DNA of 64,000 nucleotides, from the NCBI RefSeq assembly GCF_000384215.1, contig NZ_KB913032.1, positions 2,373,665 through 2,437,664 on the forward strand. Direction: 5' to 3'. Shown in pieces: positions 1 to 64,000 of the stretch (the first letter of the stretch is position 1; each line of letters opens with the position of its first letter). A program made the translations under genes and the position numbers. The notes beneath the pieces were generated by a model, which was not told the DNA's origin, did not search any database, and worked only from the letters and a program-made list of their open reading frames with translations. The DNA is from Amycolatopsis alba DSM 44262. GTDB taxonomy: Bacteria; Actinomycetota; Actinomycetes; Mycobacteriales; Pseudonocardiaceae.

Positions 1-288
1 CGGCTCTTCGGCGGCGAGGATCTTCAGCAGGAACGGCAGCCTGCCGCCCCAGCGGCCGGCGCAGCTGGTGCCCAGCTGGCCGACCGGATCGGCTTCGACG
101 AGCTCCAGCAGGCTCCGCTCGGTGCCGTCCGGGCCGATGACGTGGGACGGGTCGCCGGGGTGGGCGCCCATCCACAGTTCCGCTTCCGGATGTGGCGCCG
201 GCACCGGACGCCCCAGCAGCTCGGGGATCGTCGTTCTGGACCCCCACGCGTAGGGCCGCACGGCATTGCGCAGCAGCTCCACTGTCAC
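1..288 (-). CDS. manA: Mannose-6-phosphate isomerase, class I (N-terminal part, runs off the window)
   Basis: This is the N-terminal 96 codons of a type I phosphomannose isomerase, which interconverts fructose-6-phosphate and mannose-6-phosphate and feeds GDP-mannose synthesis. The translation begins VTVELLRNAVRPYAWGS and continues with AELWMGAHPGDPS and GGRLPFLLKILAAEEP, the characteristic start of this family. I chose the GTG at 288 because GAGGAG lies 5 nt upstream; a second GTG at 282 is possible. The gene is last in the operon after the TobH-like gene, which fits its use with the manB phosphomannomutase upstream. The C-terminal half lies outside the window. Confidence 0.9.
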   Translation of the reverse strand, partial: MTVELLRNAVRPYAWGSRTTIPELLGRPVPAPHPEAELWMGAHPGDPSHVIGPDGTERSLLELVEADPVGQLGTSCAGRWGGRLPFLLKILAAEEP

Positions 289-352
289 CTCAACTCCTCG
301 CCGGGCACGGGTTGTTTGTGCCGGCCCTCATGTCTTACGTCGCGCGCGGGGC

Positions 353-1444
353 TCACGCCGTTGCAGGCGTGTACCTCCCGGCGCCGCCGATGCTGCCGAC
401 GGCCAGCCCGAGATAGACCGCGGCCAGTTCGAAACGCAGCGCGAGAACGGCGGCACGCACGATCTCGTCCGTTTCGATCTCTTCGGCCGGGGCGATCACA
501 TCCGCGCCGGGCAGCAGGTCTTCCGCCTGATAGCGAGCCGCCTCGGTGGCGGGCCCCGTCCGGACCGAGAGGAGCAACACCCTCGGCGTCGAGCCCGCCC
601 CTTCCTCAGGGTCCGCGAAGATATCGCGTTCCACGCCACCGGACAACGCCGCCCGCCGCAAGGCGGGCCTGGCCAGTGCCTGGCGGTAGTCCTCCACGTC
701 ACAGACGACGGCCGCGTGGGCGGCGAACGCGTGGGCCGCGTGTTCGCCGACGGCGACCGCGACCGGGTCCAGCCCCCACAGCAGCGGCTGGCGCTCGGCC
801 AGTTTCAGCGCCAGCGCCTTGGCCGGGTTCGCGAACGACTCCCTGGCCAGGTAGTCCTTCTCGGCTTCCGCGTCGAGCTGGTCGGCGAGCTGCTCCAGGT
901 CGGCCACGAGCAGGCCGAGGGCGTTCGCGGTGAGCAGGGCCGCGGCGAGCCCGCGAGGGAAGGCCATCTCCGGCGGAACCGGGAGCCTCGGCGCGAGCAG
1001 CAGGCCCTTGCCCGCGACGGAGGCCGCGACCGGGCCTTCGGCGGGCGCGGACAGCACGACCGTCGCCCCGAACCGGGCGGCGCGCTCCAGCGAAGCGGCC
1101 AGCTCGCGGTCACCGGCGTCGTCGGTGTGCGCGAAGACGACGTCGAGCGCGCCGATCCAGCTCGGCACGACCTCGGCGACGACCACCGGCACCGGGCACG
1201 ACGGGGTCAGGAGCGCGGCGACCAGCCGGGTCAGCGTCCGGCTGACACCGGGCCGGTCGATCAGCACGAGCGAGCGCGGGCGCCCGACGTCCAGGCGATC
1301 GCTCAGCTCGAGTTCGGCCGCGGCCTCGGCGGTCGCCCGGACCTGGGCGCCCGCCATCGCGGCGGCACGGAGAAGCCCCGCGGTGTCGGCCTCGGCCAGC
1401 CTCGCGGGATCGTCGAACAGGGAATCGTCAGGGACCGTCGGCAT
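353..1444 (-). CDS. TobH-like SIS-domain protein (phosphosugar isomerase-like)
   Basis: A protein of about 363 residues resembling the actinobacterial TobH/Rv3256c-type proteins, which carry a sugar-isomerase (SIS) fold and always sit between manB and manA. Visible features are an alanine-rich Rossmann-like core with RSLVLIDRPG and a second half containing NALGLLVADLEQLADQLD. The reaction is not established; a role with phosphorylated sugars is inferred from fold and neighbourhood. The open frame extends upstream to 1507, but ATG 1444 (MPTVPDDSLFDD) is preferred since it overlaps the end of the upstream Trm112-like gene by only 17 nt, which suggests translational coupling. Confidence 0.8.
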   Translation of the reverse strand: MPTVPDDSLFDDPARLAEADTAGLLRAAAMAGAQVRATAEAAAELELSDRLDVGRPRSLVLIDRPGVSRTLTRLVAALLTPSCPVPVVVAEVVPSWIGALDVVFAHTDDAGDRELAASLERAARFGATVVLSAPAEGPVAASVAGKGLLLAPRLPVPPEMAFPRGLAAALLTANALGLLVADLEQLADQLDAEAEKDYLARESFANPAKALALKLAERQPLLWGLDPVAVAVGEHAAHAFAAHAAVVCDVEDYRQALARPALRRAALSGGVERDIFADPEEGAGSTPRVLLLSVRTGPATEAARYQAEDLLPGADVIAPAEEIETDEIVRAAVLALRFELAAVYLGLAVGSIGGAGRYTPATA

Positions 1445-1649
1445 GGGCGCCATCCGGGGTCGTCGGCTCGGTGGCTTCGTCCAGCAACAGTACCGGGATT
1501 CCATCACGGACCGGATACACGCGACCGCACTCCGTGCAGGTCAGCGCGTCGGCCTCCGGATCGGCCGTCGTACCCGTGCGCAGTGGCGCGTGATCGGGGG
1601 ACGGGCAGGCCAGGATCTCCAGCAACTGTGCGTCAAACGTGACGGCCAT
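1428..1649 (-). CDS. Trm112-like zinc-ribbon small protein
   Basis: A 73-residue protein with the typical Trm112/YcaR pattern: LLEILACPSPDH near residue 10, then LTCTECGRVYPVRDGIPVLL. The family pairs a Cys-containing half with a hydrophobic C-terminal strand. In bacteria these small proteins are often found in envelope-sugar operons; in eukaryotes Trm112 activates methyltransferases. The cellular partner here is unknown. ATG 1649 has AGGGAG just upstream. The gene follows manB by about 50 nt and overlaps the start of the TobH-like gene. Confidence 0.85.
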   Translation of the reverse strand: MAVTFDAQLLEILACPSPDHAPLRTGTTADPEADALTCTECGRVYPVRDGIPVLLLDEATEPTTPDGAHADGP

Positions 1650-1701
1650 GACTACTCCCTACCTGTGGGACATCTCTATGTGTGTTTTCACGACACATTC
1701 G

Positions 1702-3057
1702 TTACCCACGGACAATCGCCAATACGTCTTCGGTCAGCGCCCGGACGGCCTCGGCGTCGGCCGCCTCGACGTTCAGGCGGAGCAGCGGCTCGGTGTTGGA
1801 CGGGCGCAGGTTGAACCAGCCGCCGCCGGGAAGCTGCACGGTGAGCCCGTCCAGTTCGTCGATCTCGACGCCGTCGCGCGCGCCGAAGGCGTCCTTGACC
1901 GCCATCATGCGCGCGACCTGGTCGTCGACGGTCGAGTTGATCTCGCCGGAGGCCGCGTAGCGCGAGTACTCCGCCGTCAGCTCGGACAGCGGGCCCGTCT
2001 GCTCACCGAGGGCCGCGAGGACGTGCAGCGCGGCCAGCATGCCGGTGTCGGCGCGCCAGAAGTCGCGGAAGTAGTAGTGCGCCGAGTGCTCGCCGCCGAA
2101 GATCGCACCCGTCTTGGCCATCTCGGCCTTGATGAACGAGTGCCCGACCCTGGTGCGCACCGGCTTGCCGCCGTGCTCGGCGACGATCTCCGGGACACCC
2201 TTCGACGTGATCAGGTTGTGGATGATGGTGCCGCCCGGCTCCTTCTCCAGCTCACGGATCGCGACCAGCGCGGTGATCGCGCTCGGCGACACCGGCTCGC
2301 CGCGCTCGTCGACGACGAAGCAGCGGTCCGCGTCGCCGTCGAAGGCCAGGCCCGCGTCGGCGCCTTCCTCGCGCACCTTCGCCTGGAGGTCGACGATGTT
2401 CTTCGGGTCGAGCGGGTTGGCTTCGTGGTTCGGGAAGTTTCCGTCGAGTTCGAAGTACATCGGCACGACCTCGATGGGCAGGCCCGCGAAGACGGTCGGG
2501 ACGGTGTAGCCGCCCATGCCGTTGCCCGCGTCGACGACGACCTTCAGCGAGCGGTTGCCCGACAGGTCGACGAGCTTGCGCAGGTACGCCGCGTAGTCCG
2601 CGAGGACGTCCTTCTCGGTCACCGAACCGCGCTGGCAGACGAAGGCGGGGACACCCTGCTCGACGGTGTCGCGGATCTCCGCGAGACCGGAGTCCTGGCC
2701 GACCGGGGCGGCTCCCGAGCGGCACAGCTTGATGCCGTTGTACTGCGCCGGGTTGTGGCTGGCGGTGAACATGGCGCCCGGCAGGTTCAGCGACCCGGAC
2801 GCGAAGTACAGCTGGTCGGTGCTGGCGAGGCCGATCGTCACGACGTCGAGGCCCTGCGAAGTCACGCCGTCGGCGAACGCGGCGGACAGCTCGGGCGAGG
2901 AGTCGCGCATGTCGTGGCCGATCACGACGGAGTCGGACTCCGGCTTGATCAGCAGGGCGAACGCCGAGCCGAGGTCGCGTACGAGGGCCGCGTCCAGCTG
3001 CTCACCGACAACACCACGAATGTCGTAGGCCTTCACGATGCCCGAAAGGTCTGGCAC
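1702..3057 (-). CDS. manB: Phosphomannomutase/phosphoglucomutase
   Basis: A full-length (451 residues) alpha-D-phosphohexomutase that converts mannose-6-phosphate to mannose-1-phosphate for GDP-mannose, the donor for mannolipids and glycoproteins. The catalytic phosphoserine is Ser100 in TASHNP, the magnesium loop is DGDADR at 240-245, the sugar-binding loop is GEHSAHYYF, and the phosphate loop is RPSNTEPLLRL near the C-terminus. All four domains are intact. The neighbours (DUF3499, Trm112-like, TobH-like, manA) match the manB-manA arrangement known in mycobacteria, so assignment is firm; the split between mannose and glucose substrates is not resolved by sequence. Confidence 0.95.
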   Translation of the reverse strand: MPDLSGIVKAYDIRGVVGEQLDAALVRDLGSAFALLIKPESDSVVIGHDMRDSSPELSAAFADGVTSQGLDVVTIGLASTDQLYFASGSLNLPGAMFTASHNPAQYNGIKLCRSGAAPVGQDSGLAEIRDTVEQGVPAFVCQRGSVTEKDVLADYAAYLRKLVDLSGNRSLKVVVDAGNGMGGYTVPTVFAGLPIEVVPMYFELDGNFPNHEANPLDPKNIVDLQAKVREEGADAGLAFDGDADRCFVVDERGEPVSPSAITALVAIRELEKEPGGTIIHNLITSKGVPEIVAEHGGKPVRTRVGHSFIKAEMAKTGAIFGGEHSAHYYFRDFWRADTGMLAALHVLAALGEQTGPLSELTAEYSRYAASGEINSTVDDQVARMMAVKDAFGARDGVEIDELDGLTVQLPGGGWFNLRPSNTEPLLRLNVEAADAEAVRALTEDVLAIVRG

Positions 3058-3129
3058 GCCTGCTCCCCGCCGATAGTCTCGTTACAACGCCCTCTGGCGC
3101 GCTCGAAAGCCTACCGGCGGGCCCTCGCG

Positions 3130-3483
3130 TCAGGCTCGGCCGGGCAGGACGCGCAGATGGCCGCGCCTGCCGGAGGGACCCTCGGGTTCGGGGTCCGGCG
3201 CGGGCTTGTCCGAGCGGCCCGCTTCGCGGACTGCCTCGGCCAGCGCGGTCAGCTCGTCGGCGGACGGGTCTGGGGCGGCGAAGGCGCCCTCGTGCCGGAC
3301 GACTTCCCAGCCCTTGGGCACGGTGAGCCGGAGGGCGTGGGCTTCGCAGAGGTCATAGGAGTGCGGCTCGCTCGCGGTGGCCAGCGGCCCCACTACGGCT
3401 GTCGAATCGCTATAGGCATACGTGAGCGTGGCGACAGCGGGTTCGAGACAACCCGTTCGCGAACACTTTCGTACGCTCCGCAC
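3130..3483 (-). CDS. DUF3499 domain protein
   Basis: A small (117-residue) actinobacterial protein of unknown function with the DUF3499 signature: VRSVRKCSRTGCLEPAVATLTYAY at the start, then a second Cys and two His in YDLCEAHALRL. The CxxxxC...CEAH spacing suggests a zinc ribbon. The C-terminal 35 residues are Pro/Glu rich and look disordered. The start is uncertain: the family normally begins at the RSVRRCSRTGC motif, so GTG 3483 is chosen, but an in-frame GTG at 3528 adds 15 residues. It heads the manB operon and is divergent from the zincin-like gene, the same order as Rv3258c/Rv3259 in mycobacteria. Confidence 0.8.
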   Translation of the reverse strand: MRSVRKCSRTGCLEPAVATLTYAYSDSTAVVGPLATASEPHSYDLCEAHALRLTVPKGWEVVRHEGAFAAPDPSADELTALAEAVREAGRSDKPAPDPEPEGPSGRRGHLRVLPGRA

Positions 3484-3563
3484 GATCGAGAACGATAGCG
3501 CGTCCTCGGCCAGGTGTACCGGCGACACGCGCTTCGACTCGCCGAGCGCGTACCCTTCGGATC

Positions 3564-4031
3564 GTGGCGACGGCTCGTGATTCCCGACAGCGACGGCGGA
3601 TGCGCCGGGACCGGCACGGCCGGGGCCTGCGCGGAGCGCTGTATCCGTCGACCCTTCCCGCCGCCGCTAGCAGGGCAGAGAGGTTCGACGCGCTGGTTTT
3701 GGACGCGCTCGAACCGATCGAAGCGCGGTGGCGGCACGAGCTGACGAAGCTCGACGTCGCCGTCGACGACGTCCCCGAAGTTCGCTCGGATGGCGCACCG
3801 GCCGGAGTGGACGGCGTGTTGCACGACGGCGCCGTCCCGCTCTCGCGGCTCGTGCCCGCCGGCGTCGACCGCGCCGGCCTCCCGACGCGCGCCCGCATCG
3901 TCCTCTACCGCCGCCCCCTCGAAGCACGCGCGAAGGACCCCGGCGAACTCGCGGAACTCGTCCACGACGTCCTCGTGGAACAGGTGGCGGGCTACCTCGG
4001 CGTCGAACCCGACGTCATCGAAGGCGACTAG
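3564..4031 (+). CDS. Metallopeptidase (zincin)-family protein with degenerate active site
   Basis: A 155-residue protein of the DUF1025/minimal zincin family, equivalent in position to mycobacterial Rv3259. The family fold is recognisable in RFDALVLDALEPIEARW and in LPTRARIVLYRRPLEARA. The expected HExxH zinc motif falls near residues 138-142, where the sequence reads V-E-Q-V-A: the glutamate is kept and both histidines are gone. It is therefore probably not a zinc peptidase. The first 25 residues are very Arg-rich. GTG 3564 is the only reasonable start. The gene is divergent from DUF3499 with about 80 nt between the starts. Confidence 0.75.
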   Translation: MATARDSRQRRRMRRDRHGRGLRGALYPSTLPAAASRAERFDALVLDALEPIEARWRHELTKLDVAVDDVPEVRSDGAPAGVDGVLHDGAVPLSRLVPAGVDRAGLPTRARIVLYRRPLEARAKDPGELAELVHDVLVEQVAGYLGVEPDVIEGD

Positions 4032-4150
4032 CCACCCTCTCCCCTCCCGCCCCAGCCCTGACCCAGCCCCCGCCCGTCCCTGGGGGGGCGTCCCCAGCCC
4101 AGTGTATCGCCGGGCACCGACGGGACCTGCGGAAACGGTGCCGGAGCCCC

Positions 4151-4186
4151 GAGTTGTCCACAAGGGGATTGGGCTGTGGACAACTC
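4151..4186. promoter_or_regulatory. Inverted pair of perfect DnaA boxes
   Basis: The boxes TTGTCCACA at 4154-4162 and its reverse complement TGTGGACAA at 4175-4183 lie inside a perfect 12-bp inverted repeat (arms 4151-4162 and 4175-4186). TTGTCCACA is the preferred DnaA box in high-GC actinobacteria. There is no dnaA, dnaN or further cluster of boxes, so this is not an origin; a DnaA-titration or regulatory site is possible. Confidence 0.6.
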
Positions 4187-4207
4187 CAGTGCGGGCCAGG
4201 CGCGAAG

Positions 4208-4230
4208 GTTCCCGATGTCGCATCGGGAAC
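4208..4230. repeat. Short hairpin (10-bp stem)
   Basis: The arms GTTCCCGATG and CATCGGGAAC form a perfect 10-bp stem with a 3-nt loop. It may act as a terminator for the zincin-like gene, but there is no T-tract. Confidence 0.55.
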
Positions 4231-4249
4231 ACCCCAGCAGGGATCTGAG

Positions 4250-4272
4250 GTCCCGAGCGTGGCGCTCGGGAC
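4250..4272. repeat. Short hairpin (10-bp stem)
   Basis: The arms GTCCCGAGCG and CGCTCGGGAC form a perfect 10-bp stem with a 3-nt loop, the same architecture and size as the hairpin 42 nt upstream but with a different stem sequence. Confidence 0.55.
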
Positions 4273-4312
4273 ATGAGGAGCGACCGAAACCCCGGAGCAC
4301 CCGAGTCCGAAC

Positions 4313-4365
4313 GTCCTGAAGGTCGCCTTTGAGACGTTGAACGTCTCAAAGGCGACCTTCAGGAC
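4313..4365. repeat. Long perfect palindrome (26-bp arms)
   Basis: The arms at 4313-4338 and 4340-4365 are perfectly complementary, separated by one base. The left arm begins GTCCTGAAGGTCGCCTTTGA. It lies just past the end of the minus-strand glycosyltransferase, where a bidirectional terminator would be expected, but it is much longer than a typical terminator and has no T-run. It is one of a set of intergenic palindromes in this window. Confidence 0.8.
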
Positions 4366-4407
4366 ACACCCGAGGCACCCGAGCCCCGCGGGCAACCCGA
4401 AACCCCG

Positions 4408-7400
4408 CTAGAGGGTGGGGCGCCGCCGCGTGGGTACAGCGGTCAGCAGCGTGAACAGCACCGCCGCCACCTGAGCCAGCAGCAGAAGGTTCCGCGTGGT
4501 CCCCTGATGCTCCACCACCACCTCCGAAGGCGCGGGCGGCACCGAGACCGCCACCTGATGCCCCCACGCCCGCACGATCGGCACCGCCTTGCCGTCCACG
4601 CTCGCCTGCCAGCCCGCCTCGAACTCCGCGGCCAGCACGAGCAGCCGCCCGGTCGGCCCTTCCGAGACCCGCACCCGCACGTCCGGCAGCCCGGCCTGCA
4701 CCGGCGCCACCCCCGGCGACGCACCCGGCGCGCCCTTCCCGGTCACCGCCGCCTGCGCCAGTTCCGGTGAGATCAACGCCACCTGCCCACCGGCGGGCAG
4801 CAAACGGAGCACGGGACGCCCGTCGGAGGTCGGCGCCGCCGGAGCGACCAGATCACGCGCGAGTGCGACGAAAGCACCACCATCGGCGCCACTGGGCAGC
4901 ACGACGTACAGCGCCCCCGAAGCCAACGCCGCCGCGAAGGCCTGCTTGACCGCGTCCGGCGAGCCTTGCAGCAGGTCCCGGCGCCACGAGGCCAGCCGGT
5001 CGGCGCTGCCCGGTGTCGGCGCGAGTTCGTCGTCGCCGTAGAACGGCAACCGCCCGCCGGTCTGCCGCACCGGCTCGGCCGAAGAACCCACCGCCAGCAC
5101 CGAGCGTCCGGTCGCGGCCAGCTCCGCCGAGATCTCCGGAGCCAGCGACGGCCGCTCACCCGACCGCAACGGGCCTTCCCGTCCGCCGACGACCGCACCG
5201 GTCGCCAGCGCCAGCAGCACGAGCACCCCGGCAACGGCGGTGACCTTCGTCAGCCACGGCGCGGGCTCGACACTCGTCCCGCCACGCTGCCAGGTGGCCA
5301 GCACCGTCCACAGCAACCCCGCGCCGATCACCAGCAGCGGCACCCCGGCGTACCCGGTCGCGTGCGCGCCGCCCGACATCGGCGTCACCGCCACGAACCG
5401 CACCGCCACGAGTCCGAGCACACCCAGCACGACGACCGCGACACCGCCGCCCGCGCCCTTCGACGGCCGCACCACCAGCGCGACGATCGCGGCCGCGACC
5501 AGCGCCACCCCGATCGGCCACGCGCCGGGACCACCGGGGTCCAGCCCGGCGAGATCGGCACCGGACGCGGCCGTGGTACCACCGCCGAGCCCGTGCAGCA
5601 ACAGTTCCGGATGCCGCAGCAGCACACTCGGCCACGGCAGCAGCAGCGCCAGCGGCAGGAAGACCACGATGCCCACCGACGCGATCCGCCGCGCGAGCCC
5701 GGTCGGCGACGGCAGCACCACGAACCCGATCACCAGCCCGACCACCGCCAGCGCGTGCGCCAGCGGCGAGAAGGCGCCGATCAGCGCCAGCCCGATCGCG
5801 CTCAGCGCGGAAACATGCAGCCACCGCGAGTCCGCGCGGACCAGCAGCCCCACGATGCCCGCGATCACCGGCGGCAGCAGCAGATGCACGACGACGACGT
5901 CGAGCCGTCCTTGCGCGACCGAAGCGGTGGCCGCCGGAAGCACGCCGTACGCAGCCGCGACAACGGCGCGAACCCAGCGTCGCACGCGAAGGCGCCGAGT
6001 GGCCGCGTACGCGCTCAGGGCGGCGAGAGGGATGTCGCCGATCAGCAGGATCGCGACCAGCGCCGCCGGCCCGCCGATCGGGGCGAAAATCGCGCCGAGG
6101 GTGCCCAGCACCGGCAGGGTCGCGGGCGCGGGACTCGCCGTCCCGCCCGCGATCGCGTGCCACGGCGCGAGATACGACGCCCAGATCTCGCCGAGCCCGC
6201 CGACGGGCAGCAGCTTCCCGCCGAAGAGGTCCAGCCCGAGCCGGGAACCGTTGACGGCGAACGCGAGCGCCGTCAGCACGACCAGCATGAGCACCGGCGG
6301 GGCGAGCACGGTCGCCCCGAGCACCCGTTTCCGGTCGACCTCGACGAACACGAGTTCCGGTTCCGGCCGTCGCCCACCGTCCCGCGGCACCGGTGACGGT
6401 TTCGGCCCGCTCGCCGTGGGCTTCTCGGGGACCGCGACCGCGACGACCGCGCTGGGCCGCCGCAGGCCAGTCCCCCGCGAGCCGACCCCGCGCATCGCCC
6501 CGGCGGGCAGCGCACCGGGACCGACGGGGCGGTCTTGCCCGGCTTCCAGTGCCTCCGGCGGGATCCAAGCCCCTGCCTGATCCGCGCTCTCCGGCACGGT
6601 CCCGAGGGCGAAGTCCCGTTCGACACCGCGCCGGACGAGGCCGACGACACCGGCGCGGACCGCGTTGCGCACCCGCGTCATCCGCCCGGTGAACAGGCCT
6701 CGGACATCGCCCGGCCGGTCGGTCTTCCGGCGTCCGGCACGGGCCGCGCGCAACCCGCCACGACCGCGCAGCAGGTACCAGGCCGCCGCGAGTTCCGCGC
6801 CCGCTTCGCCGGTGCGCCGCAGCAGGAGGAAGGCGAGCGCCCGCAGCGCCGCGAAGACCGGGATTCGAAAAAGACCGAACCAAAAGGACAGCGGGGAGCA
6901 ATTGACGAGGAACACCCGGAGCCCGTGCGCGCGGTTCGCCGCCGCCAGTGAAAGGCCGAGCGCGGCCGGTTCCCGCTGTCCAGTGCTGAGCGCGCGGGCA
7001 TGCCGGAGCCGGGCCGACGGTACCGAAAGCACCCGGCCACCCGCGGCGTTGGCGCGCCAGCCGAAGTCGAGATCCTCGCGCAGCAAGGGAAATCCGGGGT
7101 CGTAGCCGCCGAGATCGTGCCAGGTTTCCCGGCGCACCAGCGATCCCGCGCTCGGCACCGCGAGCACCGCGGTGTCGTTCTCGTCGGGTGAGATCTGCTG
7201 CCGGTGGCCGATGGCGTCCGTCGACAGCCCCGCTTCGACGATGAGCCGCGGGTCGCTCCAGTCCACCGCGAGCGGACCGAGCACCGTCGCCGCGGACTCG
7301 TTTTCGGCCGCTGCCAACAGGTTCTCGAGACAGTCCGGCTCCGGTGCGCAATCGTCGTGCAGCAGCCAGAGCCAGCCGCCGGGATCACCCCAGCGTTCGA

Positions 7401-7698
7401 CGGCGTGCTCGACGGCCTCACCGATGGCCGCGCCGAAGCCGACTTCACTCGAAAGCGTGAGGATTCCGTCAAGAACCGGAGCTTCGGCGGCGACGCCTTC
7501 AGAGGCGGCCGCTTCAGCGAGGATCTTCGCCGTCCGGTCGGTGGACCCGGTGTCGACGGCGAGCACGTGCCGCGGCCGGACACCGCTGCGCCGCAGCGCG
7601 GAAAGCGCCAGTGGCAACCAGTTCTCGCCGTTGTGACAGACCACAATGGCCAGAACGGGGGCCGTGCGCGGCACAGCTGACGCGGCGGTGCGAGACAA
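4408..7698 (-). CDS. Large membrane protein with N-terminal family 2 glycosyltransferase domain
   Basis: A 1096-residue protein. Residues 1-290 form a GT-A glycosyltransferase: VDTGSTD at 48-54, a metal-binding WLLHDD at 111-116 and a GGYDPGFPLLREDLDFGWR acceptor region. After a Pro/Arg-rich linker, residues from about 450 onward contain roughly a dozen hydrophobic segments, followed by an extracytoplasmic C-terminal region and a last membrane segment. It probably transfers or polymerises a sugar on a lipid carrier at the membrane; substrate unknown. The start is TTG 7698, supported by TGGAG 6-7 nt upstream; GTG 7674 is an alternative. Similar proteins lie next to whiB2 in many actinobacteria. 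Confidence 0.8.
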   Translation of the reverse strand: MSRTAASAVPRTAPVLAIVVCHNGENWLPLALSALRRSGVRPRHVLAVDTGSTDRTAKILAEAAASEGVAAEAPVLDGILTLSSEVGFGAAIGEAVEHAVERWGDPGGWLWLLHDDCAPEPDCLENLLAAAENESAATVLGPLAVDWSDPRLIVEAGLSTDAIGHRQQISPDENDTAVLAVPSAGSLVRRETWHDLGGYDPGFPLLREDLDFGWRANAAGGRVLSVPSARLRHARALSTGQREPAALGLSLAAANRAHGLRVFLVNCSPLSFWFGLFRIPVFAALRALAFLLLRRTGEAGAELAAAWYLLRGRGGLRAARAGRRKTDRPGDVRGLFTGRMTRVRNAVRAGVVGLVRRGVERDFALGTVPESADQAGAWIPPEALEAGQDRPVGPGALPAGAMRGVGSRGTGLRRPSAVVAVAVPEKPTASGPKPSPVPRDGGRRPEPELVFVEVDRKRVLGATVLAPPVLMLVVLTALAFAVNGSRLGLDLFGGKLLPVGGLGEIWASYLAPWHAIAGGTASPAPATLPVLGTLGAIFAPIGGPAALVAILLIGDIPLAALSAYAATRRLRVRRWVRAVVAAAYGVLPAATASVAQGRLDVVVVHLLLPPVIAGIVGLLVRADSRWLHVSALSAIGLALIGAFSPLAHALAVVGLVIGFVVLPSPTGLARRIASVGIVVFLPLALLLPWPSVLLRHPELLLHGLGGGTTAASGADLAGLDPGGPGAWPIGVALVAAAIVALVVRPSKGAGGGVAVVVLGVLGLVAVRFVAVTPMSGGAHATGYAGVPLLVIGAGLLWTVLATWQRGGTSVEPAPWLTKVTAVAGVLVLLALATGAVVGGREGPLRSGERPSLAPEISAELAATGRSVLAVGSSAEPVRQTGGRLPFYGDDELAPTPGSADRLASWRRDLLQGSPDAVKQAFAAALASGALYVVLPSGADGGAFVALARDLVAPAAPTSDGRPVLRLLPAGGQVALISPELAQAAVTGKGAPGASPGVAPVQAGLPDVRVRVSEGPTGRLLVLAAEFEAGWQASVDGKAVPIVRAWGHQVAVSVPPAPSEVVVEHQGTTRNLLLLAQVAAVLFTLLTAVPTRRRPTL

Positions 7699-7776
7699 CG
7701 GGCACTCCAGAGGTGGCGGCGAAGTCGACTGCCGCCACCCTACGACGCGACCCTGTCACCCGTTGGTGGCCCCACT

Positions 7777-7815
7777 GTGTGGAACAAGACAAGACCGTGT
7801 GGAACAAGACAAGAC
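7777..7815. repeat. Tandem direct repeat, 19 bp x 2
   Basis: GTGTGGAACAAGACAAGAC occurs at 7777-7795 and again, identical, at 7797-7815 (period 20). It lies between whiB2 and the start of the glycosyltransferase gene, about 80 nt upstream of that start, where a tandem operator would sit. On the minus strand each unit reads GTCTTGTCTTGTTCCACAC. No regulator is identified. Confidence 0.75.
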
Positions 7816-7863
7816 GCGGGCAGGAAGCGATCTCCGGCGCACTGGGGGTGCCGGAGATCGCCG

Positions 7864-8247
7864 TCACACAGCTCGCTTTTTCAGTTTCCTACGCTCGCGT
7901 TCGGAGAGCCCGCCCCAAATACCGAACCGCTCGTCATGCGCGAGGGCGTACTCGAGGCACTCGTCCTTGACCTCGCAACCGAGGCAGATCCGCTTGGCTT
8001 CGCGGGTGGAGCCGCCCTTCTCGGGGAAGAACGCCTCCGGGTCCGTCTGCGCGCAGAGGGCCCGTTCCTGCCAGTCCTGCTCTTCCGCGGAGGCATCGTC
8101 GAAAAGCTCGGTGAGATCGCCCAGTTGCTGCTCCGGGACCTCACCCCAACCCACGACTTGCCCCCATTCCCTTCCATCTGCTTCCAACCGCACGTCCGCC
8201 TCCTCGCTGTCCACGCACTCCCCAGGCTGGCGGTGTTGAAACACCAT
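7864..8247 (-). CDS. whiB2: WhiB2/WhmD-type iron-sulfur transcriptional regulator
   Basis: A 127-residue WhiB protein that binds a [4Fe-4S] cluster through Cys65, Cys88, Cys91 and Cys97 (C-x22-C-x2-C-x5-C). The GIWGG turn at 109-113 and the basic tail RRKLKKRAV complete the family layout. The WhiB2/WhmD class, essential for septation and sporulation in streptomycetes and mycobacteria, is recognised by the PEAFFPEKGGSTREAK stretch and by its position next to the manB region. ATG 8247 is chosen since GGAAGGGGG lies upstream; the frame is open to 8280 without a ribosome binding site. Confidence 0.9.
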   Translation of the reverse strand: MVFQHRQPGECVDSEEADVRLEADGREWGQVVGWGEVPEQQLGDLTELFDDASAEEQDWQERALCAQTDPEAFFPEKGGSTREAKRICLGCEVKDECLEYALAHDERFGIWGGLSERERRKLKKRAV

Positions 8248-8403
8248 CCGCCGCCCCCTTCCAGCGACGAATGACATCACTGTGATTACACCCGTGTAGT
8301 GCGGTCAGGTCAAGCGGAGTAGCGAGTTCGGGGGATACACGGGCCGCATCGCGCAAGGGGACACGCCGAGAACTTCACATCGGGCATACGGAAGACTGGT
8401 GGG

Positions 8404-9180
8404 GTGCAGAGATCAGCAGTGCGGCCCAGCCCGATCTTCCTCAGCATCCTCGGGGTCACCATCCTGGGCGGTGTCCTGGCCGCTTTCGGTGACGCGACCA
8501 CGATTCCCAGCCAGAAGTACGACCCGCTGATCATCACCGGCGTGGTCCTGCTCGTCGCGGGCGGCTGGATCGCGTCACTGACGCTGCACGAGTTCGGTCA
8601 CGCGGTCGTGGCGTTCCGCGGCGGCGACCACAGCGTCGCCCACAAGGGTTACCTGTCCATGGACGTCCGGAAGTACACGGATCCGGTGCTGTCCATCGTC
8701 CTGCCGTTGGTGTTCCTCATCATCGGCGGCATCCCGCTGCCGGGTGGCGCGGTGTGGATCGAGCACGGACGCCTGCGCTCACGCGGGGTCCAGTCGTGGG
8801 TCTCGCTCGCCGGGCCGCTGAGCAACCTGGCCGTCGGGGTGGCGCTGACCCTCGTCGTCGCACTGGTGCCGATGACGAACGGGCTCGTGATCGGGCTCTC
8901 GTTCCTGGCCCTGCTTCAGATCGTCACGTTCCTCTTGAACATCCTGCCGATCCCCGGCCTCGACGGCTGGGGCGCGATCGAGCCGTACCTTTCGCCCGGC
9001 GCGCGCGCGTTCGGCGCGAAGGCCCGGCCGTGGGCGCCGCTCGCGCTGTTCGCCGTCCTGTGGGGCATTCCGGGAGCCAGCCCGTTGCTCTGGGACGTGT
9101 CCTACGCGATCTTCGACACCGTCGGCGGTTTCAAGCTCGCCGCCATGTACGGCCAGGACGCGTTCATGTTCTGGAAGTGA
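8404..9180 (+). CDS. Site-2 protease family (M50) intramembrane metalloprotease
   Basis: A 258-residue multi-pass membrane protein with the two catalytic motifs of M50 peptidases: HEFGH at 62-66 in the first core helix and a NILPIPGLDG motif with Asp187 in the later helix. Six or so hydrophobic segments are visible. There is no PDZ domain, so it belongs to the compact soluble-domain-free group, whose substrates are unknown. GTG 8404 follows GAAGACTGGTGGG. Its 3' end overlaps the convergent gene at 9164 by 17 nt. Confidence 0.85.
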   Translation: MQRSAVRPSPIFLSILGVTILGGVLAAFGDATTIPSQKYDPLIITGVVLLVAGGWIASLTLHEFGHAVVAFRGGDHSVAHKGYLSMDVRKYTDPVLSIVLPLVFLIIGGIPLPGGAVWIEHGRLRSRGVQSWVSLAGPLSNLAVGVALTLVVALVPMTNGLVIGLSFLALLQIVTFLLNILPIPGLDGWGAIEPYLSPGARAFGAKARPWAPLALFAVLWGIPGASPLLWDVSYAIFDTVGGFKLAAMYGQDAFMFWK

Positions 9181-9970
9181 GTTCGCCCTGTGGGTGCTCG
9201 GTGAACCACTCGTGCGCCCGTTTCCAGACGCGTTTGAGGCCGGACCGCTCGCCGAGGTAGTCGCCTGCCATGCCGACCACCGGCAGTTTCCCGAGCGCAC
9301 GGTGGAAAAGACGGCCACGCGGACGCTTCTCCAGTTCCTCGACGATGCCCAGCAGTCCCCGGCCGAGCCGCCACAGCGTGCCCGCGGCGGCCTTCAAGGT
9401 GACTTTGCCGTGTTTCTTCTTCGCGTCTTCGAGTTCCTCGGTGAGCTTCGCCGCTTCGTCGTCTTCGGTCGCCTTGTCATGCTCGGCGTGTTTGCCCGCC
9501 GCCATCACCGGATCGATGTCGCGTTCGAAGAGCACCCACGCGATCAGCCGGACACGGGCGCCGACGTCGGTCACGCCGTACTCCCCCGCGATCGCGCACA
9601 GCAACACCCCCTGCGCCGCCGAGCCGAGCGCGTCCTGCACGGGCAGCCTGTCGGCGAGCGCGCCGCCGATACCGGGGATCGCGGTGACCAGCGCGGTGAT
9701 CCGGCCGACCCGATTCACCCACCAATGGGTCCGCTGGTAGTTCGACATCTCCGCCCAGGCCGCGGTGCCGGGCACCTTGACCGAGGTGATCCCGTCGAGC
9801 AGCTTGTCCTTCAGTCCCGGCTCGACGCCGTCCAGGTCTTCATGACGGCGTCCCCTGGCCTGCAGGCCGAACGGATCCGCGTCCCGCAGCGCGTCGACCA
9901 TCGGTCCGCAGGCGCGGACGAACGGCCGCAGCACCGCCACGACCTGGCGGTCCGAAATCGCTTCACCCAC
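9164..9970 (-). CDS. Conserved hypothetical protein downstream of mshB
   Basis: A 268-residue protein I do not recognise. A central hydrophobic stretch (RITALVTAIPGIGGALADRLPVQ) may be membrane-associated; a charged helix rich in Glu, Asp and Lys follows at about 165-195 and could form a coiled coil; the C-terminus is basic. The GTG start overlaps the end of the 143-residue membrane gene by 8 nt, so it is translated as the third gene of the mshB operon. The last 17 nt overlap the site-2 protease gene on the other strand. Confidence 0.7.
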   Translation of the reverse strand: MGEAISDRQVVAVLRPFVRACGPMVDALRDADPFGLQARGRRHEDLDGVEPGLKDKLLDGITSVKVPGTAAWAEMSNYQRTHWWVNRVGRITALVTAIPGIGGALADRLPVQDALGSAAQGVLLCAIAGEYGVTDVGARVRLIAWVLFERDIDPVMAAGKHAEHDKATEDDEAAKLTEELEDAKKKHGKVTLKAAAGTLWRLGRGLLGIVEELEKRPRGRLFHRALGKLPVVGMAGDYLGERSGLKRVWKRAHEWFTEHPQGELTSRT

Positions 9971-10394
9971 CGCTGCCTCCCTTCGAGGGCTTCACGGCTT
10001 TCGCCGCCATGCCCAGACCGCCGCCCAGCGCCAGCGCTCCCGGCAGGGCCCCGCCGCCGATCAGCAGCAGCGCCCGCCAGTCCTGTATCAGCACCAGATC
10101 ACCACCGGGGCCGGTCACGCCCATCCCGAGTACCACGAGTACCCAGACGAGTAGCGGAATCACCGAAAAGGTGGGCCGGACCACTTTCGCGGTCGTCCGC
10201 ACCAGCAGCGGTGTGGTGACGACCGCGAGCACCACGGTCACCGGGAACGGGGCGTCACCGAGTTTCGGCAGCACGATCCCGTCGAGCCGGAGCGGCAGGA
10301 AGAACAGTTCGAGCAAGCCGAGCAAGAACGCGTCGAAGGACAGCAAGGCCAGCAGCAACCGCTGCCGCGCGGTGAGCGGTGACGGGGCGGTCAC
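9963..10394 (-). CDS. Small integral membrane protein of the mshB operon
   Basis: A 143-residue protein with four predicted hydrophobic segments (starting LLLALLSFDAFLLGLLELFFL, then VTVVLAVVTTPLLV, SVIPLLVWVLVVLGM and a Gly/Ala-rich final segment) and a basic tail. It corresponds in position and size to the conserved membrane protein that follows mshB in mycobacteria. The GTG start overlaps the mshB stop by 4 nt, so coupling is likely. Function unknown. Confidence 0.75.
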   Translation of the reverse strand: MTAPSPLTARQRLLLALLSFDAFLLGLLELFFLPLRLDGIVLPKLGDAPFPVTVVLAVVTTPLLVRTTAKVVRPTFSVIPLLVWVLVVLGMGVTGPGGDLVLIQDWRALLLIGGGALPGALALGGGLGMAAKAVKPSKGGSGG

Positions 10395-11233
10395 GTCGCG
10401 AGTCCACCGAACAGGTCGGCCCCGGCACCCTCGGCCGGTCCGTGCGCGAGCACGAAGTACTCGTCCGTGGTGATCGGCTGCGCGACGTCGTTGCTCAGCG
10501 CGAAGTGGTCCGCGAGATGCGGCGGGGCGGGCACGCTGACCTGGGTCTCGTGCGCCCGCAACGCGGCGGCCTTCGCCGGGATGTGCGCGCCGACGTCGAG
10601 GGCGGTCGTGATGGTCTCGTCCGGCGTCACCGGCAGTTCGCCGTCTTCCGGGACCCGGAACGCCGAACGCCCGCGGAGGGCGGCGAGCCCGGCGGCGACG
10701 GCGGCGCGAGAAGAAACAGTATGGAAGACCCGCTCGACCGACGCGGCCTTCGGCGCCGCCGCCATGGTGATCTCGTGCGCGCGGATGTGATCGGGATGCC
10801 CGTAACCCCCGAAAGCGTCATAGGTGACGACGACCTGGGGCCGGACCTCGTCCAGGATCTCCGCGAGCTGGGCCGCCTGCTCGTCGGGGTCGCCGCCGGA
10901 GAACGCGCGCGGATGGGCCGCGGACGGCGTCCCCGCCATCCCCGAATCACGCCAGCGGCCGATGCCGCCGAGATAACGGTGCCGGGTGACGCCCAGCGCG
11001 GCGCAGGCCGAGGCCAGCTCTCCCGCGCGATAGCCGCCGAGCTGGTCGGAAGCCCACGAGCCGAGCCCGTCGAGGGAGGGCGGGATGATCTCGCCTTCCT
11101 CACCGAGAGTGCACGTGACGACAGTCACGTCGGCGCCTTCGGCCGCGTAGCGCGCGATGGTGCCGCCGGTGGTGATGCTCTCGTCGTCCGGATGGGCGTG
11201 GACGAGGAGCAATTTGGGCCTATCGGAGATCAC
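10391..11233 (-). CDS. mshB: N-acetyl-1-D-myo-inositol-2-amino-2-deoxy-alpha-D-glucopyranoside deacetylase (mycothiol synthesis)
   Basis: A 280-residue LmbE-fold zinc deacetylase. It removes acetate from GlcNAc-inositol in the second committed step of mycothiol synthesis in the cytoplasm. The zinc and catalytic motif AHPDDE is at 13-18 and the second ligand motif GHPDH at 145-149. The middle loop GGIGRWRDSGMAG is characteristic of MshB rather than of the mycothiol conjugate amidase Mca. It starts the operon with the small membrane protein and the 268-residue unknown. Mycothiol is restricted to actinobacteria. Confidence 0.95.
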   Translation of the reverse strand: MISDRPKLLLVHAHPDDESITTGGTIARYAAEGADVTVVTCTLGEEGEIIPPSLDGLGSWASDQLGGYRAGELASACAALGVTRHRYLGGIGRWRDSGMAGTPSAAHPRAFSGGDPDEQAAQLAEILDEVRPQVVVTYDAFGGYGHPDHIRAHEITMAAAPKAASVERVFHTVSSRAAVAAGLAALRGRSAFRVPEDGELPVTPDETITTALDVGAHIPAKAAALRAHETQVSVPAPPHLADHFALSNDVAQPITTDEYFVLAHGPAEGAGADLFGGLAT

Positions 11234-11429
11234 GGCTTGAAGACTAATTCGAACACGGCGGGCATTCCTTTATAGGGTGTCGGGAACGGAAGCCCCGAGC
11301 ACCGACCTTAGTCGGGCGACTCTCGGTTATCCTCGCGCACGTCCGAGGCATGTTTTCCCGCCGAGGGCGCGTTGACACCGTCACGGGCTTTGCGCCGTGA
11401 CCATATGTACCCCCACGAAGGGCATCTTG

Positions 11430-13217
11430 GTGAGCACTGAAGCAGCATCGTCGGACCTCGGCGGCGTGTCGGGTTCGGTTCTGTCCATCTCCGACCTGAG
11501 CGTCTCGTTCCCGACCGACGACGGCGTGGTCGACGCCGTCAAGGGCATCGGGTTCGACGTCAAGCCTGGTGAGATCGTCGCGGTGGTCGGCGAGTCCGGT
11601 TCCGGCAAGTCGGTGACCTCGATGTCGGTGCTCGGGCTGCTCCCGAAGACGAGCCGGATCGCGGGTGAGCTCCGCCTCGGCGACCGCAACCTCGCCGACC
11701 TCAAGGAGAAGGACCTCCAGAAGATCCGCGGCAACCAGGTCGCGATGATCTTCCAGGAGCCGATGACCGCGCTGAACCCGGTCTACACGGTCGGCTGGCA
11801 GCTGCGCGAAGCGCTCCGCTCGCACCAGGACATCTCGAAGGAAGCCGCCGACAAGCGCGCCATCGAGCTGCTGGAGATGGTCGGCATCCCGAACCCGCCG
11901 CTGCGCTTCAAGCAGTACCCGCACCAGCTCTCGGGCGGTCTGCGCCAGCGTGTCGTCATCGCGATGGCGATCTCGTGCGACCCGAAGGTGATCATCGCCG
12001 ACGAGCCGACGACGGCGCTCGACGTCACCGTGCAGGCGGAGATCCTCGGCCTGCTGCGCAAACTGCGTGACACCCTGAACACCGCGATCGTGCTGATCAC
12101 GCACGACATGGGTGTCGTCGCCGACCTCGCCGACCGCGTGGTCGTGATGTACCAGGGCAACATCGTCGAAGAGGCGCCGGTGCGCGACCTGTTCGCGTCG
12201 CCGTCGCAGGAGTACACCCGCAAGCTGCTCGCCGCGGTGCCGGTGCTCGGCCAGCGTCCCGAGGGCCGCCGCCTGCTCGACGACGAGGGCATCTCCGCCG
12301 ACAGCGACGAGGCCACGAAGATCGCCGAGGACATCCGGCTCGAAGACTCCGAGCTCGCGGCCGTGATCGAGGAGAGCGCGCCCGCGCTCGAGATCAAGAA
12401 CCTCGTGCTGGAGTACCCCGGCCGCCGCGGCCAGGCGAAGAACCGCGCGGTGGACGACGTCTCGCTGACCATCGCCAAGGGCGAGATCGTCGGCCTGGTC
12501 GGCGAATCCGGTTCCGGCAAGTCGACCGTCGGCCGCTGCGCGATCCGCCTGCTGACCCCGACCGAAGGCACCGTGTCGATCGCGGGCAAGGACATCACGA
12601 ACATGTCGAACAAGGAGCTGCGCCCGCTGCGCCGCTACTTCTCGATCGTGTTCCAGGACCCGGCGTCCACACTGGACCCGAAGATGACCATCGGCGAGTC
12701 GATCGCCGAGCCGATGGTGCTGCACAAGTTCCTGTCCGGCAAGGCCCTGAACGAGCGTGTGACGTCCCTTTTGGACAAGGTCGAGCTCGGCGGCCACTAC
12801 CGCAACCGGTACCCGCACGAGCTCTCCGGCGGCCAGCGTCAGCGCGTCGCCATCGCGCGGGCGCTCTCGCTCGACCCGGCGCTGCTGATCGCGGACGAGC
12901 CCACTTCGGCGCTGGACGTGTCGGTGCAGGCTCGCGTGCTGGACCTGTTCCTCGACCTGCAGCGCTCGCTGCAGTTCGCCTGCCTGTTCATCAGTCACGA
13001 CCTCGCCGTCGTCGACCTGCTGGCCGACCGCGTCGCGGTGATGCAGTACGGCAAGCTGGTCGAGGTCGGCACGCGTGACCAGGTGCTGCACTCGCCGCGC
13101 GAGGACTACACCCGCCGCCTGCTCTCGGCCGCCCCGGTCGCGGACCCGGTGCTGCAGGCCGAGCGGCGTGCGGCCTGGGAGGCGGGCAAGCTCGCTCCGG
13201 TGGCCGACTCCCTGTAA
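11430..13217 (+). CDS. Oligopeptide/dipeptide ABC transporter ATPase, two fused nucleotide-binding domains
   Basis: A 595-residue protein in which OppD-like and OppF-like ATPases are fused. The first domain has Walker A GESGSGKS at about 54-61, LSGGLRQR near 167 and ADEPTTALD; the second has GESGSGKST near 358, LSGGQRQR and ADEPTSALD. Both have complete H-loops (LITHD, FISHD). It would power import through the permeases and binding protein encoded convergently at 13498-17426. GTG 11430 is preferred over the upstream frame because GAAGGG lies 7 nt before it. Three hairpins follow the stop codon. Confidence 0.92.
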   Translation: MSTEAASSDLGGVSGSVLSISDLSVSFPTDDGVVDAVKGIGFDVKPGEIVAVVGESGSGKSVTSMSVLGLLPKTSRIAGELRLGDRNLADLKEKDLQKIRGNQVAMIFQEPMTALNPVYTVGWQLREALRSHQDISKEAADKRAIELLEMVGIPNPPLRFKQYPHQLSGGLRQRVVIAMAISCDPKVIIADEPTTALDVTVQAEILGLLRKLRDTLNTAIVLITHDMGVVADLADRVVVMYQGNIVEEAPVRDLFASPSQEYTRKLLAAVPVLGQRPEGRRLLDDEGISADSDEATKIAEDIRLEDSELAAVIEESAPALEIKNLVLEYPGRRGQAKNRAVDDVSLTIAKGEIVGLVGESGSGKSTVGRCAIRLLTPTEGTVSIAGKDITNMSNKELRPLRRYFSIVFQDPASTLDPKMTIGESIAEPMVLHKFLSGKALNERVTSLLDKVELGGHYRNRYPHELSGGQRQRVAIARALSLDPALLIADEPTSALDVSVQARVLDLFLDLQRSLQFACLFISHDLAVVDLLADRVAVMQYGKLVEVGTRDQVLHSPREDYTRRLLSAAPVADPVLQAERRAAWEAGKLAPVADSL

Positions 13218-13222
13218 GGACT

Positions 13223-13267
13223 TGAAGGCCCCCTTGCTTGCGCCTGGCGCGAGCAAGGGGGCCTTCA
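13223..13267. terminator. Long hairpin of the TGAAGGCC family
   Basis: The arms of 22 bp (left arm starts TGAAGGCCCCCTTGCTTG) have a single G-T mismatch. It begins 5 nt after the ABC ATPase stop codon, so it may act as its terminator, though it has no T-run. The outer bases are shared with the hairpins at 13437 and 23933. Confidence 0.65.
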
Positions 13268-13329
13268 CGTACTTGGGGGCGAGTGCGATGCGGGGCAGGG
13301 TGGGCTCGACGGTGGAGGGTCGGCTTCGG

Positions 13330-13386
13330 GTGTCGCGAAAGCCACTTTCGGGACGTCTGATGTCGCGAAAGTGGCTTTCGCGACAC
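13330..13386. repeat. 57-bp palindromic element, copy 1
   Basis: The 25-bp arms at 13330-13354 and 13362-13386 carry one mismatch (GGGAC against GTCGC); the loop is GTCTGAT. The left arm begins GTGTCGCGAAAGCCACTTTC. An element with identical arms, identical length and the reverse-complemented loop lies at 63714-63770. Confidence 0.85.
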
Positions 13387-13436
13387 CCGGTGCCGCCGGA
13401 GTGTTGCGAAAGGTCCCCTCACAAGCCCTGAACAGC

Positions 13437-13483
13437 GTGAAGGCCCCCTTCCCTCGGCTGAGCCGAGGGAAGGGGGCCTTCAC
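13437..13483. terminator. Perfect long hairpin of the GTGAAGGCC family
   Basis: The 23-bp arms at 13437-13459 and 13461-13483 are perfectly complementary around one base. The left arm begins GTGAAGGCCCCCTTCCCTCG. It lies 15 nt past the stop codon of the minus-strand permease gene, so it could terminate that operon. The next 35 nt toward copy 1 of the 57-bp element look like further decayed fragments. Confidence 0.65.
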
Positions 13484-13497
13484 ACGGTTAGAGGGCT

Positions 13498-14430
13498 TTA
13501 CGCCTTCATCCGGCGCTGCCGCGGGTCGAAAGCGTCCCGCAGGCCGTCACCGATGAAGTTGATCGTCAGCGAGATCAGCACCAGCACGATGAACGGGCCG
13601 AAGAACAGCGCCGGCCGGTTCTGCAGCTGCGAGTAGTTCTCGAGGATGACGCGGCCGAGCGAGGTGTCCGGCAGCTGCACCCCCAGCCCGATGAAGGACA
13701 GCGCCGCCTCGATCAGCACGGCCTGCGCGACCGCGAGGGTCGCGTTGACCGTGATCAGGCCGACCATGTTCGGCACCAGGTGCTTGAACACGATGTGCAG
13801 GGTCCCGGCGCCGGACGCGCGAGCGGCGTCCACGAATTCCCGCTGGGACAGCGACATCGCCTCGGCTCTGGCGATCCGCGCGATCGGCATCCAGCCGAAG
13901 GCCGCCAGCACCATCGCGACGATGTACCAGCTGCCGCCACCGAACACCTTCGCCAGGATGGCGGCGGCGGCGATCTGCGGGACGATCAGGAACAGGTCCG
14001 TCACCCGCGAGATCGCCGAGTCGGTGAAGCCTCGCAGGTAGCCGGCCATGGCGCCGAAAACGGTGCCGATGGTGGTGGCGACGATCGACACGATGAGCGC
14101 GATCAGCAGCGAGTACTGGGTGCCGCGGAGGATCTGCGACACCATTTCCTTGCCGACCTGCGTCGTGCCGAGCGGGTAATCCGCGCTGGGCTTGGCGAAG
14201 GAGGGGAAGGAGCTGTCCTCGTAGCTGTGCGGCCAGAAGATCGGCATGATGATGACGGTCAGCACGAGGAGCAGCAGGACCCCCGTGCAGATCATCGCCA
14301 GCTTGTGCCGCAGGAACTTGCGCAGGACCAGCTTGCCCTGGCTCCGGGGCTCGGGCAGGGCCTCTTCCGGAAGCGTGCCATCGGCGGACTTGGCGTCTTC
14401 CGCCGCGATTAGGGAGTTCAAGTCAGCCAA
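13498..14430 (-). CDS. ABC transporter permease, DppC/OppC family
   Basis: A 310-residue inner-membrane permease of the peptide/nickel family. A 30-residue cytoplasmic N-terminus is followed by six membrane helices; the ATPase-coupling EAA loop reads EFVDAARASGAGTLHIVFKHLVPN. Together with the upstream DppB-like permease it forms the import channel for a peptide or peptide-like solute. The ATG at 14430 overlaps the end of the upstream permease by 8 nt. Confidence 0.9.
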   Translation of the reverse strand: MADLNSLIAAEDAKSADGTLPEEALPEPRSQGKLVLRKFLRHKLAMICTGVLLLLVLTVIIMPIFWPHSYEDSSFPSFAKPSADYPLGTTQVGKEMVSQILRGTQYSLLIALIVSIVATTIGTVFGAMAGYLRGFTDSAISRVTDLFLIVPQIAAAAILAKVFGGGSWYIVAMVLAAFGWMPIARIARAEAMSLSQREFVDAARASGAGTLHIVFKHLVPNMVGLITVNATLAVAQAVLIEAALSFIGLGVQLPDTSLGRVILENYSQLQNRPALFFGPFIVLVLISLTINFIGDGLRDAFDPRQRRMKA

Positions 14431-15454
14431 CGCGAATCCTCGGGTCCAGGATGCCGTACATCAGGTCGGCGATCAGGTTGGCGACGATGATGCTGCTGGC
14501 GATGAGCACCAGCCACCCCATCATCACCTGGGTATCGCTCTTGATCACGGCTTCGACGAGCAGCTTGCCCATGCCATTCCAGTTGAACACCGTCTCGGTG
14601 ATGATCGCGCCCGAGAGCACGGCACCGAAGTTGACGGAGAACAGGGTGGTCACCGGGATGAGCGCGTTACGGAAGGCGTGGCGGAAGATGACCCGGCCGT
14701 TGGCGAGTCCCTTGGCACGCGCCGTCCGCACGTAGTCCGCGTTCAGCGTCTCCAGCATCGAAGCGCGCTGGAACCGGCTGTAGGCGGCGAAGCTGATCGC
14801 CATGATGGACAACGTCGGCAGCAGATACGCGCCGACATAACTTGCCAGGAAACCGCCTGGACCGTTGAAGTTCAGCGATTCCGGGCTCGTGGTGCGGATC
14901 CAGGGATTACCGAGCACATCGGACAGTCCCAGGTCCCGGACCCAGCCGTTGAACTGGATCGCGTAGCCCTTCAGCACGATGGCGACACAGAAGATCGGCA
15001 TCGAGAACAACAGGAAGGCCAGCGTGGTGGCGATGTAGTCGAGGATCGAGTACTGCTTGACCGCCGCGACCACACCGACGAGGACGCCGAGGATGAGCGC
15101 GAGGATCTCGGCTCCGACGACGAGCTTCAAGGTGACCTCGAACGCGGCCATCACCTTCGGGAACACCGGGGCCTGCGCGTTGCCCTGCGCGATGGAAACG
15201 CCCCAGTCGCCGGTGATGAAGTTGCCGAGCCAAGTGAAGTACCGGGGCACGATGCTCTGGTCCAGGCCGAGCTGCGAGGCCAACTGAGCGATGGCTTCCT
15301 TGCTGATGGCCGGGTTGCTCTTCATCTCGGCGAGCGGGTCGCCGGTGCCGGCGACCATGATGAAACACAGAAAGGTCCCGACCAACAGGACGGGGATCGA
15401 TATCGCCAGACGGCGAAGAATGTAGATCACCAGGTTCAACGAACTGCTCCTCAT
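14423..15454 (-). CDS. ABC transporter permease, DppB/OppB family
   Basis: A permease of about 343 residues with an N-terminal helix (YILRRLAISIPVLLVGTFLCF), a long extracytoplasmic loop and an EAA loop DYVRTARAKGLANGRVIFRHAFRNALIPV. The frame is open to GTG 15499; ATG 15454 (MRSSSLNLVIYILRR) fits the family start better, but neither has a convincing ribosome binding site. It is the partner of the downstream DppC-like permease. A G+C-rich hairpin in the intergenic space separates it from the binding-protein gene. Confidence 0.85.
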   Translation of the reverse strand: MRSSSLNLVIYILRRLAISIPVLLVGTFLCFIMVAGTGDPLAEMKSNPAISKEAIAQLASQLGLDQSIVPRYFTWLGNFITGDWGVSIAQGNAQAPVFPKVMAAFEVTLKLVVGAEILALILGVLVGVVAAVKQYSILDYIATTLAFLLFSMPIFCVAIVLKGYAIQFNGWVRDLGLSDVLGNPWIRTTSPESLNFNGPGGFLASYVGAYLLPTLSIMAISFAAYSRFQRASMLETLNADYVRTARAKGLANGRVIFRHAFRNALIPVTTLFSVNFGAVLSGAIITETVFNWNGMGKLLVEAVIKSDTQVMMGWLVLIASSIIVANLIADLMYGILDPRIRVG

Positions 15455-15540
15455 CCGGGCCTGGTCGCCGAAGTGCTGGACCGCTGCCCGGTTGTCCACG
15501 GTAGTGGCGGTAACCCTACGGTCAACAGCTACTTCCGGCG

Positions 15541-15576
15541 GGTACGGGGGCCCGGCTTGTGGCCGGGCCCCCTACC
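15541..15576 (-). terminator. G+C-rich intra-operon hairpin
   Basis: The core arms GGGGGCCCGGC and GCCGGGCCCCC (15546-15556 and 15562-15572) form an 11-bp stem, extended by GGTA/TACC outside a one-base bulge. It lies between the binding-protein gene and the permeases and has no T-run. A partial terminator or mRNA stabiliser that keeps the binding protein more abundant than the permeases is the likely role. Confidence 0.6.
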
Positions 15577-15620
15577 ACCAGGATCGCGTAAGAGAGTGGT
15601 GAAAAAGCGGGGCGGAAGCC

Positions 15621-17426
15621 CTACTTCTTCTGCTCCCACTCACCGGCGTTCCACAGGACACCGTTGTACGACTGCATGTACGTGCGGTCGATGCCCTTGA
15701 ACGCCCACATGGACGGGGTCTGGAACAGCGGCAGCGTCGCGTACTCGTCCGCGATCGCCTGGTCGGCCTTCTGGTAGCTCTCCAGCTGGACCGCCTCGTC
15801 GGTGGCCTTCACGGCCGCCTCGAAGGAGGAGTCGATCGTCGGGTTCGACAGGCCCTGGTAGTTCTGGCTGCTGTCGTCGACACGGGTGATGTAGATCGAC
15901 TTCTGCTCGGCCTTGAACGGAGCGGCGGACCAGCCGAAGAGCGCGGCGTCGTAGTCGCTGGCCGCGAGACGGCCACCCTTCAGGAAGTTGGCGTCCTGGT
16001 CGTCCGTGATCTCGATACCGGCGGCCTTGGCCTGCGAGATGATGATCTCGACGGTCTGCTGACGGCGGGTGTTCTGGTTGTGCGAGATCTTGAACGACGC
16101 GCGCTGGCCGTCCTTGGCGAAGATGCCGTCGCCACCCTTGACCCAGCCGGCGTCGGTCAGCGTCTTGGCCGCGGCCTGGGCGCCCAGACCTGCCTTGCTG
16201 CTGTACAGGTCCTTGAAGCCCTGCTCGCCCGGCATGAACACGATGCTGTTCAGCGGGGTCGCGTCGGCCTGGACCTCCTTCAGGAGCTTGTCGGTGATCT
16301 CCTGGCGGTTGACGACCTCGAAGAACGCCTTGCGCAGGTTCTTGTCCTTGAACATGCGCTTGTAGTTGAGGTCGATGTGCTCGAAGGTCAGCTGCGAGGC
16401 CGAACCGTAGGTGACACCCTGGGCGGAAAGGCCCTTCATGGTGTTGGCCGCGGTGGCGTCGGGCTGCGTCGAGGCGGCGATGTCGATCTCACCGTTCTGC
16501 AGCGCGGTCGCCATGGCCTTGGTGTCCTCCATCGCCTTCACGACGATCTTGGAGGGGCCACCCTTGCCACCGATCCAGTTCGGGTTCTTCTCCAGCGTGA
16601 CGGCCTTCTGGTTGGCGTCGAACGCGGTGATCTTGTACGGGCCCGAAGCGGGCATGTCCTCGGCCTTGAAGGCCTTGAACCCGTTGGTCCAGAACTCACC
16701 GGCCGCCTTGAGCTGGGCCGCGTCGCTGGTCGGGGTCAGCTTGGTGATGTCGGGGACGTTCGCCCGCTTCTCGACGATGTGCGCCGGCATGATCGCGGTC
16801 GAGTTGAACAGACCCTTGTAGTCCAGGTACGGCTCGGTGTACTTGGTCTCGAAGGTCAGGTCGTCCTTGCAGGTCGCCTCGTTGATCAGCTGGTAGCCGG
16901 TCGTCGAAGCGGCGAGGAAGGCCTGCTTGCCGTCGGAGGTCTTCGCCTTGCCGGAGTGCGCCAGCCACGACAGGTACATGTCGTCGCAGTCGAACGCCTC
17001 GTTGTCCGACCACTTCACGTTCGGCTTGATCTTGTAGACGACGGTCTGCGGCGACTTGGAGGTGACCTCCCAGGAGTCGAACACGTCGTTGTTCAGCAGC
17101 ACCTTGTTGTTGCCGTCGAGCACATCGGCGCCGGCAAGCACAGAGGTCAGGACGTAGGTGTTGTACGACGTGTTGGTGTCAGGCGTGTCGTTGTTGTAGC
17201 CCGAGTACCCGTCGTCGATACCCACCGTGACGGTGCCTTCGTACCCCTTGGTGTCCGCGAGCTTGAAGTTTTCGCCGTTCTGCGCCTTACCGACCGCCAT
17301 GCTCTTGATGTCGGTCGACGACCCGTTCTGGTCGGAACTACCGCTGTCGCCACCGCTGCATGCGCTCAGCACAAGCGCGGAGGCCGCGACCAGCGACCAG
17401 GCGGAGACTGCCTTGGACTTCCTCAT
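15621..17426 (-). CDS. Oligopeptide ABC transporter substrate-binding lipoprotein (family 5)
   Basis: A 601-residue secreted lipoprotein that captures the solute for the DppBC-type permeases. It has a signal peptide (MRKSKAVSAWSLVAASALVL) ending in the lipobox LSAC with Cys23, then a Gly/Ser-rich linker and an SBP_bac_5 domain (YKIKPNVKWSDNEAFDCDD is the family signature region). ATG 17426 is supported by AGGAGGG 8 nt upstream; the longer open frame lacks a signal peptide start. It is the first gene of the transport operon and is most similar in type to the LpqW-like gene directly upstream, which suggests an old duplication. Confidence 0.9.
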   Translation of the reverse strand: MRKSKAVSAWSLVAASALVLSACSGGDSGSSDQNGSSTDIKSMAVGKAQNGENFKLADTKGYEGTVTVGIDDGYSGYNNDTPDTNTSYNTYVLTSVLAGADVLDGNNKVLLNNDVFDSWEVTSKSPQTVVYKIKPNVKWSDNEAFDCDDMYLSWLAHSGKAKTSDGKQAFLAASTTGYQLINEATCKDDLTFETKYTEPYLDYKGLFNSTAIMPAHIVEKRANVPDITKLTPTSDAAQLKAAGEFWTNGFKAFKAEDMPASGPYKITAFDANQKAVTLEKNPNWIGGKGGPSKIVVKAMEDTKAMATALQNGEIDIAASTQPDATAANTMKGLSAQGVTYGSASQLTFEHIDLNYKRMFKDKNLRKAFFEVVNRQEITDKLLKEVQADATPLNSIVFMPGEQGFKDLYSSKAGLGAQAAAKTLTDAGWVKGGDGIFAKDGQRASFKISHNQNTRRQQTVEIIISQAKAAGIEITDDQDANFLKGGRLAASDYDAALFGWSAAPFKAEQKSIYITRVDDSSQNYQGLSNPTIDSSFEAAVKATDEAVQLESYQKADQAIADEYATLPLFQTPSMWAFKGIDRTYMQSYNGVLWNAGEWEQKK

Positions 17427-17713
17427 GAAGTGTGCCCTCCTAGCACTGGGTTCCTGAGATCGGAACAGGACCCCACACCGCTCCGGTGAGATGGCCCGGA
17501 GCCTATGACACGCCAAGCGACACTCATTTGGCGCACTGCGGGTGCACGCTAGAAAGGAAATGCACGAACAGTCACCAGTTCCGGGGCGATCGTGACCAAA
17601 GGGTAACTTGCGACCGACATCGAGAAATACAGTGGTTACCTTGAGGAATCAGTCCGCCACTCGAACGTGCCGGGAAAGGTCACCCGCCAGGGGCGGACTC
17701 GGACTCGAATCGG

Positions 17714-19450
17714 CTACTTCGGACCCCTCGTCCAGTTCACCGCCGACCCGAAAGGGCCCACCATAGGAGGACCAGCGGTTACTCCGGAAATACCAGAGCC
17801 GATGGCGAGGGTATCGGCCAGCTGGAACAACGGAATGGCAACATTCCGGCGCCACAATTCCGGTTCGAGGGCCGAAAGTGTGTCTGCCACCGGCGTGGTG
17901 CCGGTCAGGGCGGCGTCGATCGACGGCTGCAGGGCCGGGTCGCAGAAGCCCAGCGGGTTGCCGGGGACCACGGCCTTGGTCTTGTCGGTGAGCTGATCGG
18001 GACGGCAGCCGAAGGTGGACGCCAGCACCGACGCGACGTCCGCGCCCCCGGTGACCTGGCCGATCACCGCGATGTCGATGCCGACGTTGCCCGCGCCCTC
18101 CGGGGTCGTCTGCTGGATCCCGTTCAGCACCGGCATGGCCAGCAGCGTCGAAAAGAGCTCCCTCGGCTGCGGTGCGATCGCGTTGACCTCGATCCCCGCG
18201 GCCACCAGTTGCGCCGTCAGCTCCTTGGCGATCGTCGCGTACGGCTCCTGTTTGGCGGGCGAGGCGACGACCAGCGAAAGGTTCTTCCCGTTCTTGCGCC
18301 AGGTTCCGGCTTCCTTGGTGTAGCCGGCGGATTTGAGCAGCTCCTCGCCTCTGGCCGGATCCGCCGCCGACGGCGGGCCGGGGGCCGGGATCGTCGGCTG
18401 GAAGCCGGGGGCGGACGGGACGCGGACCTGGGCGTCGGCGCGGAGTTTCTCCGAGGGGCCGCCCTTCGCCGACTCGGTGATCAGCTTGCCGCGGTCGATC
18501 AGCGCGGTGACGCCTTCGCGCACCTTGGGATCCGACAGCGTCGAACTCACCGGCCGCAGGAGGATCTGCGCGACCGTGGGGCGGGCGACCGTGTGCAGCT
18601 GGACGGCCGAGCCGAGCTCGCCGAGCCGTTTGAGACCGGTGCCGCCGGTCCTGGTCATCGCGAACTGGTCGTTGCCGCTGCGCAGAGCGGCCAGTGTGCC
18701 GTCCTCATCGGCCGCACGGAGCACGATCCGGTCGAGGGCGGAGGGTTTCTCCCAGTAGCGCTCGTTGCGCTCCAGGACGACCTCTCCGCGCGCCGTGTCG
18801 AGGCCCTTGATCGAGTACGGCCCGGCGACGGCGGGGAACGTCGTCGCCAGCGCGCCCTGCCACCCGTTCGGGGCGTCCTTGAGCAGATGGGCGGGAAGCA
18901 GGTTGCCGAAGAGCGTCTGCCAGCCCGGATACGGCTTGGCGAAGGTGACCTCGACCCGCTTGCCGCCTTCCCGCGATTGGATGTCCGAGATCAGCCGGTA
19001 GCCCGCGGGGCCGATGACGCCCGGCTGGTCGCGCATCGCCTCGCGCAGGTAGGCGAAGTCCTCGGCGGCGATCGGCGCGCTGTCGGACCAGGAGGCGTCC
19101 GGCCGGATCGTGTACGCGACCGTGAACGGCTGCTGCGAGACGACCTCGGCGGACTTCATCAGGCTCTTGTCCAGCTCGAAGCTGCCGTCGTCCTTCGGGC
19201 GGAACACCGACGGGAGCAGCAGCTGCGAGAGCGCCGACGTCACCTGGGAGGCGTCGGCGAGGTTGTGCGGGTTGTAGCCGCCGAGAACGTCGTCGACACC
19301 CACGACGACCTGCGAAGGCGTCTTCGTGGTCGAGCTGCTCACCGGTGAGGCCGACGAGCTGACCACCGGCGGGGGCGGGGTGTTGCTGCAGGCAGCGAGG
19401 AGCACGGCCGCGCACGCCAGCATGGGCGCCGCTGTGTTCGGTGACCGCAC
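17714..19450 (-). CDS. lpqW: LpqW-like lipoprotein (family 5 binding-protein fold)
   Basis: A 578-residue predicted lipoprotein: a short signal peptide ends in LLAAC (Cys21), followed by a Pro/Ser/Thr linker and an SBP_bac_5 domain with YTIRPDASWSDSAPIAAED. In mycobacteria LpqW controls lipomannan and lipoarabinomannan synthesis rather than peptide import. The assignment rests on fold and on position between typA and mshB, as in M. tuberculosis. GTG 19450 is preceded by AGGAGG; the open frame upstream is not coding. A plain peptide-binding protein cannot be excluded, because an oligopeptide transporter operon lies immediately downstream. Confidence 0.75.
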   Translation of the reverse strand: MRSPNTAAPMLACAAVLLAACSNTPPPPVVSSSASPVSSSTTKTPSQVVVGVDDVLGGYNPHNLADASQVTSALSQLLLPSVFRPKDDGSFELDKSLMKSAEVVSQQPFTVAYTIRPDASWSDSAPIAAEDFAYLREAMRDQPGVIGPAGYRLISDIQSREGGKRVEVTFAKPYPGWQTLFGNLLPAHLLKDAPNGWQGALATTFPAVAGPYSIKGLDTARGEVVLERNERYWEKPSALDRIVLRAADEDGTLAALRSGNDQFAMTRTGGTGLKRLGELGSAVQLHTVARPTVAQILLRPVSSTLSDPKVREGVTALIDRGKLITESAKGGPSEKLRADAQVRVPSAPGFQPTIPAPGPPSAADPARGEELLKSAGYTKEAGTWRKNGKNLSLVVASPAKQEPYATIAKELTAQLVAAGIEVNAIAPQPRELFSTLLAMPVLNGIQQTTPEGAGNVGIDIAVIGQVTGGADVASVLASTFGCRPDQLTDKTKAVVPGNPLGFCDPALQPSIDAALTGTTPVADTLSALEPELWRRNVAIPLFQLADTLAIGSGISGVTAGPPMVGPFGSAVNWTRGPK

Positions 19451-20012
19451 GCCTGGATCCTCCTGGTTTGTCCCTCGCCCCGTCGCCATAGAGCTACCAC
19501 GCCGGGCATGGCCTCGGCAGCGAGATTCCCATATCGGCCCGGCCGTCGCCCGACCGGATGCCGCCTCCTCCGGTGGACGTCCGGGAGGCCCTCGGGGTTC
19601 CTGCCATGGCCGGGGTATTTCGGCACCCGCCGAAACGGGCTCGTCCGGCAATGGGTTCCGCGACCCGGAACATTCCGGAACGGGGGCCGGAATGACGATT
19701 CGACGGTGGAAACGATCGTGCTACGGAGTCCTATCCGGACACATTTAGCTGCCTTTGTTTTCGCGTCGGGTGTGATCGAAGTTCTCGGCCCACCCGGCGG
19801 CGCGGTACTTTCGCCGCGCCGGGAAGCCGTTCCGGCGTTGTGAACACCGTCCAAAATGGAGAACGGCGTCCCGGCGGAATTGTCGGGAAAGGACTCCCTC
19901 TCACAAAGAACACCTGATCGAATACGGTGAGTGACGGATTCTGTCGCCGAAAACGCCGAAGGGCGCCTACTCACAGTGAGTGAGCAGGCGCCCTTCGGCG
20001 TCGGTCAGGGAA
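19451..20012. other. Gene-free interval between typA and lpqW
   Basis: I see no supported gene in these 562 bases. The part near typA holds the typA terminator (19954-20000). The stretch from about 19690 to 19930 is less GC-rich than its surroundings and probably contains the lpqW promoter, but I cannot pick convincing -35 and -10 hexamers. Long open frames on both strands here have no start signals or recognisable products. Confidence 0.6.
19954..20000 (-). terminator. typA rho-independent terminator
   Basis: The 20-bp arms (19954-19973 and 19981-20000) carry one mismatch around a 7-nt loop and start 12 nt past the typA stop codon. On the transcribed minus strand the stem is followed by TTTTC, so this looks like a true intrinsic terminator. 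The stem contains CGCCGAAGGGCGCCT. Confidence 0.75.
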
Positions 20013-21935
<1,923 letters not shown>

Positions 21936-22089
21936 GCGAAGGCTCCAAAGGTTTCAAGTTCGGGTGTGGTGCCCGCGCCGGGCCCCGGTCGCTCTACTCA
22001 CGCGATCGGGTAACGTCGGCCGACTTTGGCCATACGCGGACCTCACCAGCCTACCTGTAGCCGAACTGTGAGCACCCCCACGCCCCAAG

Positions 22090-22108
22090 ATCGGTTAGCC
22101 TCACCTAA
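22090..22108 (+). promoter_or_regulatory. IdeR/DmdR-type iron box
   Basis: GGTTAGCCTCACCTAA at 22093-22108 matches the last 16 positions of the actinobacterial iron-box consensus (TTAGGTTAGCCTAACCTAA) at 15 of 16 bases. It lies 41 nt upstream of the GTG of the 52-residue gene, in the right place to overlap its promoter. Iron-loaded IdeR/DmdR would repress there. The first three bases of the consensus do not match well. Confidence 0.75.
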
Positions 22109-22111
22109 CGT

Positions 22112-22134
22112 GGACTGCGTCGCCGACGCAGTCC
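22112..22134 (+). promoter_or_regulatory. Perfect leader hairpin before the 52-residue gene
   Basis: GGACTGCGTCG and CGACGCAGTCC form a perfect 11-bp stem around a single C, ending 4 nt before the GAGGAG ribosome binding site. It directly follows the iron box. It could be a second operator or an mRNA structure in the leader. Confidence 0.65.
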
Positions 22135-22148
22135 GACGAGGAGCACGA

Positions 22149-22307
22149 GTGGGCAAGAAACTACCCGACGACCCGCACAAGCTCGTGCGCAAATGGATGA
22201 AGTCGGGCAAGGTCAAGAAGAAATGCTGCCGCTCGAAGTCACGATGCGGCAAATGCCCCGTTCTCGCCCTGAAAAAGGCGAAAACGAAGATCGCGAAAGC
22301 GGCTTGA
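22149..22307 (+). CDS. Small Lys/Cys-rich protein behind an iron box
   Basis: A 52-residue, strongly basic protein: an N-terminal helix-like part KKLPDDPHKLVRKWMKSGK, then KKKCCRSKSRCGKCPVLALK and a Lys/Ala tail. Four cysteines in the pattern CC-x5-C-x2-C could bind iron, zinc or a cluster. GTG 22149 has GAGGAG 5 nt upstream; the frame upstream is open but overlaps the iron box and has no start signal. I do not recognise a named family. The iron box just upstream suggests it is made when iron is scarce. It ends 21 nt before the convergent YciI-like gene. Confidence 0.75.
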   Translation: MGKKLPDDPHKLVRKWMKSGKVKKKCCRSKSRCGKCPVLALKKAKTKIAKAA

Positions 22308-22328
22308 CCGCATCGTCGGCACTGATCG

Positions 22329-22628
22329 TCAGTGCACCACCGCCTCGTTGATCAACCGCAGTTCCGGCGCGGTTCTGGTCGGCGAGAACTCGATCACCTC
22401 ATAGGCGGCCATATGCTTGATCGAAAAGGGGTCGGTCGCGAGGATCGCGTCCAGCTTTCCCCTGGCCATGGGCCTGGTGATGATGACACCACCGATGCGC
22501 GGATTGCGCCTGCCGGAGGCGAGGAAAATGCCGTGCTCGTACTGCTTGGTCAGCCAGTCGGCGTGATCCGGGAGCACGTAGTCGATTTCTTCGATAGGGG
22601 CCGTATAGGTCAGCATCACGACATACAT
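22329..22628 (-). CDS. YciI-like protein
   Basis: A 99-residue protein of the YciI/YCII superfamily, a dimeric ferredoxin-like fold. The conserved His is in LPDHADWL (about residue 22) and the conserved Asp in ILATDPFS (about residue 65), the proposed catalytic pair. GRRNPRIGGVIITRP is also typical. Some relatives are dehydrochlorinases or muconolactone-type enzymes; the substrate here is unknown. ATG 22628 is the only plausible start. Confidence 0.85.
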   Translation of the reverse strand: MYVVMLTYTAPIEEIDYVLPDHADWLTKQYEHGIFLASGRRNPRIGGVIITRPMARGKLDAILATDPFSIKHMAAYEVIEFSPTRTAPELRLINEAVVH

Positions 22629-22813
22629 GAGATGAAGGTAGACCCGGATCTCCTATATGACGGGTGTACTGGATCAGCCGATACGAAGTATTGACGCGAC
22701 GTGCCCGGAATGAGTGACTCAGCCCTATTTTTTCACTTTGTACGAGATTCTCTGTTCGTACTCGTTCGAACGTGTCCGCCGGACCACTTGCCGGGCCGCG
22801 TACCATCGTCGTC
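22629..22813. other. Region upstream of the trpS leader
   Basis: This stretch between the divergent YciI-like gene and the trpS leader peptide is comparatively AT-rich near 22725-22765 and should contain both promoters. I could not choose reliable hexamers. Nothing else is seen. Confidence 0.4.
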
Positions 22814-22873
22814 ATGCGCACGCAGCACGCTTCGTGGTGGCCGCCCTCCGGCGGCCCCGAAGTCCTGCGCTGA
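22814..22873 (+). CDS. trpS leader peptide with tandem Trp codons
   Basis: A 19-residue leader, MRTQHASWWPPSGGPEVLR, with two adjacent TGG codons at 22835-22840. The leader ends 91 nt before trpS. The downstream hairpins are arranged so that a ribosome stalled at these codons would cover the first stem arm. The frame itself is short, but the Trp pair plus the terminator makes a sensing role very likely. Confidence 0.8.
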   Translation: MRTQHASWWPPSGGPEVLR

Positions 22874-22917
22874 ACCAGACGAGCGCACCACAGGCCGCCC
22901 CACCGGGCGGCCTTTTT
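22839..22917 (+). promoter_or_regulatory. Tryptophan transcription attenuator
   Basis: There are four alternating arms: A GGCCGCC (22839-22845), B GGCGGCC (22850-22856), A' GGCCGCCC (22893-22900) and B' GGGCGGCC (22905-22912) with T5 after it. A pairs with B, and A' with B', to give the terminator; B can instead pair with A' when A is covered by a ribosome stalled at the Trp codons, which frees B' and lets transcription into trpS. This is the standard attenuation logic, visible directly in the sequence. Confidence 0.8.
22893..22917 (+). terminator. Attenuator terminator before trpS
   Basis: GGCCGCCC-CACC-GGGCGGCC is a perfect 8-bp stem followed by TTTTT, a textbook rho-independent terminator placed 48 nt upstream of the trpS start. 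Confidence 0.88.
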
Positions 22918-22964
22918 CGTGCCCGGACTCCTGGGGCGGCCCGAATCCGGAAGGAAGAAGGCAG

Positions 22965-23930
22965 ATGATCAGGTTGTCCGGGATCACCCCGTCCGGCCAC
23001 GTCCACATCGGGAACCACCTGGGAGCCATCCGGCGCTGGGCGGACGAAGGCGGGCCGGACGACCTGTACTTCGTCTCCGACCTGCACGCCATGACGAACT
23101 CGCACAATCCGGCGAAGCTGCGCTCGATGGCGTCGGAACAGCTGGCCGTGCTGATCGCGGCCGGGATCGAGCCGGACCGCGTGTTCGTGCAATCCGACAT
23201 AGCCCGCGAGCTGGGCGCCCTCAACTGGGTCCTCGAGTGCACCTGCAACTACGGCGAGGCCGCCAGGATGATCCAGTTCAAGGAGAAGTCGAAGGGCCGC
23301 GCCGGGGTCCGGCTGTCCCTGCTGACCTATCCCGTGCTGATGGCGGCGGACATCCTGCTCCAGGGCGCGGACGAGGTCCCGGTCGGCGAGGACCAGCGGC
23401 AGCACGTCGAACTGGCGAGAACCCTGGCGAAGCGGTTCAACTCCACCTACGGCGACGTGTTCACCATGCCGAAGGCGGTCCTGCCGCCCGCCGGGGCGCG
23501 CGTGATGGACCTCGCCGAGCCGACCCGCAAGATGTCGAAGTCGACGCGGGAGGAGGCCGGGGTCGTCTTCGTCCTCGACGAGGCCGACCAGGTCAGGCGG
23601 AAGGTCAAACGCGCGAAGACCGACGGCGGGTCGAAGCCCGCGTACGCGCCGGAGGCCCGGCCAGGGATGGCGAACCTGCTGGACATCCTCTCGGCGTGTA
23701 CGAAGGAGAAGCCCGAAGTACTCGCCGACCGGTTCGACTCCTACGGCCAGGTCAAAGAGGCTGTCGCCGAGGCGCTCATCGAGGAGCTGCGGCCGGTCCG
23801 GGAGCGTGCCCTGGCGCTGCTCGCCGACCCCGGCGAGCTGGAGCGGGTGCGCAAGGCGGGTGCCGTCCGGGCGGCGGAGCGCGGTGACCACCGGCTCCAG
23901 TCCGCCCTACGTCTCATCGGTGCCGGTTGA
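22965..23930 (+). CDS. trpS: Tryptophanyl-tRNA synthetase
   Basis: A class I synthetase of 321 residues that charges tRNA-Trp. The nucleotide-binding HIGN is at 14-17 and KMSKS at 189-193, both intact; SDLHAMTN and GEDQRQHVELAR are specific to TrpRS. ATG 22965 follows GGAAGGAAGAAGG. The upstream leader peptide and terminator indicate expression controlled by charged tRNA-Trp. A long hairpin begins 2 nt after the stop codon. Confidence 0.95.
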   Translation: MIRLSGITPSGHVHIGNHLGAIRRWADEGGPDDLYFVSDLHAMTNSHNPAKLRSMASEQLAVLIAAGIEPDRVFVQSDIARELGALNWVLECTCNYGEAARMIQFKEKSKGRAGVRLSLLTYPVLMAADILLQGADEVPVGEDQRQHVELARTLAKRFNSTYGDVFTMPKAVLPPAGARVMDLAEPTRKMSKSTREEAGVVFVLDEADQVRRKVKRAKTDGGSKPAYAPEARPGMANLLDILSACTKEKPEVLADRFDSYGQVKEAVAEALIEELRPVRERALALLADPGELERVRKAGAVRAAERGDHRLQSALRLIGAG

Positions 23931-23932
23931 AG

Positions 23933-23987
23933 GTCCGTGAAGGCCTCCTTCCCTACCCTCAAAGTAGGGAAGGAGGCCTTCACGGAC
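23933..23987. repeat. Perfect palindrome of the GTGAAGGCC family, between convergent genes
   Basis: The 24-bp arms at 23933-23956 and 23964-23987 are perfectly complementary with a 7-nt loop. The left arm begins GTCCGTGAAGGCCTCCTTCC. It follows the trpS stop by 2 nt and overlaps the last codons and stop of the Nudix gene, so it could terminate both. Confidence 0.75.
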
Positions 23988-24378
23988 TTGCGAGCAGGGC
24001 GCGCAGGGCCGGGAGGAGGATCCGGTCGGCGGGGAGCCAGTCGAGGTCGTCGAGTTCGCGCGCGGTGATCCACCGCACGTCCTTGTGCTCCACCGCCCGC
24101 GGCTCGTCCCCCGCGCTGACCAGCGAAGCGGCGTAAATCCGCAGCACCTTTCCCTTCGGCAGCGGAACATCGTCGCCGACCCGGCCACCGACCGTCACGG
24201 CGACGTCCAGCTCCTCCAGGCACTCACGCGCCAGAGCGGCCTCGTCGCTTTCGCCGTCTTCGACCCGTCCGCCCGGCAGTTCCCACTGCCCGGCGTGGTC
24301 GGCGGGCCAGGCCCGCTGCTGCGCCAGCAACTGTCCGTTCCGCACGATGGCGGCACCCACGATCACCACGCGGCACAC
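23980..24378 (-). CDS. Nudix hydrolase, MutT/8-oxo-dGTPase type
   Basis: A 132-residue Nudix enzyme. The Nudix box runs from GGRVEDGESDEAALARECLEEL (about 35-57) with all required Gly, Glu and Arg residues, and GQWELPGGR is the usual entry. It probably removes oxidised or non-canonical nucleotides. GTG 24378 is listed; GTG 24369 is equally possible. The final residues SP and the stop codon are contributed by the palindrome at 23933-23987. Confidence 0.85.
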   Translation of the reverse strand: MCRVVIVGAAIVRNGQLLAQQRAWPADHAGQWELPGGRVEDGESDEAALARECLEELDVAVTVGGRVGDDVPLPKGKVLRIYAASLVSAGDEPRAVEHKDVRWITARELDDLDWLPADRILLPALRALLASP

Positions 24379-24379
24379 C

Positions 24380-24550
24380 CTACTGAGGCCGGGCCGCCTG
24401 CTCGCGTGATCGGACGGACGGCACGCGTGTCCAGACGGACGACACGTGTGATCAGACGGACGACACGGCGACGGAACCCGACTACACGCGGGTCGGCCGG
24501 CTGGTCACAGGTACGAGGAGCGGGAGCGTCTACTGAGGCCGCGCGGCCTG
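24380..24550. repeat. 150-bp-spaced direct repeat flanking a repeat-rich segment
   Basis: CTACTGAGGCC occurs at 24380-24390 and 24530-24540, and the match extends to 19 of 21 bases. The second copy is the end of the histidine kinase gene. The segment between the copies carries three 21-22 bp repeat units. This looks like an insertion that duplicated the kinase 3' end. Confidence 0.65.
24408..24470. repeat. Three direct units of the GACGGACGACACGCGTG repeat
   Basis: The units at 24408-24429, 24430-24450 and 24451-24470 share the core GACGGACGRCACG with a period of 21-22 bases. Six more units of the same family occur at 49139-49284. They fill most of the gap between the histidine kinase and Nudix genes. 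Confidence 0.8.
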
Positions 24551-25858
24551 CCAGACGATCTGGAAACGCGCCCCGCCATCGGGTGACTCGCCGACCCGCA
24601 CCCGACCCCCGCGCCGCCGGACGGCCTCCGCGACCATCGCCAGTCCCAGCCCGGTCCCGCCGGAGGACCGGGCCCGCGAATCGGAAACGCGGTAGAAGCG
24701 GTCGAAGACCCGGTCCCGGTGCTCCGGCGCGATACCCGGCCCGTCGTCGTCGACCACCACCCGCACCGAGGACCGCGACGCGAGCACCGAAACCACGATC
24801 TCGCCGCGCGCGTACCGGGAGGCGTTGCGCAGCAGGTTGCTCAGCACCAGTTCGACCTCGGCGTGCGTGGCCAGCGCCCACGCCGTCCCGGCCGTGCCGC
24901 TCACCCGGACGTCCGGCGCGTCGGCGGGCATCCGCGCGACCGCGGCCCGCACCTCGCTCACCAGCTCGACCGGTTCGGCGGGCGGCACCTCCCCCGCGTC
25001 CGACCTCGCCAGCGCCAGCAGCCCGTCGAGCAGCGAGGAAAGCCGTTCCGACTCCTCCAGGATGTCGGAAAGCGTCTCCTGCGAGAGGTCGGGATCGGGA
25101 TTGGTGACGGCGACCTCGGCCTGCACACGGATCGACGCGACCGGCGAACGCAGCTCGTGCGCGGCGTCGCCGGTGAACCGCCGCAGCCGGTCGGCGCCCT
25201 CCTCCTGCCTGGCCAGCAGGGCGTTGAACTCCTCGGCCAGCGCGCGGAGTTCGTCGTGCGAGTCCGGCAGCGGAAGCCGCGCGCCCGGTGGCAGGGCCCG
25301 CACGGAACCGCGCATCCGGGCCACCGGCCGCAGCGCGAACCGCACCAGCAGCCACGTCGCGATCCCGGCGCCCACCGCGCCGACCGACGCGACCACGAAC
25401 AGCCACAGCCCGCCGGAATGCACGGCGGTGGCGAAGCCGACCAGACCGGCGCCGGCGGCGACCAGGCGTTGCTGCCCGTCGGGCGCGGTGACCACGGTGC
25501 CCACCCAGCGCCAGCTGTGCTCGCCGCCGGTCGTGACCGGCTCGCCCGCCTTCAGCGCGCGGACGTCCGCCGGGCCGAGGTTCGCCGGTGGCAGGCCGTC
25601 GGCCGGGGCGCCGCCGGTGTCGAGGACGCGGACGGTGACCGCCGAGGCCGCCGGTGACCGCCCGGCGGCGGCGTCGGCCTTCGCGATCTCCAGCTGGGCG
25701 CTGAGTTCGTCGTCGACCGAGCCGATGAGCAGCGGCCGGAGATTGTCACCGGCGACCGCCGCCAGCCCGAGCAGGAAACCGAGCGTGACCGCGGCCGTGA
25801 GCAGGGTGATCCGGACCTGGAGCGAGCGGCGGCGCCACCAAGACGGCGAGCCGATCAC
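24530..25858 (-). CDS. Sensor histidine kinase
   Basis: A 442-residue membrane kinase. Two membrane helices (about 17-38 and 151-175) bracket an extracytoplasmic sensor domain, followed by HAMP, a dimerisation helix with the phospho-accepting His234 in GDAAHELRSPV, and an ATPase domain with LSNLLRNASRYA (N box), DDDGPGIAP (G1) and GGTGLGLAM (G2). Its signal is unknown. The GTG start overlaps the response-regulator stop by 4 nt. The target operon is probably the divergent LolA-like gene with its ABC exporter. Confidence 0.93.
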   Translation of the reverse strand: MIGSPSWWRRRSLQVRITLLTAAVTLGFLLGLAAVAGDNLRPLLIGSVDDELSAQLEIAKADAAAGRSPAASAVTVRVLDTGGAPADGLPPANLGPADVRALKAGEPVTTGGEHSWRWVGTVVTAPDGQQRLVAAGAGLVGFATAVHSGGLWLFVVASVGAVGAGIATWLLVRFALRPVARMRGSVRALPPGARLPLPDSHDELRALAEEFNALLARQEEGADRLRRFTGDAAHELRSPVASIRVQAEVAVTNPDPDLSQETLSDILEESERLSSLLDGLLALARSDAGEVPPAEPVELVSEVRAAVARMPADAPDVRVSGTAGTAWALATHAEVELVLSNLLRNASRYARGEIVVSVLASRSSVRVVVDDDGPGIAPEHRDRVFDRFYRVSDSRARSSGGTGLGLAMVAEAVRRRGGRVRVGESPDGGARFQIVWQAARPQ

Positions 25859-26583
25859 CCCTGTCCCGCCGGGGCGATCACTTCGTCGAGCTGCGGATCC
25901 GAGGCCAGGTAGCCGTGCCCGCGCACGGTCCGGACCAGCGCGCCCGCGCCGACCGCGTCGAGTTTCCGGCGCACGTAGCCGACGTAGACCTCGACGACGT
26001 TGCGGGTCGCGGCCTGTTCGTCACCCCAGACGGCGCGCAGCAGCTCGTCCTTGGTGACCACCGTGCCCGCCCGGCCTGCCAATACCTCCAGCAGCGCGAA
26101 CTCGCGGGGGCTGAACGCCACGTCGATGCCGTCGTAGCGGACCTGCCGCAGGCTCCGGTCGACTTCGAGCGCGCCGATCCGCAGCGGTCCGCGGATCGCG
26201 TCCGGCGACGCCCGCCGCAGCACCGCGCGCACCTGCGCGACCAGGACGACGAACGAGAACGGCTTCACGAGATAGCCGTCGGCGCCGAGGTCGAGACCGT
26301 CCGCCTGGTCGACCTCGCCGTCCTTCGCGGAGATCATCAGCACCGGCGTGGTGACGCCGAGCGCGCGCAGCCGTTCGAGCACGCGATAGCCGGAAAGACC
26401 GGGAAGCATGATGTCGAGCAGGACGACGTCGAAGGAGCCCGTCTGCGCGAGCCGCAGGCCACTCGGCCCGTCGGCCGCCGTGACCACGTCCATGTCCTCG
26501 GCGCGCAGCCCCCGCTGCAGCGCCTTGCGGACGCCGGGTTCGTCGTCGACCACCAGTACTCGAGGTTTCACGTCCCTCATCAT
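25855..26583 (-). CDS. OmpR-family response regulator
   Basis: A 242-residue regulator. The receiver domain has acidic residues Asp13-Asp14, the phosphorylated Asp57 (LLDIMLPG) and Lys107 (LVKPF). The C-terminal winged helix contains FSPREFALLEVLAGRAGTVVTKDELL and the DNA-binding RNVVEVYVGYVRRKLD. ATG 26583 and ATG 26580 are both possible. It is co-translated with the kinase. TCTCAGC direct repeats in the divergent promoter region are its likely binding sites. Confidence 0.93.
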   Translation of the reverse strand: MMRDVKPRVLVVDDEPGVRKALQRGLRAEDMDVVTAADGPSGLRLAQTGSFDVVLLDIMLPGLSGYRVLERLRALGVTTPVLMISAKDGEVDQADGLDLGADGYLVKPFSFVVLVAQVRAVLRRASPDAIRGPLRIGALEVDRSLRQVRYDGIDVAFSPREFALLEVLAGRAGTVVTKDELLRAVWGDEQAATRNVVEVYVGYVRRKLDAVGAGALVRTVRGHGYLASDPQLDEVIAPAGQG

Positions 26584-26611
26584 TCACGCTTTCACCAGCT
26601 CACGCGCGAGC

Positions 26612-26660
26612 TCTCAGCGCCATCTCAGCTCGGACGGCGGAGTCTGAGTGGTATCTCAGC
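26612..26660. promoter_or_regulatory. TCTCAGC direct repeats, candidate response-regulator operator
   Basis: TCTCAGC occurs at 26612-26618 and 26623-26629, exactly 11 nt apart (one helical turn), and a third time at 26654-26660. OmpR-family regulators bind tandem half-sites with this spacing. The repeats lie between the divergent response-regulator and LolA-like genes and so could control both. Confidence 0.65.
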
Positions 26661-26727
26661 GTTTCCGGGGAAGCGTTGTCGCCAAGACCCGAGCACACTG
26701 GGGTTCGGGGAAACAGGGAGAGACAGC

Positions 26728-27819
26728 ATGGATCCGAAGAGGAAGGCCATCACCGCGGCGGTGGTGGGGACGGCTCTGGGCGTCGGCGGGCTCGCCGTCG
26801 TCGCGATGCCTGCCAGCGCGGGTGATGCCCCGGTGCTGCCGCAGATCAGCGCCGAAGAGCTGGTGCAGTCCACGCTCAACGCGAAGCCGTCGGCGTTCGA
26901 CGGGAAGGTCAAGGTCAACAACGACCTCGGCCTGCCGCAGATCGGCAGCACGCTGCCCGGCGCGTCCGCGCTGAGCATCGACTCGGCGCAGATCTCGACC
27001 GATGGCGCGGGCAAGAGCAAGGTGTCGCTCACCGAGGGCTCCAGCCAGCAGACCATCGTCCGGAACGGCCAGACCGTCTGGGAGTACAACTCCAAGGACA
27101 ACTCCGCGACCAAGGTGACCATCCCGGCCGACCTGGCCAAGGAGCACCAGAACAAGGTCGAGGGCCAGGCCGTCGACCCGGCGACGGTGGCTTCGGAACT
27201 GCTCGGCAAGGTGCGCGAGAGCAGCACGATCGCCGTCGACGGGACGTCCTCGGTGGCGAACCGGGCGGCGTACGAGCTGGTGCTGACCCCGAAGCCGACC
27301 GAGCGGACGCTCCTGCGCGAGATCCGGGTCGCGATCGACGAGCAGACCCGGATGCCGCTGCGGCTGACGGTGCTGGCCAACGGCACCTCCTCCCCGGCAC
27401 TCGAGGTCTCCTTCAGCGAGATCAACTTCGCGAACCAGCCCGCGGGGAACTTCGAGTTCACCCCGCCGAAGGGCGCGAAGGTGACCGAGAAGACCGCCGA
27501 GGTCGACCCGAAGAACCGTGAACTCGCCGAGCAGGCGAAGTCCGACGTCAAGGTCGTCGGCGACGGTTGGGACACCGCGATCACCGGCAAGATCCCGGCC
27601 GACGCGCTGGCCAAGGCCGGTAGCGCGAAGGACGAGGAAGGCCGTCAGGTCGACCCGAAGGCGCTGCTTTCGCGGTTCGCCAAGCCGGTCAGCGGCGCGT
27701 GGGGCAGCGGCTGGCTGGTGACCACCAAGGTCGGCAGCGGCGTGCTGACCGACGACGGCCGCTACGCCGTCGGCGCGGTGCCGGAGCAGGTCCTCTTCGA
27801 GGCATTGGCCGCGAAGTGA
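26728..27819 (+). CDS. Secreted LolA/RseB-like protein
   Basis: A 363-residue exported protein. The N-terminus (KRKAITAAVVGTALGVGGLA) with VAMPASAG is a Sec signal peptide with signal peptidase I site. The rest resembles the LolA-like/DUF2092 group: repeated beta strands, VWEYNSKDNSATKVTIPAD and LLREIRVAIDEQTRMPLRL. Such proteins bind lipids or act as envelope-stress sensors. The start is ATG 26728 with GGGAG upstream. The stop overlaps the ABC ATPase start by 4 nt, so protein and exporter are co-translated. Confidence 0.8.
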   Translation: MDPKRKAITAAVVGTALGVGGLAVVAMPASAGDAPVLPQISAEELVQSTLNAKPSAFDGKVKVNNDLGLPQIGSTLPGASALSIDSAQISTDGAGKSKVSLTEGSSQQTIVRNGQTVWEYNSKDNSATKVTIPADLAKEHQNKVEGQAVDPATVASELLGKVRESSTIAVDGTSSVANRAAYELVLTPKPTERTLLREIRVAIDEQTRMPLRLTVLANGTSSPALEVSFSEINFANQPAGNFEFTPPKGAKVTEKTAEVDPKNRELAEQAKSDVKVVGDGWDTAITGKIPADALAKAGSAKDEEGRQVDPKALLSRFAKPVSGAWGSGWLVTTKVGSGVLTDDGRYAVGAVPEQVLFEALAAK

Positions 27820-28811
27820 CCACCACGTTCGAAGCCGGGACGGACGCCTCTCAGGAGACGTCCGCTCCGGCGGTACCCCTGGCGGCCCGCACCAGGGGCC
27901 TGCGCAAGGTCTACGGCCGCACGGTGGCCGTCGACCACGTCGATCTCGACGTTCCCGAAGGCGCCGTGCTGGGGATGCTCGGCCCCAACGGTTCGGGCAA
28001 GACCACGACCATCCGGATGCTGCTCGGACTCGTGCGTCCCACCGAGGGCGAGGTCGAACTCTTCGGCAAGCGGATGCCCGACGAGGCGGCGCACGCGCTG
28101 CCCGACGTCGGCGCGCTGGTCGAAGGGCCGGGCTTCCACCCCTTTCTCTCCGGGCGGGAGAACCTGCTGCGCGTGGCGGCGGCCGAACCGAGACTGGCCT
28201 CGGCCGGGATCCCCGGCGCGGTCGACGCGGCGCTGGAGCGTGTCGGCCTGACCGACGCCGCGACCCGGCGCTACAAGGGGTACTCGCTGGGCATGAAGCA
28301 GCGGATGGGGCTGGCGAGCGCGCTGCTCGTGCCGCGGCGGATGGTCGTGCTCGACGAGCCGACCAACGGCCTCGACCCGGCGGGTACCAGGGAGATCCGC
28401 CGGATCATCGACGAACTGCACGCCGACGGCGTCACCGTGCTGGTGTCGTCGCATCTGCTGGCCGAGGTCGAGGCGACCTGCACGCATGTCGCGGTGCTCC
28501 AGTCGGGGAACGTGATCGCCCAGGGCGAGCTCACGGAACTGCTGGAGTCGGGGAACGCGGCGCTGCTGGTGCGGACGCCGGACGCCGAGCTCGCGGTGGA
28601 AACGTTGCGGGAGAACAGGATCGGCAGCAGGCTCACACCGGACGGCGTCCGCGTGGACCTCACCGCCGCCGAAGCTCCCGACGTGCTGCGTCATCTGGTG
28701 ACGGCCGGGGTGGCCGTGCACGAGGCGGCGCGGGCGCGCACCGGGCTGGAAGACCTGTTCGCCCGGCTGACCCAGCCGGAGTCCACTGTAGACGGTGAGG
28801 GGGAGTCGTGA
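27816..28811 (+). CDS. ABC exporter ATPase (CcmA/NatA type)
   Basis: A 331-residue ATPase with Walker A GPNGSGKTT, a Q-loop, signature YSLGMKQRM, Walker B VVLDEPTNGLDPAG and H-loop SSHLL. About 85 extra residues at the C-terminus are typical of this group (often antibiotic- or lipid-export ATPases). It pairs with the permease overlapping its 3' end. The GTG at 27816 overlaps the LolA-like stop codon. Substrate unknown; location next to a two-component system and secreted LolA-like protein suggests envelope stress. Confidence 0.9.
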   Translation: MTTTFEAGTDASQETSAPAVPLAARTRGLRKVYGRTVAVDHVDLDVPEGAVLGMLGPNGSGKTTTIRMLLGLVRPTEGEVELFGKRMPDEAAHALPDVGALVEGPGFHPFLSGRENLLRVAAAEPRLASAGIPGAVDAALERVGLTDAATRRYKGYSLGMKQRMGLASALLVPRRMVVLDEPTNGLDPAGTREIRRIIDELHADGVTVLVSSHLLAEVEATCTHVAVLQSGNVIAQGELTELLESGNAALLVRTPDAELAVETLRENRIGSRLTPDGVRVDLTAAEAPDVLRHLVTAGVAVHEAARARTGLEDLFARLTQPESTVDGEGES

Positions 28812-29686
28812 CCCACGCTCTGGCCGCGGCACCCGCGGCACGAACGGGCCAGGACAGTGTCGGCCTGCTCCGGTTGTACCGCGCCGAACTGCGCTGGATC
28901 TTCCGGCGGCCCCGCACGCTGGCCGTGCTGGGGCTGCTCGCGCTGATCCCGATCGTGATCGGGGTCGCGCTGACGCTGGTCGACCCGGCGGAGGCGAACG
29001 GCGGTGGTGGCGGCGGGGACGGCGCGCTGCTCGCGTCCGCGATGAACAACGGGTTCATCCTGCCGGTCGCGGCGCTGACCATGACGCTGGCGCTGCTCCT
29101 GCCGCTCGCTTCGGCGATGGCCGGGGCGGACGCGATCGCGGGCGAGGCGGCGCACGGCACCCTGCGGGGCTGGCTGATCGCGCCGGTCGGACGGGGCAGG
29201 CTGCTCGCGATCAAGGCGTTCGGCGTCGCGACGGTGTCGGTGCTCGCGGTGCTGGCGATGACGTTCACCGGTTTCGTCACCGGGCTGATCATCAGCGGCA
29301 CCGACTCGATGTTCACCCTCACCGGTTCGACGCTGAGCGTGTGGGACGCGCTGGGCAGGCTCCTGATCGTGGCGCTGTGGATCACGCTGCAGCTGTGGGC
29401 GGTCGGCGCGGTCGCGCTCGCGATCTCGTCGTTCACCGAGCATCCGATGCTGGTGGTCGCCTCGGTGCTGGCCGGGACGATCGTGTTCACCATCCTCGGC
29501 TTCCTGGACGCGGTCTCGTGGCTGCATCCGTTCCTGCTCAACAAGGACTGGGCGCAGGCACCGGCGTCGGTGCTGATGGACCCGCTGGACACGACGCTGC
29601 TCGGCGAGGGCGCCCTGCGGGCCGCTTGCTACATCGTCATCGGGCTCTCGATCGCCTACTCGCGCCTGACCACACGGGACGGCTGA
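28808..29686 (+). CDS. ABC exporter permease (ABC-2 type)
   Basis: A 292-residue membrane protein with six hydrophobic segments in the ABC-2 arrangement: a first helix after ELRWIFRRPRT, an extracytoplasmic Gly-rich loop and the conserved GEAAHGTLRGWLIAPVGRGRLL. It is the membrane partner of the preceding ATPase; the two genes overlap by 4 nt. Confidence 0.88.
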   Translation: MTHALAAAPAARTGQDSVGLLRLYRAELRWIFRRPRTLAVLGLLALIPIVIGVALTLVDPAEANGGGGGGDGALLASAMNNGFILPVAALTMTLALLLPLASAMAGADAIAGEAAHGTLRGWLIAPVGRGRLLAIKAFGVATVSVLAVLAMTFTGFVTGLIISGTDSMFTLTGSTLSVWDALGRLLIVALWITLQLWAVGAVALAISSFTEHPMLVVASVLAGTIVFTILGFLDAVSWLHPFLLNKDWAQAPASVLMDPLDTTLLGEGALRAACYIVIGLSIAYSRLTTRDG

Positions 29687-29754
29687 CCTTCGCTGGCTCG
29701 TAAGTGGCGATTCGCGTCCTCTCAAGGGGTAAGGCAACGGTGACGGGGCACCGA

Positions 29755-29848
29755 ACTCGCGTGCTTGAAGGCGGATCTCGCGTGATCAGAAGCCGCACAC
29801 CCGAGTTCGGCGTCCAGTCACGTGAGTTCCGCCTTCAATCACGCGAGT
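29755..29848. repeat. Large imperfect inverted repeat between convergent operons
   Basis: The outer arms at 29755-29775 and 29828-29848 match at 20 of 21 bases (left arm ACTCGCGTGCTTGAAGGCGG). The inner sequence repeats the motif CTCGCGTGATC and its inverse, so the 94-bp unit folds as a long hairpin. It lies between the ABC exporter and thiamine transporter genes and is probably a bidirectional terminator or a mosaic of small repeats. Confidence 0.7.
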
Positions 29849-29921
29849 CACGTCTTCGTCCTGGCCGCGAACCCGGCGAACGAGACACGAATCGTCACTC
29901 ACGCCCACCCACCGGTCAGCT

Positions 29922-30944
29922 TCAGCTGACGAGGGCGACGCCGTCCGGGTCCAGGGCGAGCCGCACGGTGTCACCGGGGCGCAGATCGGCGGTCACCGGC
30001 GCGACGGCGTCCACAGTGGACACTCCAGCCGGATCGCCGCCGGGCGCCACCACGAGCCGGACGTGTTCCCGCCGGTGCACCACCGCGGTGACCTCGCCTT
30101 CGACGCCATCGGACGCGACCCGCAGACCGTGCGGCCGCAGCCCCAGCCGCACCGCGCCGTCCTCGACGTCGGGCAGCGAGACCTCGCCGAGCGGCGTCCG
30201 CACCACACCGCCGGACGCCTCACCGTCGACGAACGTGGTCACGCCGAGGAACCGCGCCACGTTCTCGTCCACCGGCTGCCGCCAGACGCGGCGGACCGCG
30301 CCCTCCTGCCGGATCTCGCCGTCGTCGAGCACGGCGACCCGGTCGGCGAGCGTGAACGCCTCTTCCTGGTCATGCGTGACCAGCAGCGCGGTGATCTTGC
30401 TGCGCCGCAGCAGGGCCGCGAGGTCGATCGCGAGCTGTTCCCGCAGTCCGGCGTCCAAACCGGACAGTGGTTCGTCCAGCAGCAGCAACCGCGGTTCCGG
30501 CGCCAGCGCGCGGGCCAGCGCGACCCGCTGCGCCTGTCCGCCGGACAACTCGGTCACCCTTCGCCGCTCGTAACCACTCAGCCCGACCAGCTCCAGCAGC
30601 GCACGGACACGGTCAGTGTGCTCGGCGCGCGGGACGTCGTGCATCCGCAGGCCGAACGCGATGTTCGAGGCGACGTCCTTGTGCGGGAACAGCTGCCCGT
30701 CCTGGAAGACCAGCCCGAACCCCCGCCGGTGCACCGGGACACCGGACAGGTCGTCGCCGTCCCACCGCACGATGCCCGACGTCAGCGGCTCCAGTCCGGT
30801 GATCGCCCGCAGCAGCGTCGACTTCCCCGAACCGGACGGGCCGAGCAGTGCCAGCACCTCGCCGTCGGCGATGTCCAGCCCGGCGTCCTTCACCGCCGCG
30901 AAGGATCCATAGTGGACGGTCAGATCCCGTACCGACAGCGACAC
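29922..30944 (-). CDS. thiQ: Thiamine-type ABC transporter ATPase
   Basis: A 340-residue ATPase of the spermidine/thiamine/iron class: Walker A GPSGSGKS at 35-42, signature LSGGQ at 133-137, Walker B LLLLDEPLSGLD and H-loop THDQEEA, then a TOBE-like C-terminal domain with LGLRPHGLRV. GTG 30944 shares one base with the permease stop codon. With ThiP and ThiB it would import thiamine, thiamine phosphate or a related cation. The symbol reflects the binding protein next door, so specificity is inferred. Confidence 0.85.
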   Translation of the reverse strand: MSLSVRDLTVHYGSFAAVKDAGLDIADGEVLALLGPSGSGKSTLLRAITGLEPLTSGIVRWDGDDLSGVPVHRRGFGLVFQDGQLFPHKDVASNIAFGLRMHDVPRAEHTDRVRALLELVGLSGYERRRVTELSGGQAQRVALARALAPEPRLLLLDEPLSGLDAGLREQLAIDLAALLRRSKITALLVTHDQEEAFTLADRVAVLDDGEIRQEGAVRRVWRQPVDENVARFLGVTTFVDGEASGGVVRTPLGEVSLPDVEDGAVRLGLRPHGLRVASDGVEGEVTAVVHRREHVRLVVAPGGDPAGVSTVDAVAPVTADLRPGDTVRLALDPDGVALVS

Positions 30945-32593
30945 TAGAACTCCCCTACCGAATTCTGCCCGCGGACCGCGCCGAACCGGTCGATCAGCAC
31001 CACCGCCACCACGGTCACGATCATGAGCAGCGCGCAGGCCGCGTAGGCCATCTGGTTGTTCAGCTCTCCCGGCCGCGAGATCAGCGTCGCGACGGCGACC
31101 GGCAGCGTCGGCGCGTCCGGCCTGGCCAGGAAGCTCGTCGCGCCGAACTCGCCGAGCGCGACCACGTAACCGAATCCGGCGGCCGCGACCAGCGAACGCG
31201 CCGTCAGCGGGAGGTCGATCTCCCGCCACACCCGGCCGGGGCTCGCGCCGAGGGTCGACGCGGCCTGCCGCAGCCGGATGTCGACCGACCGCAGCACCGG
31301 CAGCACCATCCGCACGATCAGCGGGATGATCACCAGCGCCTGCGCGAGCGGCACCAGCAGCGGCGACGTCCGCAGGTCACCAGGCAACGCGTCGAGCGTG
31401 ACGAGGTAGCCGAAGCCGACGGTCACCGCGGACACACCCAGCGGGAGCATCAGCGCGGCGTCCATCGTCTCGCCCATGCCCCGCGCCAGCCTGCCCGGCG
31501 TGCGGCGCAACGCGACCAGCACGACCGAGGCCAGCACCCCGATGATCATCGCGAGCATGGTCGCGTCGAACGCCGTCCGCAGCGACATCGACGCCGCGTC
31601 CCAGCCCGAGACCTGGAGTGCGCCACGGGATCCGTGACCGGCGAGCGCCTCGTACCCGGCGAGGCTCCAACCGTCCGAAGTGGACACGGACTCCAGTAGC
31701 AGCGCCACGATCGGCGTCATCAGGAGCGCGATCACCGCGAGCCCGGCGGAGACGGCCCACCACTCGCCGCCCCTCGGCCGCCGCGCGGTCTCGCTCCCCG
31801 AACGCAAGCGCACCGCGTTCTCGCGGCGCCGCCTCGCCAGCGCGCCGACGACGAGCGCGGCGATCACGGCCGCGAACTGCACCAGGGACAGCGCGGCCGC
31901 GCCGGAGAGGTCGAGCAGTTCGACCGTGCGCAGGTAGATCTCGGTCTCCAGGGTGCGGTACTTCGCCCCGCCGAGAATGAGGACGACCCCGAAACTGGTG
32001 GCACAGAACAGGAACACCACCGCGGCCGAGGACGCGATGGCCGGCGCGAGCGCGGGCAGCGTCACCGAACGGAAGGCACGCCACGGCGACGCGCCGAGCG
32101 CCCGTGCCGCGTCCACGGTGCGCGGGTCGAGATGGCTCCACAGCCCGGAAACCGTGCGTGCGACGACGGCGACGTTGAAGAAGGCGTTGGCCAGCACCAA
32201 GGGCAGCAGTCCGCCGTCGGGCCAGAGCGCGCGGAACGCCAGGCCGACCACGACGGTCGGCAGGACGAACGGCACCAGCACGAGCGTCCGGACCAGCGAG
32301 ACACCCGGCAGCTTCACGCGCGCGAGCAGGAACGCGACCGGCAGGCCCGCGAGCACCGCGACGATCGTCGAAACCCCCGCGCTTGCCACGGTGAATCCGG
32401 CGAGTTTCCAGGTCAGCGGGTCGCCGATGGCCGTGCCGACCCCGCCGGAACCGAAGCCCCGGCCGATGATCGCCGCGACCGGCCAGGCGAAGAAGAGCAC
32501 GAGGAAACCGAGCGGCAGCACGGCGAGTGCGGCCAGCCCGGCTCCTCGGAGAGTCAGCCTGCCGGTGTTCAGCCTTCGAGTAGCGTGCGCCAC
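30944..32593 (-). CDS. thiP: Thiamine-type ABC transporter permease (two fused modules)
   Basis: A permease of about 549 residues with two permease modules of six helices each. Both EAA loops are visible: VDAARALGASPWRAFRSVTLPAL in the first half and LRQAASTLGASPGRVWREIDLPL in the second. This fused form is typical of ThiP and FbpB. The GTG at 32593 overlaps the binding-protein gene by 25 nt; further upstream frame is the shadow of that gene. The start is the least certain part. Confidence 0.85.
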   Translation of the reverse strand: MAHATRRLNTGRLTLRGAGLAALAVLPLGFLVLFFAWPVAAIIGRGFGSGGVGTAIGDPLTWKLAGFTVASAGVSTIVAVLAGLPVAFLLARVKLPGVSLVRTLVLVPFVLPTVVVGLAFRALWPDGGLLPLVLANAFFNVAVVARTVSGLWSHLDPRTVDAARALGASPWRAFRSVTLPALAPAIASSAAVVFLFCATSFGVVLILGGAKYRTLETEIYLRTVELLDLSGAAALSLVQFAAVIAALVVGALARRRRENAVRLRSGSETARRPRGGEWWAVSAGLAVIALLMTPIVALLLESVSTSDGWSLAGYEALAGHGSRGALQVSGWDAASMSLRTAFDATMLAMIIGVLASVVLVALRRTPGRLARGMGETMDAALMLPLGVSAVTVGFGYLVTLDALPGDLRTSPLLVPLAQALVIIPLIVRMVLPVLRSVDIRLRQAASTLGASPGRVWREIDLPLTARSLVAAAGFGYVVALGEFGATSFLARPDAPTLPVAVATLISRPGELNNQMAYAACALLMIVTVVAVVLIDRFGAVRGQNSVGEF

Positions 32594-33621
32594 TGGGCGA
32601 TCCACTGCTCGCGCCCGGCCTGGATCTTGGCCGGTTCGAGCGTCTTCGGCTGCTGCGGAAGCGGCGCGGCCTGCGCCCAGCCCTGCGGGAGCTCGACACC
32701 CTGACGGGCCGGGTACACGTACATGTTGCTCGCCACGGTCACCTGGAACTGCTGGGACAGCAGGAAGTCCACGACCTTGCGGGCCTTCTCGACCTGCTTG
32801 CCGCCCGCCAGCACACCCGCGTACTCGACCTGCCGGTAGCAAGTGTCCAGCAGCGCCTTCGTCCGCGGCTTGCCGTCGTCGCCGATCTCGGCGGCGGGCG
32901 AAGACGCGTAGGAAACGACGATCGGGCGCGGCCCCTTGCCCGAGGAGCCGGAGAATTCCTTGGTGTAGGCCTCTTCCCAGCCGCTGACCGTCTTGAGGCC
33001 GTTGGCCTTCAGCTGGGTCCAGTACGCCTGCCAGCCCTGCTCACCGAACTGGGCGACGGTGCCGAGCAGGAACGCCAGCCCCGGCGACGACGTCGCGGGG
33101 CTTTCGGCGACCATCAGGTCCTTGTACTTGGCGTCGGCGAGGTCCGCGAACGACTTCGGCTCCGGGATCCCCTTGTCCACGAAGTACCGGCTGTCGACGT
33201 TGACACAGACGTCGCCGAGGTCGACGGCGGAAAGCCGGTGCTCGGGGTCGACGGAGTAACGCTGCGGGCCGCGATCGGCCTCCGGGCTGGTGTACTGCTC
33301 GAAGACGCCCTCGGTGAGCGCGCGGGAGGCGAACGTCGAGTCGACGCCGTACGCGACGTCCCCGATCGGGTTCGCCTTGGTCAGCACCAGTTTGTTGGTC
33401 AGCGCGCCCGCGTCACCCTGCTTGAGCACGGAGATCTTGATCCCGGACTGCCGCTCGAACGCGTCGAGGACCTCCTGCGGGGCGAGCCACGAGTCGTGGG
33501 TCACGAGGGTGACGGTCGTCGGCGCCTGCGGGTCGTTCCCCGTGTTCCCGGAGAGCGAGCAGCCCGCGACGAGGGCGGCCACCGTGCCAGCCGCAACGAC
33601 CGTGCGGAGGGCGCGTTTCAT
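32569..33621 (-). CDS. thiB: Thiamine-type ABC transporter substrate-binding lipoprotein
   Basis: A 350-residue lipoprotein with a short signal peptide and lipobox LVAGC (Cys21). The mature part is a ThiB-type binding protein: TVTLVTHDSWLAP, a TKANPIGDVAYGVDSTF loop and CVNVDSRYF. Family members bind thiamine and its phosphates; iron or 2-aminoethylphosphonate binders are related, so the ligand is inferred. ATG 33621 is preceded by AGGAGG. No TPP riboswitch fits in the 75 nt before it. Confidence 0.85.
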   Translation of the reverse strand: MKRALRTVVAAGTVAALVAGCSLSGNTGNDPQAPTTVTLVTHDSWLAPQEVLDAFERQSGIKISVLKQGDAGALTNKLVLTKANPIGDVAYGVDSTFASRALTEGVFEQYTSPEADRGPQRYSVDPEHRLSAVDLGDVCVNVDSRYFVDKGIPEPKSFADLADAKYKDLMVAESPATSSPGLAFLLGTVAQFGEQGWQAYWTQLKANGLKTVSGWEEAYTKEFSGSSGKGPRPIVVSYASSPAAEIGDDGKPRTKALLDTCYRQVEYAGVLAGGKQVEKARKVVDFLLSQQFQVTVASNMYVYPARQGVELPQGWAQAAPLPQQPKTLEPAKIQAGREQWIAQWRTLLEG

Positions 33622-33696
33622 CTAGCCTCCTGCGTTCTTCAAGGGGGGACCCGTGGCAAACGTGCAGCGTAGCCGACGGCGTACCACCATGGAGTC

Positions 33697-33987
33697 ATGG
33701 CGGAAATCTTGCACGACCAGCAGGCCGACGAGGCCGTGACCAAACTCTCCGGCTGGACGCGTGACGGCGTCACGATCGAGCGGACGGCGAAGCTGCCGAG
33801 CTTCCCTGACGCGATCGCGGCGGTGAACAAGGTGGCCCTTTTGGCGGAGGCTGCCGACCACCATCCGGACATCGACATCCGCTGGCGGACGGTGACGTTC
33901 CGGCTCAGCACGCACTCCGCCGGAGGGCTGACGGAGAAGGACTTCGCGCTTGCGTCGCAGATCGACGGGGTACTCGACGCTGTGTGA
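33697..33987 (+). CDS. phhB: 4a-hydroxytetrahydrobiopterin dehydratase
   Basis: A 96-residue pterin-4a-carbinolamine dehydratase. The active-site motif AADHHPDIDIRW with two adjacent His and the following RLSTHSAGGLTEKDFALA are complete. The enzyme regenerates pterin cofactor after aromatic amino-acid hydroxylases; in actinobacteria without such an enzyme the role may differ. ATG 33697 is the first codon. It is divergent from thiB with a 75-nt gap. Confidence 0.92.
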   Translation: MAEILHDQQADEAVTKLSGWTRDGVTIERTAKLPSFPDAIAAVNKVALLAEAADHHPDIDIRWRTVTFRLSTHSAGGLTEKDFALASQIDGVLDAV

Positions 33988-34058
33988 CGTCCGCAACGAC
34001 TGCGCCACGACACCGCTTCTCGGACGTCTCCCGGATACGACCGAAGAGAAAAGGACGA

Positions 34059-34172
34059 ATGATGACGCAGGCGATCGTGGTGGGTTTCTCCGCATTCGGC
34101 GCGATGGTGGCGGCCGCTGCCGGAGTGCTCTGGTACACGGCGCGTGATCGGCACCATCAGCACGATCAGTGA
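34059..34172 (+). CDS. Small membrane protein with His-rich tail
   Basis: A 37-residue frame, MMTQAIVVGFSAFGAMVAAA and so on, with one membrane helix and a cytoplasmic or exposed tail RDRHHQHDQ. The two ATGs at 34059 and 34062 follow AAGGA. It lies 71 nt after the pterin dehydratase. Single-helix proteins with a His-rich tail may bind metal, but I do not recognise it. Confidence 0.5.
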   Translation: MMTQAIVVGFSAFGAMVAAAAGVLWYTARDRHHQHDQ

Positions 34173-34265
34173 CCTTGATCACACTGGCGTTCAAAGGGTA
34201 ACGCGAGGCCTGATCAACGCGCTGTTCCCGGCGGACCTGTCGCTTCTCGCCCCCGGAGAGCCGCC

Positions 34266-34367
34266 GTGAACAACGCCTCCATCACCGCCGCCCAGCGCGC
34301 CTGGGTGACCGCCTTCGCCGCCGCCATCACGCTGCTGACGATCGTCGTTCTCGGCCTCCTCGGCTAG
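34266..34367 (+). CDS. Small single-helix membrane protein
   Basis: A 33-residue frame starting with GTG after GGAGAGCCGCC. It reads MNNASITAAQRAW, then one strongly hydrophobic helix (VTAFAAAITLLTIVVLGLLG). Ribosome binding site and membrane-like composition support a real gene, but length limits confidence. Function unknown. Confidence 0.45.
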   Translation: MNNASITAAQRAWVTAFAAAITLLTIVVLGLLG

Positions 34368-34391
34368 CCCGACCCCGCCCCGCCACCACCC

Positions 34392-34799
34392 TCAACGGGC
34401 AGGCTTCGCCTGGCCGCCCGCCAAAGAAGCCTCACGAGCCGCGGCGAGCGCCGGAAGGTGCTTCGCCGCCCACTCGCGGCATGCCTCCATCGGCTCGAAC
34501 AACGTGCGGCCGAGCGAGGTGAGCTCGTACTCCACCCGTGGCGGCGTCTCGTCGTACGCCGTCCGCGTGATCATGCCATCGCGCTCCAGAGCCCTGAGGG
34601 TCTCCGTGAGGACCTTCGACGTGATGCCTCTCAGCGGCACCCGCAGTTCGGTGAACCGGCGCGGACCTTCTTCCAGGCACAGCACGACCAGGCCTGCCCA
34701 TTTGTCGCCGATCCGGAACGGCGTCAGATTCGACGGGCATTCGGGCGCGAACATGTCGGGGCTCAACGGCTTCACCCGTTCGAAGTTACCCTCGCCCAC
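34392..34799 (-). CDS. HxlR-family transcriptional regulator
   Basis: A 135-residue winged-helix regulator of the HxlR/MarR-like type. DKWAGLVVLCLEEGPRRFTEL is the usual first helix pair, and GITSKVLTETLRALERDGMITRTAYDETPPRVEYELTSLG the recognition helix and wing. Family members respond to aldehydes, quinones or redox stress through a Cys near the N-terminus; here Cys21 (ECPSN) is in that position. GTG 34799 overlaps the Doc toxin gene by 28 nt; a later start is possible. Confidence 0.87.
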   Translation of the reverse strand: MGEGNFERVKPLSPDMFAPECPSNLTPFRIGDKWAGLVVLCLEEGPRRFTELRVPLRGITSKVLTETLRALERDGMITRTAYDETPPRVEYELTSLGRTLFEPMEACREWAAKHLPALAAAREASLAGGQAKPAR

Positions 34800-35152
34800 G
34801 CGGCCAGCTCGACCGCGGCTTCCGGGTACCTGCGTGAGCCGATGGACATCGCGATCACCAGGTCGTACGCGTCGTCTTCCGGCGCGTCGAGGTCGTGACC
34901 GTTGAGCCCGTAGAAGACGAACGTCGCCATCCAGGCCAGGCGCTTGTTGCCGTCGACGAGCGCGTGGTTGCGCGTCAGCGATTCGAGCAGCACCGCCGCT
35001 TTCTCGTGCAGTGTCGGATACGCGTCCCGGCCCATCAACGACGCCTGCGGCCGGTGCGCGGCGGAGTCGAGCAGCCCGAGATCACGGATGTCGGGCACAC
35101 GGAGATCCTCCGCGAGCGCCAGCAGGTCTTCGACGGTGAGATACTCGATCAC
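34772..35152 (-). CDS. doc: Doc/Fic-type toxin of a toxin-antitoxin pair
   Basis: A 126-residue death-on-curing toxin. The catalytic motif HALVDGNKR at 63-71 matches the Doc pattern HxFx(D/A)xNKR except for Leu at the third position. Doc phosphorylates the elongation factor EF-Tu. The ATG overlaps the antitoxin stop by 4 nt, the usual arrangement of antitoxin first, toxin second. It also overlaps the HxlR start, so the regulator could be coupled to the module. Confidence 0.87.
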   Translation of the reverse strand: MIEYLTVEDLLALAEDLRVPDIRDLGLLDSAAHRPQASLMGRDAYPTLHEKAAVLLESLTRNHALVDGNKRLAWMATFVFYGLNGHDLDAPEDDAYDLVIAMSIGSRRYPEAAVELAAWARVTSNG

Positions 35153-35352
35153 TGGGCGAGACGGTCGAGCAGAGCGGCGTAGCGCTCCCTGCCGTCCTTG
35201 GACAGCGCGCGGACACGGTCGTCACGGACGCGGCGCGCGGCGGCCTCGGTGATGGCCCGAACGGTGGCTTCGTGCTTGCTCACGCCGTCGGCCTCCGCCA
35301 GCAGGGCGAGAGCGCGCTCCTGCTCGTCGTTCAACCTCAGAGTCATGGCCAT
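35149..35352 (-). CDS. Ribbon-helix-helix antitoxin of the Doc pair
   Basis: A 67-residue protein with an N-terminal ribbon-helix-helix: MTLRLNDEQERALALLAEADGVSKHEATVRAITEAAARR. The C-terminal 25 residues would wrap the toxin. ATG 35352 or ATG 35346 may start it. An inverted repeat (TACCA-N3-TGGTA) 12 nt upstream is the likely operator for autorepression. Confidence 0.85.
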   Translation of the reverse strand: MAMTLRLNDEQERALALLAEADGVSKHEATVRAITEAAARRVRDDRVRALSKDGRERYAALLDRLAQ

Positions 35353-35363
35353 GAGATTGATGC

Positions 35364-35376
35364 TACCACTCTGGTA
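35364..35376 (-). promoter_or_regulatory. Candidate antitoxin operator
   Basis: TACCA-CTC-TGGTA is a perfect inverted repeat 12 nt upstream of the antitoxin start, in the expected position for binding by the ribbon-helix-helix dimer. Confidence 0.6.
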
Positions 35377-35404
35377 TCAGACTGGCGGAGCGTATTTTCC
35401 CGGC

Positions 35405-35869
35405 GTGAGCATCGAGACGCTGGGGGACGCCGAGTACCGGCAGGTGTGGGACCGCTTCTCCAGGGAATTCGCCTTCCGGCCGAGCACCGACCGGTTCGAG
35501 TGGCCGGGGATCGAGGAGCCGGCAGGATCGGCGACCTGGAGCCTGTCCGCCCTCGACGACGACCCTGGCTACCTGCTCCTCGACCGGATGGTCGCGGTGA
35601 TCCAGCGAGGCCTCGCCTCCTGCGCCGACGAGCTGTACGCGCTCGACTGGCACCACGAGTCGTTCCGGTTCCCGACGTCCGCGAAGGACTGGCCGCTCAG
35701 CCCGTTCCCTGACGGTGACTACTACGTGTACCTGACTTCCGACTTCCGGCTGGGCACGTTCGGGCACCCGTGGGAGTACACGCTCTGCGTGTTCGGCGAC
35801 GCGCTGGTGACGGCGATTTCGGCGGAGGTCACGGAAGTCCTCGGCGAACCCGTACGCAGGTCCGCGTAG
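35405..35869 (+). CDS. DUF2716 domain protein
   Basis: A protein of about 154 residues with the DUF2716 signature: ALDWHHESFRF, then DGDYYVYLTSDFRLGTFGHPWEYTLCVFG. Function unknown; some relatives sit near immunity or polymorphic toxin genes. The open frame continues upstream but overlaps the antitoxin promoter; GTG 35405 is chosen, with a weak upstream site. It is divergent from the Doc operon. Confidence 0.75.
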   Translation: MSIETLGDAEYRQVWDRFSREFAFRPSTDRFEWPGIEEPAGSATWSLSALDDDPGYLLLDRMVAVIQRGLASCADELYALDWHHESFRFPTSAKDWPLSPFPDGDYYVYLTSDFRLGTFGHPWEYTLCVFGDALVTAISAEVTEVLGEPVRRSA

Positions 35870-35955
35870 ACCCGATTGCCGCTTCCGGGCCGACGCCCTC
35901 AGCTGCCTCGAAGAGGACTCTTCAGTGGTCATCCGACCCAGTGAGGAGTTCCGCC

Positions 35956-36330
35956 ATGAACCGTTCCACCGCAGCCGTCGCCAACGCCTTTTTCCTGTTC
36001 GCGGGCGTCGCCGGCCTGATCATCCAGATCGCGTCGGGCGTACCCGGATTCCCGGACATCCCGCCCGGCCCGTTCATCCTCGGCAGCACCGGGATCCTCG
36101 TCCTGACGCTGGCCGCCCGGTTCCGCTGGATCCTCTTCCTCGGCATCGTCGCTCCGACGTTCATCCTCGTCGGAGCGTTGCTCGAAGGCTCGTTCTGGGG
36201 ACGGCTCGCCGACGTCGGCGACTTCGGGCCCTTCGTCGGCACCGTGCTCCTGATCGGCGGGGTGATCGCGGCCGCGACCTGCGGCGTCGTCGCCGTCTCG
36301 CAGGCATACCGCCGGGTCGCCGCGCGCTGA
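35956..36330 (+). CDS. Small four-helix membrane protein
   Basis: A 124-residue protein with four hydrophobic helices separated by short loops and a basic end (SQAYRRVAAR). ATG 35956 is 5 nt after GAGGAG. No family recognised. It is followed by the peptidase gene after about 90 nt. Confidence 0.7.
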   Translation: MNRSTAAVANAFFLFAGVAGLIIQIASGVPGFPDIPPGPFILGSTGILVLTLAARFRWILFLGIVAPTFILVGALLEGSFWGRLADVGDFGPFVGTVLLIGGVIAAATCGVVAVSQAYRRVAAR

Positions 36331-36422
36331 ACCGGAAAAAGGGGACGATCGGAGGTTGTCCTGACACATCGGTGCCTATTGGCTACTCGGACGACGGTTC
36401 TCCGAGAAGTGAGGGGTGTTCC

Positions 36423-37784
36423 ATGGCAGGTCTGCGCAGACGTGAGGTGCTCGCGGGCGCGGTGGCACTGGCGGGCGCGGCGACGATCGGGTTGAACCCC
36501 GGCACCGCCGCCGCGGCGACGCAGCAACGTCCGGGCGCGCAGTTCCCGCCGTCGCTGGACTTCGGCGACTACCCGGTGATCGCGCGGGTCCGGTCGCGGC
36601 GGGCGCTGGAGCACCTGCGGGTGCTCAGCGACAAGATCGGCCCCCGGATCGCCGGGACCGAAGGCGAGCTGCGGGCCAAGGACTACATCGCGAAGGTGCT
36701 GCGCGACCTGCGCTACCAGGTCACGCTGCAGCCGTTCCCGATCGCCGACAAGTTCCTCGGCGGCCTGTCGGTCGGGCGCGACAGCTGGCAGACCGGCTCC
36801 TCGCCCCAAGGCGCGCAGAACGTCACGCGCGAGGCCGTCGTCGTCGACGCCGGTGACGGGACCACGCTTCCGGACGACCTGACCGGCAAGATCGTGCTGA
36901 TCGCGGCCGTGACGAACAAGGCCGACGCGTACCTGACGGCCGCGCAGCGCGGAGCGGACGCCGTGCTGCTCGGCCGGGTCGGCGCCGACCCGGCACGCAA
37001 ACTGTCCGCGTTCTCCCCGACGCTCCCGACCCCGGTCACCATCCCGGTGCTCGGCCTGGCCCAGGTGCAGGTGGAGCGCCTGCGCGAACGGCTCGCCAAG
37101 GGCTCGGTCAAGGTGAAGGCGACGGCCACCCACCACAAGAACCTGACGTCGTACAACGTCATCGCCGAGCGGCCCGCCACCTTCCCCGGCAAGGACAACG
37201 GCGTGGTCATGGTGACCGCGCACTACGACAGCGTCCCCGGCTCCCCCGGCGCCAACGACGACGGCAGCGGCACCGTGCTGTGCCTCGAACTCGCGCGGGT
37301 CCTGCGGTACCTGCCGACGAACAAGACGCTGCGGTTCGCGCTGTGGGGCTCGGAGGAGTACGGGCTGATCGGCTCGCGGCACTACGTGTCGAACCTGTCC
37401 GACCCGGAGGCGAAGCGGATCGCGGGCTGTTTCCAGAACGACATGGTCGCCACCAGCTGGGACCCGGCGATCACCTACTGGCTGCTTTCCGTCGACGGTG
37501 CCGACAACGCCACGACCGCGGCCGTCAACGCCGCCTCCAAGCGGCTCGGCTACGACCCGCGGGTCAAGGGCCCGGTCGCGCGCGGTTCGAGCGACCACGT
37601 GCCGTTCTTCGAGCGTGGCATCGCGTCGGGCAACTTCAGCTGGCGTGGCGAGAGCGGCCCGGCGCTGCTGGAGCCGACCTATCACACGCCGGAAGACACC
37701 ATCAAGGACAACGTTTCCCTTGAGCGGCTTCAGGTTTCGCTGGAGCTGATCGGATCTGCGGCGTACAGCCTGCTGCGGAAGTAG
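36423..37784 (+). CDS. Secreted M28-family zinc aminopeptidase
   Basis: A 453-residue exported peptidase. A twin-arginine signal (RRREVLAGAVALAGAATIGL) is followed by AAA-type cleavage near residue 32. A PA domain occupies about 120-240, and the M28 domain has the zinc ligands His267, Asp279, Glu312, Asp340 and His421 with the catalytic Glu311. It would trim N-terminal residues from peptides outside the cell. ATG 36423 follows a GAGGGG-like site. A perfect palindrome lies just after the stop. Confidence 0.9.
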   Translation: MAGLRRREVLAGAVALAGAATIGLNPGTAAAATQQRPGAQFPPSLDFGDYPVIARVRSRRALEHLRVLSDKIGPRIAGTEGELRAKDYIAKVLRDLRYQVTLQPFPIADKFLGGLSVGRDSWQTGSSPQGAQNVTREAVVVDAGDGTTLPDDLTGKIVLIAAVTNKADAYLTAAQRGADAVLLGRVGADPARKLSAFSPTLPTPVTIPVLGLAQVQVERLRERLAKGSVKVKATATHHKNLTSYNVIAERPATFPGKDNGVVMVTAHYDSVPGSPGANDDGSGTVLCLELARVLRYLPTNKTLRFALWGSEEYGLIGSRHYVSNLSDPEAKRIAGCFQNDMVATSWDPAITYWLLSVDGADNATTAAVNAASKRLGYDPRVKGPVARGSSDHVPFFERGIASGNFSWRGESGPALLEPTYHTPEDTIKDNVSLERLQVSLELIGSAAYSLLRK

Positions 37785-37794
37785 CGCACGCCCA

Positions 37795-37849
37795 TGTCAT
37801 GAAAGGGTCGGTCAGGACGTTTCTTGCCCTGACCGACCCTTTCATGACA
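37795..37849. terminator. Perfect hairpin after the M28 peptidase gene
   Basis: The 22-bp arms at 37795-37816 and 37828-37849 are perfectly complementary, loop 11 nt. The left arm begins TGTCATGAAAGGGTCGGTCA. It lies 10 nt after the stop codon and about 40 nt before the next gene. No T-run follows on the plus strand. Confidence 0.7.
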
Positions 37850-37892
37850 CTCGGGGGTCCTGATTGTCGGTGGCCACTGCTTCCATTACGCC

Positions 37893-39050
37893 ATGACCAC
37901 CGCGCACGAGATCGCCGCACTCCTGCCCGACCCCGCCCGGCTCCGCGAACACCTGCGCGCACTCGCGGTCCTGGAATCGGCGATCGGCGAAGATCCGGAG
38001 TACGGCCAGTACACCTTCGACTCCGACTGGGGTCCTGGTGTCGAAGCCGCCTTCATGGACAACGGTTCAGGCGACGACTTCACCGTTCTCTTCACTCCGT
38101 CCGGCGTGCTCGTCCGCGGCTTCGACCACGAGTCGCCGATGAGTCCCTACGCGGCGGACGACGAGCAGGTCTGGCCCGGCGTCATCGACGACGTGCCCGC
38201 CGCCCTGCGCTCGCTCTTGGACGATGCCGCCTTCCACGAAGAGGGCAGCGACGTTCCTCGGGTCACCGCCTGCCTGTGGTGGGAGCACGGAGACACCGCC
38301 TGGCACACCGGATCGGCCATCACCTTCCCTGCCGACAGCGAGAGCCCGGACGGTACGGGCTTCCTCTTCGGACTCCTCGTCGACCGCTCTCCTGAGGCCG
38401 TCCGATCCCACTTCGAGGACTATTACGAGCGCCCTGTCCCTCTCGACGCCATCCGTCATGTCCTCGACGGGAACCCGCTCACCCCCGCGGTCGCCGTGGC
38501 CCTCAACCCGGCCGTGCTCTCCGACGAAGCACTGCTCGAGAGGATCGCCGAGCATCCCGAAGCCGCCTCATATCTGGCCTGTGACGGCGAATTCGATCTC
38601 GCCCGCACCGACCCGATCGAGTCCATCGCCCTGCCCAACGGCTTCTCGGTGAAACCTGTCGCGGGCTGCAACGCCGGCGGCACCCATTACCTCTGCGGCC
38701 CGGCAACGCCGGACGGCTCGCGCCCCGTTTTGTACACCGACTCGGAAGGCGGCGCTTCCCTCATCGCCGAATCCGTCGCCGAGGCGCTGACCCTCGCGAT
38801 CGTCCTCCCGTCTTGGCACGACGCTCTGGCAGGCTCACGTCCCCCTGAACTCGGAGCCGACCACCTCGAAGACAACCCGGATCACCCCGCCGTCCGCGAC
38901 CGGCTCCTGGTCGAACTCCGGCTGCCCCCTGCCACCGGGCAGGAAGTCCTGGATCGCTTGCTCGCCAGCGCCGCCCGCACGGTCACCGACGGATTCCTGC
39001 CGCACGTTCCCGGCGAGGAGGATTCCGCTTTCGAACCACTGCTCGGGTGA
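37893..39050 (+). CDS. Conserved hypothetical protein, two-domain
   Basis: A 385-residue cytoplasmic protein I do not recognise by name. The first 190 residues contain YTFDSDWGPGVEAAFMDNG, GVLVRGFDHESPMSPY and TACLWWEHGDTAWHTGS, a pattern I have met in uncharacterised streptomycete proteins. The second half has QEVLDRLLASAAR-type helices and a C-terminal acidic end. No catalytic motif is visible. ATG 37893 lies 44 nt after the palindrome. An immunity-type protein is possible, but unproven. Confidence 0.6.
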   Translation: MTTAHEIAALLPDPARLREHLRALAVLESAIGEDPEYGQYTFDSDWGPGVEAAFMDNGSGDDFTVLFTPSGVLVRGFDHESPMSPYAADDEQVWPGVIDDVPAALRSLLDDAAFHEEGSDVPRVTACLWWEHGDTAWHTGSAITFPADSESPDGTGFLFGLLVDRSPEAVRSHFEDYYERPVPLDAIRHVLDGNPLTPAVAVALNPAVLSDEALLERIAEHPEAASYLACDGEFDLARTDPIESIALPNGFSVKPVAGCNAGGTHYLCGPATPDGSRPVLYTDSEGGASLIAESVAEALTLAIVLPSWHDALAGSRPPELGADHLEDNPDHPAVRDRLLVELRLPPATGQEVLDRLLASAARTVTDGFLPHVPGEEDSAFEPLLG

Positions 39051-39068
39051 AGTGGCAGGCTCACCGGC

Positions 39069-39536
39069 ATGAACGGTGTGCTGACCACTGTCGTCGCGAT
39101 ATCCGGAACCTTGGCCGGTTCGACCCTCACCTATCTGCTCGGTCTCCTGAACACGCGTCGAACAGAGCGAACCGCTCGTGACGAACGGCTTCGTCAGGAA
39201 CGGATAAGCGCCTACGTGGCCTTCGCCGAAGCCATGACTGAACTTCGGCAAGGCGTGGTCGCGAAGTGGTTCCTCAAAGAGCGCGACGCGCCGGACGAGG
39301 AAATGCGGGCCGGATACACGGAGTCGGACAAGCGCGGCGCGACGGCCGATCACGCACGGCTCAGGATCCGGATGCTCACCGAAGATCCCGAGCTCCTCCG
39401 GCTCGTCGACGCCACCTTCGAGCCGATCGGGGCTTTGCATCGAGCACCGGACCTGGCCACCGTGAAACAGCTCGAAAAACGCAGCCAGGAAACCCTGACC
39501 GCGTTCATTCAAGCCGCGGGGCGCCAAGTCCGATGA
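39069..39536 (+). CDS. Hypothetical membrane-anchored protein with coiled-coil
   Basis: A 155-residue protein with one N-terminal membrane helix (LTTVVAISGTLAGSTLTYLLG), then a long charged helical region (RRTERTARDERLRQERISAYVAFAEAM) and further amphipathic helices. No known domain. It follows the 385-residue gene by 18 nt and may be co-transcribed. Confidence 0.6.
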   Translation: MNGVLTTVVAISGTLAGSTLTYLLGLLNTRRTERTARDERLRQERISAYVAFAEAMTELRQGVVAKWFLKERDAPDEEMRAGYTESDKRGATADHARLRIRMLTEDPELLRLVDATFEPIGALHRAPDLATVKQLEKRSQETLTAFIQAAGRQVR

Positions 39537-39596
39537 CGTGTTCCCGTCGCCGCAGGCAGGTTCTCCGCGAGATCCGTGCGTGTCATCCGCACCGGC

Positions 39597-40679
<1,083 letters not shown>

Positions 40680-40784
40680 GGGCCAGGAGTCTACGTGCCG
40701 CCCGCCGCCCTATCCGCCGAGGCCTTGATCGCGGTGTCGGATTTCCGCCAGCCGCGCCCTCGACCTGGTGGCACGATCGATGTC

Positions 40785-42230
40785 ATGACCGAGCAGACCT
40801 TGGCCGAACGGGCCGTGTGGCGCGACACCGAACGGTGTTACCGCGCCGTCGCCGCCCGTGATTCCCGGTTCGACGGCCAGTTCATCATGGCCGTCGCCAC
40901 CACCGGGATCTACTGCCGCCCGTCCTGCCCCGCGTCGACGCCGAAGCAGCAGAACGTCCGCTTCTACCCGACGTCGGCGGCCGCGCAGGCCAACGGCTTC
41001 CGCGCCTGCCGTCGTTGCCTCCCCGACGCCGTCCCCGGCTCGCCGGACTGGGACATCCGGGCCGACCTCGCCGCGCGGGCGATGCGGCTGATCTCGGACG
41101 GGACCGTCGAGCGCGACGGCGTGCCGGGGCTCGCGCGGCGGCTCGGCTATTCCGAACGCCAGCTCGGGCGCGTCCTCACCGCCGAACTCGGCGCCGGGCC
41201 GCTGGCGCTGGCCAGGGCGCACCGGGCGCATTCCGCCCGGCTGCTGATCGAGATGTCCGGACTGCCGTTGACCGACGTCGCGTTCGCGGCGGGCTTCTCC
41301 AGCGTCCGCCAGTTCAACGAGACGATCCGCGAAGTGTTCGCGACGACGCCTTCGCAGCTTCGTGCGGCGAGCCTGCGTCGCCGTAAGGCCCAGGAGGCGC
41401 CGACCGGGACCCGGCTGAGCCTGCGGCTGCCGTTCCGCAAACCTTTCGACGCGGACGGGGTACTGGACTTCCTGGCCGACCGGGCGATCCCCGGCGTCGA
41501 GCACGTGACGCGCGACGTTTCCGGGGTGACCGGCTACGGGCGCACGCTGCGGCTCGCGCACGGCTCGGGCGTGGTGTGGCTGACCGCGAAGGACGACCAC
41601 GTCCGCTGCGACCTGCGGCTCACCGACCTGCGCGACCTGAGCAGCGCGGTGGCCAGAGTGCGGCGGCTGCTCGACCTAGACGCCGATCCCGAGGCGGTCA
41701 CGCGGGTCCTCGGGGCCGACCCGGCGCTCGCGCCGCTGGTCGAGGCGATCCCCGGCATCCGGGTGCCCGGCGCCGTCGACGGGGACGAACTCGTGCTCCG
41801 CGCGCTGCTGTCCCCCGCCGAGACGGCGTCGCTCGCCGAGACCCTCGGTGAGCGCATGCCCAGCTGTGACGAGTCGCTGGAAGGGCTGACGACGCTGTTC
41901 CCGACTGCGGCCCAGATCGCCGGACACGGGCCGGAGCGGGTGGCCGCGGTGGCCCGCGCGCTGGCGGACGGGGTTTCGGTCCATGTCGGCCGCGACCCCG
42001 AGGAATTGCGGGCGGAGCTGCTGGACCTCCCTGGAATCGGGCCCCGGATCGCGGACTACGTCCTGATGCGCGTCCTCGGCGCACCGGACGTCCTGCTGAC
42101 CGGCGACCCCGCGCTGCGCCGGGGAGCGGCCGCGCTGGGGATCGCCGACGACGAACCCGCGCTGGCCGACCGCGGACGGGCCTGGCAGCCCTGGTCCTCG
42201 TACGCCGGCATGTACTTGTGGCGAGCTTGA
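40785..42230 (+). CDS. alkA: Ada-AlkA fusion: methyl-phosphotriester sensor plus 3-methyladenine DNA glycosylase
   Basis: A 481-residue repair protein. Residues 1-80 are the AdaA zinc domain with Cys44, Cys48, Cys75 and Cys78; Cys44 in GIYCRPSC is the methyl acceptor. Residues 85-190 are an AraC-type helix-turn-helix pair. The C-terminal half is an AlkA glycosylase with the helix-hairpin-helix LLDLPGIGPRIADYVLMRV and the catalytic Asp in LLTGDPALRRG. It would sense alkylated phosphate backbone and excise alkylated bases. The ogt gene follows after 11 nt, an adaptive-response operon. Confidence 0.93.
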   Translation: MTEQTLAERAVWRDTERCYRAVAARDSRFDGQFIMAVATTGIYCRPSCPASTPKQQNVRFYPTSAAAQANGFRACRRCLPDAVPGSPDWDIRADLAARAMRLISDGTVERDGVPGLARRLGYSERQLGRVLTAELGAGPLALARAHRAHSARLLIEMSGLPLTDVAFAAGFSSVRQFNETIREVFATTPSQLRAASLRRRKAQEAPTGTRLSLRLPFRKPFDADGVLDFLADRAIPGVEHVTRDVSGVTGYGRTLRLAHGSGVVWLTAKDDHVRCDLRLTDLRDLSSAVARVRRLLDLDADPEAVTRVLGADPALAPLVEAIPGIRVPGAVDGDELVLRALLSPAETASLAETLGERMPSCDESLEGLTTLFPTAAQIAGHGPERVAAVARALADGVSVHVGRDPEELRAELLDLPGIGPRIADYVLMRVLGAPDVLLTGDPALRRGAAALGIADDEPALADRGRAWQPWSSYAGMYLWRA

Positions 42231-42241
42231 AAGGAAGAACG

Positions 42242-42742
42242 ATGAGCATCGCGTATTGGTCCACAATGGACACGAAGATCGGCCCGTTCACCGCCGTGGT
42301 GGCGGGCGACGGGGCCGTACTCGCCTCGGGCTGGACGGGCGACGTCGGCGAACTGACGCCGCTGATCTCGCCGTCACTGGCTCCCGGCGAGGTGAAGCAG
42401 CGACGGGACCTGGGACCGGTGAGCACCGCGATCCGCCGGTACCACGGCGGCGACCTCGACGCCGTCGCCGACATCGAGGTGCGGCAACGATCCGGCGCTT
42501 TCCGGGAGCACGCTTGGGAGATCCTGCGGAAGGTGCCCGCGGGTGAGCCGGTGAGCTACGCGGAATACGCGGCGCTGGCGGGGAATCCGTCGGCGGTGCG
42601 GGCGGCCGCGTCGGCGTGCGCGAAGAACGCGGCGGCGTTGTTCGTGCCGTGCCACCGGGTGGTGCGGACCGGTGGAGGCGTGGGGAACTTCCGGTGGGGT
42701 GTCCCGGCGAAGCAGTGGCTGCTGAGCCACGAAGCAGCCTGA
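42242..42742 (+). CDS. ogt: Methylated-DNA--protein-cysteine methyltransferase
   Basis: A 166-residue O6-alkylguanine repair protein with the catalytic cysteine in FVPCHRVV and the helix-turn-helix [27 protein letters not shown] 42242 has AGGAAG upstream; the frame extends 8 codons upstream without a better start. Co-transcribed with the Ada-AlkA fusion. It ends 6 nt before the convergent sbcC gene. Confidence 0.93.
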   Translation: MSIAYWSTMDTKIGPFTAVVAGDGAVLASGWTGDVGELTPLISPSLAPGEVKQRRDLGPVSTAIRRYHGGDLDAVADIEVRQRSGAFREHAWEILRKVPAGEPVSYAEYAALAGNPSAVRAAASACAKNAAALFVPCHRVVRTGGGVGNFRWGVPAKQWLLSHEAA

Positions 42743-42748
42743 TCTGCG

Positions 42749-45700
42749 TCAGGCGGCGTGGATCTCGACCGAAGAGCCCGTACGCGCCTTTCGGATCCGA
42801 AGCCGGGTCGGGATCCGCTGCCGCAGTTCCTCCACGTGCGAGACCAGCCCGACCACTCGCCCGCCGGCGCGAAGTTCGTCGAGGATGTTCATGACGATGT
42901 CGAGCGTCTCGGCGTCCAGCGTGCCGAAGCCCTCGTCGATGAACAGCGTGTCCAGCAGCGCTCCGCCGGTCTCGGCGGCGACGACGTCGGCGAGACCCAG
43001 CGCCAGTGAGAGCGACGCGAGGAAGGACTCACCGCCCGAAAGCGTCTTCGCGGGCCGGACGGTGCCGGAGTAGTCGTCGAGTACGTCGAGGCCGAGCCCG
43101 CCGCGGGTGCCACGGGCCCCGGCGGCGTCGGAATGCACGAAGGAGTAGCGGCCCTGGCTCATCGTCCGCAGGCGGGCGGTCGCCGCGACCGCGACCTCCT
43201 CCAGCCTCGCGGCCAGGACGTACGAGCGCAGCGACATCTTCCGCGCGTTCTGCCCGCGTCCGTTGACCACCTCGGCCAGCGCCTTCAGTTCCAGGTACCG
43301 CTCTTCGACCGGCGCCAGGTCCGCCATCAAGGACGTCATCCGCTCGGCCACCCCGGTCAAGTCCGTGTGCCGGGCCGTGGCCGAGCGCAGCGCCGCGAAG
43401 GCCTGTTCGGACTCGCCCTGGGTTTCCCGCGCCGCCTCCTCGGAGGCCACGACGTCGATCTCGTCCTCGGGCGAGATGCCGAACAGTTCCGGCGCCGCCA
43501 GCGCGCGCCGCTCGGACTCCTCCATCACCTTCGCGTCGGCGAGGCTGTTCTCCAGTTTCGTGATCTGCTCGTCCGGCCGTGACGCGGCCCGCATCGCGTC
43601 GAGATCCGCGAATCCCTTGGCCCGCAAAGCTTCTTCGACCAGTTTCGCCTGCTCGTCGCGGCGCTCGCGGGCACCCGCGACACCGAGCCGTGCTTCGGCG
43701 AGCGCGCCGAGGCGGGTCGCGAAGCCGAGCAGATGCCGCCGTCGAGTGGCGACGTCGGCGAACTCGCCGCGCGCGGCCTCCAGCCGTCGTTCCCGTTCGG
43801 CCAGCCGTTCCGTGAGGCCTCGGACCTCGGTGGCGGCCTCGGCCGCCCGCTGCCCCGTCACGCGTCGGCGTTCGGTCAGCTGCTCGGTCTTCCGTTCCAG
43901 TTCGAGGAGCCGTTTCTCCAGGGCGGGCTTGCGGCGAGCCGTTTCCGACAGCGACGTGCCCAGCTCCCGCGCCTCGCCGAGTTCGGCCCGCAGCGCCTCG
44001 GCGGTGCGTCCGCGCAACCGCTCGACCAGCACCTTCAGCCGTCCTTCGGCTTCCAGCAGCGAAGCCTGCGCCTTCTCGCGTCGCTTGTCGGCCTGCTGCT
44101 CGGCGGCTTCGGCGCGGCGTTCGTCCTCGGGATCGACGAGACCGCCGGTATGCGTGGCGGGCGCCGGATGCTCGGTCGCCCCGCACACCGGGCAGTCCGC
44201 ACCCGCGGCCAGTCCGGCGGCGAGTTCGGCCGCCATCCCGTCGAGGCGGCGCTCACGCAAGTCCTGCCGATGTTCCCGCGCCTGTAGATGGACGTCGCGG
44301 GCGTCGCCGAGCGATCCACGCGCCTGCTCGACGGCCTGCTTCGCCTGAGGTGCCTCGTCGGCGTCCCGGACCAGCGCGGTCAACTCTTCGAACCGGGTGC
44401 GGGCGCCTTCGAGTTTCGCCTCGGCTTCGGCGGCCGCGAGCGCCTCGGCACGCAACGCCGTGATCTGCTCCGGCACGGATTCGAGTTCGGCGGCGAATGC
44501 CTCGGCCTGCTTCTCCGCCTCCTTCGCGGCGCTGCTCAGCTGTTCGCGGCGGAGCAGATCCTGTTGCTGCTGCTCGCTTTCCGCCACGAGTTCGGCCAGC
44601 GCGCCCGCCTCTTCACGCACCTCGCCGGCGCGGGCGCGGAGTTCGGCGGCGGAGCTGTCCGCGGCGTCAGGCAGTTCCTGAGCCCGGAGCGCCTCCTCGG
44701 CCTCCGCGTCGGCGAGCTGACCCGAGCGGCGTTCGAGCAGATCGGCCTCCGCGGCGACTCCCGCCGCGCGATGGGCAGCCTCGACCTCTTCCGCCCACTC
44801 CGCGCGTTGATCCGCCTGCTCGGCGATCGCCGCAAGACGCGTGTACGCGGTGCGCACCCGGCGGATCCGCTCCGCGGTGGACCGGTTCTCCTGCCACAAA
44901 GCCTCGGCCGTCTTCGCGGCCTTCCGCGCCTTCTCTTCGCGTTCCCGTGCCTGGGCGACGAGCTCGGACGACTCGGCGAGCACCGTCTCGACCCACTCGG
45001 CCTGTCCCTCTTCGGGCGCCTCCTGCCGGGCGACCTGCGCGAACCGCGCGACCCACTCCCGCAGCGACTGCTGCCTGTCCTGCAGCTCGCGGCCGCGTTC
45101 GGCGCGCAGATTCGCGAACCAGTTCTCGACGTCGGAAAACCGCTCGGTGCCGAACAGGCGCTCCAGCAGCTCCTCGCGCTCGGCCGTGTTCGCCCGCAGG
45201 AATCGCGCGAACTCGCCCTGCGGCAGCAGGACCACCTGGAAGAACTGCTCGTGCGTCATGCCGATGAGCCGCTCGACCGTGCGCGCGACCTCGTCGATCC
45301 GCGTGATGCCTTCGGCAACGTGCCCGGCGGGAACCGTGCCGACCCAGCTCAGCACCGCCTTCGCCTGCTGGAGGGTCATCCCCTCGCCCCGGCGTTTGGG
45401 CCGCTGGTACTCGGGGTTGCGCGCGATCCGCATCCGCTGGCCCTGAACGGTCAGTTCGAGGACGACCTCGGTGACCTGATCGAGCTCGGCGAGATCGCAG
45501 CGCAGCCGTTTGACCTCGCCGCGAGCGCCGGGGACCGTGCCGAACAACGCGAACGCGATCGCGTCGAGCAGCGTCGTCTTCCCCGCGCCGGTATCGCCGT
45601 GCAGCAGGAACAACCCGTCGGCGCCGAGCACGTCGAAGTCCACCACCTCACGACCCGCGTACGGGCCGAAAGCAGCGACCTCCAACCGGTGCAATCTCAT
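42749..45700 (-). CDS. sbcC: Exonuclease subunit SbcC (Rad50-like)
   Basis: A 983-residue SMC-type ATPase. The N-terminal Walker A is GDTGAGKT at 35-42; two long coiled coils flank a zinc-hook CPVCG near residue 500; signature LSGGESFLASLSLALGL and Walker B TLFIDEGFGTLD lie near the C-terminus. With SbcD it cuts hairpins and blocked double-strand ends, which is notable given the many palindromes nearby. The start overlaps the sbcD stop by 4 nt. Confidence 0.93.
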   Translation of the reverse strand: MRLHRLEVAAFGPYAGREVVDFDVLGADGLFLLHGDTGAGKTTLLDAIAFALFGTVPGARGEVKRLRCDLAELDQVTEVVLELTVQGQRMRIARNPEYQRPKRRGEGMTLQQAKAVLSWVGTVPAGHVAEGITRIDEVARTVERLIGMTHEQFFQVVLLPQGEFARFLRANTAEREELLERLFGTERFSDVENWFANLRAERGRELQDRQQSLREWVARFAQVARQEAPEEGQAEWVETVLAESSELVAQAREREEKARKAAKTAEALWQENRSTAERIRRVRTAYTRLAAIAEQADQRAEWAEEVEAAHRAAGVAAEADLLERRSGQLADAEAEEALRAQELPDAADSSAAELRARAGEVREEAGALAELVAESEQQQQDLLRREQLSSAAKEAEKQAEAFAAELESVPEQITALRAEALAAAEAEAKLEGARTRFEELTALVRDADEAPQAKQAVEQARGSLGDARDVHLQAREHRQDLRERRLDGMAAELAAGLAAGADCPVCGATEHPAPATHTGGLVDPEDERRAEAAEQQADKRREKAQASLLEAEGRLKVLVERLRGRTAEALRAELGEARELGTSLSETARRKPALEKRLLELERKTEQLTERRRVTGQRAAEAATEVRGLTERLAERERRLEAARGEFADVATRRRHLLGFATRLGALAEARLGVAGARERRDEQAKLVEEALRAKGFADLDAMRAASRPDEQITKLENSLADAKVMEESERRALAAPELFGISPEDEIDVVASEEAARETQGESEQAFAALRSATARHTDLTGVAERMTSLMADLAPVEERYLELKALAEVVNGRGQNARKMSLRSYVLAARLEEVAVAATARLRTMSQGRYSFVHSDAAGARGTRGGLGLDVLDDYSGTVRPAKTLSGGESFLASLSLALGLADVVAAETGGALLDTLFIDEGFGTLDAETLDIVMNILDELRAGGRVVGLVSHVEELRQRIPTRLRIRKARTGSSVEIHAA

Positions 45701-46848
45701 ACTTCGCGCTCCCTGCCCGCCGCGCCCAGCGCCGCCAGCACCAGCCGCTCTTCGCTCTCCGATGGCTCGGAGCCGCGGCAGTCCTCAAGAAAACTGCGGG
45801 TGATCTCAACATCGGATCGCCCTCGGACGGCTTCGGCGTACTTCAGCGCGGCTCCGTCGTGCCCGCCTTCCGGCTGCCAGTCCATGTGCACCGCGTACGG
45901 GAACCGCTCGCGCAGCTTGCGCATGGCGTCGATCGGGCGGACCCGGTCGGTGACCGTGAAGGAGAGGAAATGTTCGGTGAGTTCGTCGTGCTCCGGGTCC
46001 TCAAGGAGTTCCGCCAGCTCGCCGCGCAGCATCGCGAGATGCCGCGGGACCGGCAGTTCGTGGCGCCGGACCTCGGCGAGACCGTCGGCGTCGAGATCGA
46101 CCAGCCATACCGACTTCCGTTGGCGTGTCTCGGAAAACGAGTACGCCAGCGGACTGCCCGAATAGCGCAGGTGCTCGGCGAGGGTCTGCGGCCCGTGGAG
46201 ATGGCCGAGTGCGACGTAATCGACGCCGTCGAACACCGAACCCGGCACCTGCTCGACGCCGCCGACCGCGATGGTCCGCTCGGATTCGGTCGGCTCGCCG
46301 CCGGTGACGAAGGCGTGCGCCAGCACCACCGACCGCGTTCCGGACGGCCGGGCGGCGAGGTCCTCGCGGATCCGCCGCATCGCCTCGGTGAGGACGCCGG
46401 TGTGACCGCGGGCCTCGGGCACGCCGAGGGCGTGACGCGCGGGCTCCGGTTCGAGGTACGGGATGCCGTAGAGGGCGACGTCACCGTGTTCGTCGGGCAG
46501 CAGCACCGGTTCGGCGATGCCGTCGATGGTGGCGCGCAGGTACAGCCCGCCCGCCGCGGCGAATTCGGCGAACGCGCCCAGCCGCGGCGCGGAGTCGTGG
46601 TTGCCCGGCGTCATCACCAGCTTCGCCCCGGCGTCGCGGAGCCTGCCCAGCGCGGTGGTGGCCACCCGGACGGCCTCCGCCGAGGGCACCGCGCGGTCGT
46701 AGATGTCCCCGGACACGAGCACGACGTCGACCGACTCGGCGACCACCAGATCGGCGAGGTGACCGAGCACGGCTTCCTGTTCGGCGAGCAGATCGGCGCC
46801 GTGGAAGGTACGGCCGATGTGCCAGTCGGACGTGTGCAGGAGCTTCAC
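45697..46848 (-). CDS. sbcD: Exonuclease subunit SbcD (Mre11-like)
   Basis: A 383-residue metallophosphoesterase nuclease: HTSDWHIG at the start, SGDIYDRA, TPGNHDS and the C-terminal capping region. The open frame begins at 46872, but GTG 46848 (VKLLHTSDWHIG) matches the family start. It forms the SbcCD double-strand-end and hairpin nuclease with the following gene. Confidence 0.93.
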   Translation of the reverse strand: MKLLHTSDWHIGRTFHGADLLAEQEAVLGHLADLVVAESVDVVLVSGDIYDRAVPSAEAVRVATTALGRLRDAGAKLVMTPGNHDSAPRLGAFAEFAAAGGLYLRATIDGIAEPVLLPDEHGDVALYGIPYLEPEPARHALGVPEARGHTGVLTEAMRRIREDLAARPSGTRSVVLAHAFVTGGEPTESERTIAVGGVEQVPGSVFDGVDYVALGHLHGPQTLAEHLRYSGSPLAYSFSETRQRKSVWLVDLDADGLAEVRRHELPVPRHLAMLRGELAELLEDPEHDELTEHFLSFTVTDRVRPIDAMRKLRERFPYAVHMDWQPEGGHDGAALKYAEAVRGRSDVEITRSFLEDCRGSEPSESEERLVLAALGAAGREREV

Positions 46849-47026
46849 GCAGCCCAAGGTAGAGCCGCGCACAGGCCGGGAAGGGGAGGCGCGCCCTTGA
46901 AGCCGGTGCGCTTTCCGACACGCCGGGGACCGTGCAGGTCAGATACGGAGCGCGACCGCATCGTCCCGTTTTTGTCGGTGGGTTCCGCCATGATGTTCCC
47001 GACTCGGATCCGGAGGGGAGGTACCG

Positions 47027-47941
47027 GTGGCGACGGTGATCACCACCGCGGCCGTCGTGCTCGCGCTTCTGCTGCTCGCCGCCGTCGCGTTGCTGTGGCG
47101 GCTGTACAACGACGGCATGCGGCGGGCGGACGCGGCGGCGAAACAAGTCGCCGCCGAACGCGCGAAGGCGGATCAGCAGCAGCTCGCGCTACGCCGGTAT
47201 GAGGTCGCCTTCGCCTCGATCAGCGGCCGTGGCGAACTGGGCGAACAGGTCCTCCTGGAGACCGCACGCGCGCTCGGGCTCCGCGAGGAGCTGCACTTCA
47301 CGCTGCAAACGGACCTGGCGGGCGGCGGCGCGGCGAAACCGGACATGGTGCTGCGGGTCGGCGGCGGGCGGACGGTGCCTGTCGACGCGAAGGCGAGCAT
47401 GGCCTGCTGGGCCGAAGCGGTCGAGACCGACAACCCCGAAGAACGGCTCGACGCGCTGCGCGTCCACGTGCGCCAGATCCGGTCGCGAGCGGCCGAACTG
47501 GCGGGCAAGGGCTACCAGCGCTGGGCCGACGCGATCTACGGGACGATCATGTTCGTCCCGTCCGACGCGGCCGTGGTCGCCGCGCTGGACACCGACCCGG
47601 AACTGCTGCGCTGGCTGCTGGACAGGCGCGTCTTTCTCTGCGGACCGACCGGATTCGCCGTACTGGCCTCCGCCGCGCTGTTCGCCGCGACCGAGCGGGC
47701 CCTGGTCGAGGACGTCGAGCAGGTGCGGGCGGGTGCGGCGGCCGCGCACCGGGCGGCGGGCAACGCCGTGGACGCGCTGAACCTGTCGAGCACCCATCTA
47801 CAGCGGTTCATCTCGGCCCGGCGCCGGGAGCTGGAAGCGCTCGAGAGTTTCCGGAGCACGGTCTCCCCGCTGACCGACGCGGCGGGCAGCCCGGCACCGG
47901 TTCCCTTGATCAGGAAGGGGGACGAACTACCGGCCTCGTGA
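47027..47941 (+). CDS. rmuC: DNA recombination protein RmuC
   Basis: A 304-residue member of the RmuC family: one N-terminal membrane helix, a short coiled coil and a nuclease-like core with DMVLRVGGGRTVPVDAKASMACW (the PD-(D/E)xK-type residues), KGYQRWADAIYGTIMFVPSDAAV. It limits inversions at short inverted repeats in E. coli. GTG 47027 follows GGAGGGGAGG. The stop codon is part of the left arm of a hairpin. Confidence 0.88.
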   Translation: MATVITTAAVVLALLLLAAVALLWRLYNDGMRRADAAAKQVAAERAKADQQQLALRRYEVAFASISGRGELGEQVLLETARALGLREELHFTLQTDLAGGGAAKPDMVLRVGGGRTVPVDAKASMACWAEAVETDNPEERLDALRVHVRQIRSRAAELAGKGYQRWADAIYGTIMFVPSDAAVVAALDTDPELLRWLLDRRVFLCGPTGFAVLASAALFAATERALVEDVEQVRAGAAAAHRAAGNAVDALNLSSTHLQRFISARRRELEALESFRSTVSPLTDAAGSPAPVPLIRKGDELPAS

Positions 47942-47969
47942 GTGGTGAGAACAGTCCCAACCACTCACG
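47937..47969. terminator. GTGAGTGG-family hairpin at the rmuC end
   Basis: The perfect 10-bp arms CGTGAGTGGT and ACCACTCACG (47937-47946 and 47960-47969) have a 13-nt loop. The rmuC stop TGA is in the left arm. The arm core is shared with a longer hairpin at 63807-63860. Confidence 0.7.
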
Positions 47970-48120
47970 CGACGACGTTTCCTACCTGCGGTTTCCGGAA
48001 TCAGAGGCTCCGTTTCGGTCGGCCTGACAACCTTGTCGAGCCCCTACGCGTAGTACCTCTGGAAAGCACTCGGGCAGTCCGTCCGGGTGGTCCGGAATGA
48101 CCACTACCAGGCGATAGACG

Positions 48121-48138
48121 TACCGCCTGTTGGCGGTA
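48121..48138. promoter_or_regulatory. Small inverted repeat at a promoter
   Basis: TACCGCC-TGTT-GGCGGTA is a perfect 7-bp inverted repeat that overlaps the proposed -35 hexamer of the DUF6542 gene. It could be an operator. Confidence 0.45.
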
Positions 48139-48159
48139 TGTCCGCAGCTTGGATATACG
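48130..48159 (+). promoter_or_regulatory. Candidate promoter of the DUF6542 gene
   Basis: TTGGCG (48130-48135) and TATACG (48154-48159) are separated by 18 nt. The GTG start codon lies 10 nt after the -10, so the transcript would be leaderless or nearly so. Confidence 0.45.
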
Positions 48160-48168
48160 GTGGGGCCT

Positions 48169-49044
48169 GTGACCGCGATTCGCGATCGCCAGAGCGATCC
48201 TGATGCCGACGACGTTCCCGTAGCCTGGGACGAGCGTCCGCTCGTCGGCGCCAGGCGCGGGCTGCCCTGGTGGGCCGCCGTCCTGGTGGGCTTCGGGCTC
48301 GCCATCCTTGGCGCCTTCATCGACATGATGACGCAGAAGGACCTGGGCCTGCTGTTCAAGATCTTCTACGCGCTCGGCGCGGTGGCCGCCGTGGTCGCCG
48401 TCCAGCGCAGAGGGCTGTTCGGCCCGATGGTGCAGCCGCCCCTGGTCCTCGCTGTGACCGTTCCGGGAGTCATCCTCCTGACCTCGGACAACAGCAAGGA
48501 CTCCAGCCTGATCGAGAGAGCCTTCGACATCGGGAACCCGCTGATCAACGGGTTCCCGACGATGGCCATCACCACCGGCGTCACCTTGGCGATCGGCTTC
48601 TTCCGGATCTACCGCGAACGCGATCCCGATGCCCCGGTGAAGGTGAAGGGCGGCACCAAACCGGAACGCCGCGACGACGCCAAGGCCGAGGCCCGCCCCG
48701 CGGCCGCCGCACCGGGCCGTGGCCGTCCGGCCTCCCGGACCGGTCAGACCCCGCCCCCGCCTTCCCGCCGCGGTGCTCCGCGAGAAGGCGCGCCGCCCCG
48801 CCGCCGTCCGCCCGCCGACGACGAGCGGCGTCCTCGCCGCGACGCCGAGCCCGGTGCCCGCAAGCCGCCGCCTCCTGGACGGCAGCCGCGTCGGCCACGC
48901 CCGGAAGACGGCGGCGAACCCCGCCGCCGCGACCCACGTGGCGAAAGCGCGCCCGGTGCCCCGCGGCGCCGTCCGCCGCGTTCGGACGACCCGCGCCGTG
49001 GTGGTCAGCCACCTCGCCGCCGCCCGTGGGACGACGAGCGGTAG
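48169..49044 (+). CDS. DUF6542 membrane protein with Arg/Pro-rich tail
   Basis: A protein of about 291 residues: four membrane helices in the first 150 (PWWAAVLVGFGLAILGAFID and others), then a 130-residue disordered tail dominated by Arg, Pro, Gly and Asp. This arrangement is known for Rv1111c-like proteins beside ispH and ychF. The tail is probably cytoplasmic and could bind nucleic acid or protein; this is inference. GTG 48169 is chosen over the open frame at 48130, which has no ribosome binding site. Confidence 0.78.
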   Translation: MTAIRDRQSDPDADDVPVAWDERPLVGARRGLPWWAAVLVGFGLAILGAFIDMMTQKDLGLLFKIFYALGAVAAVVAVQRRGLFGPMVQPPLVLAVTVPGVILLTSDNSKDSSLIERAFDIGNPLINGFPTMAITTGVTLAIGFFRIYRERDPDAPVKVKGGTKPERRDDAKAEARPAAAAPGRGRPASRTGQTPPPPSRRGAPREGAPPRRRPPADDERRPRRDAEPGARKPPPPGRQPRRPRPEDGGEPRRRDPRGESAPGAPRRRPPRSDDPRRGGQPPRRRPWDDER

Positions 49045-49138
49045 CAAGGGACCTTTGCTGTTGCCTCTTGAGGGGGCAAGGCGAAGCCCGGTCGAATCCC
49101 CAGGGCAGGGATCTTCGCGGGCGAGCCGGCGGTGCCGT

Positions 49139-49284
49139 GATCAGACGGACGACACGCGTGTTCCGATGGACGACACGCGTGATAGGCGGGACGGCACGCG
49201 TGCCGGCAGGCCCTCGCCGCGAGTCGTCCGTCTGGACACACGTGTCGTCCATCTGATCACACGTGTCGTCCGTCCAGACACACG
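49139..49284. repeat. Six-unit repeat array, three direct then three inverted
   Basis: Three 22-bp units in one direction (49139-49160, 49161-49182, 49183-49204) are followed by a centre of 18 bp and three units in the opposite direction (49223-49243, 49244-49264, 49265-49284). The best unit reads GATCAGACGGACGACACGCG. The whole array can fold into one long hairpin. The same units are present, three in one direction, at 24408-24470. Confidence 0.82.
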
Positions 49285-49464
49285 AAACCGCCCGGCAGCA
49301 GGTAGCTGAGACGCTGTCGGTTCTGACCGTCCTGGCCACTCACACCCCACGCAGTACTGCGCAAAGTACTCAAATCGGGCGTCGCAATTCTGCCTGAAGC
49401 CCAGCCGCTCGGCGCTATGTCGACCTGACACAGCGCCTTACCCCTCAGTAACGCGCTGACCAGC

Positions 49465-49503
49465 AAAAAGGGCCGCCGAGGAACTCCTCGGACGGCCCTT
49501 TTT
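49465..49503. terminator. Bidirectional intrinsic terminator
   Basis: The stem AAAAAGGGCCG/CGGCCCTTTTT (49465-49475 and 49493-49503) encloses an inner 6-bp stem. A-rich and T-rich sides make it functional in both directions. It lies 11 nt after the ispH stop and is the clearest terminator in the window. Confidence 0.9.
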
Positions 49504-49514
49504 CGTAAGAAGCC

Positions 49515-50528
49515 TCAGGCCTTGCCGACCTTCCGCAGTTCGTGCGGCAGCGCGAAAGCGATCTTCTCGTTGGCCGTGGTGACCTCGTCGACGTCGCCCC
49601 AGCCGCGCTCGGCCAGCCACGCCAGCAGGTCCATGACCAGCACCTCCGGCACCGAAGCACCGCTCGTGACGCCGACGGTCTCGACGCCTTCGAGCCACGC
49701 TTCGTCGACCTCGTGCGCGAAGTCGACCAGGTGCGACGCGCGCGCCCCCGCCTTCAGCGCGACCTCGACCAGACGCTTCGAGTTGGACGAGTTCGTCGAG
49801 CCGACCACCAGCACCAGGTCGCACTCGGCGGCCATGGCCTTGACCGCGACCTGGCGGTTCGTGGTGGCGTAGCAGATGTCGTCGCTGGGCGGGTCGGCCA
49901 AGCCGGGGAACCTGTCCCGCAGCTGATCGACGCGCTCCATGGTCTCGTCCACCGAAAGGGTGGTCTGTGAGAGCCAGATGACCTTCGACGGGTCGCGGAT
50001 CTCGACCTTGTCGACGTCTTCGGCGGTGTCGACGAGCTGCACCTTGTCGGGAGCCTCGCCGGCGGTGCCTTCGACCTCTTCGTGGCCTTCGTGGCCGATC
50101 AGCAGGATGTCGTAGTCGTCCTTCGCGAACCGGTTGACTTCCTTGTGCACCTTGGTCACGAGCGGGCAGGTCGCGTCGATGGTCCGCAGATTGCGCTCGG
50201 CCGCCTCGGCGTGCACCGCGGGCGAGACGCCGTGCGCGGAGAACACCACCAGTTCGCCTTCCGGCACCTCGGAGGTCTCGTCGACGAAGATCACCCCGCG
50301 GTCGCGCAGGGTCTCCACGACGTGCCGGTTGTGCACGATCTCCTTGCGCACGTACACCGGTGCGCCGTAGAGCTCGAGTGCCTTTTCGACGGCGATGACC
50401 GCGCGGTCGACACCCGCGCAGTAACCGCGAGGCTTGGCGAGCAGGACACGTTTGCCACCTGCCGGCACACCGGACTCGGTGATCGTCGGACTGCCGGCGG
50501 GCGTGATTCCGGGACTCGCAGAACTCAT
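49515..50528 (-). CDS. ispH: 4-Hydroxy-3-methylbut-2-enyl diphosphate reductase
   Basis: A 337-residue [4Fe-4S] enzyme that makes IPP and DMAPP in the last step of the MEP isoprenoid pathway. The three cluster cysteines are Cys37 (GYCAGV), Cys121 (ATCPLV) and Cys219 ([10 protein letters not shown]); the catalytic HG pair and Thr-rich [10 protein letters not shown] are present. ATG 50528 is chosen over an open frame from 50567, as its leader carries a GGGGG site. This site is part of a hairpin (50531-50557). Confidence 0.95.
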
Positions 50529-50530
50529 GA

Positions 50531-50557
50531 CCCCCAGGGTACGGGCTGCCCTGGGGG
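50531..50557 (-). promoter_or_regulatory. Hairpin covering the ispH ribosome binding site
   Basis: CCCCCAGGG and CCCTGGGGG are perfect 9-bp arms with a 9-nt loop. On the ispH strand the 3' arm ends 2 nt before the ATG and includes the GGGGG ribosome binding site, so the hairpin would block translation when folded. Confidence 0.55.
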
Positions 50558-50680
50558 CTCCTCGCACTCACGTTCAGGTGACCAGGGAACCACCCTGAAG
50601 TATGTGCGTGGAGTCACGTCCTGTGAGCCGACACACCCGTTCGGTTGGGCAGGATGGACCAGATACGGCAGGCTAGACGT

Positions 50681-51346
50681 ATGAAGCCTCTCCCGCTCCC
50701 CCTCCGGGTCGCCGCGGGCCTCGCCGTCACCACCGCCGAGCGGGTTCGCGAACTTCCCAAGCAGCTCACCGGGCTCCCCGTCACGGTGGTCAGCCAGGTG
50801 CTCCAGTTCTCCATGCGTGTGCAGCAGCACGTCACCGAGCTCGCCATCAAGGGCGACGACGCGCTGTCGGGCCTCCGCCCGGTCGAGGACGCCCCCAGCT
50901 GGGCCACCTTCGACGAAGACCTCCCGCCTGACCTCGGGGAACGCCGGTACGAACGCGACTCGTGCGTGATCCCGCTGCATGAGGACACCGAGGTCCCCGA
51001 GCCGCGCGCCGAGGTGAACGGTCACCTCGGTGTTCTCGATGAACTCGAAGCGCTCACCGAAGACCCGTGGGCCGAGGAGGAGCGCGCGCTCGCCGAGGAC
51101 CACGCCGACGGCGAGTTCGACAGCGCGAGCGCGCCCGTGACCTCGGGTCCCGCCGGGCTGGATGACTACGACACGCTCACCCTTCCTCAGCTGCGTGCCC
51201 GGCTGCGCCGGTTCGATCTCGCGCAGCTGGAAGAACTGCTGACCTACGAACGGGCGAACGCCGACCGGGCGTCGTTCGTCGGCATGCTGGCGCGGCGCAT
51301 CGGGAACGTGAAGAAGGCCGACGGCGACGGCGCGGAAGGCCAGTGA
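50681..51346 (+). CDS. Lipid droplet-associated-like protein (Rv1109c-type)
   Basis: A 221-residue protein. The N-terminal 60 residues form an amphipathic helix (PLPLRVAAGLAVTTAERVRELPKQLTGLPVTVVSQ). A short acidic and low-complexity middle precedes a C-terminal helical domain with YDTLTLPQLRARLRRFDLAQLEELLTYER and ending in RIGNVKKADGDG. The same layout belongs to Rv1109c, divergent from ispH and followed by xseA. The stop overlaps the xseA start by 4 nt. Function not settled. Confidence 0.75.
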   Translation: MKPLPLPLRVAAGLAVTTAERVRELPKQLTGLPVTVVSQVLQFSMRVQQHVTELAIKGDDALSGLRPVEDAPSWATFDEDLPPDLGERRYERDSCVIPLHEDTEVPEPRAEVNGHLGVLDELEALTEDPWAEEERALAEDHADGEFDSASAPVTSGPAGLDDYDTLTLPQLRARLRRFDLAQLEELLTYERANADRASFVGMLARRIGNVKKADGDGAEGQ

Positions 51347-52608
51347 GCGCCGAACCCACCTCCGCGCCGGCGGGTCCGTCCACGTCGGCCGAAAACCCGT
51401 GGCCGGTCCGCACGGTCGCGCGCAAGGTCGGTGAGTGGATCAACCGGCTCGGCGCGGTCTGGGTCGAGGGCCAGGTCACGCAGATCTCGGCGCGCCAAGG
51501 CACCAACACCGCGTTCCTGACACTGCGCGATCCGTCGGCGGACGTCTCGATGTCGGTGACCTGCCCGATGGGCCTGCTGCGCACGATCGAACCGCCGCTG
51601 CGCGAGGGCGCGAGCGTCGTGGTGCACGCGAAGCCGACGTTCTTCATGAACCGCGGTTCGCTGAGCCTGCGCGCCAACGAGATCCGCGCGGTCGGCATCG
51701 GCGAACTGCTCGCGCGGATCGAGCGGCTGCGACGGCTGCTGGCCGCCGAAGGCCTGTTCGCGCCCGAACGCAAACGCAAAATCCCCTTCCTGCCCAAGGG
51801 AATCGGGCTGATCACCGGCCGCGCGTCCGCCGCCGAACGCGACGTACTGGTCAACGCGCAAGCCCGCTGGCCGCATGTCGCGTTCAAGGTCATCAACACC
51901 GCCGTGCAGGGTTCGCTCGCCGTCCCGCAGATCCTCCAGGCATTGTCCAAACTGGACCGCGACCCGGACGTCGACGTCATCGTGATCGCGCGCGGCGGCG
52001 GCAGCGTGGAAGATCTCCTGCCGTTCTCCGACGAGGCACTGTGCCGCGCGGTGTCGGCGGCCGGGACCCCGGTGGTCAGCGCCATCGGGCACGAACCCGA
52101 CACCCCGCTGCTCGACCACGTCGCCGATCTCCGCTGCTCGACGCCGACCGACGCCAGCAAGCGGATCGTGCCCGACGTGCGCGAAGAGACCCAGCGCGTC
52201 CGCCAGATGCGCGACCGCGGCCGCCGCGCCCTGCACGGCTGGGTGGACACCCAGGTCAGGTTGCTGAACCAGACACGCAGCCGTCCCGTGCTCGCCGATC
52301 CGCTCGGCCCGATCCAGCGGCGCTCCGACGACGTCGAGATCCACCGCGAACGCGGTCGCCGCGCGATGCTCACCCTGCTCGCCAAGGACCAGGCGGAGAT
52401 CGCCAGCGCCCGCGCGCGGCTGACCGCGCTCGGCCCCGCGGCGACCCTCGAACGCGGTTACGCGGTGGTGCAGTACACCGACGCCGAAGGCAACCTCCAG
52501 GTACTCCGGTCCGTCTCCGAGGTCGTGGACGGCGCGAACCTGCGCGTCCGCGTGGTCGACGGCGCGCTCGGCGCCGTCGTCTCGGGCGTACCGGAGGAGG
52601 AGCGTTGA
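51343..52608 (+). CDS. xseA: Exodeoxyribonuclease VII large subunit
   Basis: A 421-residue catalytic subunit of the single-strand nuclease Exo VII. The OB-fold is WVEGQVTQISARQGTNTAFLTLRD; the catalytic core has GLITGRASAAERDVL, IVIARGGGSVEDLLPFSDEAL and SAIGHEPDTPLLDHVADLRCSTPTDA. The C-terminal helices bind the XseB subunit. GTG start is 4 nt inside the upstream stop. An unknown gene separates it from xseB. Confidence 0.95.
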   Translation: MSAEPTSAPAGPSTSAENPWPVRTVARKVGEWINRLGAVWVEGQVTQISARQGTNTAFLTLRDPSADVSMSVTCPMGLLRTIEPPLREGASVVVHAKPTFFMNRGSLSLRANEIRAVGIGELLARIERLRRLLAAEGLFAPERKRKIPFLPKGIGLITGRASAAERDVLVNAQARWPHVAFKVINTAVQGSLAVPQILQALSKLDRDPDVDVIVIARGGGSVEDLLPFSDEALCRAVSAAGTPVVSAIGHEPDTPLLDHVADLRCSTPTDASKRIVPDVREETQRVRQMRDRGRRALHGWVDTQVRLLNQTRSRPVLADPLGPIQRRSDDVEIHRERGRRAMLTLLAKDQAEIASARARLTALGPAATLERGYAVVQYTDAEGNLQVLRSVSEVVDGANLRVRVVDGALGAVVSGVPEEER

Positions 52609-53006
52609 CGGCGATTTTCCTGCCCATGACCGTCGACGCCGCGCGACGCGCCGACGCCCCCGACGTGCTGCGCAACGCCCTGCTGACCGAACGAGCCGCC
52701 ACGGAATGCTGGACGGTGCTGCTGGCGGGCTGCGAACTCGTCGGCAACCTCGGCCTCGACGCCCAGCTGCGGAAACTGTCGGAAGCGACGGCCGAGCACG
52801 TCGGCACCCGATGGTGGTTCGCGGACGGCACCCTGCACCGCAAACGGGTGGCGAGAGCCCAGGAGAACCTGGTCGCGGCGATCGCGGAGGGTGATGGTCA
52901 GGAGTTCGCTCTCGCCTTCGTGGGTTACGACAACGCCATGGCCGGCGCGGTAGTGTGCGCGGGTATCGGCAAGCACCGACGTCCGGTAGAAGGAAGCACA
53001 GCGTGA
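52605..53006 (+). CDS. Unknown protein between xseA and xseB
   Basis: A protein of about 133 residues with no named family. It has a mostly helical pattern: [55 protein letters not shown], then [42 protein letters not shown]. The TTG at 52605 (TTGA overlap with the xseA stop) lies directly after GGAGGAGGAG; ATG 52626 is an alternative with no site. Its own stop overlaps the xseB start by 4 nt, so all three genes are coupled. Confidence 0.65.
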
Positions 53007-53236
53007 GCAAACCCGGTGGCGAGACCGCCGAACTCGGCTACGAGCAGGCCCGCGACAGGCTGGTGGAGGTCGTCCGCGAGCTCGAAGCGGGCGGGCTGTC
53101 CCTGGAACAGTCGCTGGCCCTGTGGGAGAAGGGCGAGCAGCTGGCGAAGGTCTGCGAGCACCACCTCGAAGGCGCACGCGAGCGGATCGAGGCCGCGCTG
53201 TCGTCGGTCGAGGACGAGGCCGGCAACGGTCAGTGA
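53003..53236 (+). CDS. xseB: Exodeoxyribonuclease VII small subunit
   Basis: A 77-residue helical subunit, with [52 protein letters not shown] typical of XseB. GTG 53003 follows AAGGAAG and overlaps the stop of the upstream unknown gene. It assembles on XseA. Confidence 0.93.
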
Positions 53237-53321
53237 CGTTCACCATGCTCCTGAGCCACCGAACCACCGTGGGTATCTGAGAGACTGGGACCCCGCCGAG
53301 TTCCCTGATCCGGGAGGCAGC

Positions 53322-54392
53322 ATGCCCACCCCCACCTCGTCCGCCAGCTCTTCCCGACGCCCTGAAGCGCCCGATCGCAACCTCGCGATGGAACTGGTCC
53401 GCGTGACCGAAGCCGCCGCGATGGCCGCGGGCCGCTGGGTGGGGCGCGGGGACAAGATCGGCGGTGACGGTGCCGCCGTGGACGCGATGCGCCAGCTCGT
53501 CTCGACCGTGTCGATGCGCGGTGTCGTCGTCATCGGCGAAGGCGAGAAGGACGAAGCCCCGATGCTGTTCAACGGGGAAGAGGTCGGCAACGGCGACGGG
53601 CCGGACTGCGACGTCGCGGTCGACCCGGTCGACGGGACGACCCTGATGGCCAAGGGCATGCCGAACGCCCTCGCCGTGCTCGCGGTCGCCGAACGCGGCG
53701 CGATGTTCGACCCGTCCGCGGTGTTCTACATGGAGAAGCTCGCCGTCGGCCCCGACGCCGCGGGCAAGGTCGACCTGGCCGCCCCGGTCGCGGAGAACAT
53801 CCGCCGGGTCGCGAAGGCCAAGAACTCCAGCGTCTCCGACGTCACCGTGTGCATCCTCGACCGGCCGCGCCACGAACAGCTGATCAAGGAGGTCCGCGAG
53901 GCGGGCGCCCGGATCAGGTTCATCTCCGACGGTGACGTCGCGGGCGCGATCGCCGCGGCCCGGCCGAGCACCGGCGTCGACATGCTGCTCGGTATCGGCG
54001 GCACCCCCGAAGGCATCATCGCGGCCTGCGCGATGAAGTGCCTCGGCGGCGAACTGCAGGGCCGCCTGTGGCCGAAGGACGACGCGGAGCGCGAGAAGGC
54101 GCTGGCCGCGGGCCACGACCTCGACCGCGTCCTCGGCAACGACGACCTCGTCCGCGGCGACAACGTGTTCTTCTGCGCCACCGGCGTCACCGACGGCGAC
54201 CTGCTGCGCGGCGTGCACTACCGCGCGGGCGGCGCGACGACCCAGTCGATCGTGATGCGGTCGAAGTCCGGCACGGTCCGGATGATCGACGGCTACCACC
54301 GGCTGACCAAACTCCGCTCGTACTCGTCCGTCAACTTCGACGGCCACCTCGACGATTCACTGGAAGACGACGTCGTTCCCCCGCTCCCCTAA
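53322..54392 (+). CDS. glpX: Class II fructose-1,6-bisphosphatase
   Basis: A 356-residue GlpX-type phosphatase, the main gluconeogenic FBPase of actinobacteria. Key motifs are [30 protein letters not shown] and the metal-binding [16 protein letters not shown] 53322 is preceded by GGGAGG. It is the same gene order (xseA, xseB, glpX, fum) as in mycobacteria, apart from insertions. Confidence 0.95.
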
Positions 54393-54401
54393 GGAGAATC
54401 C

Positions 54402-55166
54402 GTGCTCAAGCGCGTGCTCGTGGTCCTGCTCGCGGCGATGATCTTCACGCCGGTCGGGCAGGCCACGGGTGCGGGCGACCTCGTCGGCGGCAGAGAGGCC
54501 GACGAGCCGTATCCGTTCATCGCGTCGCTGCATTCGGCCTCCGGCAAGGCTTTCTGCGCCGGGGCGCTGATCGCGGCGGACTGGCTGGTGACGGCGGGGC
54601 ACTGTGTCGAGAGCAAGAACCCGGCGAACCTGAGCGTGCGGATCGGCAGCAACGACAACACCCAGGGCGGCGAGATCGCGAAACCCGCCGAGGTCGTCGT
54701 GAACCCGTCCTACAACCCCGACCCCGAGCACGCCGGCGGCGATCTCGCCCTGGTGCGGCTGGCCGCACCGGTGAAGGCGGCGCCGATCACGCTCGGGGCG
54801 GTCGTGGCGCCGGGGACGCCGACGCGGCTGCTCGGCTGGGGCCAGACCTGCCCGACTTCGGGCTGCGGCAAGGGCCCCGCGAAGCTGCAGCAACTGGACA
54901 CGAAAATCGTCGAAGGCGTGCGCTGTTCCGCGAAGTTCGACGGCGCCGTCGAGTTGTGCACCGACAATCCCGGCGGGAAATCGGGCTCGTGCTACGGCGA
55001 TTCCGGCGGGCCGGAGGTCGCCAAGGTGGACGACAAGTGGGTGCTGCTGGGCACGATCAGCCGTCCGGGCAACGCCGACCCGGTGTGCGCGACTTCGCCG
55101 TCGATCGCGACTTCGGTGGTGGCTTACGCGCAGTGGATCGCGGAAAAGATCGCACCGCCCGCGTGA
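54402..55166 (+). CDS. Secreted trypsin-like serine protease (S1)
   Basis: A 254-residue exported protease. After a signal peptide (LKRVLVVLLAAMIFTPVGQA), the mature chain begins near LVGGREAD; the triad is His67 (TAGHC), Asp114 (GGDLALV) and Ser201 (GDSGGP). Disulfide-forming cysteines are visible at C52/C68 and C187/C197. The start is a GTG 9 nt after the glpX stop. Confidence 0.92.
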   Translation: MLKRVLVVLLAAMIFTPVGQATGAGDLVGGREADEPYPFIASLHSASGKAFCAGALIAADWLVTAGHCVESKNPANLSVRIGSNDNTQGGEIAKPAEVVVNPSYNPDPEHAGGDLALVRLAAPVKAAPITLGAVVAPGTPTRLLGWGQTCPTSGCGKGPAKLQQLDTKIVEGVRCSAKFDGAVELCTDNPGGKSGSCYGDSGGPEVAKVDDKWVLLGTISRPGNADPVCATSPSIATSVVAYAQWIAEKIAPPA

Positions 55167-55170
55167 CGCC

Positions 55171-56160
55171 CTACTCGGCGTTGCTCGAATGCCCAGGGAA
55201 CAGATGCGCGTCCGGGTTCAACGCGACCGCGATGTTGTTGACCGCCGTCGCCGCTTCCCCGAACCCGGTCGCGATCAGCTTCACCTTCCCCGGATACGCC
55301 GCGACGTCGCCCGCCGCGTAGACCCGCTCCCGCGGGGTCGCCATGGTCGGGTCGACGGCGATCGCGCGGTGGTCGATCTGGAGCCCCCAGCTTTCGATCG
55401 GCCCGAGATCCGCGGTGAACCCGAGCGCGGCGACCACCGTGTCGGCGCGCAGCAGTTCGGGTTCTGCGCCCTTGGCCTGGACCTCGACCTCCGCCAGCGC
55501 GCCGTCGCGGTCGAGGAACCGGGTGACCTCGGCGTCGGTGACGATCCGCACGCCGAGGTCCCGCGCCTGCCGCACGATCGACTCGGCGGCGCGGAACTTC
55601 GCGCGCCGGTGCACGAGGGTGACGCTCGCGGCGACCGGATGCAGTGCGAGCACCCAGTCGAACGCCGAGTCCCCGCCGCCGACGACGACCACGTGCTGAC
55701 CGGCGTGCGCCTGCAGCGCGGGCACGAAGTGGACCATGCCGCGGCCGAGCCAGCCGTCACCGGCGGGCAGCGGACGTGGGGTGAACTCGCCGATCCCGGC
55801 GGTGATCAGCACCGCGCCCGCGCGCAGTACCTGGCCGCCGTCGAGGGTGATGGTGATGCCGTCTTCGACGCTTTCGAGTTTTTCGGCCTTGCGCCCGAGC
55901 AGGTACGCGGGTTTCCACGGCGCGGCCTGGTCGAGCAGGCCCTGCACCAGATCGCGGCCGCGGACCTCGGCGAACCCGCCGACGTCGTAGATCATCTTTT
56001 CGGGGTACATCGCGGTGACCTGTCCGCCTGCCTCCGGCAGTGAATCCACGACGGCCATCGAAAGACCGCGGAATCCCGCGTAGTAGGCGGCGAAAAGACC
56101 CGTCGGACCGGCCCCGATGATGACGAGGTCGTACGACGTTTCCCCAGCGGACTCGCTCAT
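55171..56160 (-). CDS. Ferredoxin--NADP reductase, TrxR-like type
   Basis: A 329-residue FAD/NAD(P)-binding flavoprotein: an N-terminal VIIGAGPTGLFAAYYAGF FAD motif, an NADPH-binding VVVVGGGDSAFDW, and C-terminal VYAAGDVAAYPGKVKLIATGFGEAATAVNN. There is no CxxC pair between the domains, so it is the ferredoxin-NADP reductase form rather than thioredoxin reductase. It ends 5 nt after the convergent protease gene. Confidence 0.9.
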   Translation of the reverse strand: MSESAGETSYDLVIIGAGPTGLFAAYYAGFRGLSMAVVDSLPEAGGQVTAMYPEKMIYDVGGFAEVRGRDLVQGLLDQAAPWKPAYLLGRKAEKLESVEDGITITLDGGQVLRAGAVLITAGIGEFTPRPLPAGDGWLGRGMVHFVPALQAHAGQHVVVVGGGDSAFDWVLALHPVAASVTLVHRRAKFRAAESIVRQARDLGVRIVTDAEVTRFLDRDGALAEVEVQAKGAEPELLRADTVVAALGFTADLGPIESWGLQIDHRAIAVDPTMATPRERVYAAGDVAAYPGKVKLIATGFGEAATAVNNIAVALNPDAHLFPGHSSNAE

Positions 56161-56273
56161 TCGGCACTCTCCCGGAAGGTGGTGGGGGGCGTGATCGAGA
56201 ACACATTCGATCCTAGCGCTCGCGTGCCGAAAGACACGGAGCGCGCCGGGAGCCGCTGCGCGAGACTTGGGGT

Positions 56274-57671
56274 ATGGCTGAACAGGAATACCGGATCGAA
56301 CACGACACCATGGGCGAGGTGCGCGTCCCCGTCGACGCCCTCTACCGCGCGCAGACGCAGCGCGCCGTCGAGAACTTCCCGATCTCCGGCCGGGGCCTGG
56401 AGCGCGCCCAGATCCGCGCGCTCGGCCTGCTCAAGGCCGCCGCCGCGCGGGTCAACGCGAAGCTCGGCGTGCTGGACGCCGAGGTCGCCGAGGCCATCGC
56501 GAAGGCCGCCGACGAGGTCGCCGATGGCAAGCACGACGCGCATTTCCCGATCGACGTGTTCCAGACCGGTTCCGGGACCTCGTCGAACATGAACGCCAAC
56601 GAGGTCATCGCGACGCTCGCGTCGAAGGCGCTGGGCCGCGACGTGCATCCGAACGATCACGTCAACGCTTCGCAGTCTTCGAACGACACCTTCCCGACGA
56701 CGATCCACGTCGCCGCGACGGAAGCCGTGCTGTCCGACGTGGTCCCGGCCCTGGAGTACCTGGCCGCCGCCATCGAGACGCGCGCGGCCGACTGGGCGGA
56801 CATCGTGAAGTCCGGCCGCACGCACCTGATGGACGCCGTGCCGATCACCTTCGGCCAGGAGGCGGGCGCATGGGCGTCGCAGGTCAGGTTCGGTGTCGAG
56901 CGGCTGAAGTCGGGCCTGCCGCGACTCGGGGAACTGCCGATCGGCGGCACGGCGGTCGGTTCCGGCCTGAACGCGCCTGAAGGCTTCGGCGCGGCCGTTT
57001 CGCAGGAGCTGGCTTCGGTGACCGGGCTCCCGCTGACCGAGGCGCGTGACCACTTCGAGGCGCAGGCGACGCAGGACAGCGTCGTCGAGACGTCCGGGCA
57101 TCTGCGCACGGTCGCGGTGTCGCTGAACAAGATCGCGAACGACCTGCGCTGGCTGGGTTCCGGCCCGCGTACCGGGCTCGCCGAACTGGCGCTGCCGGAT
57201 CTGCAGCCGGGTTCGTCGATCATGCCGGGCAAGGTGAACCCGGTGATCCCGGAGGCGACGCTGCAGGTGGTCGCCCAGGTGATCGGGAACGACGCGGCGG
57301 TCGCCTTCGCGGGTGCGGCGGGCAACTTCCAGCTCAACGTGAACCTGCCGGTGATCGCGCGCAACGTGCTCGAATCGGCGCGGTTGCTCGCGGCGGTGTC
57401 GCGGCTGCTGGCGGACAAGGTGTTCGCGGGCGTGACGGTGAACGCCGACCGCGCGCGGGAGTACGCCGAGGGTTCGCCTTCGATCGTGACGCCGCTGAAC
57501 AAGTACATCGGCTACGAAGAGGCCGCCGCGATCGCGAAGCTGGCGCTCAAGGAGCTGAAGACGATCCGCGAGGTCGTGATCGAACGCGGTCACGTCGCGA
57601 ACGGCAAGCTCACCGAGGCCCAGCTGGACGAAGCCCTCGACGTGCTCCGCATGGCGCGCGGAGGCCGCTAA
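56274..57671 (+). CDS. fumC: Class II fumarate hydratase
   Basis: A 465-residue fumarase C-type enzyme of the citric acid cycle. Signature [12 protein letters not shown] begins at 313, [14 protein letters not shown] is at 98-111 and the catalytic [11 protein letters not shown] contains His184. ATG 56274. Its 3' end overlaps the TetR stop by 4 nt on the opposite strand. Confidence 0.96.
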
Positions 57672-58249
57672 GCGCCGAGAGCGACCACAGCCGCGTGGAG
57701 TGGTGAGGCGAGCGAAGCCGCCAGCCCACCCGAAGGCGGTGTCTCGGTGAACAGGTGCAGCCACGTCAGCACCGGGCCGAGCAAGATCGCGTGCACGAGT
57801 GCCGGATCGGGCCGTCGTGAGAGTTCCCCTCTCGCGACGGCCCTTTCCAGCATCAGGACCAGATATTCGCGTTCACGCCCGAGGAAGACCTCCCCGAACC
57901 GCGCTTCCAGCACCGGATCCGCCCGGACGTCGGCGAGCAGCGACGGCAGCGCCTGCCGTAGTTCCGCGCTGTCCAAAGAGGACTGGATCACCTCGAGGAC
58001 CGCCGCCACGTCGCCCCGCAGCGAGCCGGTGTCCTCCGGCGGTTCGAGCTCGACGGGATGGACCACCGCGGCGAACACGAGTTCCGCCTTCGATCGCCAT
58101 CGCCGGTACACCGCGGCTTTGCCGACCCCGGCCCGCGCCGCGACCGCGTCGATCGTGCAGCGCTGGTAACCGGTTTCGGTCAGCAACGCCCGCACGGCCC
58201 CGCGGACCGCGTCGTCGATTCCTTCTTCCCTCGGCCTGCCTCTCGCCAT
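57668..58249 (-). CDS. TetR-family transcriptional regulator
   Basis: A 193-residue regulator: the N-terminal helix-turn-helix reads [39 protein letters not shown], followed by a C-terminal TetR ligand domain with [16 protein letters not shown]. It is divergent from the SRPBCC gene, its likely target. A candidate inverted-repeat operator lies in the 43-bp gap. Confidence 0.92.
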
Positions 58250-58254
58250 GCACC

Positions 58255-58269
58255 CAGTTTACGAGACTG
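58255..58269. promoter_or_regulatory. Candidate TetR operator
   Basis: CAGT-N7-ACTG in the short gap between the divergent TetR and SRPBCC genes is an inverted repeat in the right place; the half-sites are short. Confidence 0.4.
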
Positions 58270-58292
58270 CCAGTTCCGTATATCGTCCGGGT

Positions 58293-58751
58293 ATGACCTG
58301 GACCAGAACCTCCCGCGAAATCCTGCCCGCCCGGCCGTCCGCGCTCTGGCCGTCCCTCGGCGACCTCACCCGGTGGCCGGACTGGGATCCCGACCTCGGC
58401 ACCGTCGAACTGCACGGTCCCGCCGAACCGGGCTCGACCGGTTTCTTCGTGCCGACGGGTTTCGTTCGCGGCCGTGTGCATTCACTCGTCGCGGAGCCGT
58501 TCACGATCACGTCCTGGATCCAGGACCGCGAGGTCGCCGTCCGCCAGCCGATTCCCCGCGGCACCATGGACATCGTGCTCCGGCTGGCCTCGGCCGACGG
58601 CGGGACGGAGTTCGTCCAGGAGGTCACGATCGGCGGCCCGTTGCGCGCGGTCATGGTCGGGGTCATCGGCGGCGACGTCGTGAAGCATTTCGACGTCAAG
58701 TGCGCCAAGCTCGTCGAACTCGCGGCGGCGCAGGCCGATCACGACGCCTGA
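58293..58751 (+). CDS. SRPBCC-fold protein
   Basis: A 152-residue START-like/polyketide cyclase-like protein. RPSALWPSLGDLTRWPDWDPDLG is the family start and TGFFVPTGFVRGRVHSL follows. It binds a hydrophobic ligand; the ligand is unknown. ATG 58293 is used. Its last two-thirds lie on the strand opposite the frame of the EamA transporter gene. Confidence 0.85.
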   Translation: MTWTRTSREILPARPSALWPSLGDLTRWPDWDPDLGTVELHGPAEPGSTGFFVPTGFVRGRVHSLVAEPFTITSWIQDREVAVRQPIPRGTMDIVLRLASADGGTEFVQEVTIGGPLRAVMVGVIGGDVVKHFDVKCAKLVELAAAQADHDA

Positions 58752-59579
58752 CGACACCAGCGCGACCCCGATCAGCTGGGAGAACCGGAAATCCTGCATG
58801 CCGAGCAGGAGCGAGACGGCCAGCCCGGAGACCGGCATCAGCCCGACCAGCACCCCGGCCCGGTCCGCGCCCAGCGCCGAAACCGCCGAGTACCACAGGA
58901 GGAACGCGATCGCGGTGACGACGACCGTCAGATAGCCGAGCGCGATCAGTTCGCGCCCGTCCGGCCACGCCCAGGCACCGGCCGGGTCGGCGATCGTGCC
59001 GACGGCCGCCCCGCCGACGCCCGCGGCGCAACAACTCCAGGTCGCGGTCGCCAGCGGTCCGAGGCGTTCGAGCACGCCGACGGCGAGCAGCGTGAAGAGC
59101 GCTTCGCACACCATCGCCAGCGCCGCGAGCACCAGCCCCTGCCAGCGCGCCGCGCCGCCGCCGGACAGCACGGCGATCCCGAGTCCGGCGAGCACGGCCC
59201 CGGTCACCGGTGCCCACGACGACCGTTTCCCCTTGGCCAGCGGGGCGGCGAGTGCGAGCACGAGCGGCGTGCCGCCGAGGAACGCGGCGACCAGGCCGGG
59301 TTCGGCATGACGCTGCGCGAACAGCAGGCATGCCTGGAAACCGATCATCCCGGTCGCCGCGAGGGCGATCAGCGCGGGCCAGTCGCGCCTGCCTGGCAAC
59401 GGCATCGGCTGTCCGCGCAGCCGCGCCCACGCCAGCAGGAGCAGTCCCGCGAGCGCGTAACGCAGCGCCTGCCCGGTGATGACCGGGTAGCCGTCGAGCA
59501 TTCCCGTCACCGGTACGGACGCGCCGACGATCAGCACCCCCAGTACGCCGACCGTCACGCTTCTTCGTTCGCTGTCCAC
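58482..59579 (-). CDS. EamA/DMT-family transporter, C-terminus antisense to the SRPBCC gene
   Basis: A ten-helix drug/metabolite transporter: the first EamA repeat starts VTVGVLGVLIVGASVPVTG, and the second has WQGLVLAALAMVCEALFTLLAVGVLE; LGADRAGVLVGLMPVSGLAVSLLLG is the conserved end of the second repeat. The transporter proper ends near 58730 with SSGVVIGLRRR, but the frame continues another 80-odd codons to 58482, antisense to SRPBCC. That tail is hydrophilic and not conserved in the family. The GTG at 59579 is the likely start. Confidence 0.75.
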   Translation of the reverse strand: MDSERRSVTVGVLGVLIVGASVPVTGMLDGYPVITGQALRYALAGLLLLAWARLRGQPMPLPGRRDWPALIALAATGMIGFQACLLFAQRHAEPGLVAAFLGGTPLVLALAAPLAKGKRSSWAPVTGAVLAGLGIAVLSGGGAARWQGLVLAALAMVCEALFTLLAVGVLERLGPLATATWSCCAAGVGGAAVGTIADPAGAWAWPDGRELIALGYLTVVVTAIAFLLWYSAVSALGADRAGVLVGLMPVSGLAVSLLLGMQDFRFSQLIGVALVSSGVVIGLRRREFDELGALDVEMLHDVAADDPDHDRAQRAADRDLLDELRPAVGRGQPEHDVHGAAGNRLADGDLAVLDPGRDRERLRDE

Positions 59580-59689
59580 GTCTTCACGATGTCGACGATT
59601 TGGCCCAAAGAACAGAGCCAGAACACGATCACCAGACAGGACCATAAGTCGGACGCAACCGGACAGGGCGCCGCTTCCGTCTCTCGGGT

Positions 59690-60454
59690 ATGCGCCTGGG
59701 GATCGCTTTCGTGCTCTTGCTGCTGGCCGCTTGCGGCCAGCAGCCCGCTCCGTTGCCGCCACTTTTCGGGCAGGCGGTGGCGCTGGTCCGGGTGACCCCC
59801 TATCAGACCTGGGGCGCGTCACTCCGGGACTTCCCGAGCTACACCCTCTACGGCGACGGCAGGCTGCTCGTCGCGGAGAAAAACGGCCGTGTCTGGCCGG
59901 AAGCACGGGAGAAACGACTGGACGACGCCACGATGAAAGCTCTCTACGCCAAGGCCTACGACGCCGGGCTCGCGCGCGACAGCACGCTCCACGCGAACAA
60001 CGTCTCGGATGCCATGGCCACCGAATTCGCCATCTACGGCGGCCGGGATCACGAGTACCGGCTGCTGGCTTACGCGCCCCGAAGCGAGGAAGGCGGCGCT
60101 CTCGGAGAGGCCGCTGATTACCTGGACGAACTTCGCGAGGTGTCGGACGCCGCCGGGCCAGGACGGCCCTACGTGCCGAGGAAGGTCGCCGCCATCGGCA
60201 CCGCGGTACCGCTCTCGGGCAGGAAAGACGACGTCAGGCCGTGGCCCTTCCCGCCTTTGGCCGATGCGCCGACGGTGAGGGGCGAGCGCTGCGTCCTTCT
60301 CGAAGGAGACGTCGTCGAGAAAGCGAAGGCGCTGGCTGATTCCTCTCGGTTCACGACGTTTTGGCGAAGCGGTGAAGCGACGTACACGGTCGCCTTCCGC
60401 CCCCTTCTTCCGGACGAAACATCCTGTTCGGATCTGAAGACGGGGCGCCCGTGA
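59690..60454 (+). CDS. Lipoprotein, first of a tandem pair
   Basis: A 254-residue predicted lipoprotein with lipobox LLAAC (Cys15). It has no known domain. Shared with the next gene: LYGxGRLLV, EKRLDD, RPWPFxP, CVLLEG and FRPLLPDExSCxDL, so the pair arose by duplication. The stop overlaps the start of the second gene by 4 nt. Divergent from the EamA gene. Confidence 0.75.
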   Translation: MRLGIAFVLLLLAACGQQPAPLPPLFGQAVALVRVTPYQTWGASLRDFPSYTLYGDGRLLVAEKNGRVWPEAREKRLDDATMKALYAKAYDAGLARDSTLHANNVSDAMATEFAIYGGRDHEYRLLAYAPRSEEGGALGEAADYLDELREVSDAAGPGRPYVPRKVAAIGTAVPLSGRKDDVRPWPFPPLADAPTVRGERCVLLEGDVVEKAKALADSSRFTTFWRSGEATYTVAFRPLLPDETSCSDLKTGRP

Positions 60455-61194
60455 TCCGCCGCGCGAGTGTGGCGGCGCTCGTGTTCGTCCTCTCCGCCTG
60501 CGGAACGGTGACTCCGCCACCAGCGGGTCCGGAAACGGTGCTTCTGCGCGCCAAGGCCTATGTCGGCATGCCGAGCCCGAAACCGGCCCTGCTCCCCGAA
60601 TTCAGCCTGTACGGCGGCGGGCGGCTGCTCGTTCCCGGCGAACCCGAGGGGTCACTTCAGGTCGTCAGCGAAAAGCGGCTGGACGATCAAGCGGTGAGAG
60701 ACGTCTACAGCGCGGCTCACGGCGCCGGCCTGGATCGCGACGAATTCGTCCCCGACGACAGCGGCACGACCGACGGCTATCTGCTGGTTTTCACGCTGTA
60801 CGACAAGGAAGGCAAGCGGCGCCAGGTCCGCGCCGAGAACCCGTCCGGCGAACTCGCCGGCTTCCGCGACGAACTGGCCGACGTGGCGAAGGAAGCCGAA
60901 ACCGTGCCGAAGGCTTATCGGCCGACGCGAATCGCCGCGATCGGCTGGGCTTCGGACAGCCGCCCTGCCCCGGACGCGCGGCCGTGGCCGTTCGCGCCGT
61001 TCGGCACGCGGCCTGTCGACGGTGGTCTTTGCGTCGTCCTGGAAGGTGAATCCGCGCGCCGGGCCGAGGACCTCGCCAAGGCCGCCACCCCCGCGACCCG
61101 GTGGAAGACGGCGGACACGAGCCTGCTCGTCGTCTTCCGGCCGCTCCTTCCCGATGAGAAATCCTGCGACGACCTGGTGATCCCGTACCGGTGA
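60451..61194 (+). CDS. Lipoprotein, second of a tandem pair
   Basis: A 247-residue paralogue of the preceding lipoprotein, with lipobox LSAC (Cys17). The conserved blocks occur in the same order. It is co-translated with the first. Function unknown. A hairpin follows the stop codon. Confidence 0.75.
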   Translation: MIRRASVAALVFVLSACGTVTPPPAGPETVLLRAKAYVGMPSPKPALLPEFSLYGGGRLLVPGEPEGSLQVVSEKRLDDQAVRDVYSAAHGAGLDRDEFVPDDSGTTDGYLLVFTLYDKEGKRRQVRAENPSGELAGFRDELADVAKEAETVPKAYRPTRIAAIGWASDSRPAPDARPWPFAPFGTRPVDGGLCVVLEGESARRAEDLAKAATPATRWKTADTSLLVVFRPLLPDEKSCDDLVIPYR

Positions 61195-61206
61195 GAGACC
61201 CGGCGC

Positions 61207-61233
61207 GTGCCTGGTCCCAGCAGGACCAGGCAC
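61207..61233 (+). terminator. Hairpin after the lipoprotein pair
   Basis: GTGCCTGGTCC-CAGCA-GGACCAGGCAC is a perfect 11-bp stem 12 nt after the second stop codon. There is no T-run. Confidence 0.65.
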
Positions 61234-61264
61234 TCGGCCCGCCGGATCCGGGATACTCGTCACC

Positions 61265-62107
61265 ATGACCGAGACGGCCGAACTGGGCGACTTCCTCAAG
61301 GCACGCAGGGCCGCACTGGATCCGGCCGACCTCGGCCTCCCGACCGGGTTCAACCAGCGGCGGGTCGCCGGGCTGCGGCGCGAGGAGCTCGCACAGCTGG
61401 CCGGGATCAGCGTCGACTACTACACCCGGCTGGAGCAGGGCCGGGCGCGCAACGTGTCCGATTCCGTCCTCGAGTCGCTGAGCCGGGCGCTGCGGCTGCA
61501 CCGCGATGAGGAAACCTACCTGCGCAATCTGGCCGCCCCGAAGCGCAAACGCGCCGCGCGGCCGCGAGCGCAGCGGATCCGGCCCGAACTGCAGCTGATG
61601 CTGAACGCGATCCAGTCCCCGGCGTTCGTCTTCGGCCGCTACCTGGACGTGCTGGCCTGGAACCCGCTCGGCGGCGCGCTGTCCTTCGACTTCGGCGGCA
61701 GGACGCCCGGCGAGCGCAACATCCCGAAGATGTTCTTCCTCGACGAGCACGCCCGCGAGATGCACCCGGAGTGGGCGACGGTGGCGAAGGAGGTCGTGGC
61801 GAACCTCCGGTCCGAGAGCGGGAAGTACCCGGACGACCCGTACCTCGCCCAGCTCGTCGGCGAACTCTCCCTCGGCAGCGAGGAGTTCCGGAAGCTGTGG
61901 GCGAAGCACACCGTGCGCGAGAAAGCACACTCGTGGAAGGTGATGATCAACCCGATCGTGGGTGAGCTCCGGCTGCGCTACGAGACGCTGCGGCTGCCCG
62001 ACGATCCGGACCTGGCCCTGGTGATCTACACCGCCGAGCCCGGCTCCGAAAGCGAGCGGGCGCTCGGCCTGCTCGCCAGCTGGGTCGCCGATCCCGCGCA
62101 CGCCTGA
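61265..62107 (+). CDS. XRE-family regulator with MmyB-like domain
   Basis: A 280-residue protein. The N-terminal helix-turn-helix is RREELAQLAGISVDYYTRLEQGRARNVSDSVLESLSRALRL. The C-terminal two-thirds match the MmyB-like/PAS-type ligand domain found in many streptomycete regulators (SPAFVFGRYLDVLAWNPLGGAL). It may respond to a fatty-acid-type ligand. Target genes are unknown; DNA ligase follows by 47 nt. Confidence 0.9.
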   Translation: MTETAELGDFLKARRAALDPADLGLPTGFNQRRVAGLRREELAQLAGISVDYYTRLEQGRARNVSDSVLESLSRALRLHRDEETYLRNLAAPKRKRAARPRAQRIRPELQLMLNAIQSPAFVFGRYLDVLAWNPLGGALSFDFGGRTPGERNIPKMFFLDEHAREMHPEWATVAKEVVANLRSESGKYPDDPYLAQLVGELSLGSEEFRKLWAKHTVREKAHSWKVMINPIVGELRLRYETLRLPDDPDLALVIYTAEPGSESERALGLLASWVADPAHA

Positions 62108-62154
62108 ACCCGCTCGGCGCCGAAACTGTCGGTGCGCGGGTTCATGATGGACCC

Positions 62155-63672
62155 ATGTTGCTCACCGCGGTGGTGACCGCGTCGGCCGAACTGGCCGCCA
62201 CGAGGTCCAGGAAGGCGAAGATCGCCACCCTGGCCGCACTGCTGCGCGCCGCGGGCGAGCTGGAGCTTCCCGCGGTCGTCGCGTTCCTCACCGGACAGCC
62301 GACGCAGGGCCGCGTCGGCACCGGCTGGCGGACCCTGGCCGAGCTGAACGCGGCTCCGGCCGCCGAGCCGTCGTTGACCGTGGCCGAGGTCGACACGGCG
62401 CTCGGCACGGTGGGAGCGGCGTCCGGCTCCGGCTCGGTGAAGCTGCGCGCGGACACCTTGCGGGCGCTGTTCACCAAGATGACGAAGAACGAGCAGGAGT
62501 TCCTGTTCCGGCTGCTCACCGGCGAGCTGCGGCAGGGCGCGCTCGAAGGGATCATGGTGGACGCCATCGCGGCGGCGGCCGAGATCCCGGCCGAGGAGGT
62601 CCGGCGGGCCTTCATGCTGTCCGGGCAGCTGCCGGTGACGGGCCTCGCCGCGATGACCGGCGGCCGGGAACGGCTGGCGGAGTTCAAGCTGGCGCTGGGC
62701 AGGCCGATCCGGCCCATGCTGGCGTCGCCGGCGGAGTCGCTGGAAGAGGCTGTCACCGAGCACGCCGAGGCGCTGGTCGAGTACAAAATGGACGGTGCGC
62801 GGATCCAGGTCCACCGCGACGGCGACGAGGTGCACGTCTACACGCGGACGTTGCGGGAGATCACCGGCAGCGTCGGCGAACTGGTGGACCTCGTGCGCTC
62901 ACTGCCTTGCACGTCGGTGGTACTCGACGGCGAGACGCTGGCCCTGACCGACGACGGCAGGCCGAGACCGTTCCAGGAGACGATGAGCCGGTTCGGGAGC
63001 ACCCGCGAGGAGCAGGTCAAGGCGTTGCTGCTGCGGCCGTACTTCTTCGACTGCCTGCACCTCGACGGCACGGACCTGCTGGACGCGCCACTGTCCGAAC
63101 GGAACGCCGCGCTGCGCGAGGTCGCCGGTGAGCACGTGATCCCCGGCGAGATCGCGCCGTCGTCGGCCGCGGAGGTGCTGGAAGCGGCGATGGCCGCCGG
63201 GCACGAGGGCGTGATGGTCAAGGATCTCGCGTCGCCGTACGCGGCGGGCCGCCGCGGGCGCGCGTGGCTCAAGGTGAAACCGGTGCACACGATCGACCTG
63301 GTCGTACTCGCCGCGGAATGGGGTCACGGCAGGCGCACCGGCACGCTGTCGAACCTGCATCTCGGCGCGCGCGACCCCGGCGGCGGGCCGCCGATCATGG
63401 TCGGCAAGACGTTCAAGGGCATGACGGACGAACTGCTGGCTTGGCAGACGAAGACGTTCCAGGAGATCGAAACGCATCGAACGGACTGGGCGGTGCACGT
63501 GCGGCCGGAACTCGTCGTCGAAATCGAACTCGACGGAGCCCAGGTCAGCACGCGGTATCCGGGTGGGCTGGCGCTGCGCTTCGCGCGGGTCGTGCGGTAC
63601 CGGCCGGACAAGGAGGCCGCCGACGCCGACACCATCGACACCGTCCGCGGCCTCCTCAAACCCGGCAGTTAG
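62155..63672 (+). CDS. ligB: ATP-dependent DNA ligase, LigB type
   Basis: A 505-residue ligase of archaeal/LigB type. The N-terminal domain (1-190) is the DNA-binding domain; the adenylated lysine is Lys211 in VEYKMDGARIQ; further motifs are LDGETLAL, GHEGVMVKD and RRGRAWLKVK, then an OB domain. It seals nicks in repair, in addition to the NAD-dependent essential ligase. ATG 62155. Confidence 0.93.
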   Translation: MLLTAVVTASAELAATRSRKAKIATLAALLRAAGELELPAVVAFLTGQPTQGRVGTGWRTLAELNAAPAAEPSLTVAEVDTALGTVGAASGSGSVKLRADTLRALFTKMTKNEQEFLFRLLTGELRQGALEGIMVDAIAAAAEIPAEEVRRAFMLSGQLPVTGLAAMTGGRERLAEFKLALGRPIRPMLASPAESLEEAVTEHAEALVEYKMDGARIQVHRDGDEVHVYTRTLREITGSVGELVDLVRSLPCTSVVLDGETLALTDDGRPRPFQETMSRFGSTREEQVKALLLRPYFFDCLHLDGTDLLDAPLSERNAALREVAGEHVIPGEIAPSSAAEVLEAAMAAGHEGVMVKDLASPYAAGRRGRAWLKVKPVHTIDLVVLAAEWGHGRRTGTLSNLHLGARDPGGGPPIMVGKTFKGMTDELLAWQTKTFQEIETHRTDWAVHVRPELVVEIELDGAQVSTRYPGGLALRFARVVRYRPDKEAADADTIDTVRGLLKPGS

Positions 63673-63713
63673 TCCTCTGGATGCGGTCCTTGCGCGCGCG
63701 ACGGCCGCCGTCA

Positions 63714-63770
63714 GTGTCGCGAAAGCCACTTTCGGGACATCAGACGTCGCGAAAGTGGCTTTCGCGACAC
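63714..63770. repeat. 57-bp palindromic element, copy 2
   Basis: The arms are identical to those of copy 1 at 13330-13386, including the single mismatch in the left arm. The loop is ATCAGAC, the reverse complement of the copy 1 loop GTCTGAT. It follows the ligase gene by 41 nt. Confidence 0.85.
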
Positions 63771-63806
63771 GCCTGACCCTCTACCTGGGACACCGGCGTC
63801 GGCACG

Positions 63807-63860
63807 GGTGGTCGTGAGTGGCAAGTGGGGTCAGAACACGAATCGCCACTCACGACCACC
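63807..63860. repeat. GTGAGTGG-family hairpin
   Basis: The perfect 16-bp arms GGTGGTCGTGAGTGGC and GCCACTCACGACCACC (63807-63822 and 63845-63860) have a 22-nt loop ending in ACACGAATC. Similar half-elements occur around 29703 and 29888. Confidence 0.75.
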
Positions 63861-63915
63861 CTGGACCCACCGCCCACCGCCGCGTTTCGTCACCTGCTTG
63901 CGAGGACGAAACGCA

Positions 63916-64000
63916 TCAGTAGCAGCGATCCGACGAGATCTTGTAGGTGTAGTTGTTCGAGAGGTTGGAAGTCACCTCGAACCGGATCTTGTGATACACC
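63916..64000 (-). CDS. C-terminal end of an unidentified gene (truncated by the window)
   Basis: The minus-strand frame ends YKISSDRCY-stop; the visible 27 residues are VYHKIRFEVTSNLSNNYTYK and on. The Asn/Thr/Ser content suggests a secreted protein. The gene begins outside the window, so nothing more can be said. Confidence 0.5.
   Translation of the reverse strand, partial: VYHKIRFEVTSNLSNNYTYKISSDRCY

Follow-up and report, generated by a model that had tools for sequence, protein, structure and literature searches.

A small cationic four-cysteine protein behind a probable IdeR box in Amycolatopsis alba, tentatively a partner of ferritin

One of the closest described systems is that of Bfd, which carries a [2Fe-2S] cluster and is required to mobilise the iron of bacterioferritin (Bfr) (PMC7760384, PMC12363616). 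The expression of Bfd differs from that of bfr although the two genes often adjoin (PMC7762939), and in Mtb the bfd gene is divergent from bfrA, is regulated by IdeR and goes up in low iron (PMC5218490). For the ferritin Ftn, a pupylation/ARC route for releasing iron has been described in C. glutamicum (PMC8223512), whose ftn gene is activated by DtxR (PMC1382209). The sites bound by IdeR have a 19-bp consensus, the same one in published work as in ours (PMC8464063, PMC10317159). Binding to such sites, and to half sites as well, has been shown for the IdeR of Saccharopolyspora erythraea (PMC8464063), and IdeR-repressed genes usually have one box, activated genes several (PMC10317159).

The window analysed in this work is a stretch of 64,000 nucleotides from the 9.81-Mb genome of A. 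alba DSM 44262, and its features of interest are collected in Table 1. An earlier note on this DNA described a 52-residue basic protein with the spacing CC-x5-C-x2-C and knew of no named family for it. The open reading frame, whose product past the start residue reads GKKLPDDPHKLVRKWMKSGKVKKKCCRSKSRCGKCPVLALKKAKTKIAKAA, bears out the first statement. The second also holds, as the curated Pfam and NCBIfam profiles assigned no family to the window protein or its homologs, and a PDB search for sequence relatives of the 52-aa protein found none. The product of the divergent neighbour is what we take to be TypA/BipA. In the following, families and genera are labelled by number (f.., g..), genomes as G.. 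and loci as L...

Table 1. Positions of the features discussed, numbered from the first letter of the window
Feature	Position	Strand	Details
IdeR/DmdR-type iron box ATCGGTTAGCCTCACCTAA	22090..22108	+	single copy; 40 bp before start codon; 17/19
Leader palindrome	22112..22134	+	11-bp perfect arms 22112-22122 and 22124-22134; not conserved; probably outside the system
Ribosome binding site GAGGAG	22138..22143	+	sequence
Small-protein gene	22149..22307	+	GTG start 22149, stop 22307; 52 aa; CC-x5-C-x2-C-P; net charge +17
Four-Cys codon stretch (residues 26, 27, 33, 36)	22224..22256	+	codons read; alignment columns
typA/bipA GTPase gene	20013..21935	-	divergent neighbour in Mycobacteriales; context only
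YCII-domain gene	22329..22628	-	convergent neighbour; PF03795 E 2.7e-9; context only

The IdeR, DmdR and DtxR regulons of Actinobacteria have the same 19-bp box that stands before the small gene. The copy in the window (ATCGGTTAGCCTCACCTAA) matches the IdeR consensus TTAGGTTAGSCTNACCTAA at 17/19 positions, and the 15 of 16 positions that had been claimed for a shorter stretch (GGTTAGCCTCACCTAA against GGTTAGSCTAACCTAA) were found again when counted by eye. With both strands matched, it is the sole site in the window at three or fewer mismatches to TTAGGTTAGSCTNACCTAA, and 100 shuffles gave a mean of 0.00 such sites. Given this expectation and the quality of the match, the pairing of box and gene is more than chance. 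A simple scan of the box region for a sigma-70 type promoter found none; from its position, the box would overlap the promoter.

The same genome encodes an IdeR-type regulator (L190) with the domains Fe_dep_repress (PF01325), Fe_dep_repr_C (PF02742) and FeoA (PF04023). Genome-wide, the motif occurs at up to two mismatches in 8 places in 9.8 Mb, the window's among them, and a reversed-pattern control gave 0. The other boxes adjoin genes for a siderophore-interacting protein (SIP, L199), a chorismate-binding enzyme with an SDR gene (L200), an ABC ATPase and a binding-protein-like lipoprotein (L204; the lipoprotein recognised by eye), a Peripla_BP_2 protein (L205), a DUF2470 protein (L198), an SDR gene (L202) and a gene without a Pfam match (L203). 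The box at L198 (G000:C1:3915879-3915897) is among the best in the genome, with one mismatch, and lies 5' of the DUF2470-domain gene and about 3.5 kb from the gene for an Ftn-type ferritin; a heme or iron role for the DUF2470 gene is possible.

Between the box and the ribosome binding site lies the 11-bp palindrome that had also been reported earlier. Its perfect arms and its place are as described, and when the mononucleotides of the 40-bp leader were shuffled 5,000 times, a palindrome as good arose once. However, it is not conserved: the leaders of the 16 same-genus relatives examined carry stems of just 3-6 bp. Perfect stems of at least 10 bp also occur in 10 of the 1,599 40-bp tiles of the window, and together these two results indicate that the hairpin is probably fortuitous or species-specific.

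Two further elements lie downstream. The segment 22814-22918 (+), ahead of a TrpRS-like gene that runs from 22966, is likely a tryptophan attenuator, its parts being a 19-aa leader peptide (MRTQHASWWPPSGGPEVLR) with tandem Trp, a G+C-rich hairpin and a T run. The Rfam family of the presumably trpL-type leader RNA RcsR1 gives a weak match here (22820-22917, E 0.15), the single match in an Rfam scan of 21900-23100 and one outside the leader of the small gene. On the 3' side of the TrpRS-like gene there is an inverted repeat (23933-23987) with perfect 24-bp arms (23933-23956 and 23964-23987) and a 7-base loop.

By sequence, the window protein is a member of an unnamed family of Actinomycetota. 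There are 117 close homologs, a profile search extended these to 734, and a profile of distant members to 2,696; the names shown are mostly 'hypothetical protein', and none has a tested function. A Pseudonocardiaceae profile matches 211/297 sampled genomes of the window's own family, while wider profiles match 120/298 genomes of the order and 70/394 of the class. At the level of the phylum 31/396 genomes match the wider profile at a loose E of 0.05, and a script found CC-x5-C-x2-C in 17 of the 28 phylum loci. In a collection of named genomes, the best 80 of 143 loci all bear Actinomycetota names, on our assumed placement of the genera. Genome G1200 carries the family gene twice, on separate contigs (E 9.5e-9 and 1.1e-8).

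The 208 predicted members, a set chosen by the Cys pattern that includes some near-identical sequences, are 31-100 aa long (median 55), with N termini that are approximate because start codons were picked by script. Their net charge ranges from +11 to +29 (median +17). Exactly four Cys are found in 179/208 and 0-1 His in 165/208, and a Pro directly follows the last Cys in 208/208. The four Cys columns are invariant in alignments A2 and A7 (the latter of 30 sequences) and nearly so in A1 (60 of the 117 close homologs; C33 at least 90%). Alignment A5 holds 56 sequences, and A6 holds 35 of the best 80 of 143 named-collection loci together with L006 and L009. Three architectures are predicted. In the window type the Cys loop stands between two helices; the minimal type is about 31-38 aa long, and the distant type carries a helix-hairpin-helix at its C terminus. 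In genus g203, three members have one additional residue between Cys 2 and Cys 3.

The earlier note had suggested a search for the box and the protein together in other actinobacteria. For this, about 220 bp 5' of the CC codons, which serve as the anchor in place of script-picked start codons, were compared at 238 loci with 4,760 random windows from the same loci. Removal of identical loci leaves 228 distinct loci; the control windows were drawn before this removal. The count excludes the window's own copy (17/19), L069, repeat fetches (L006-L010, L040, L043, L044, L046, L049, L050, L052-L055, L070, L266, L268 and L270), and L048 and L059-L068, which are without CC-x5-C-x2-C by script (L048 E 1.2e-11; the others E 0.0018-0.032). 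The cut-offs of 14/19 for the box, and of 1.7 kb and 210 aa used below, were set after the data had been seen.

Box and protein do occur together. A box of at least 14/19 is present at 130/188 non-mycobacterial loci, at 0/50 mycobacterial loci and in 6/4,760 control windows; for distinct loci the counts are 128/182 and 0/46. A box not conserved in relatives would have refuted the earlier idea, and this refutation failed: the box is present in 27/28 sampled genera of Pseudonocardiaceae (at least one locus each; 65/73 distinct loci) and in many other actinobacterial families, for example in Kribbella (19/19), Knoellia (4/4), f2 g3 (5/6), f77 (6/6) and f118 (4/4). Families f93 (3/16) and f8 (4/11) are mixed. 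A score of 14 was not reached in mycobacteria, f2 g5, f2 g6, f2 g284 (13 and 11), f1 g234, f87, f9, f7 g386, f35 (13), f43 g106, 2/3 f22 loci, Conexibacter (0/3), Paraconexibacter (13), two Solirubrobacterales MAGs (13 each), Patulibacter, Speluncibacter, Microbacterium, L073 and L082, nor at single loci in otherwise boxed genera (L015, L030, L039, L155, L164 and L187). The box is kept at 44/81 distinct loci without a nearby match to typA, ferritin, ferritin-like or fur genes, and so it goes with the small gene. Although related loci are not independent, a box shared by this range of families and gene contexts is implausible as a product of chance.

Mycobacterial loci that were read (e.g. L007 and L044) have a common stretch, CGGTCGGCCAATCACGAAAACGAGAGA, between typA and the start of the boxless gene. 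This stretch may be used by another regulator or by the typA promoter.

The window gene has three features expected of an IdeR/DmdR regulon member: a box above chance, conservation of that box and a regulator in the same genome. Judged from these, the gene is almost certainly under IdeR control, its product is very probably made in low iron, and the direction of regulation would be repression. In the parts of the IdeR, DmdR and DtxR regulon literature that were covered, we did not find the family described as a member. The Ftn-type ferritin of the window's genome (L296) has tandem upstream boxes of 16, 15 and 14/19. With one box at the small gene, several at ferritin and the published rule on box number, the small gene would go up as ferritin goes down, a behaviour like that of Bfd.

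What might such a protein bind? We know of no Fe-S motif with the spacing CC-x5-C-x2-C. That said, the [4Fe-4S] loop of MutY and EndoIII (EndIII_4Fe-2S, PF10576) resembles the family in its C-x6-C-x2-C-P spacing and in being basic. This pattern is common to the family stretch (CCRSKPRCKKCPV) and the MutY loop of the same genome (CTARSPRCADCPIYDDC), and the Nth loop (CHARKPACGACPLARMC) is alike in spacing, MutY and Nth being the names that we assume for these two genes. However, at the position of the fourth EndoIII ligand 179/208 family members have K or R and none has Cys; an extra adjacent Cys is present instead, and the protein is too small for a glycosylase domain. Membership of the C-x6-C-x2-C-x5-C class was rejected, as the fourth Cys is missing and PF10576 gives no match to the window protein or the homologs scanned. 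Some public records call family members adenine-specific DNA glycosylase or 2Fe-2S/4Fe-4S cluster protein, names that probably stem from the resemblance to the MutY loop. The FeoC-like regulator profile (PF09012) aligns weakly with the region of the Cys stretch (14.7 bits, E 0.035) and matches 8/60 members of A1 (best E 0.017); it too was rejected, since the score is below the 21-bit cut-off, and the profile is not listed for 10 further family proteins.

Bfd and the family protein are both small Cys proteins with an IdeR-type box. The Bfd gene often lies beside that of its storage protein, a placement seen for the family gene at 22/105 distinct loci not beside typA and not in the window. Bfd frames have a spaced CxC...CxxC, whereas the family protein has CC-x5-C-x2-C and is strongly cationic, and its storage neighbour, where present, is an Ftn-type ferritin rather than Bfr. 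The Fer2_BFD profile (PF04324) matched neither the window protein nor its homologs.

The ferritin neighbours come from tblastn searches within 1.7 kb of the gene. Of the 238 loci, 128 have typA in this range, 22 an Ftn-type ferritin, 2 ferritin-like and Fur genes, and the other 86 no such gene. Most distinct loci, the window's included, do not stand beside ferritin: 123/228 are beside typA and 81/228 beside no searched gene, against 22 with an Ftn-type ferritin and 2 with ferritin-like and Fur genes. The label 'Ftn-type' is our assumption from the look of the sequences. Such a ferritin is found at 22/105 distinct loci that are not beside typA; as a yardstick, with 2 ferritin-superfamily genes in the 9.8 Mb of the genome studied here, a random 3.4-kb segment holds one in about 0.1% of cases by rough arithmetic. 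The second of these two genes (L297) is Dps-like by eye. The 22 loci belong to f7 (1), f8 (7), f35 (1), f43 (2), f77 (6), f116 (2) and f117 (1), together with L071 (Solirubrobacteraceae, which may belong to f43) and L099 (Patulibacter). The ferritin gene is head-to-head at 16/22, downstream on the same strand at four (L246, L248, L254 and L257), upstream on the same strand at one (L284) and downstream and convergent at one (L056), and these varied arrangements argue against one inherited accident. Weak boxes scoring 10-12 are seen at 5/22 (L247, L250, L253, L254 and L099) and one scoring 13 at L056. At two distant loci, L009/L042 (f22) and L082 (named Thermoleophilia), the small gene is within about 1.4 kb of Fur-family and ferritin-like genes. 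The family's median charge of +17 (n=208) contrasts with -15 to -16 in five ferritins checked.

Short Bfd genes were surveyed in 59 chosen genomes as Fer2_BFD matches in frames of at most 210 aa; the survey rests on the matches listed, down to about E 2e-5, and weaker short Bfd frames may be missed. Among the matches listed, short-frame Fer2_BFD is found in 2/39 genomes with a box of at least 14 (G298 and G816), in 1/4 whose box is weaker or absent (G594, but none of G956, G235 and G288), in 12/12 mycobacteria with a boxless family gene and in 4/4 without a family match. The window's genome has 3 Fer2_BFD matches, all inside long oxidoreductase-like frames. Of the 10 fetched short-frame Bfd loci, 8 have an IdeR-type box close upstream, within 90 bp at L328, L329, L332, L333, L335, L336 and L337 and at a distance of about 700 bp, next to Bfr, at L330. 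At 6/10 a box within 90 bp is combined with an adjacent Bfr-like ORF, recognised here by pattern and eye rather than by Pfam, which is the layout proposed for the new protein. Among the seven mycobacterial loci in this set, L328, L329, L332 and L333 combine a divergent Bfr-like ORF with a box that is no further than 90 bp from the domain match, L330 and L331 have a box about 700 bp away, beside Bfr, and L334 has neither box nor Bfr. G298 and G594 have box, Bfd and Bfr, and G816 has Bfd with an 18/19 box and no Bfr candidate. Three further mycobacterial short-frame loci (L310, L313 and L326) lacked both a Bfr candidate and a box of 14, so these genomes hold more than one Bfd-like gene, not all boxed. 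The contrast between genomes with and without a short Bfd is consistent with replacement, but it sets essentially one mycobacterial clade against the rest and may reflect one evolutionary event; ferritin adjacency and Bfd presence are both clumped by clade.

We propose the following mechanism. When iron is plentiful, Fe(II)-IdeR would occupy the box over the promoter and keep the gene off, and when iron is low the gene would be released, as a single-gene unit of the IdeR regulon. The four Cys, spaced like the first three MutY/EndoIII ligands, would probably hold an Fe-S cluster, or alternatively zinc, with the cluster somewhat favoured. The cationic protein would then dock electrostatically on acidic heme-free (Ftn/BfrB-type) ferritin and assist reductive iron release, a role like that of Bfd for heme bacterioferritin. 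Partnership with ferritin is a possibility that we put forward tentatively, and with the same reserve we prefer to see the protein as an IdeR-repressed, probably Fe-S-binding cationic ferritin partner, Bfd-like in its work and unrelated to Bfd in sequence. A more specific version is doubtful: that the protein is the missing Ftn iron-release partner, a minimal Fe-S loop protein that replaces Bfd where there is no heme bacterioferritin (a point checked in the window's genome) and comes on by loss of IdeR repression as ferritin loses IdeR activation. Alongside this stand-in reading we note that mycobacteria have Bfd and carry a boxless copy of the family gene.

The strong positive charge fits nucleic-acid binding equally well. 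The protein may be an iron-sparing RNA- or DNA-binding factor, repressed by IdeR, that lowers the synthesis of dispensable iron proteins via mRNA or sRNA while its Cys report iron status, as proposed for FbpA, FbpB and FbpC of Bacillus subtilis. These are small basic proteins under the main iron repressor, there Fur and here IdeR, and the 48-aa FbpB is a suggested RNA chaperone (PMC7430163); at 52 aa and +17 the window protein has a fitting size and charge. The cluster of EndoIII places basic residues of its loop against the backbone of the DNA (PMC12363616), and adjacency to typA in Mycobacteriales could hint at translation. Yet such a factor leaves the recurrent ferritin adjacency in several families unexplained, and the one weak Rfam match lies outside the leader; we consider it unlikely.

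Another candidate is a chaperone for iron or Fe-S, or else a binder of zinc, that works apart from ferritin and takes up, protects or hands on scarce metal under iron starvation; it would account for four conserved Cys behind an IdeR box. The L082 and L042 loci, near Fur-family and ferritin-like genes, fit this role, and a prokaryotic ferritin iron chaperone was unreported as of 2016 (PMC4771812). It is nonetheless quite improbable in our view, as it does not predict adjacency to ferritin in particular, and the residue counts, mostly four Cys and 0-1 His, make storage unlikely. Lower still we place a metal- or redox-sensing DNA-binding regulator of the neighbouring ferritin or other iron genes. 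In distant members the Cys loop is predicted to be followed by a helix, a beta hairpin and a second helix, an order that resembles half of a winged helix, but no fold match is significant, the window protein is predicted to have two helices around its Cys loop without a hairpin, and members of 31-38 aa have room for little beyond the loop and one helix. Finally, a ribosome- or TypA-linked factor with an iron box that is incidental or serves typA is very improbable despite the adjacency to typA at 123 distinct loci, boxless mycobacteria included, as 61/105 distinct loci without typA beside the gene also have the box, and the window's box is 40 bp away from the start of the small gene against about 155 bp from that of typA.

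The ferritin partner that we prefer would bear on a process that is poorly understood in bacteria, the exit of iron from heme-free ferritin. For the pupylated Ftn of C. glutamicum, a published account calls it unclear how the mineral is brought into solution (PMC8223512). A conserved four-Cys protein with an IdeR box, and with a ferritin neighbour in several families, is a concrete candidate for expression and assay. Even without a role at ferritin, an unnamed and widely conserved gene joins the likely iron regulon of actinobacteria, antibiotic producers included.
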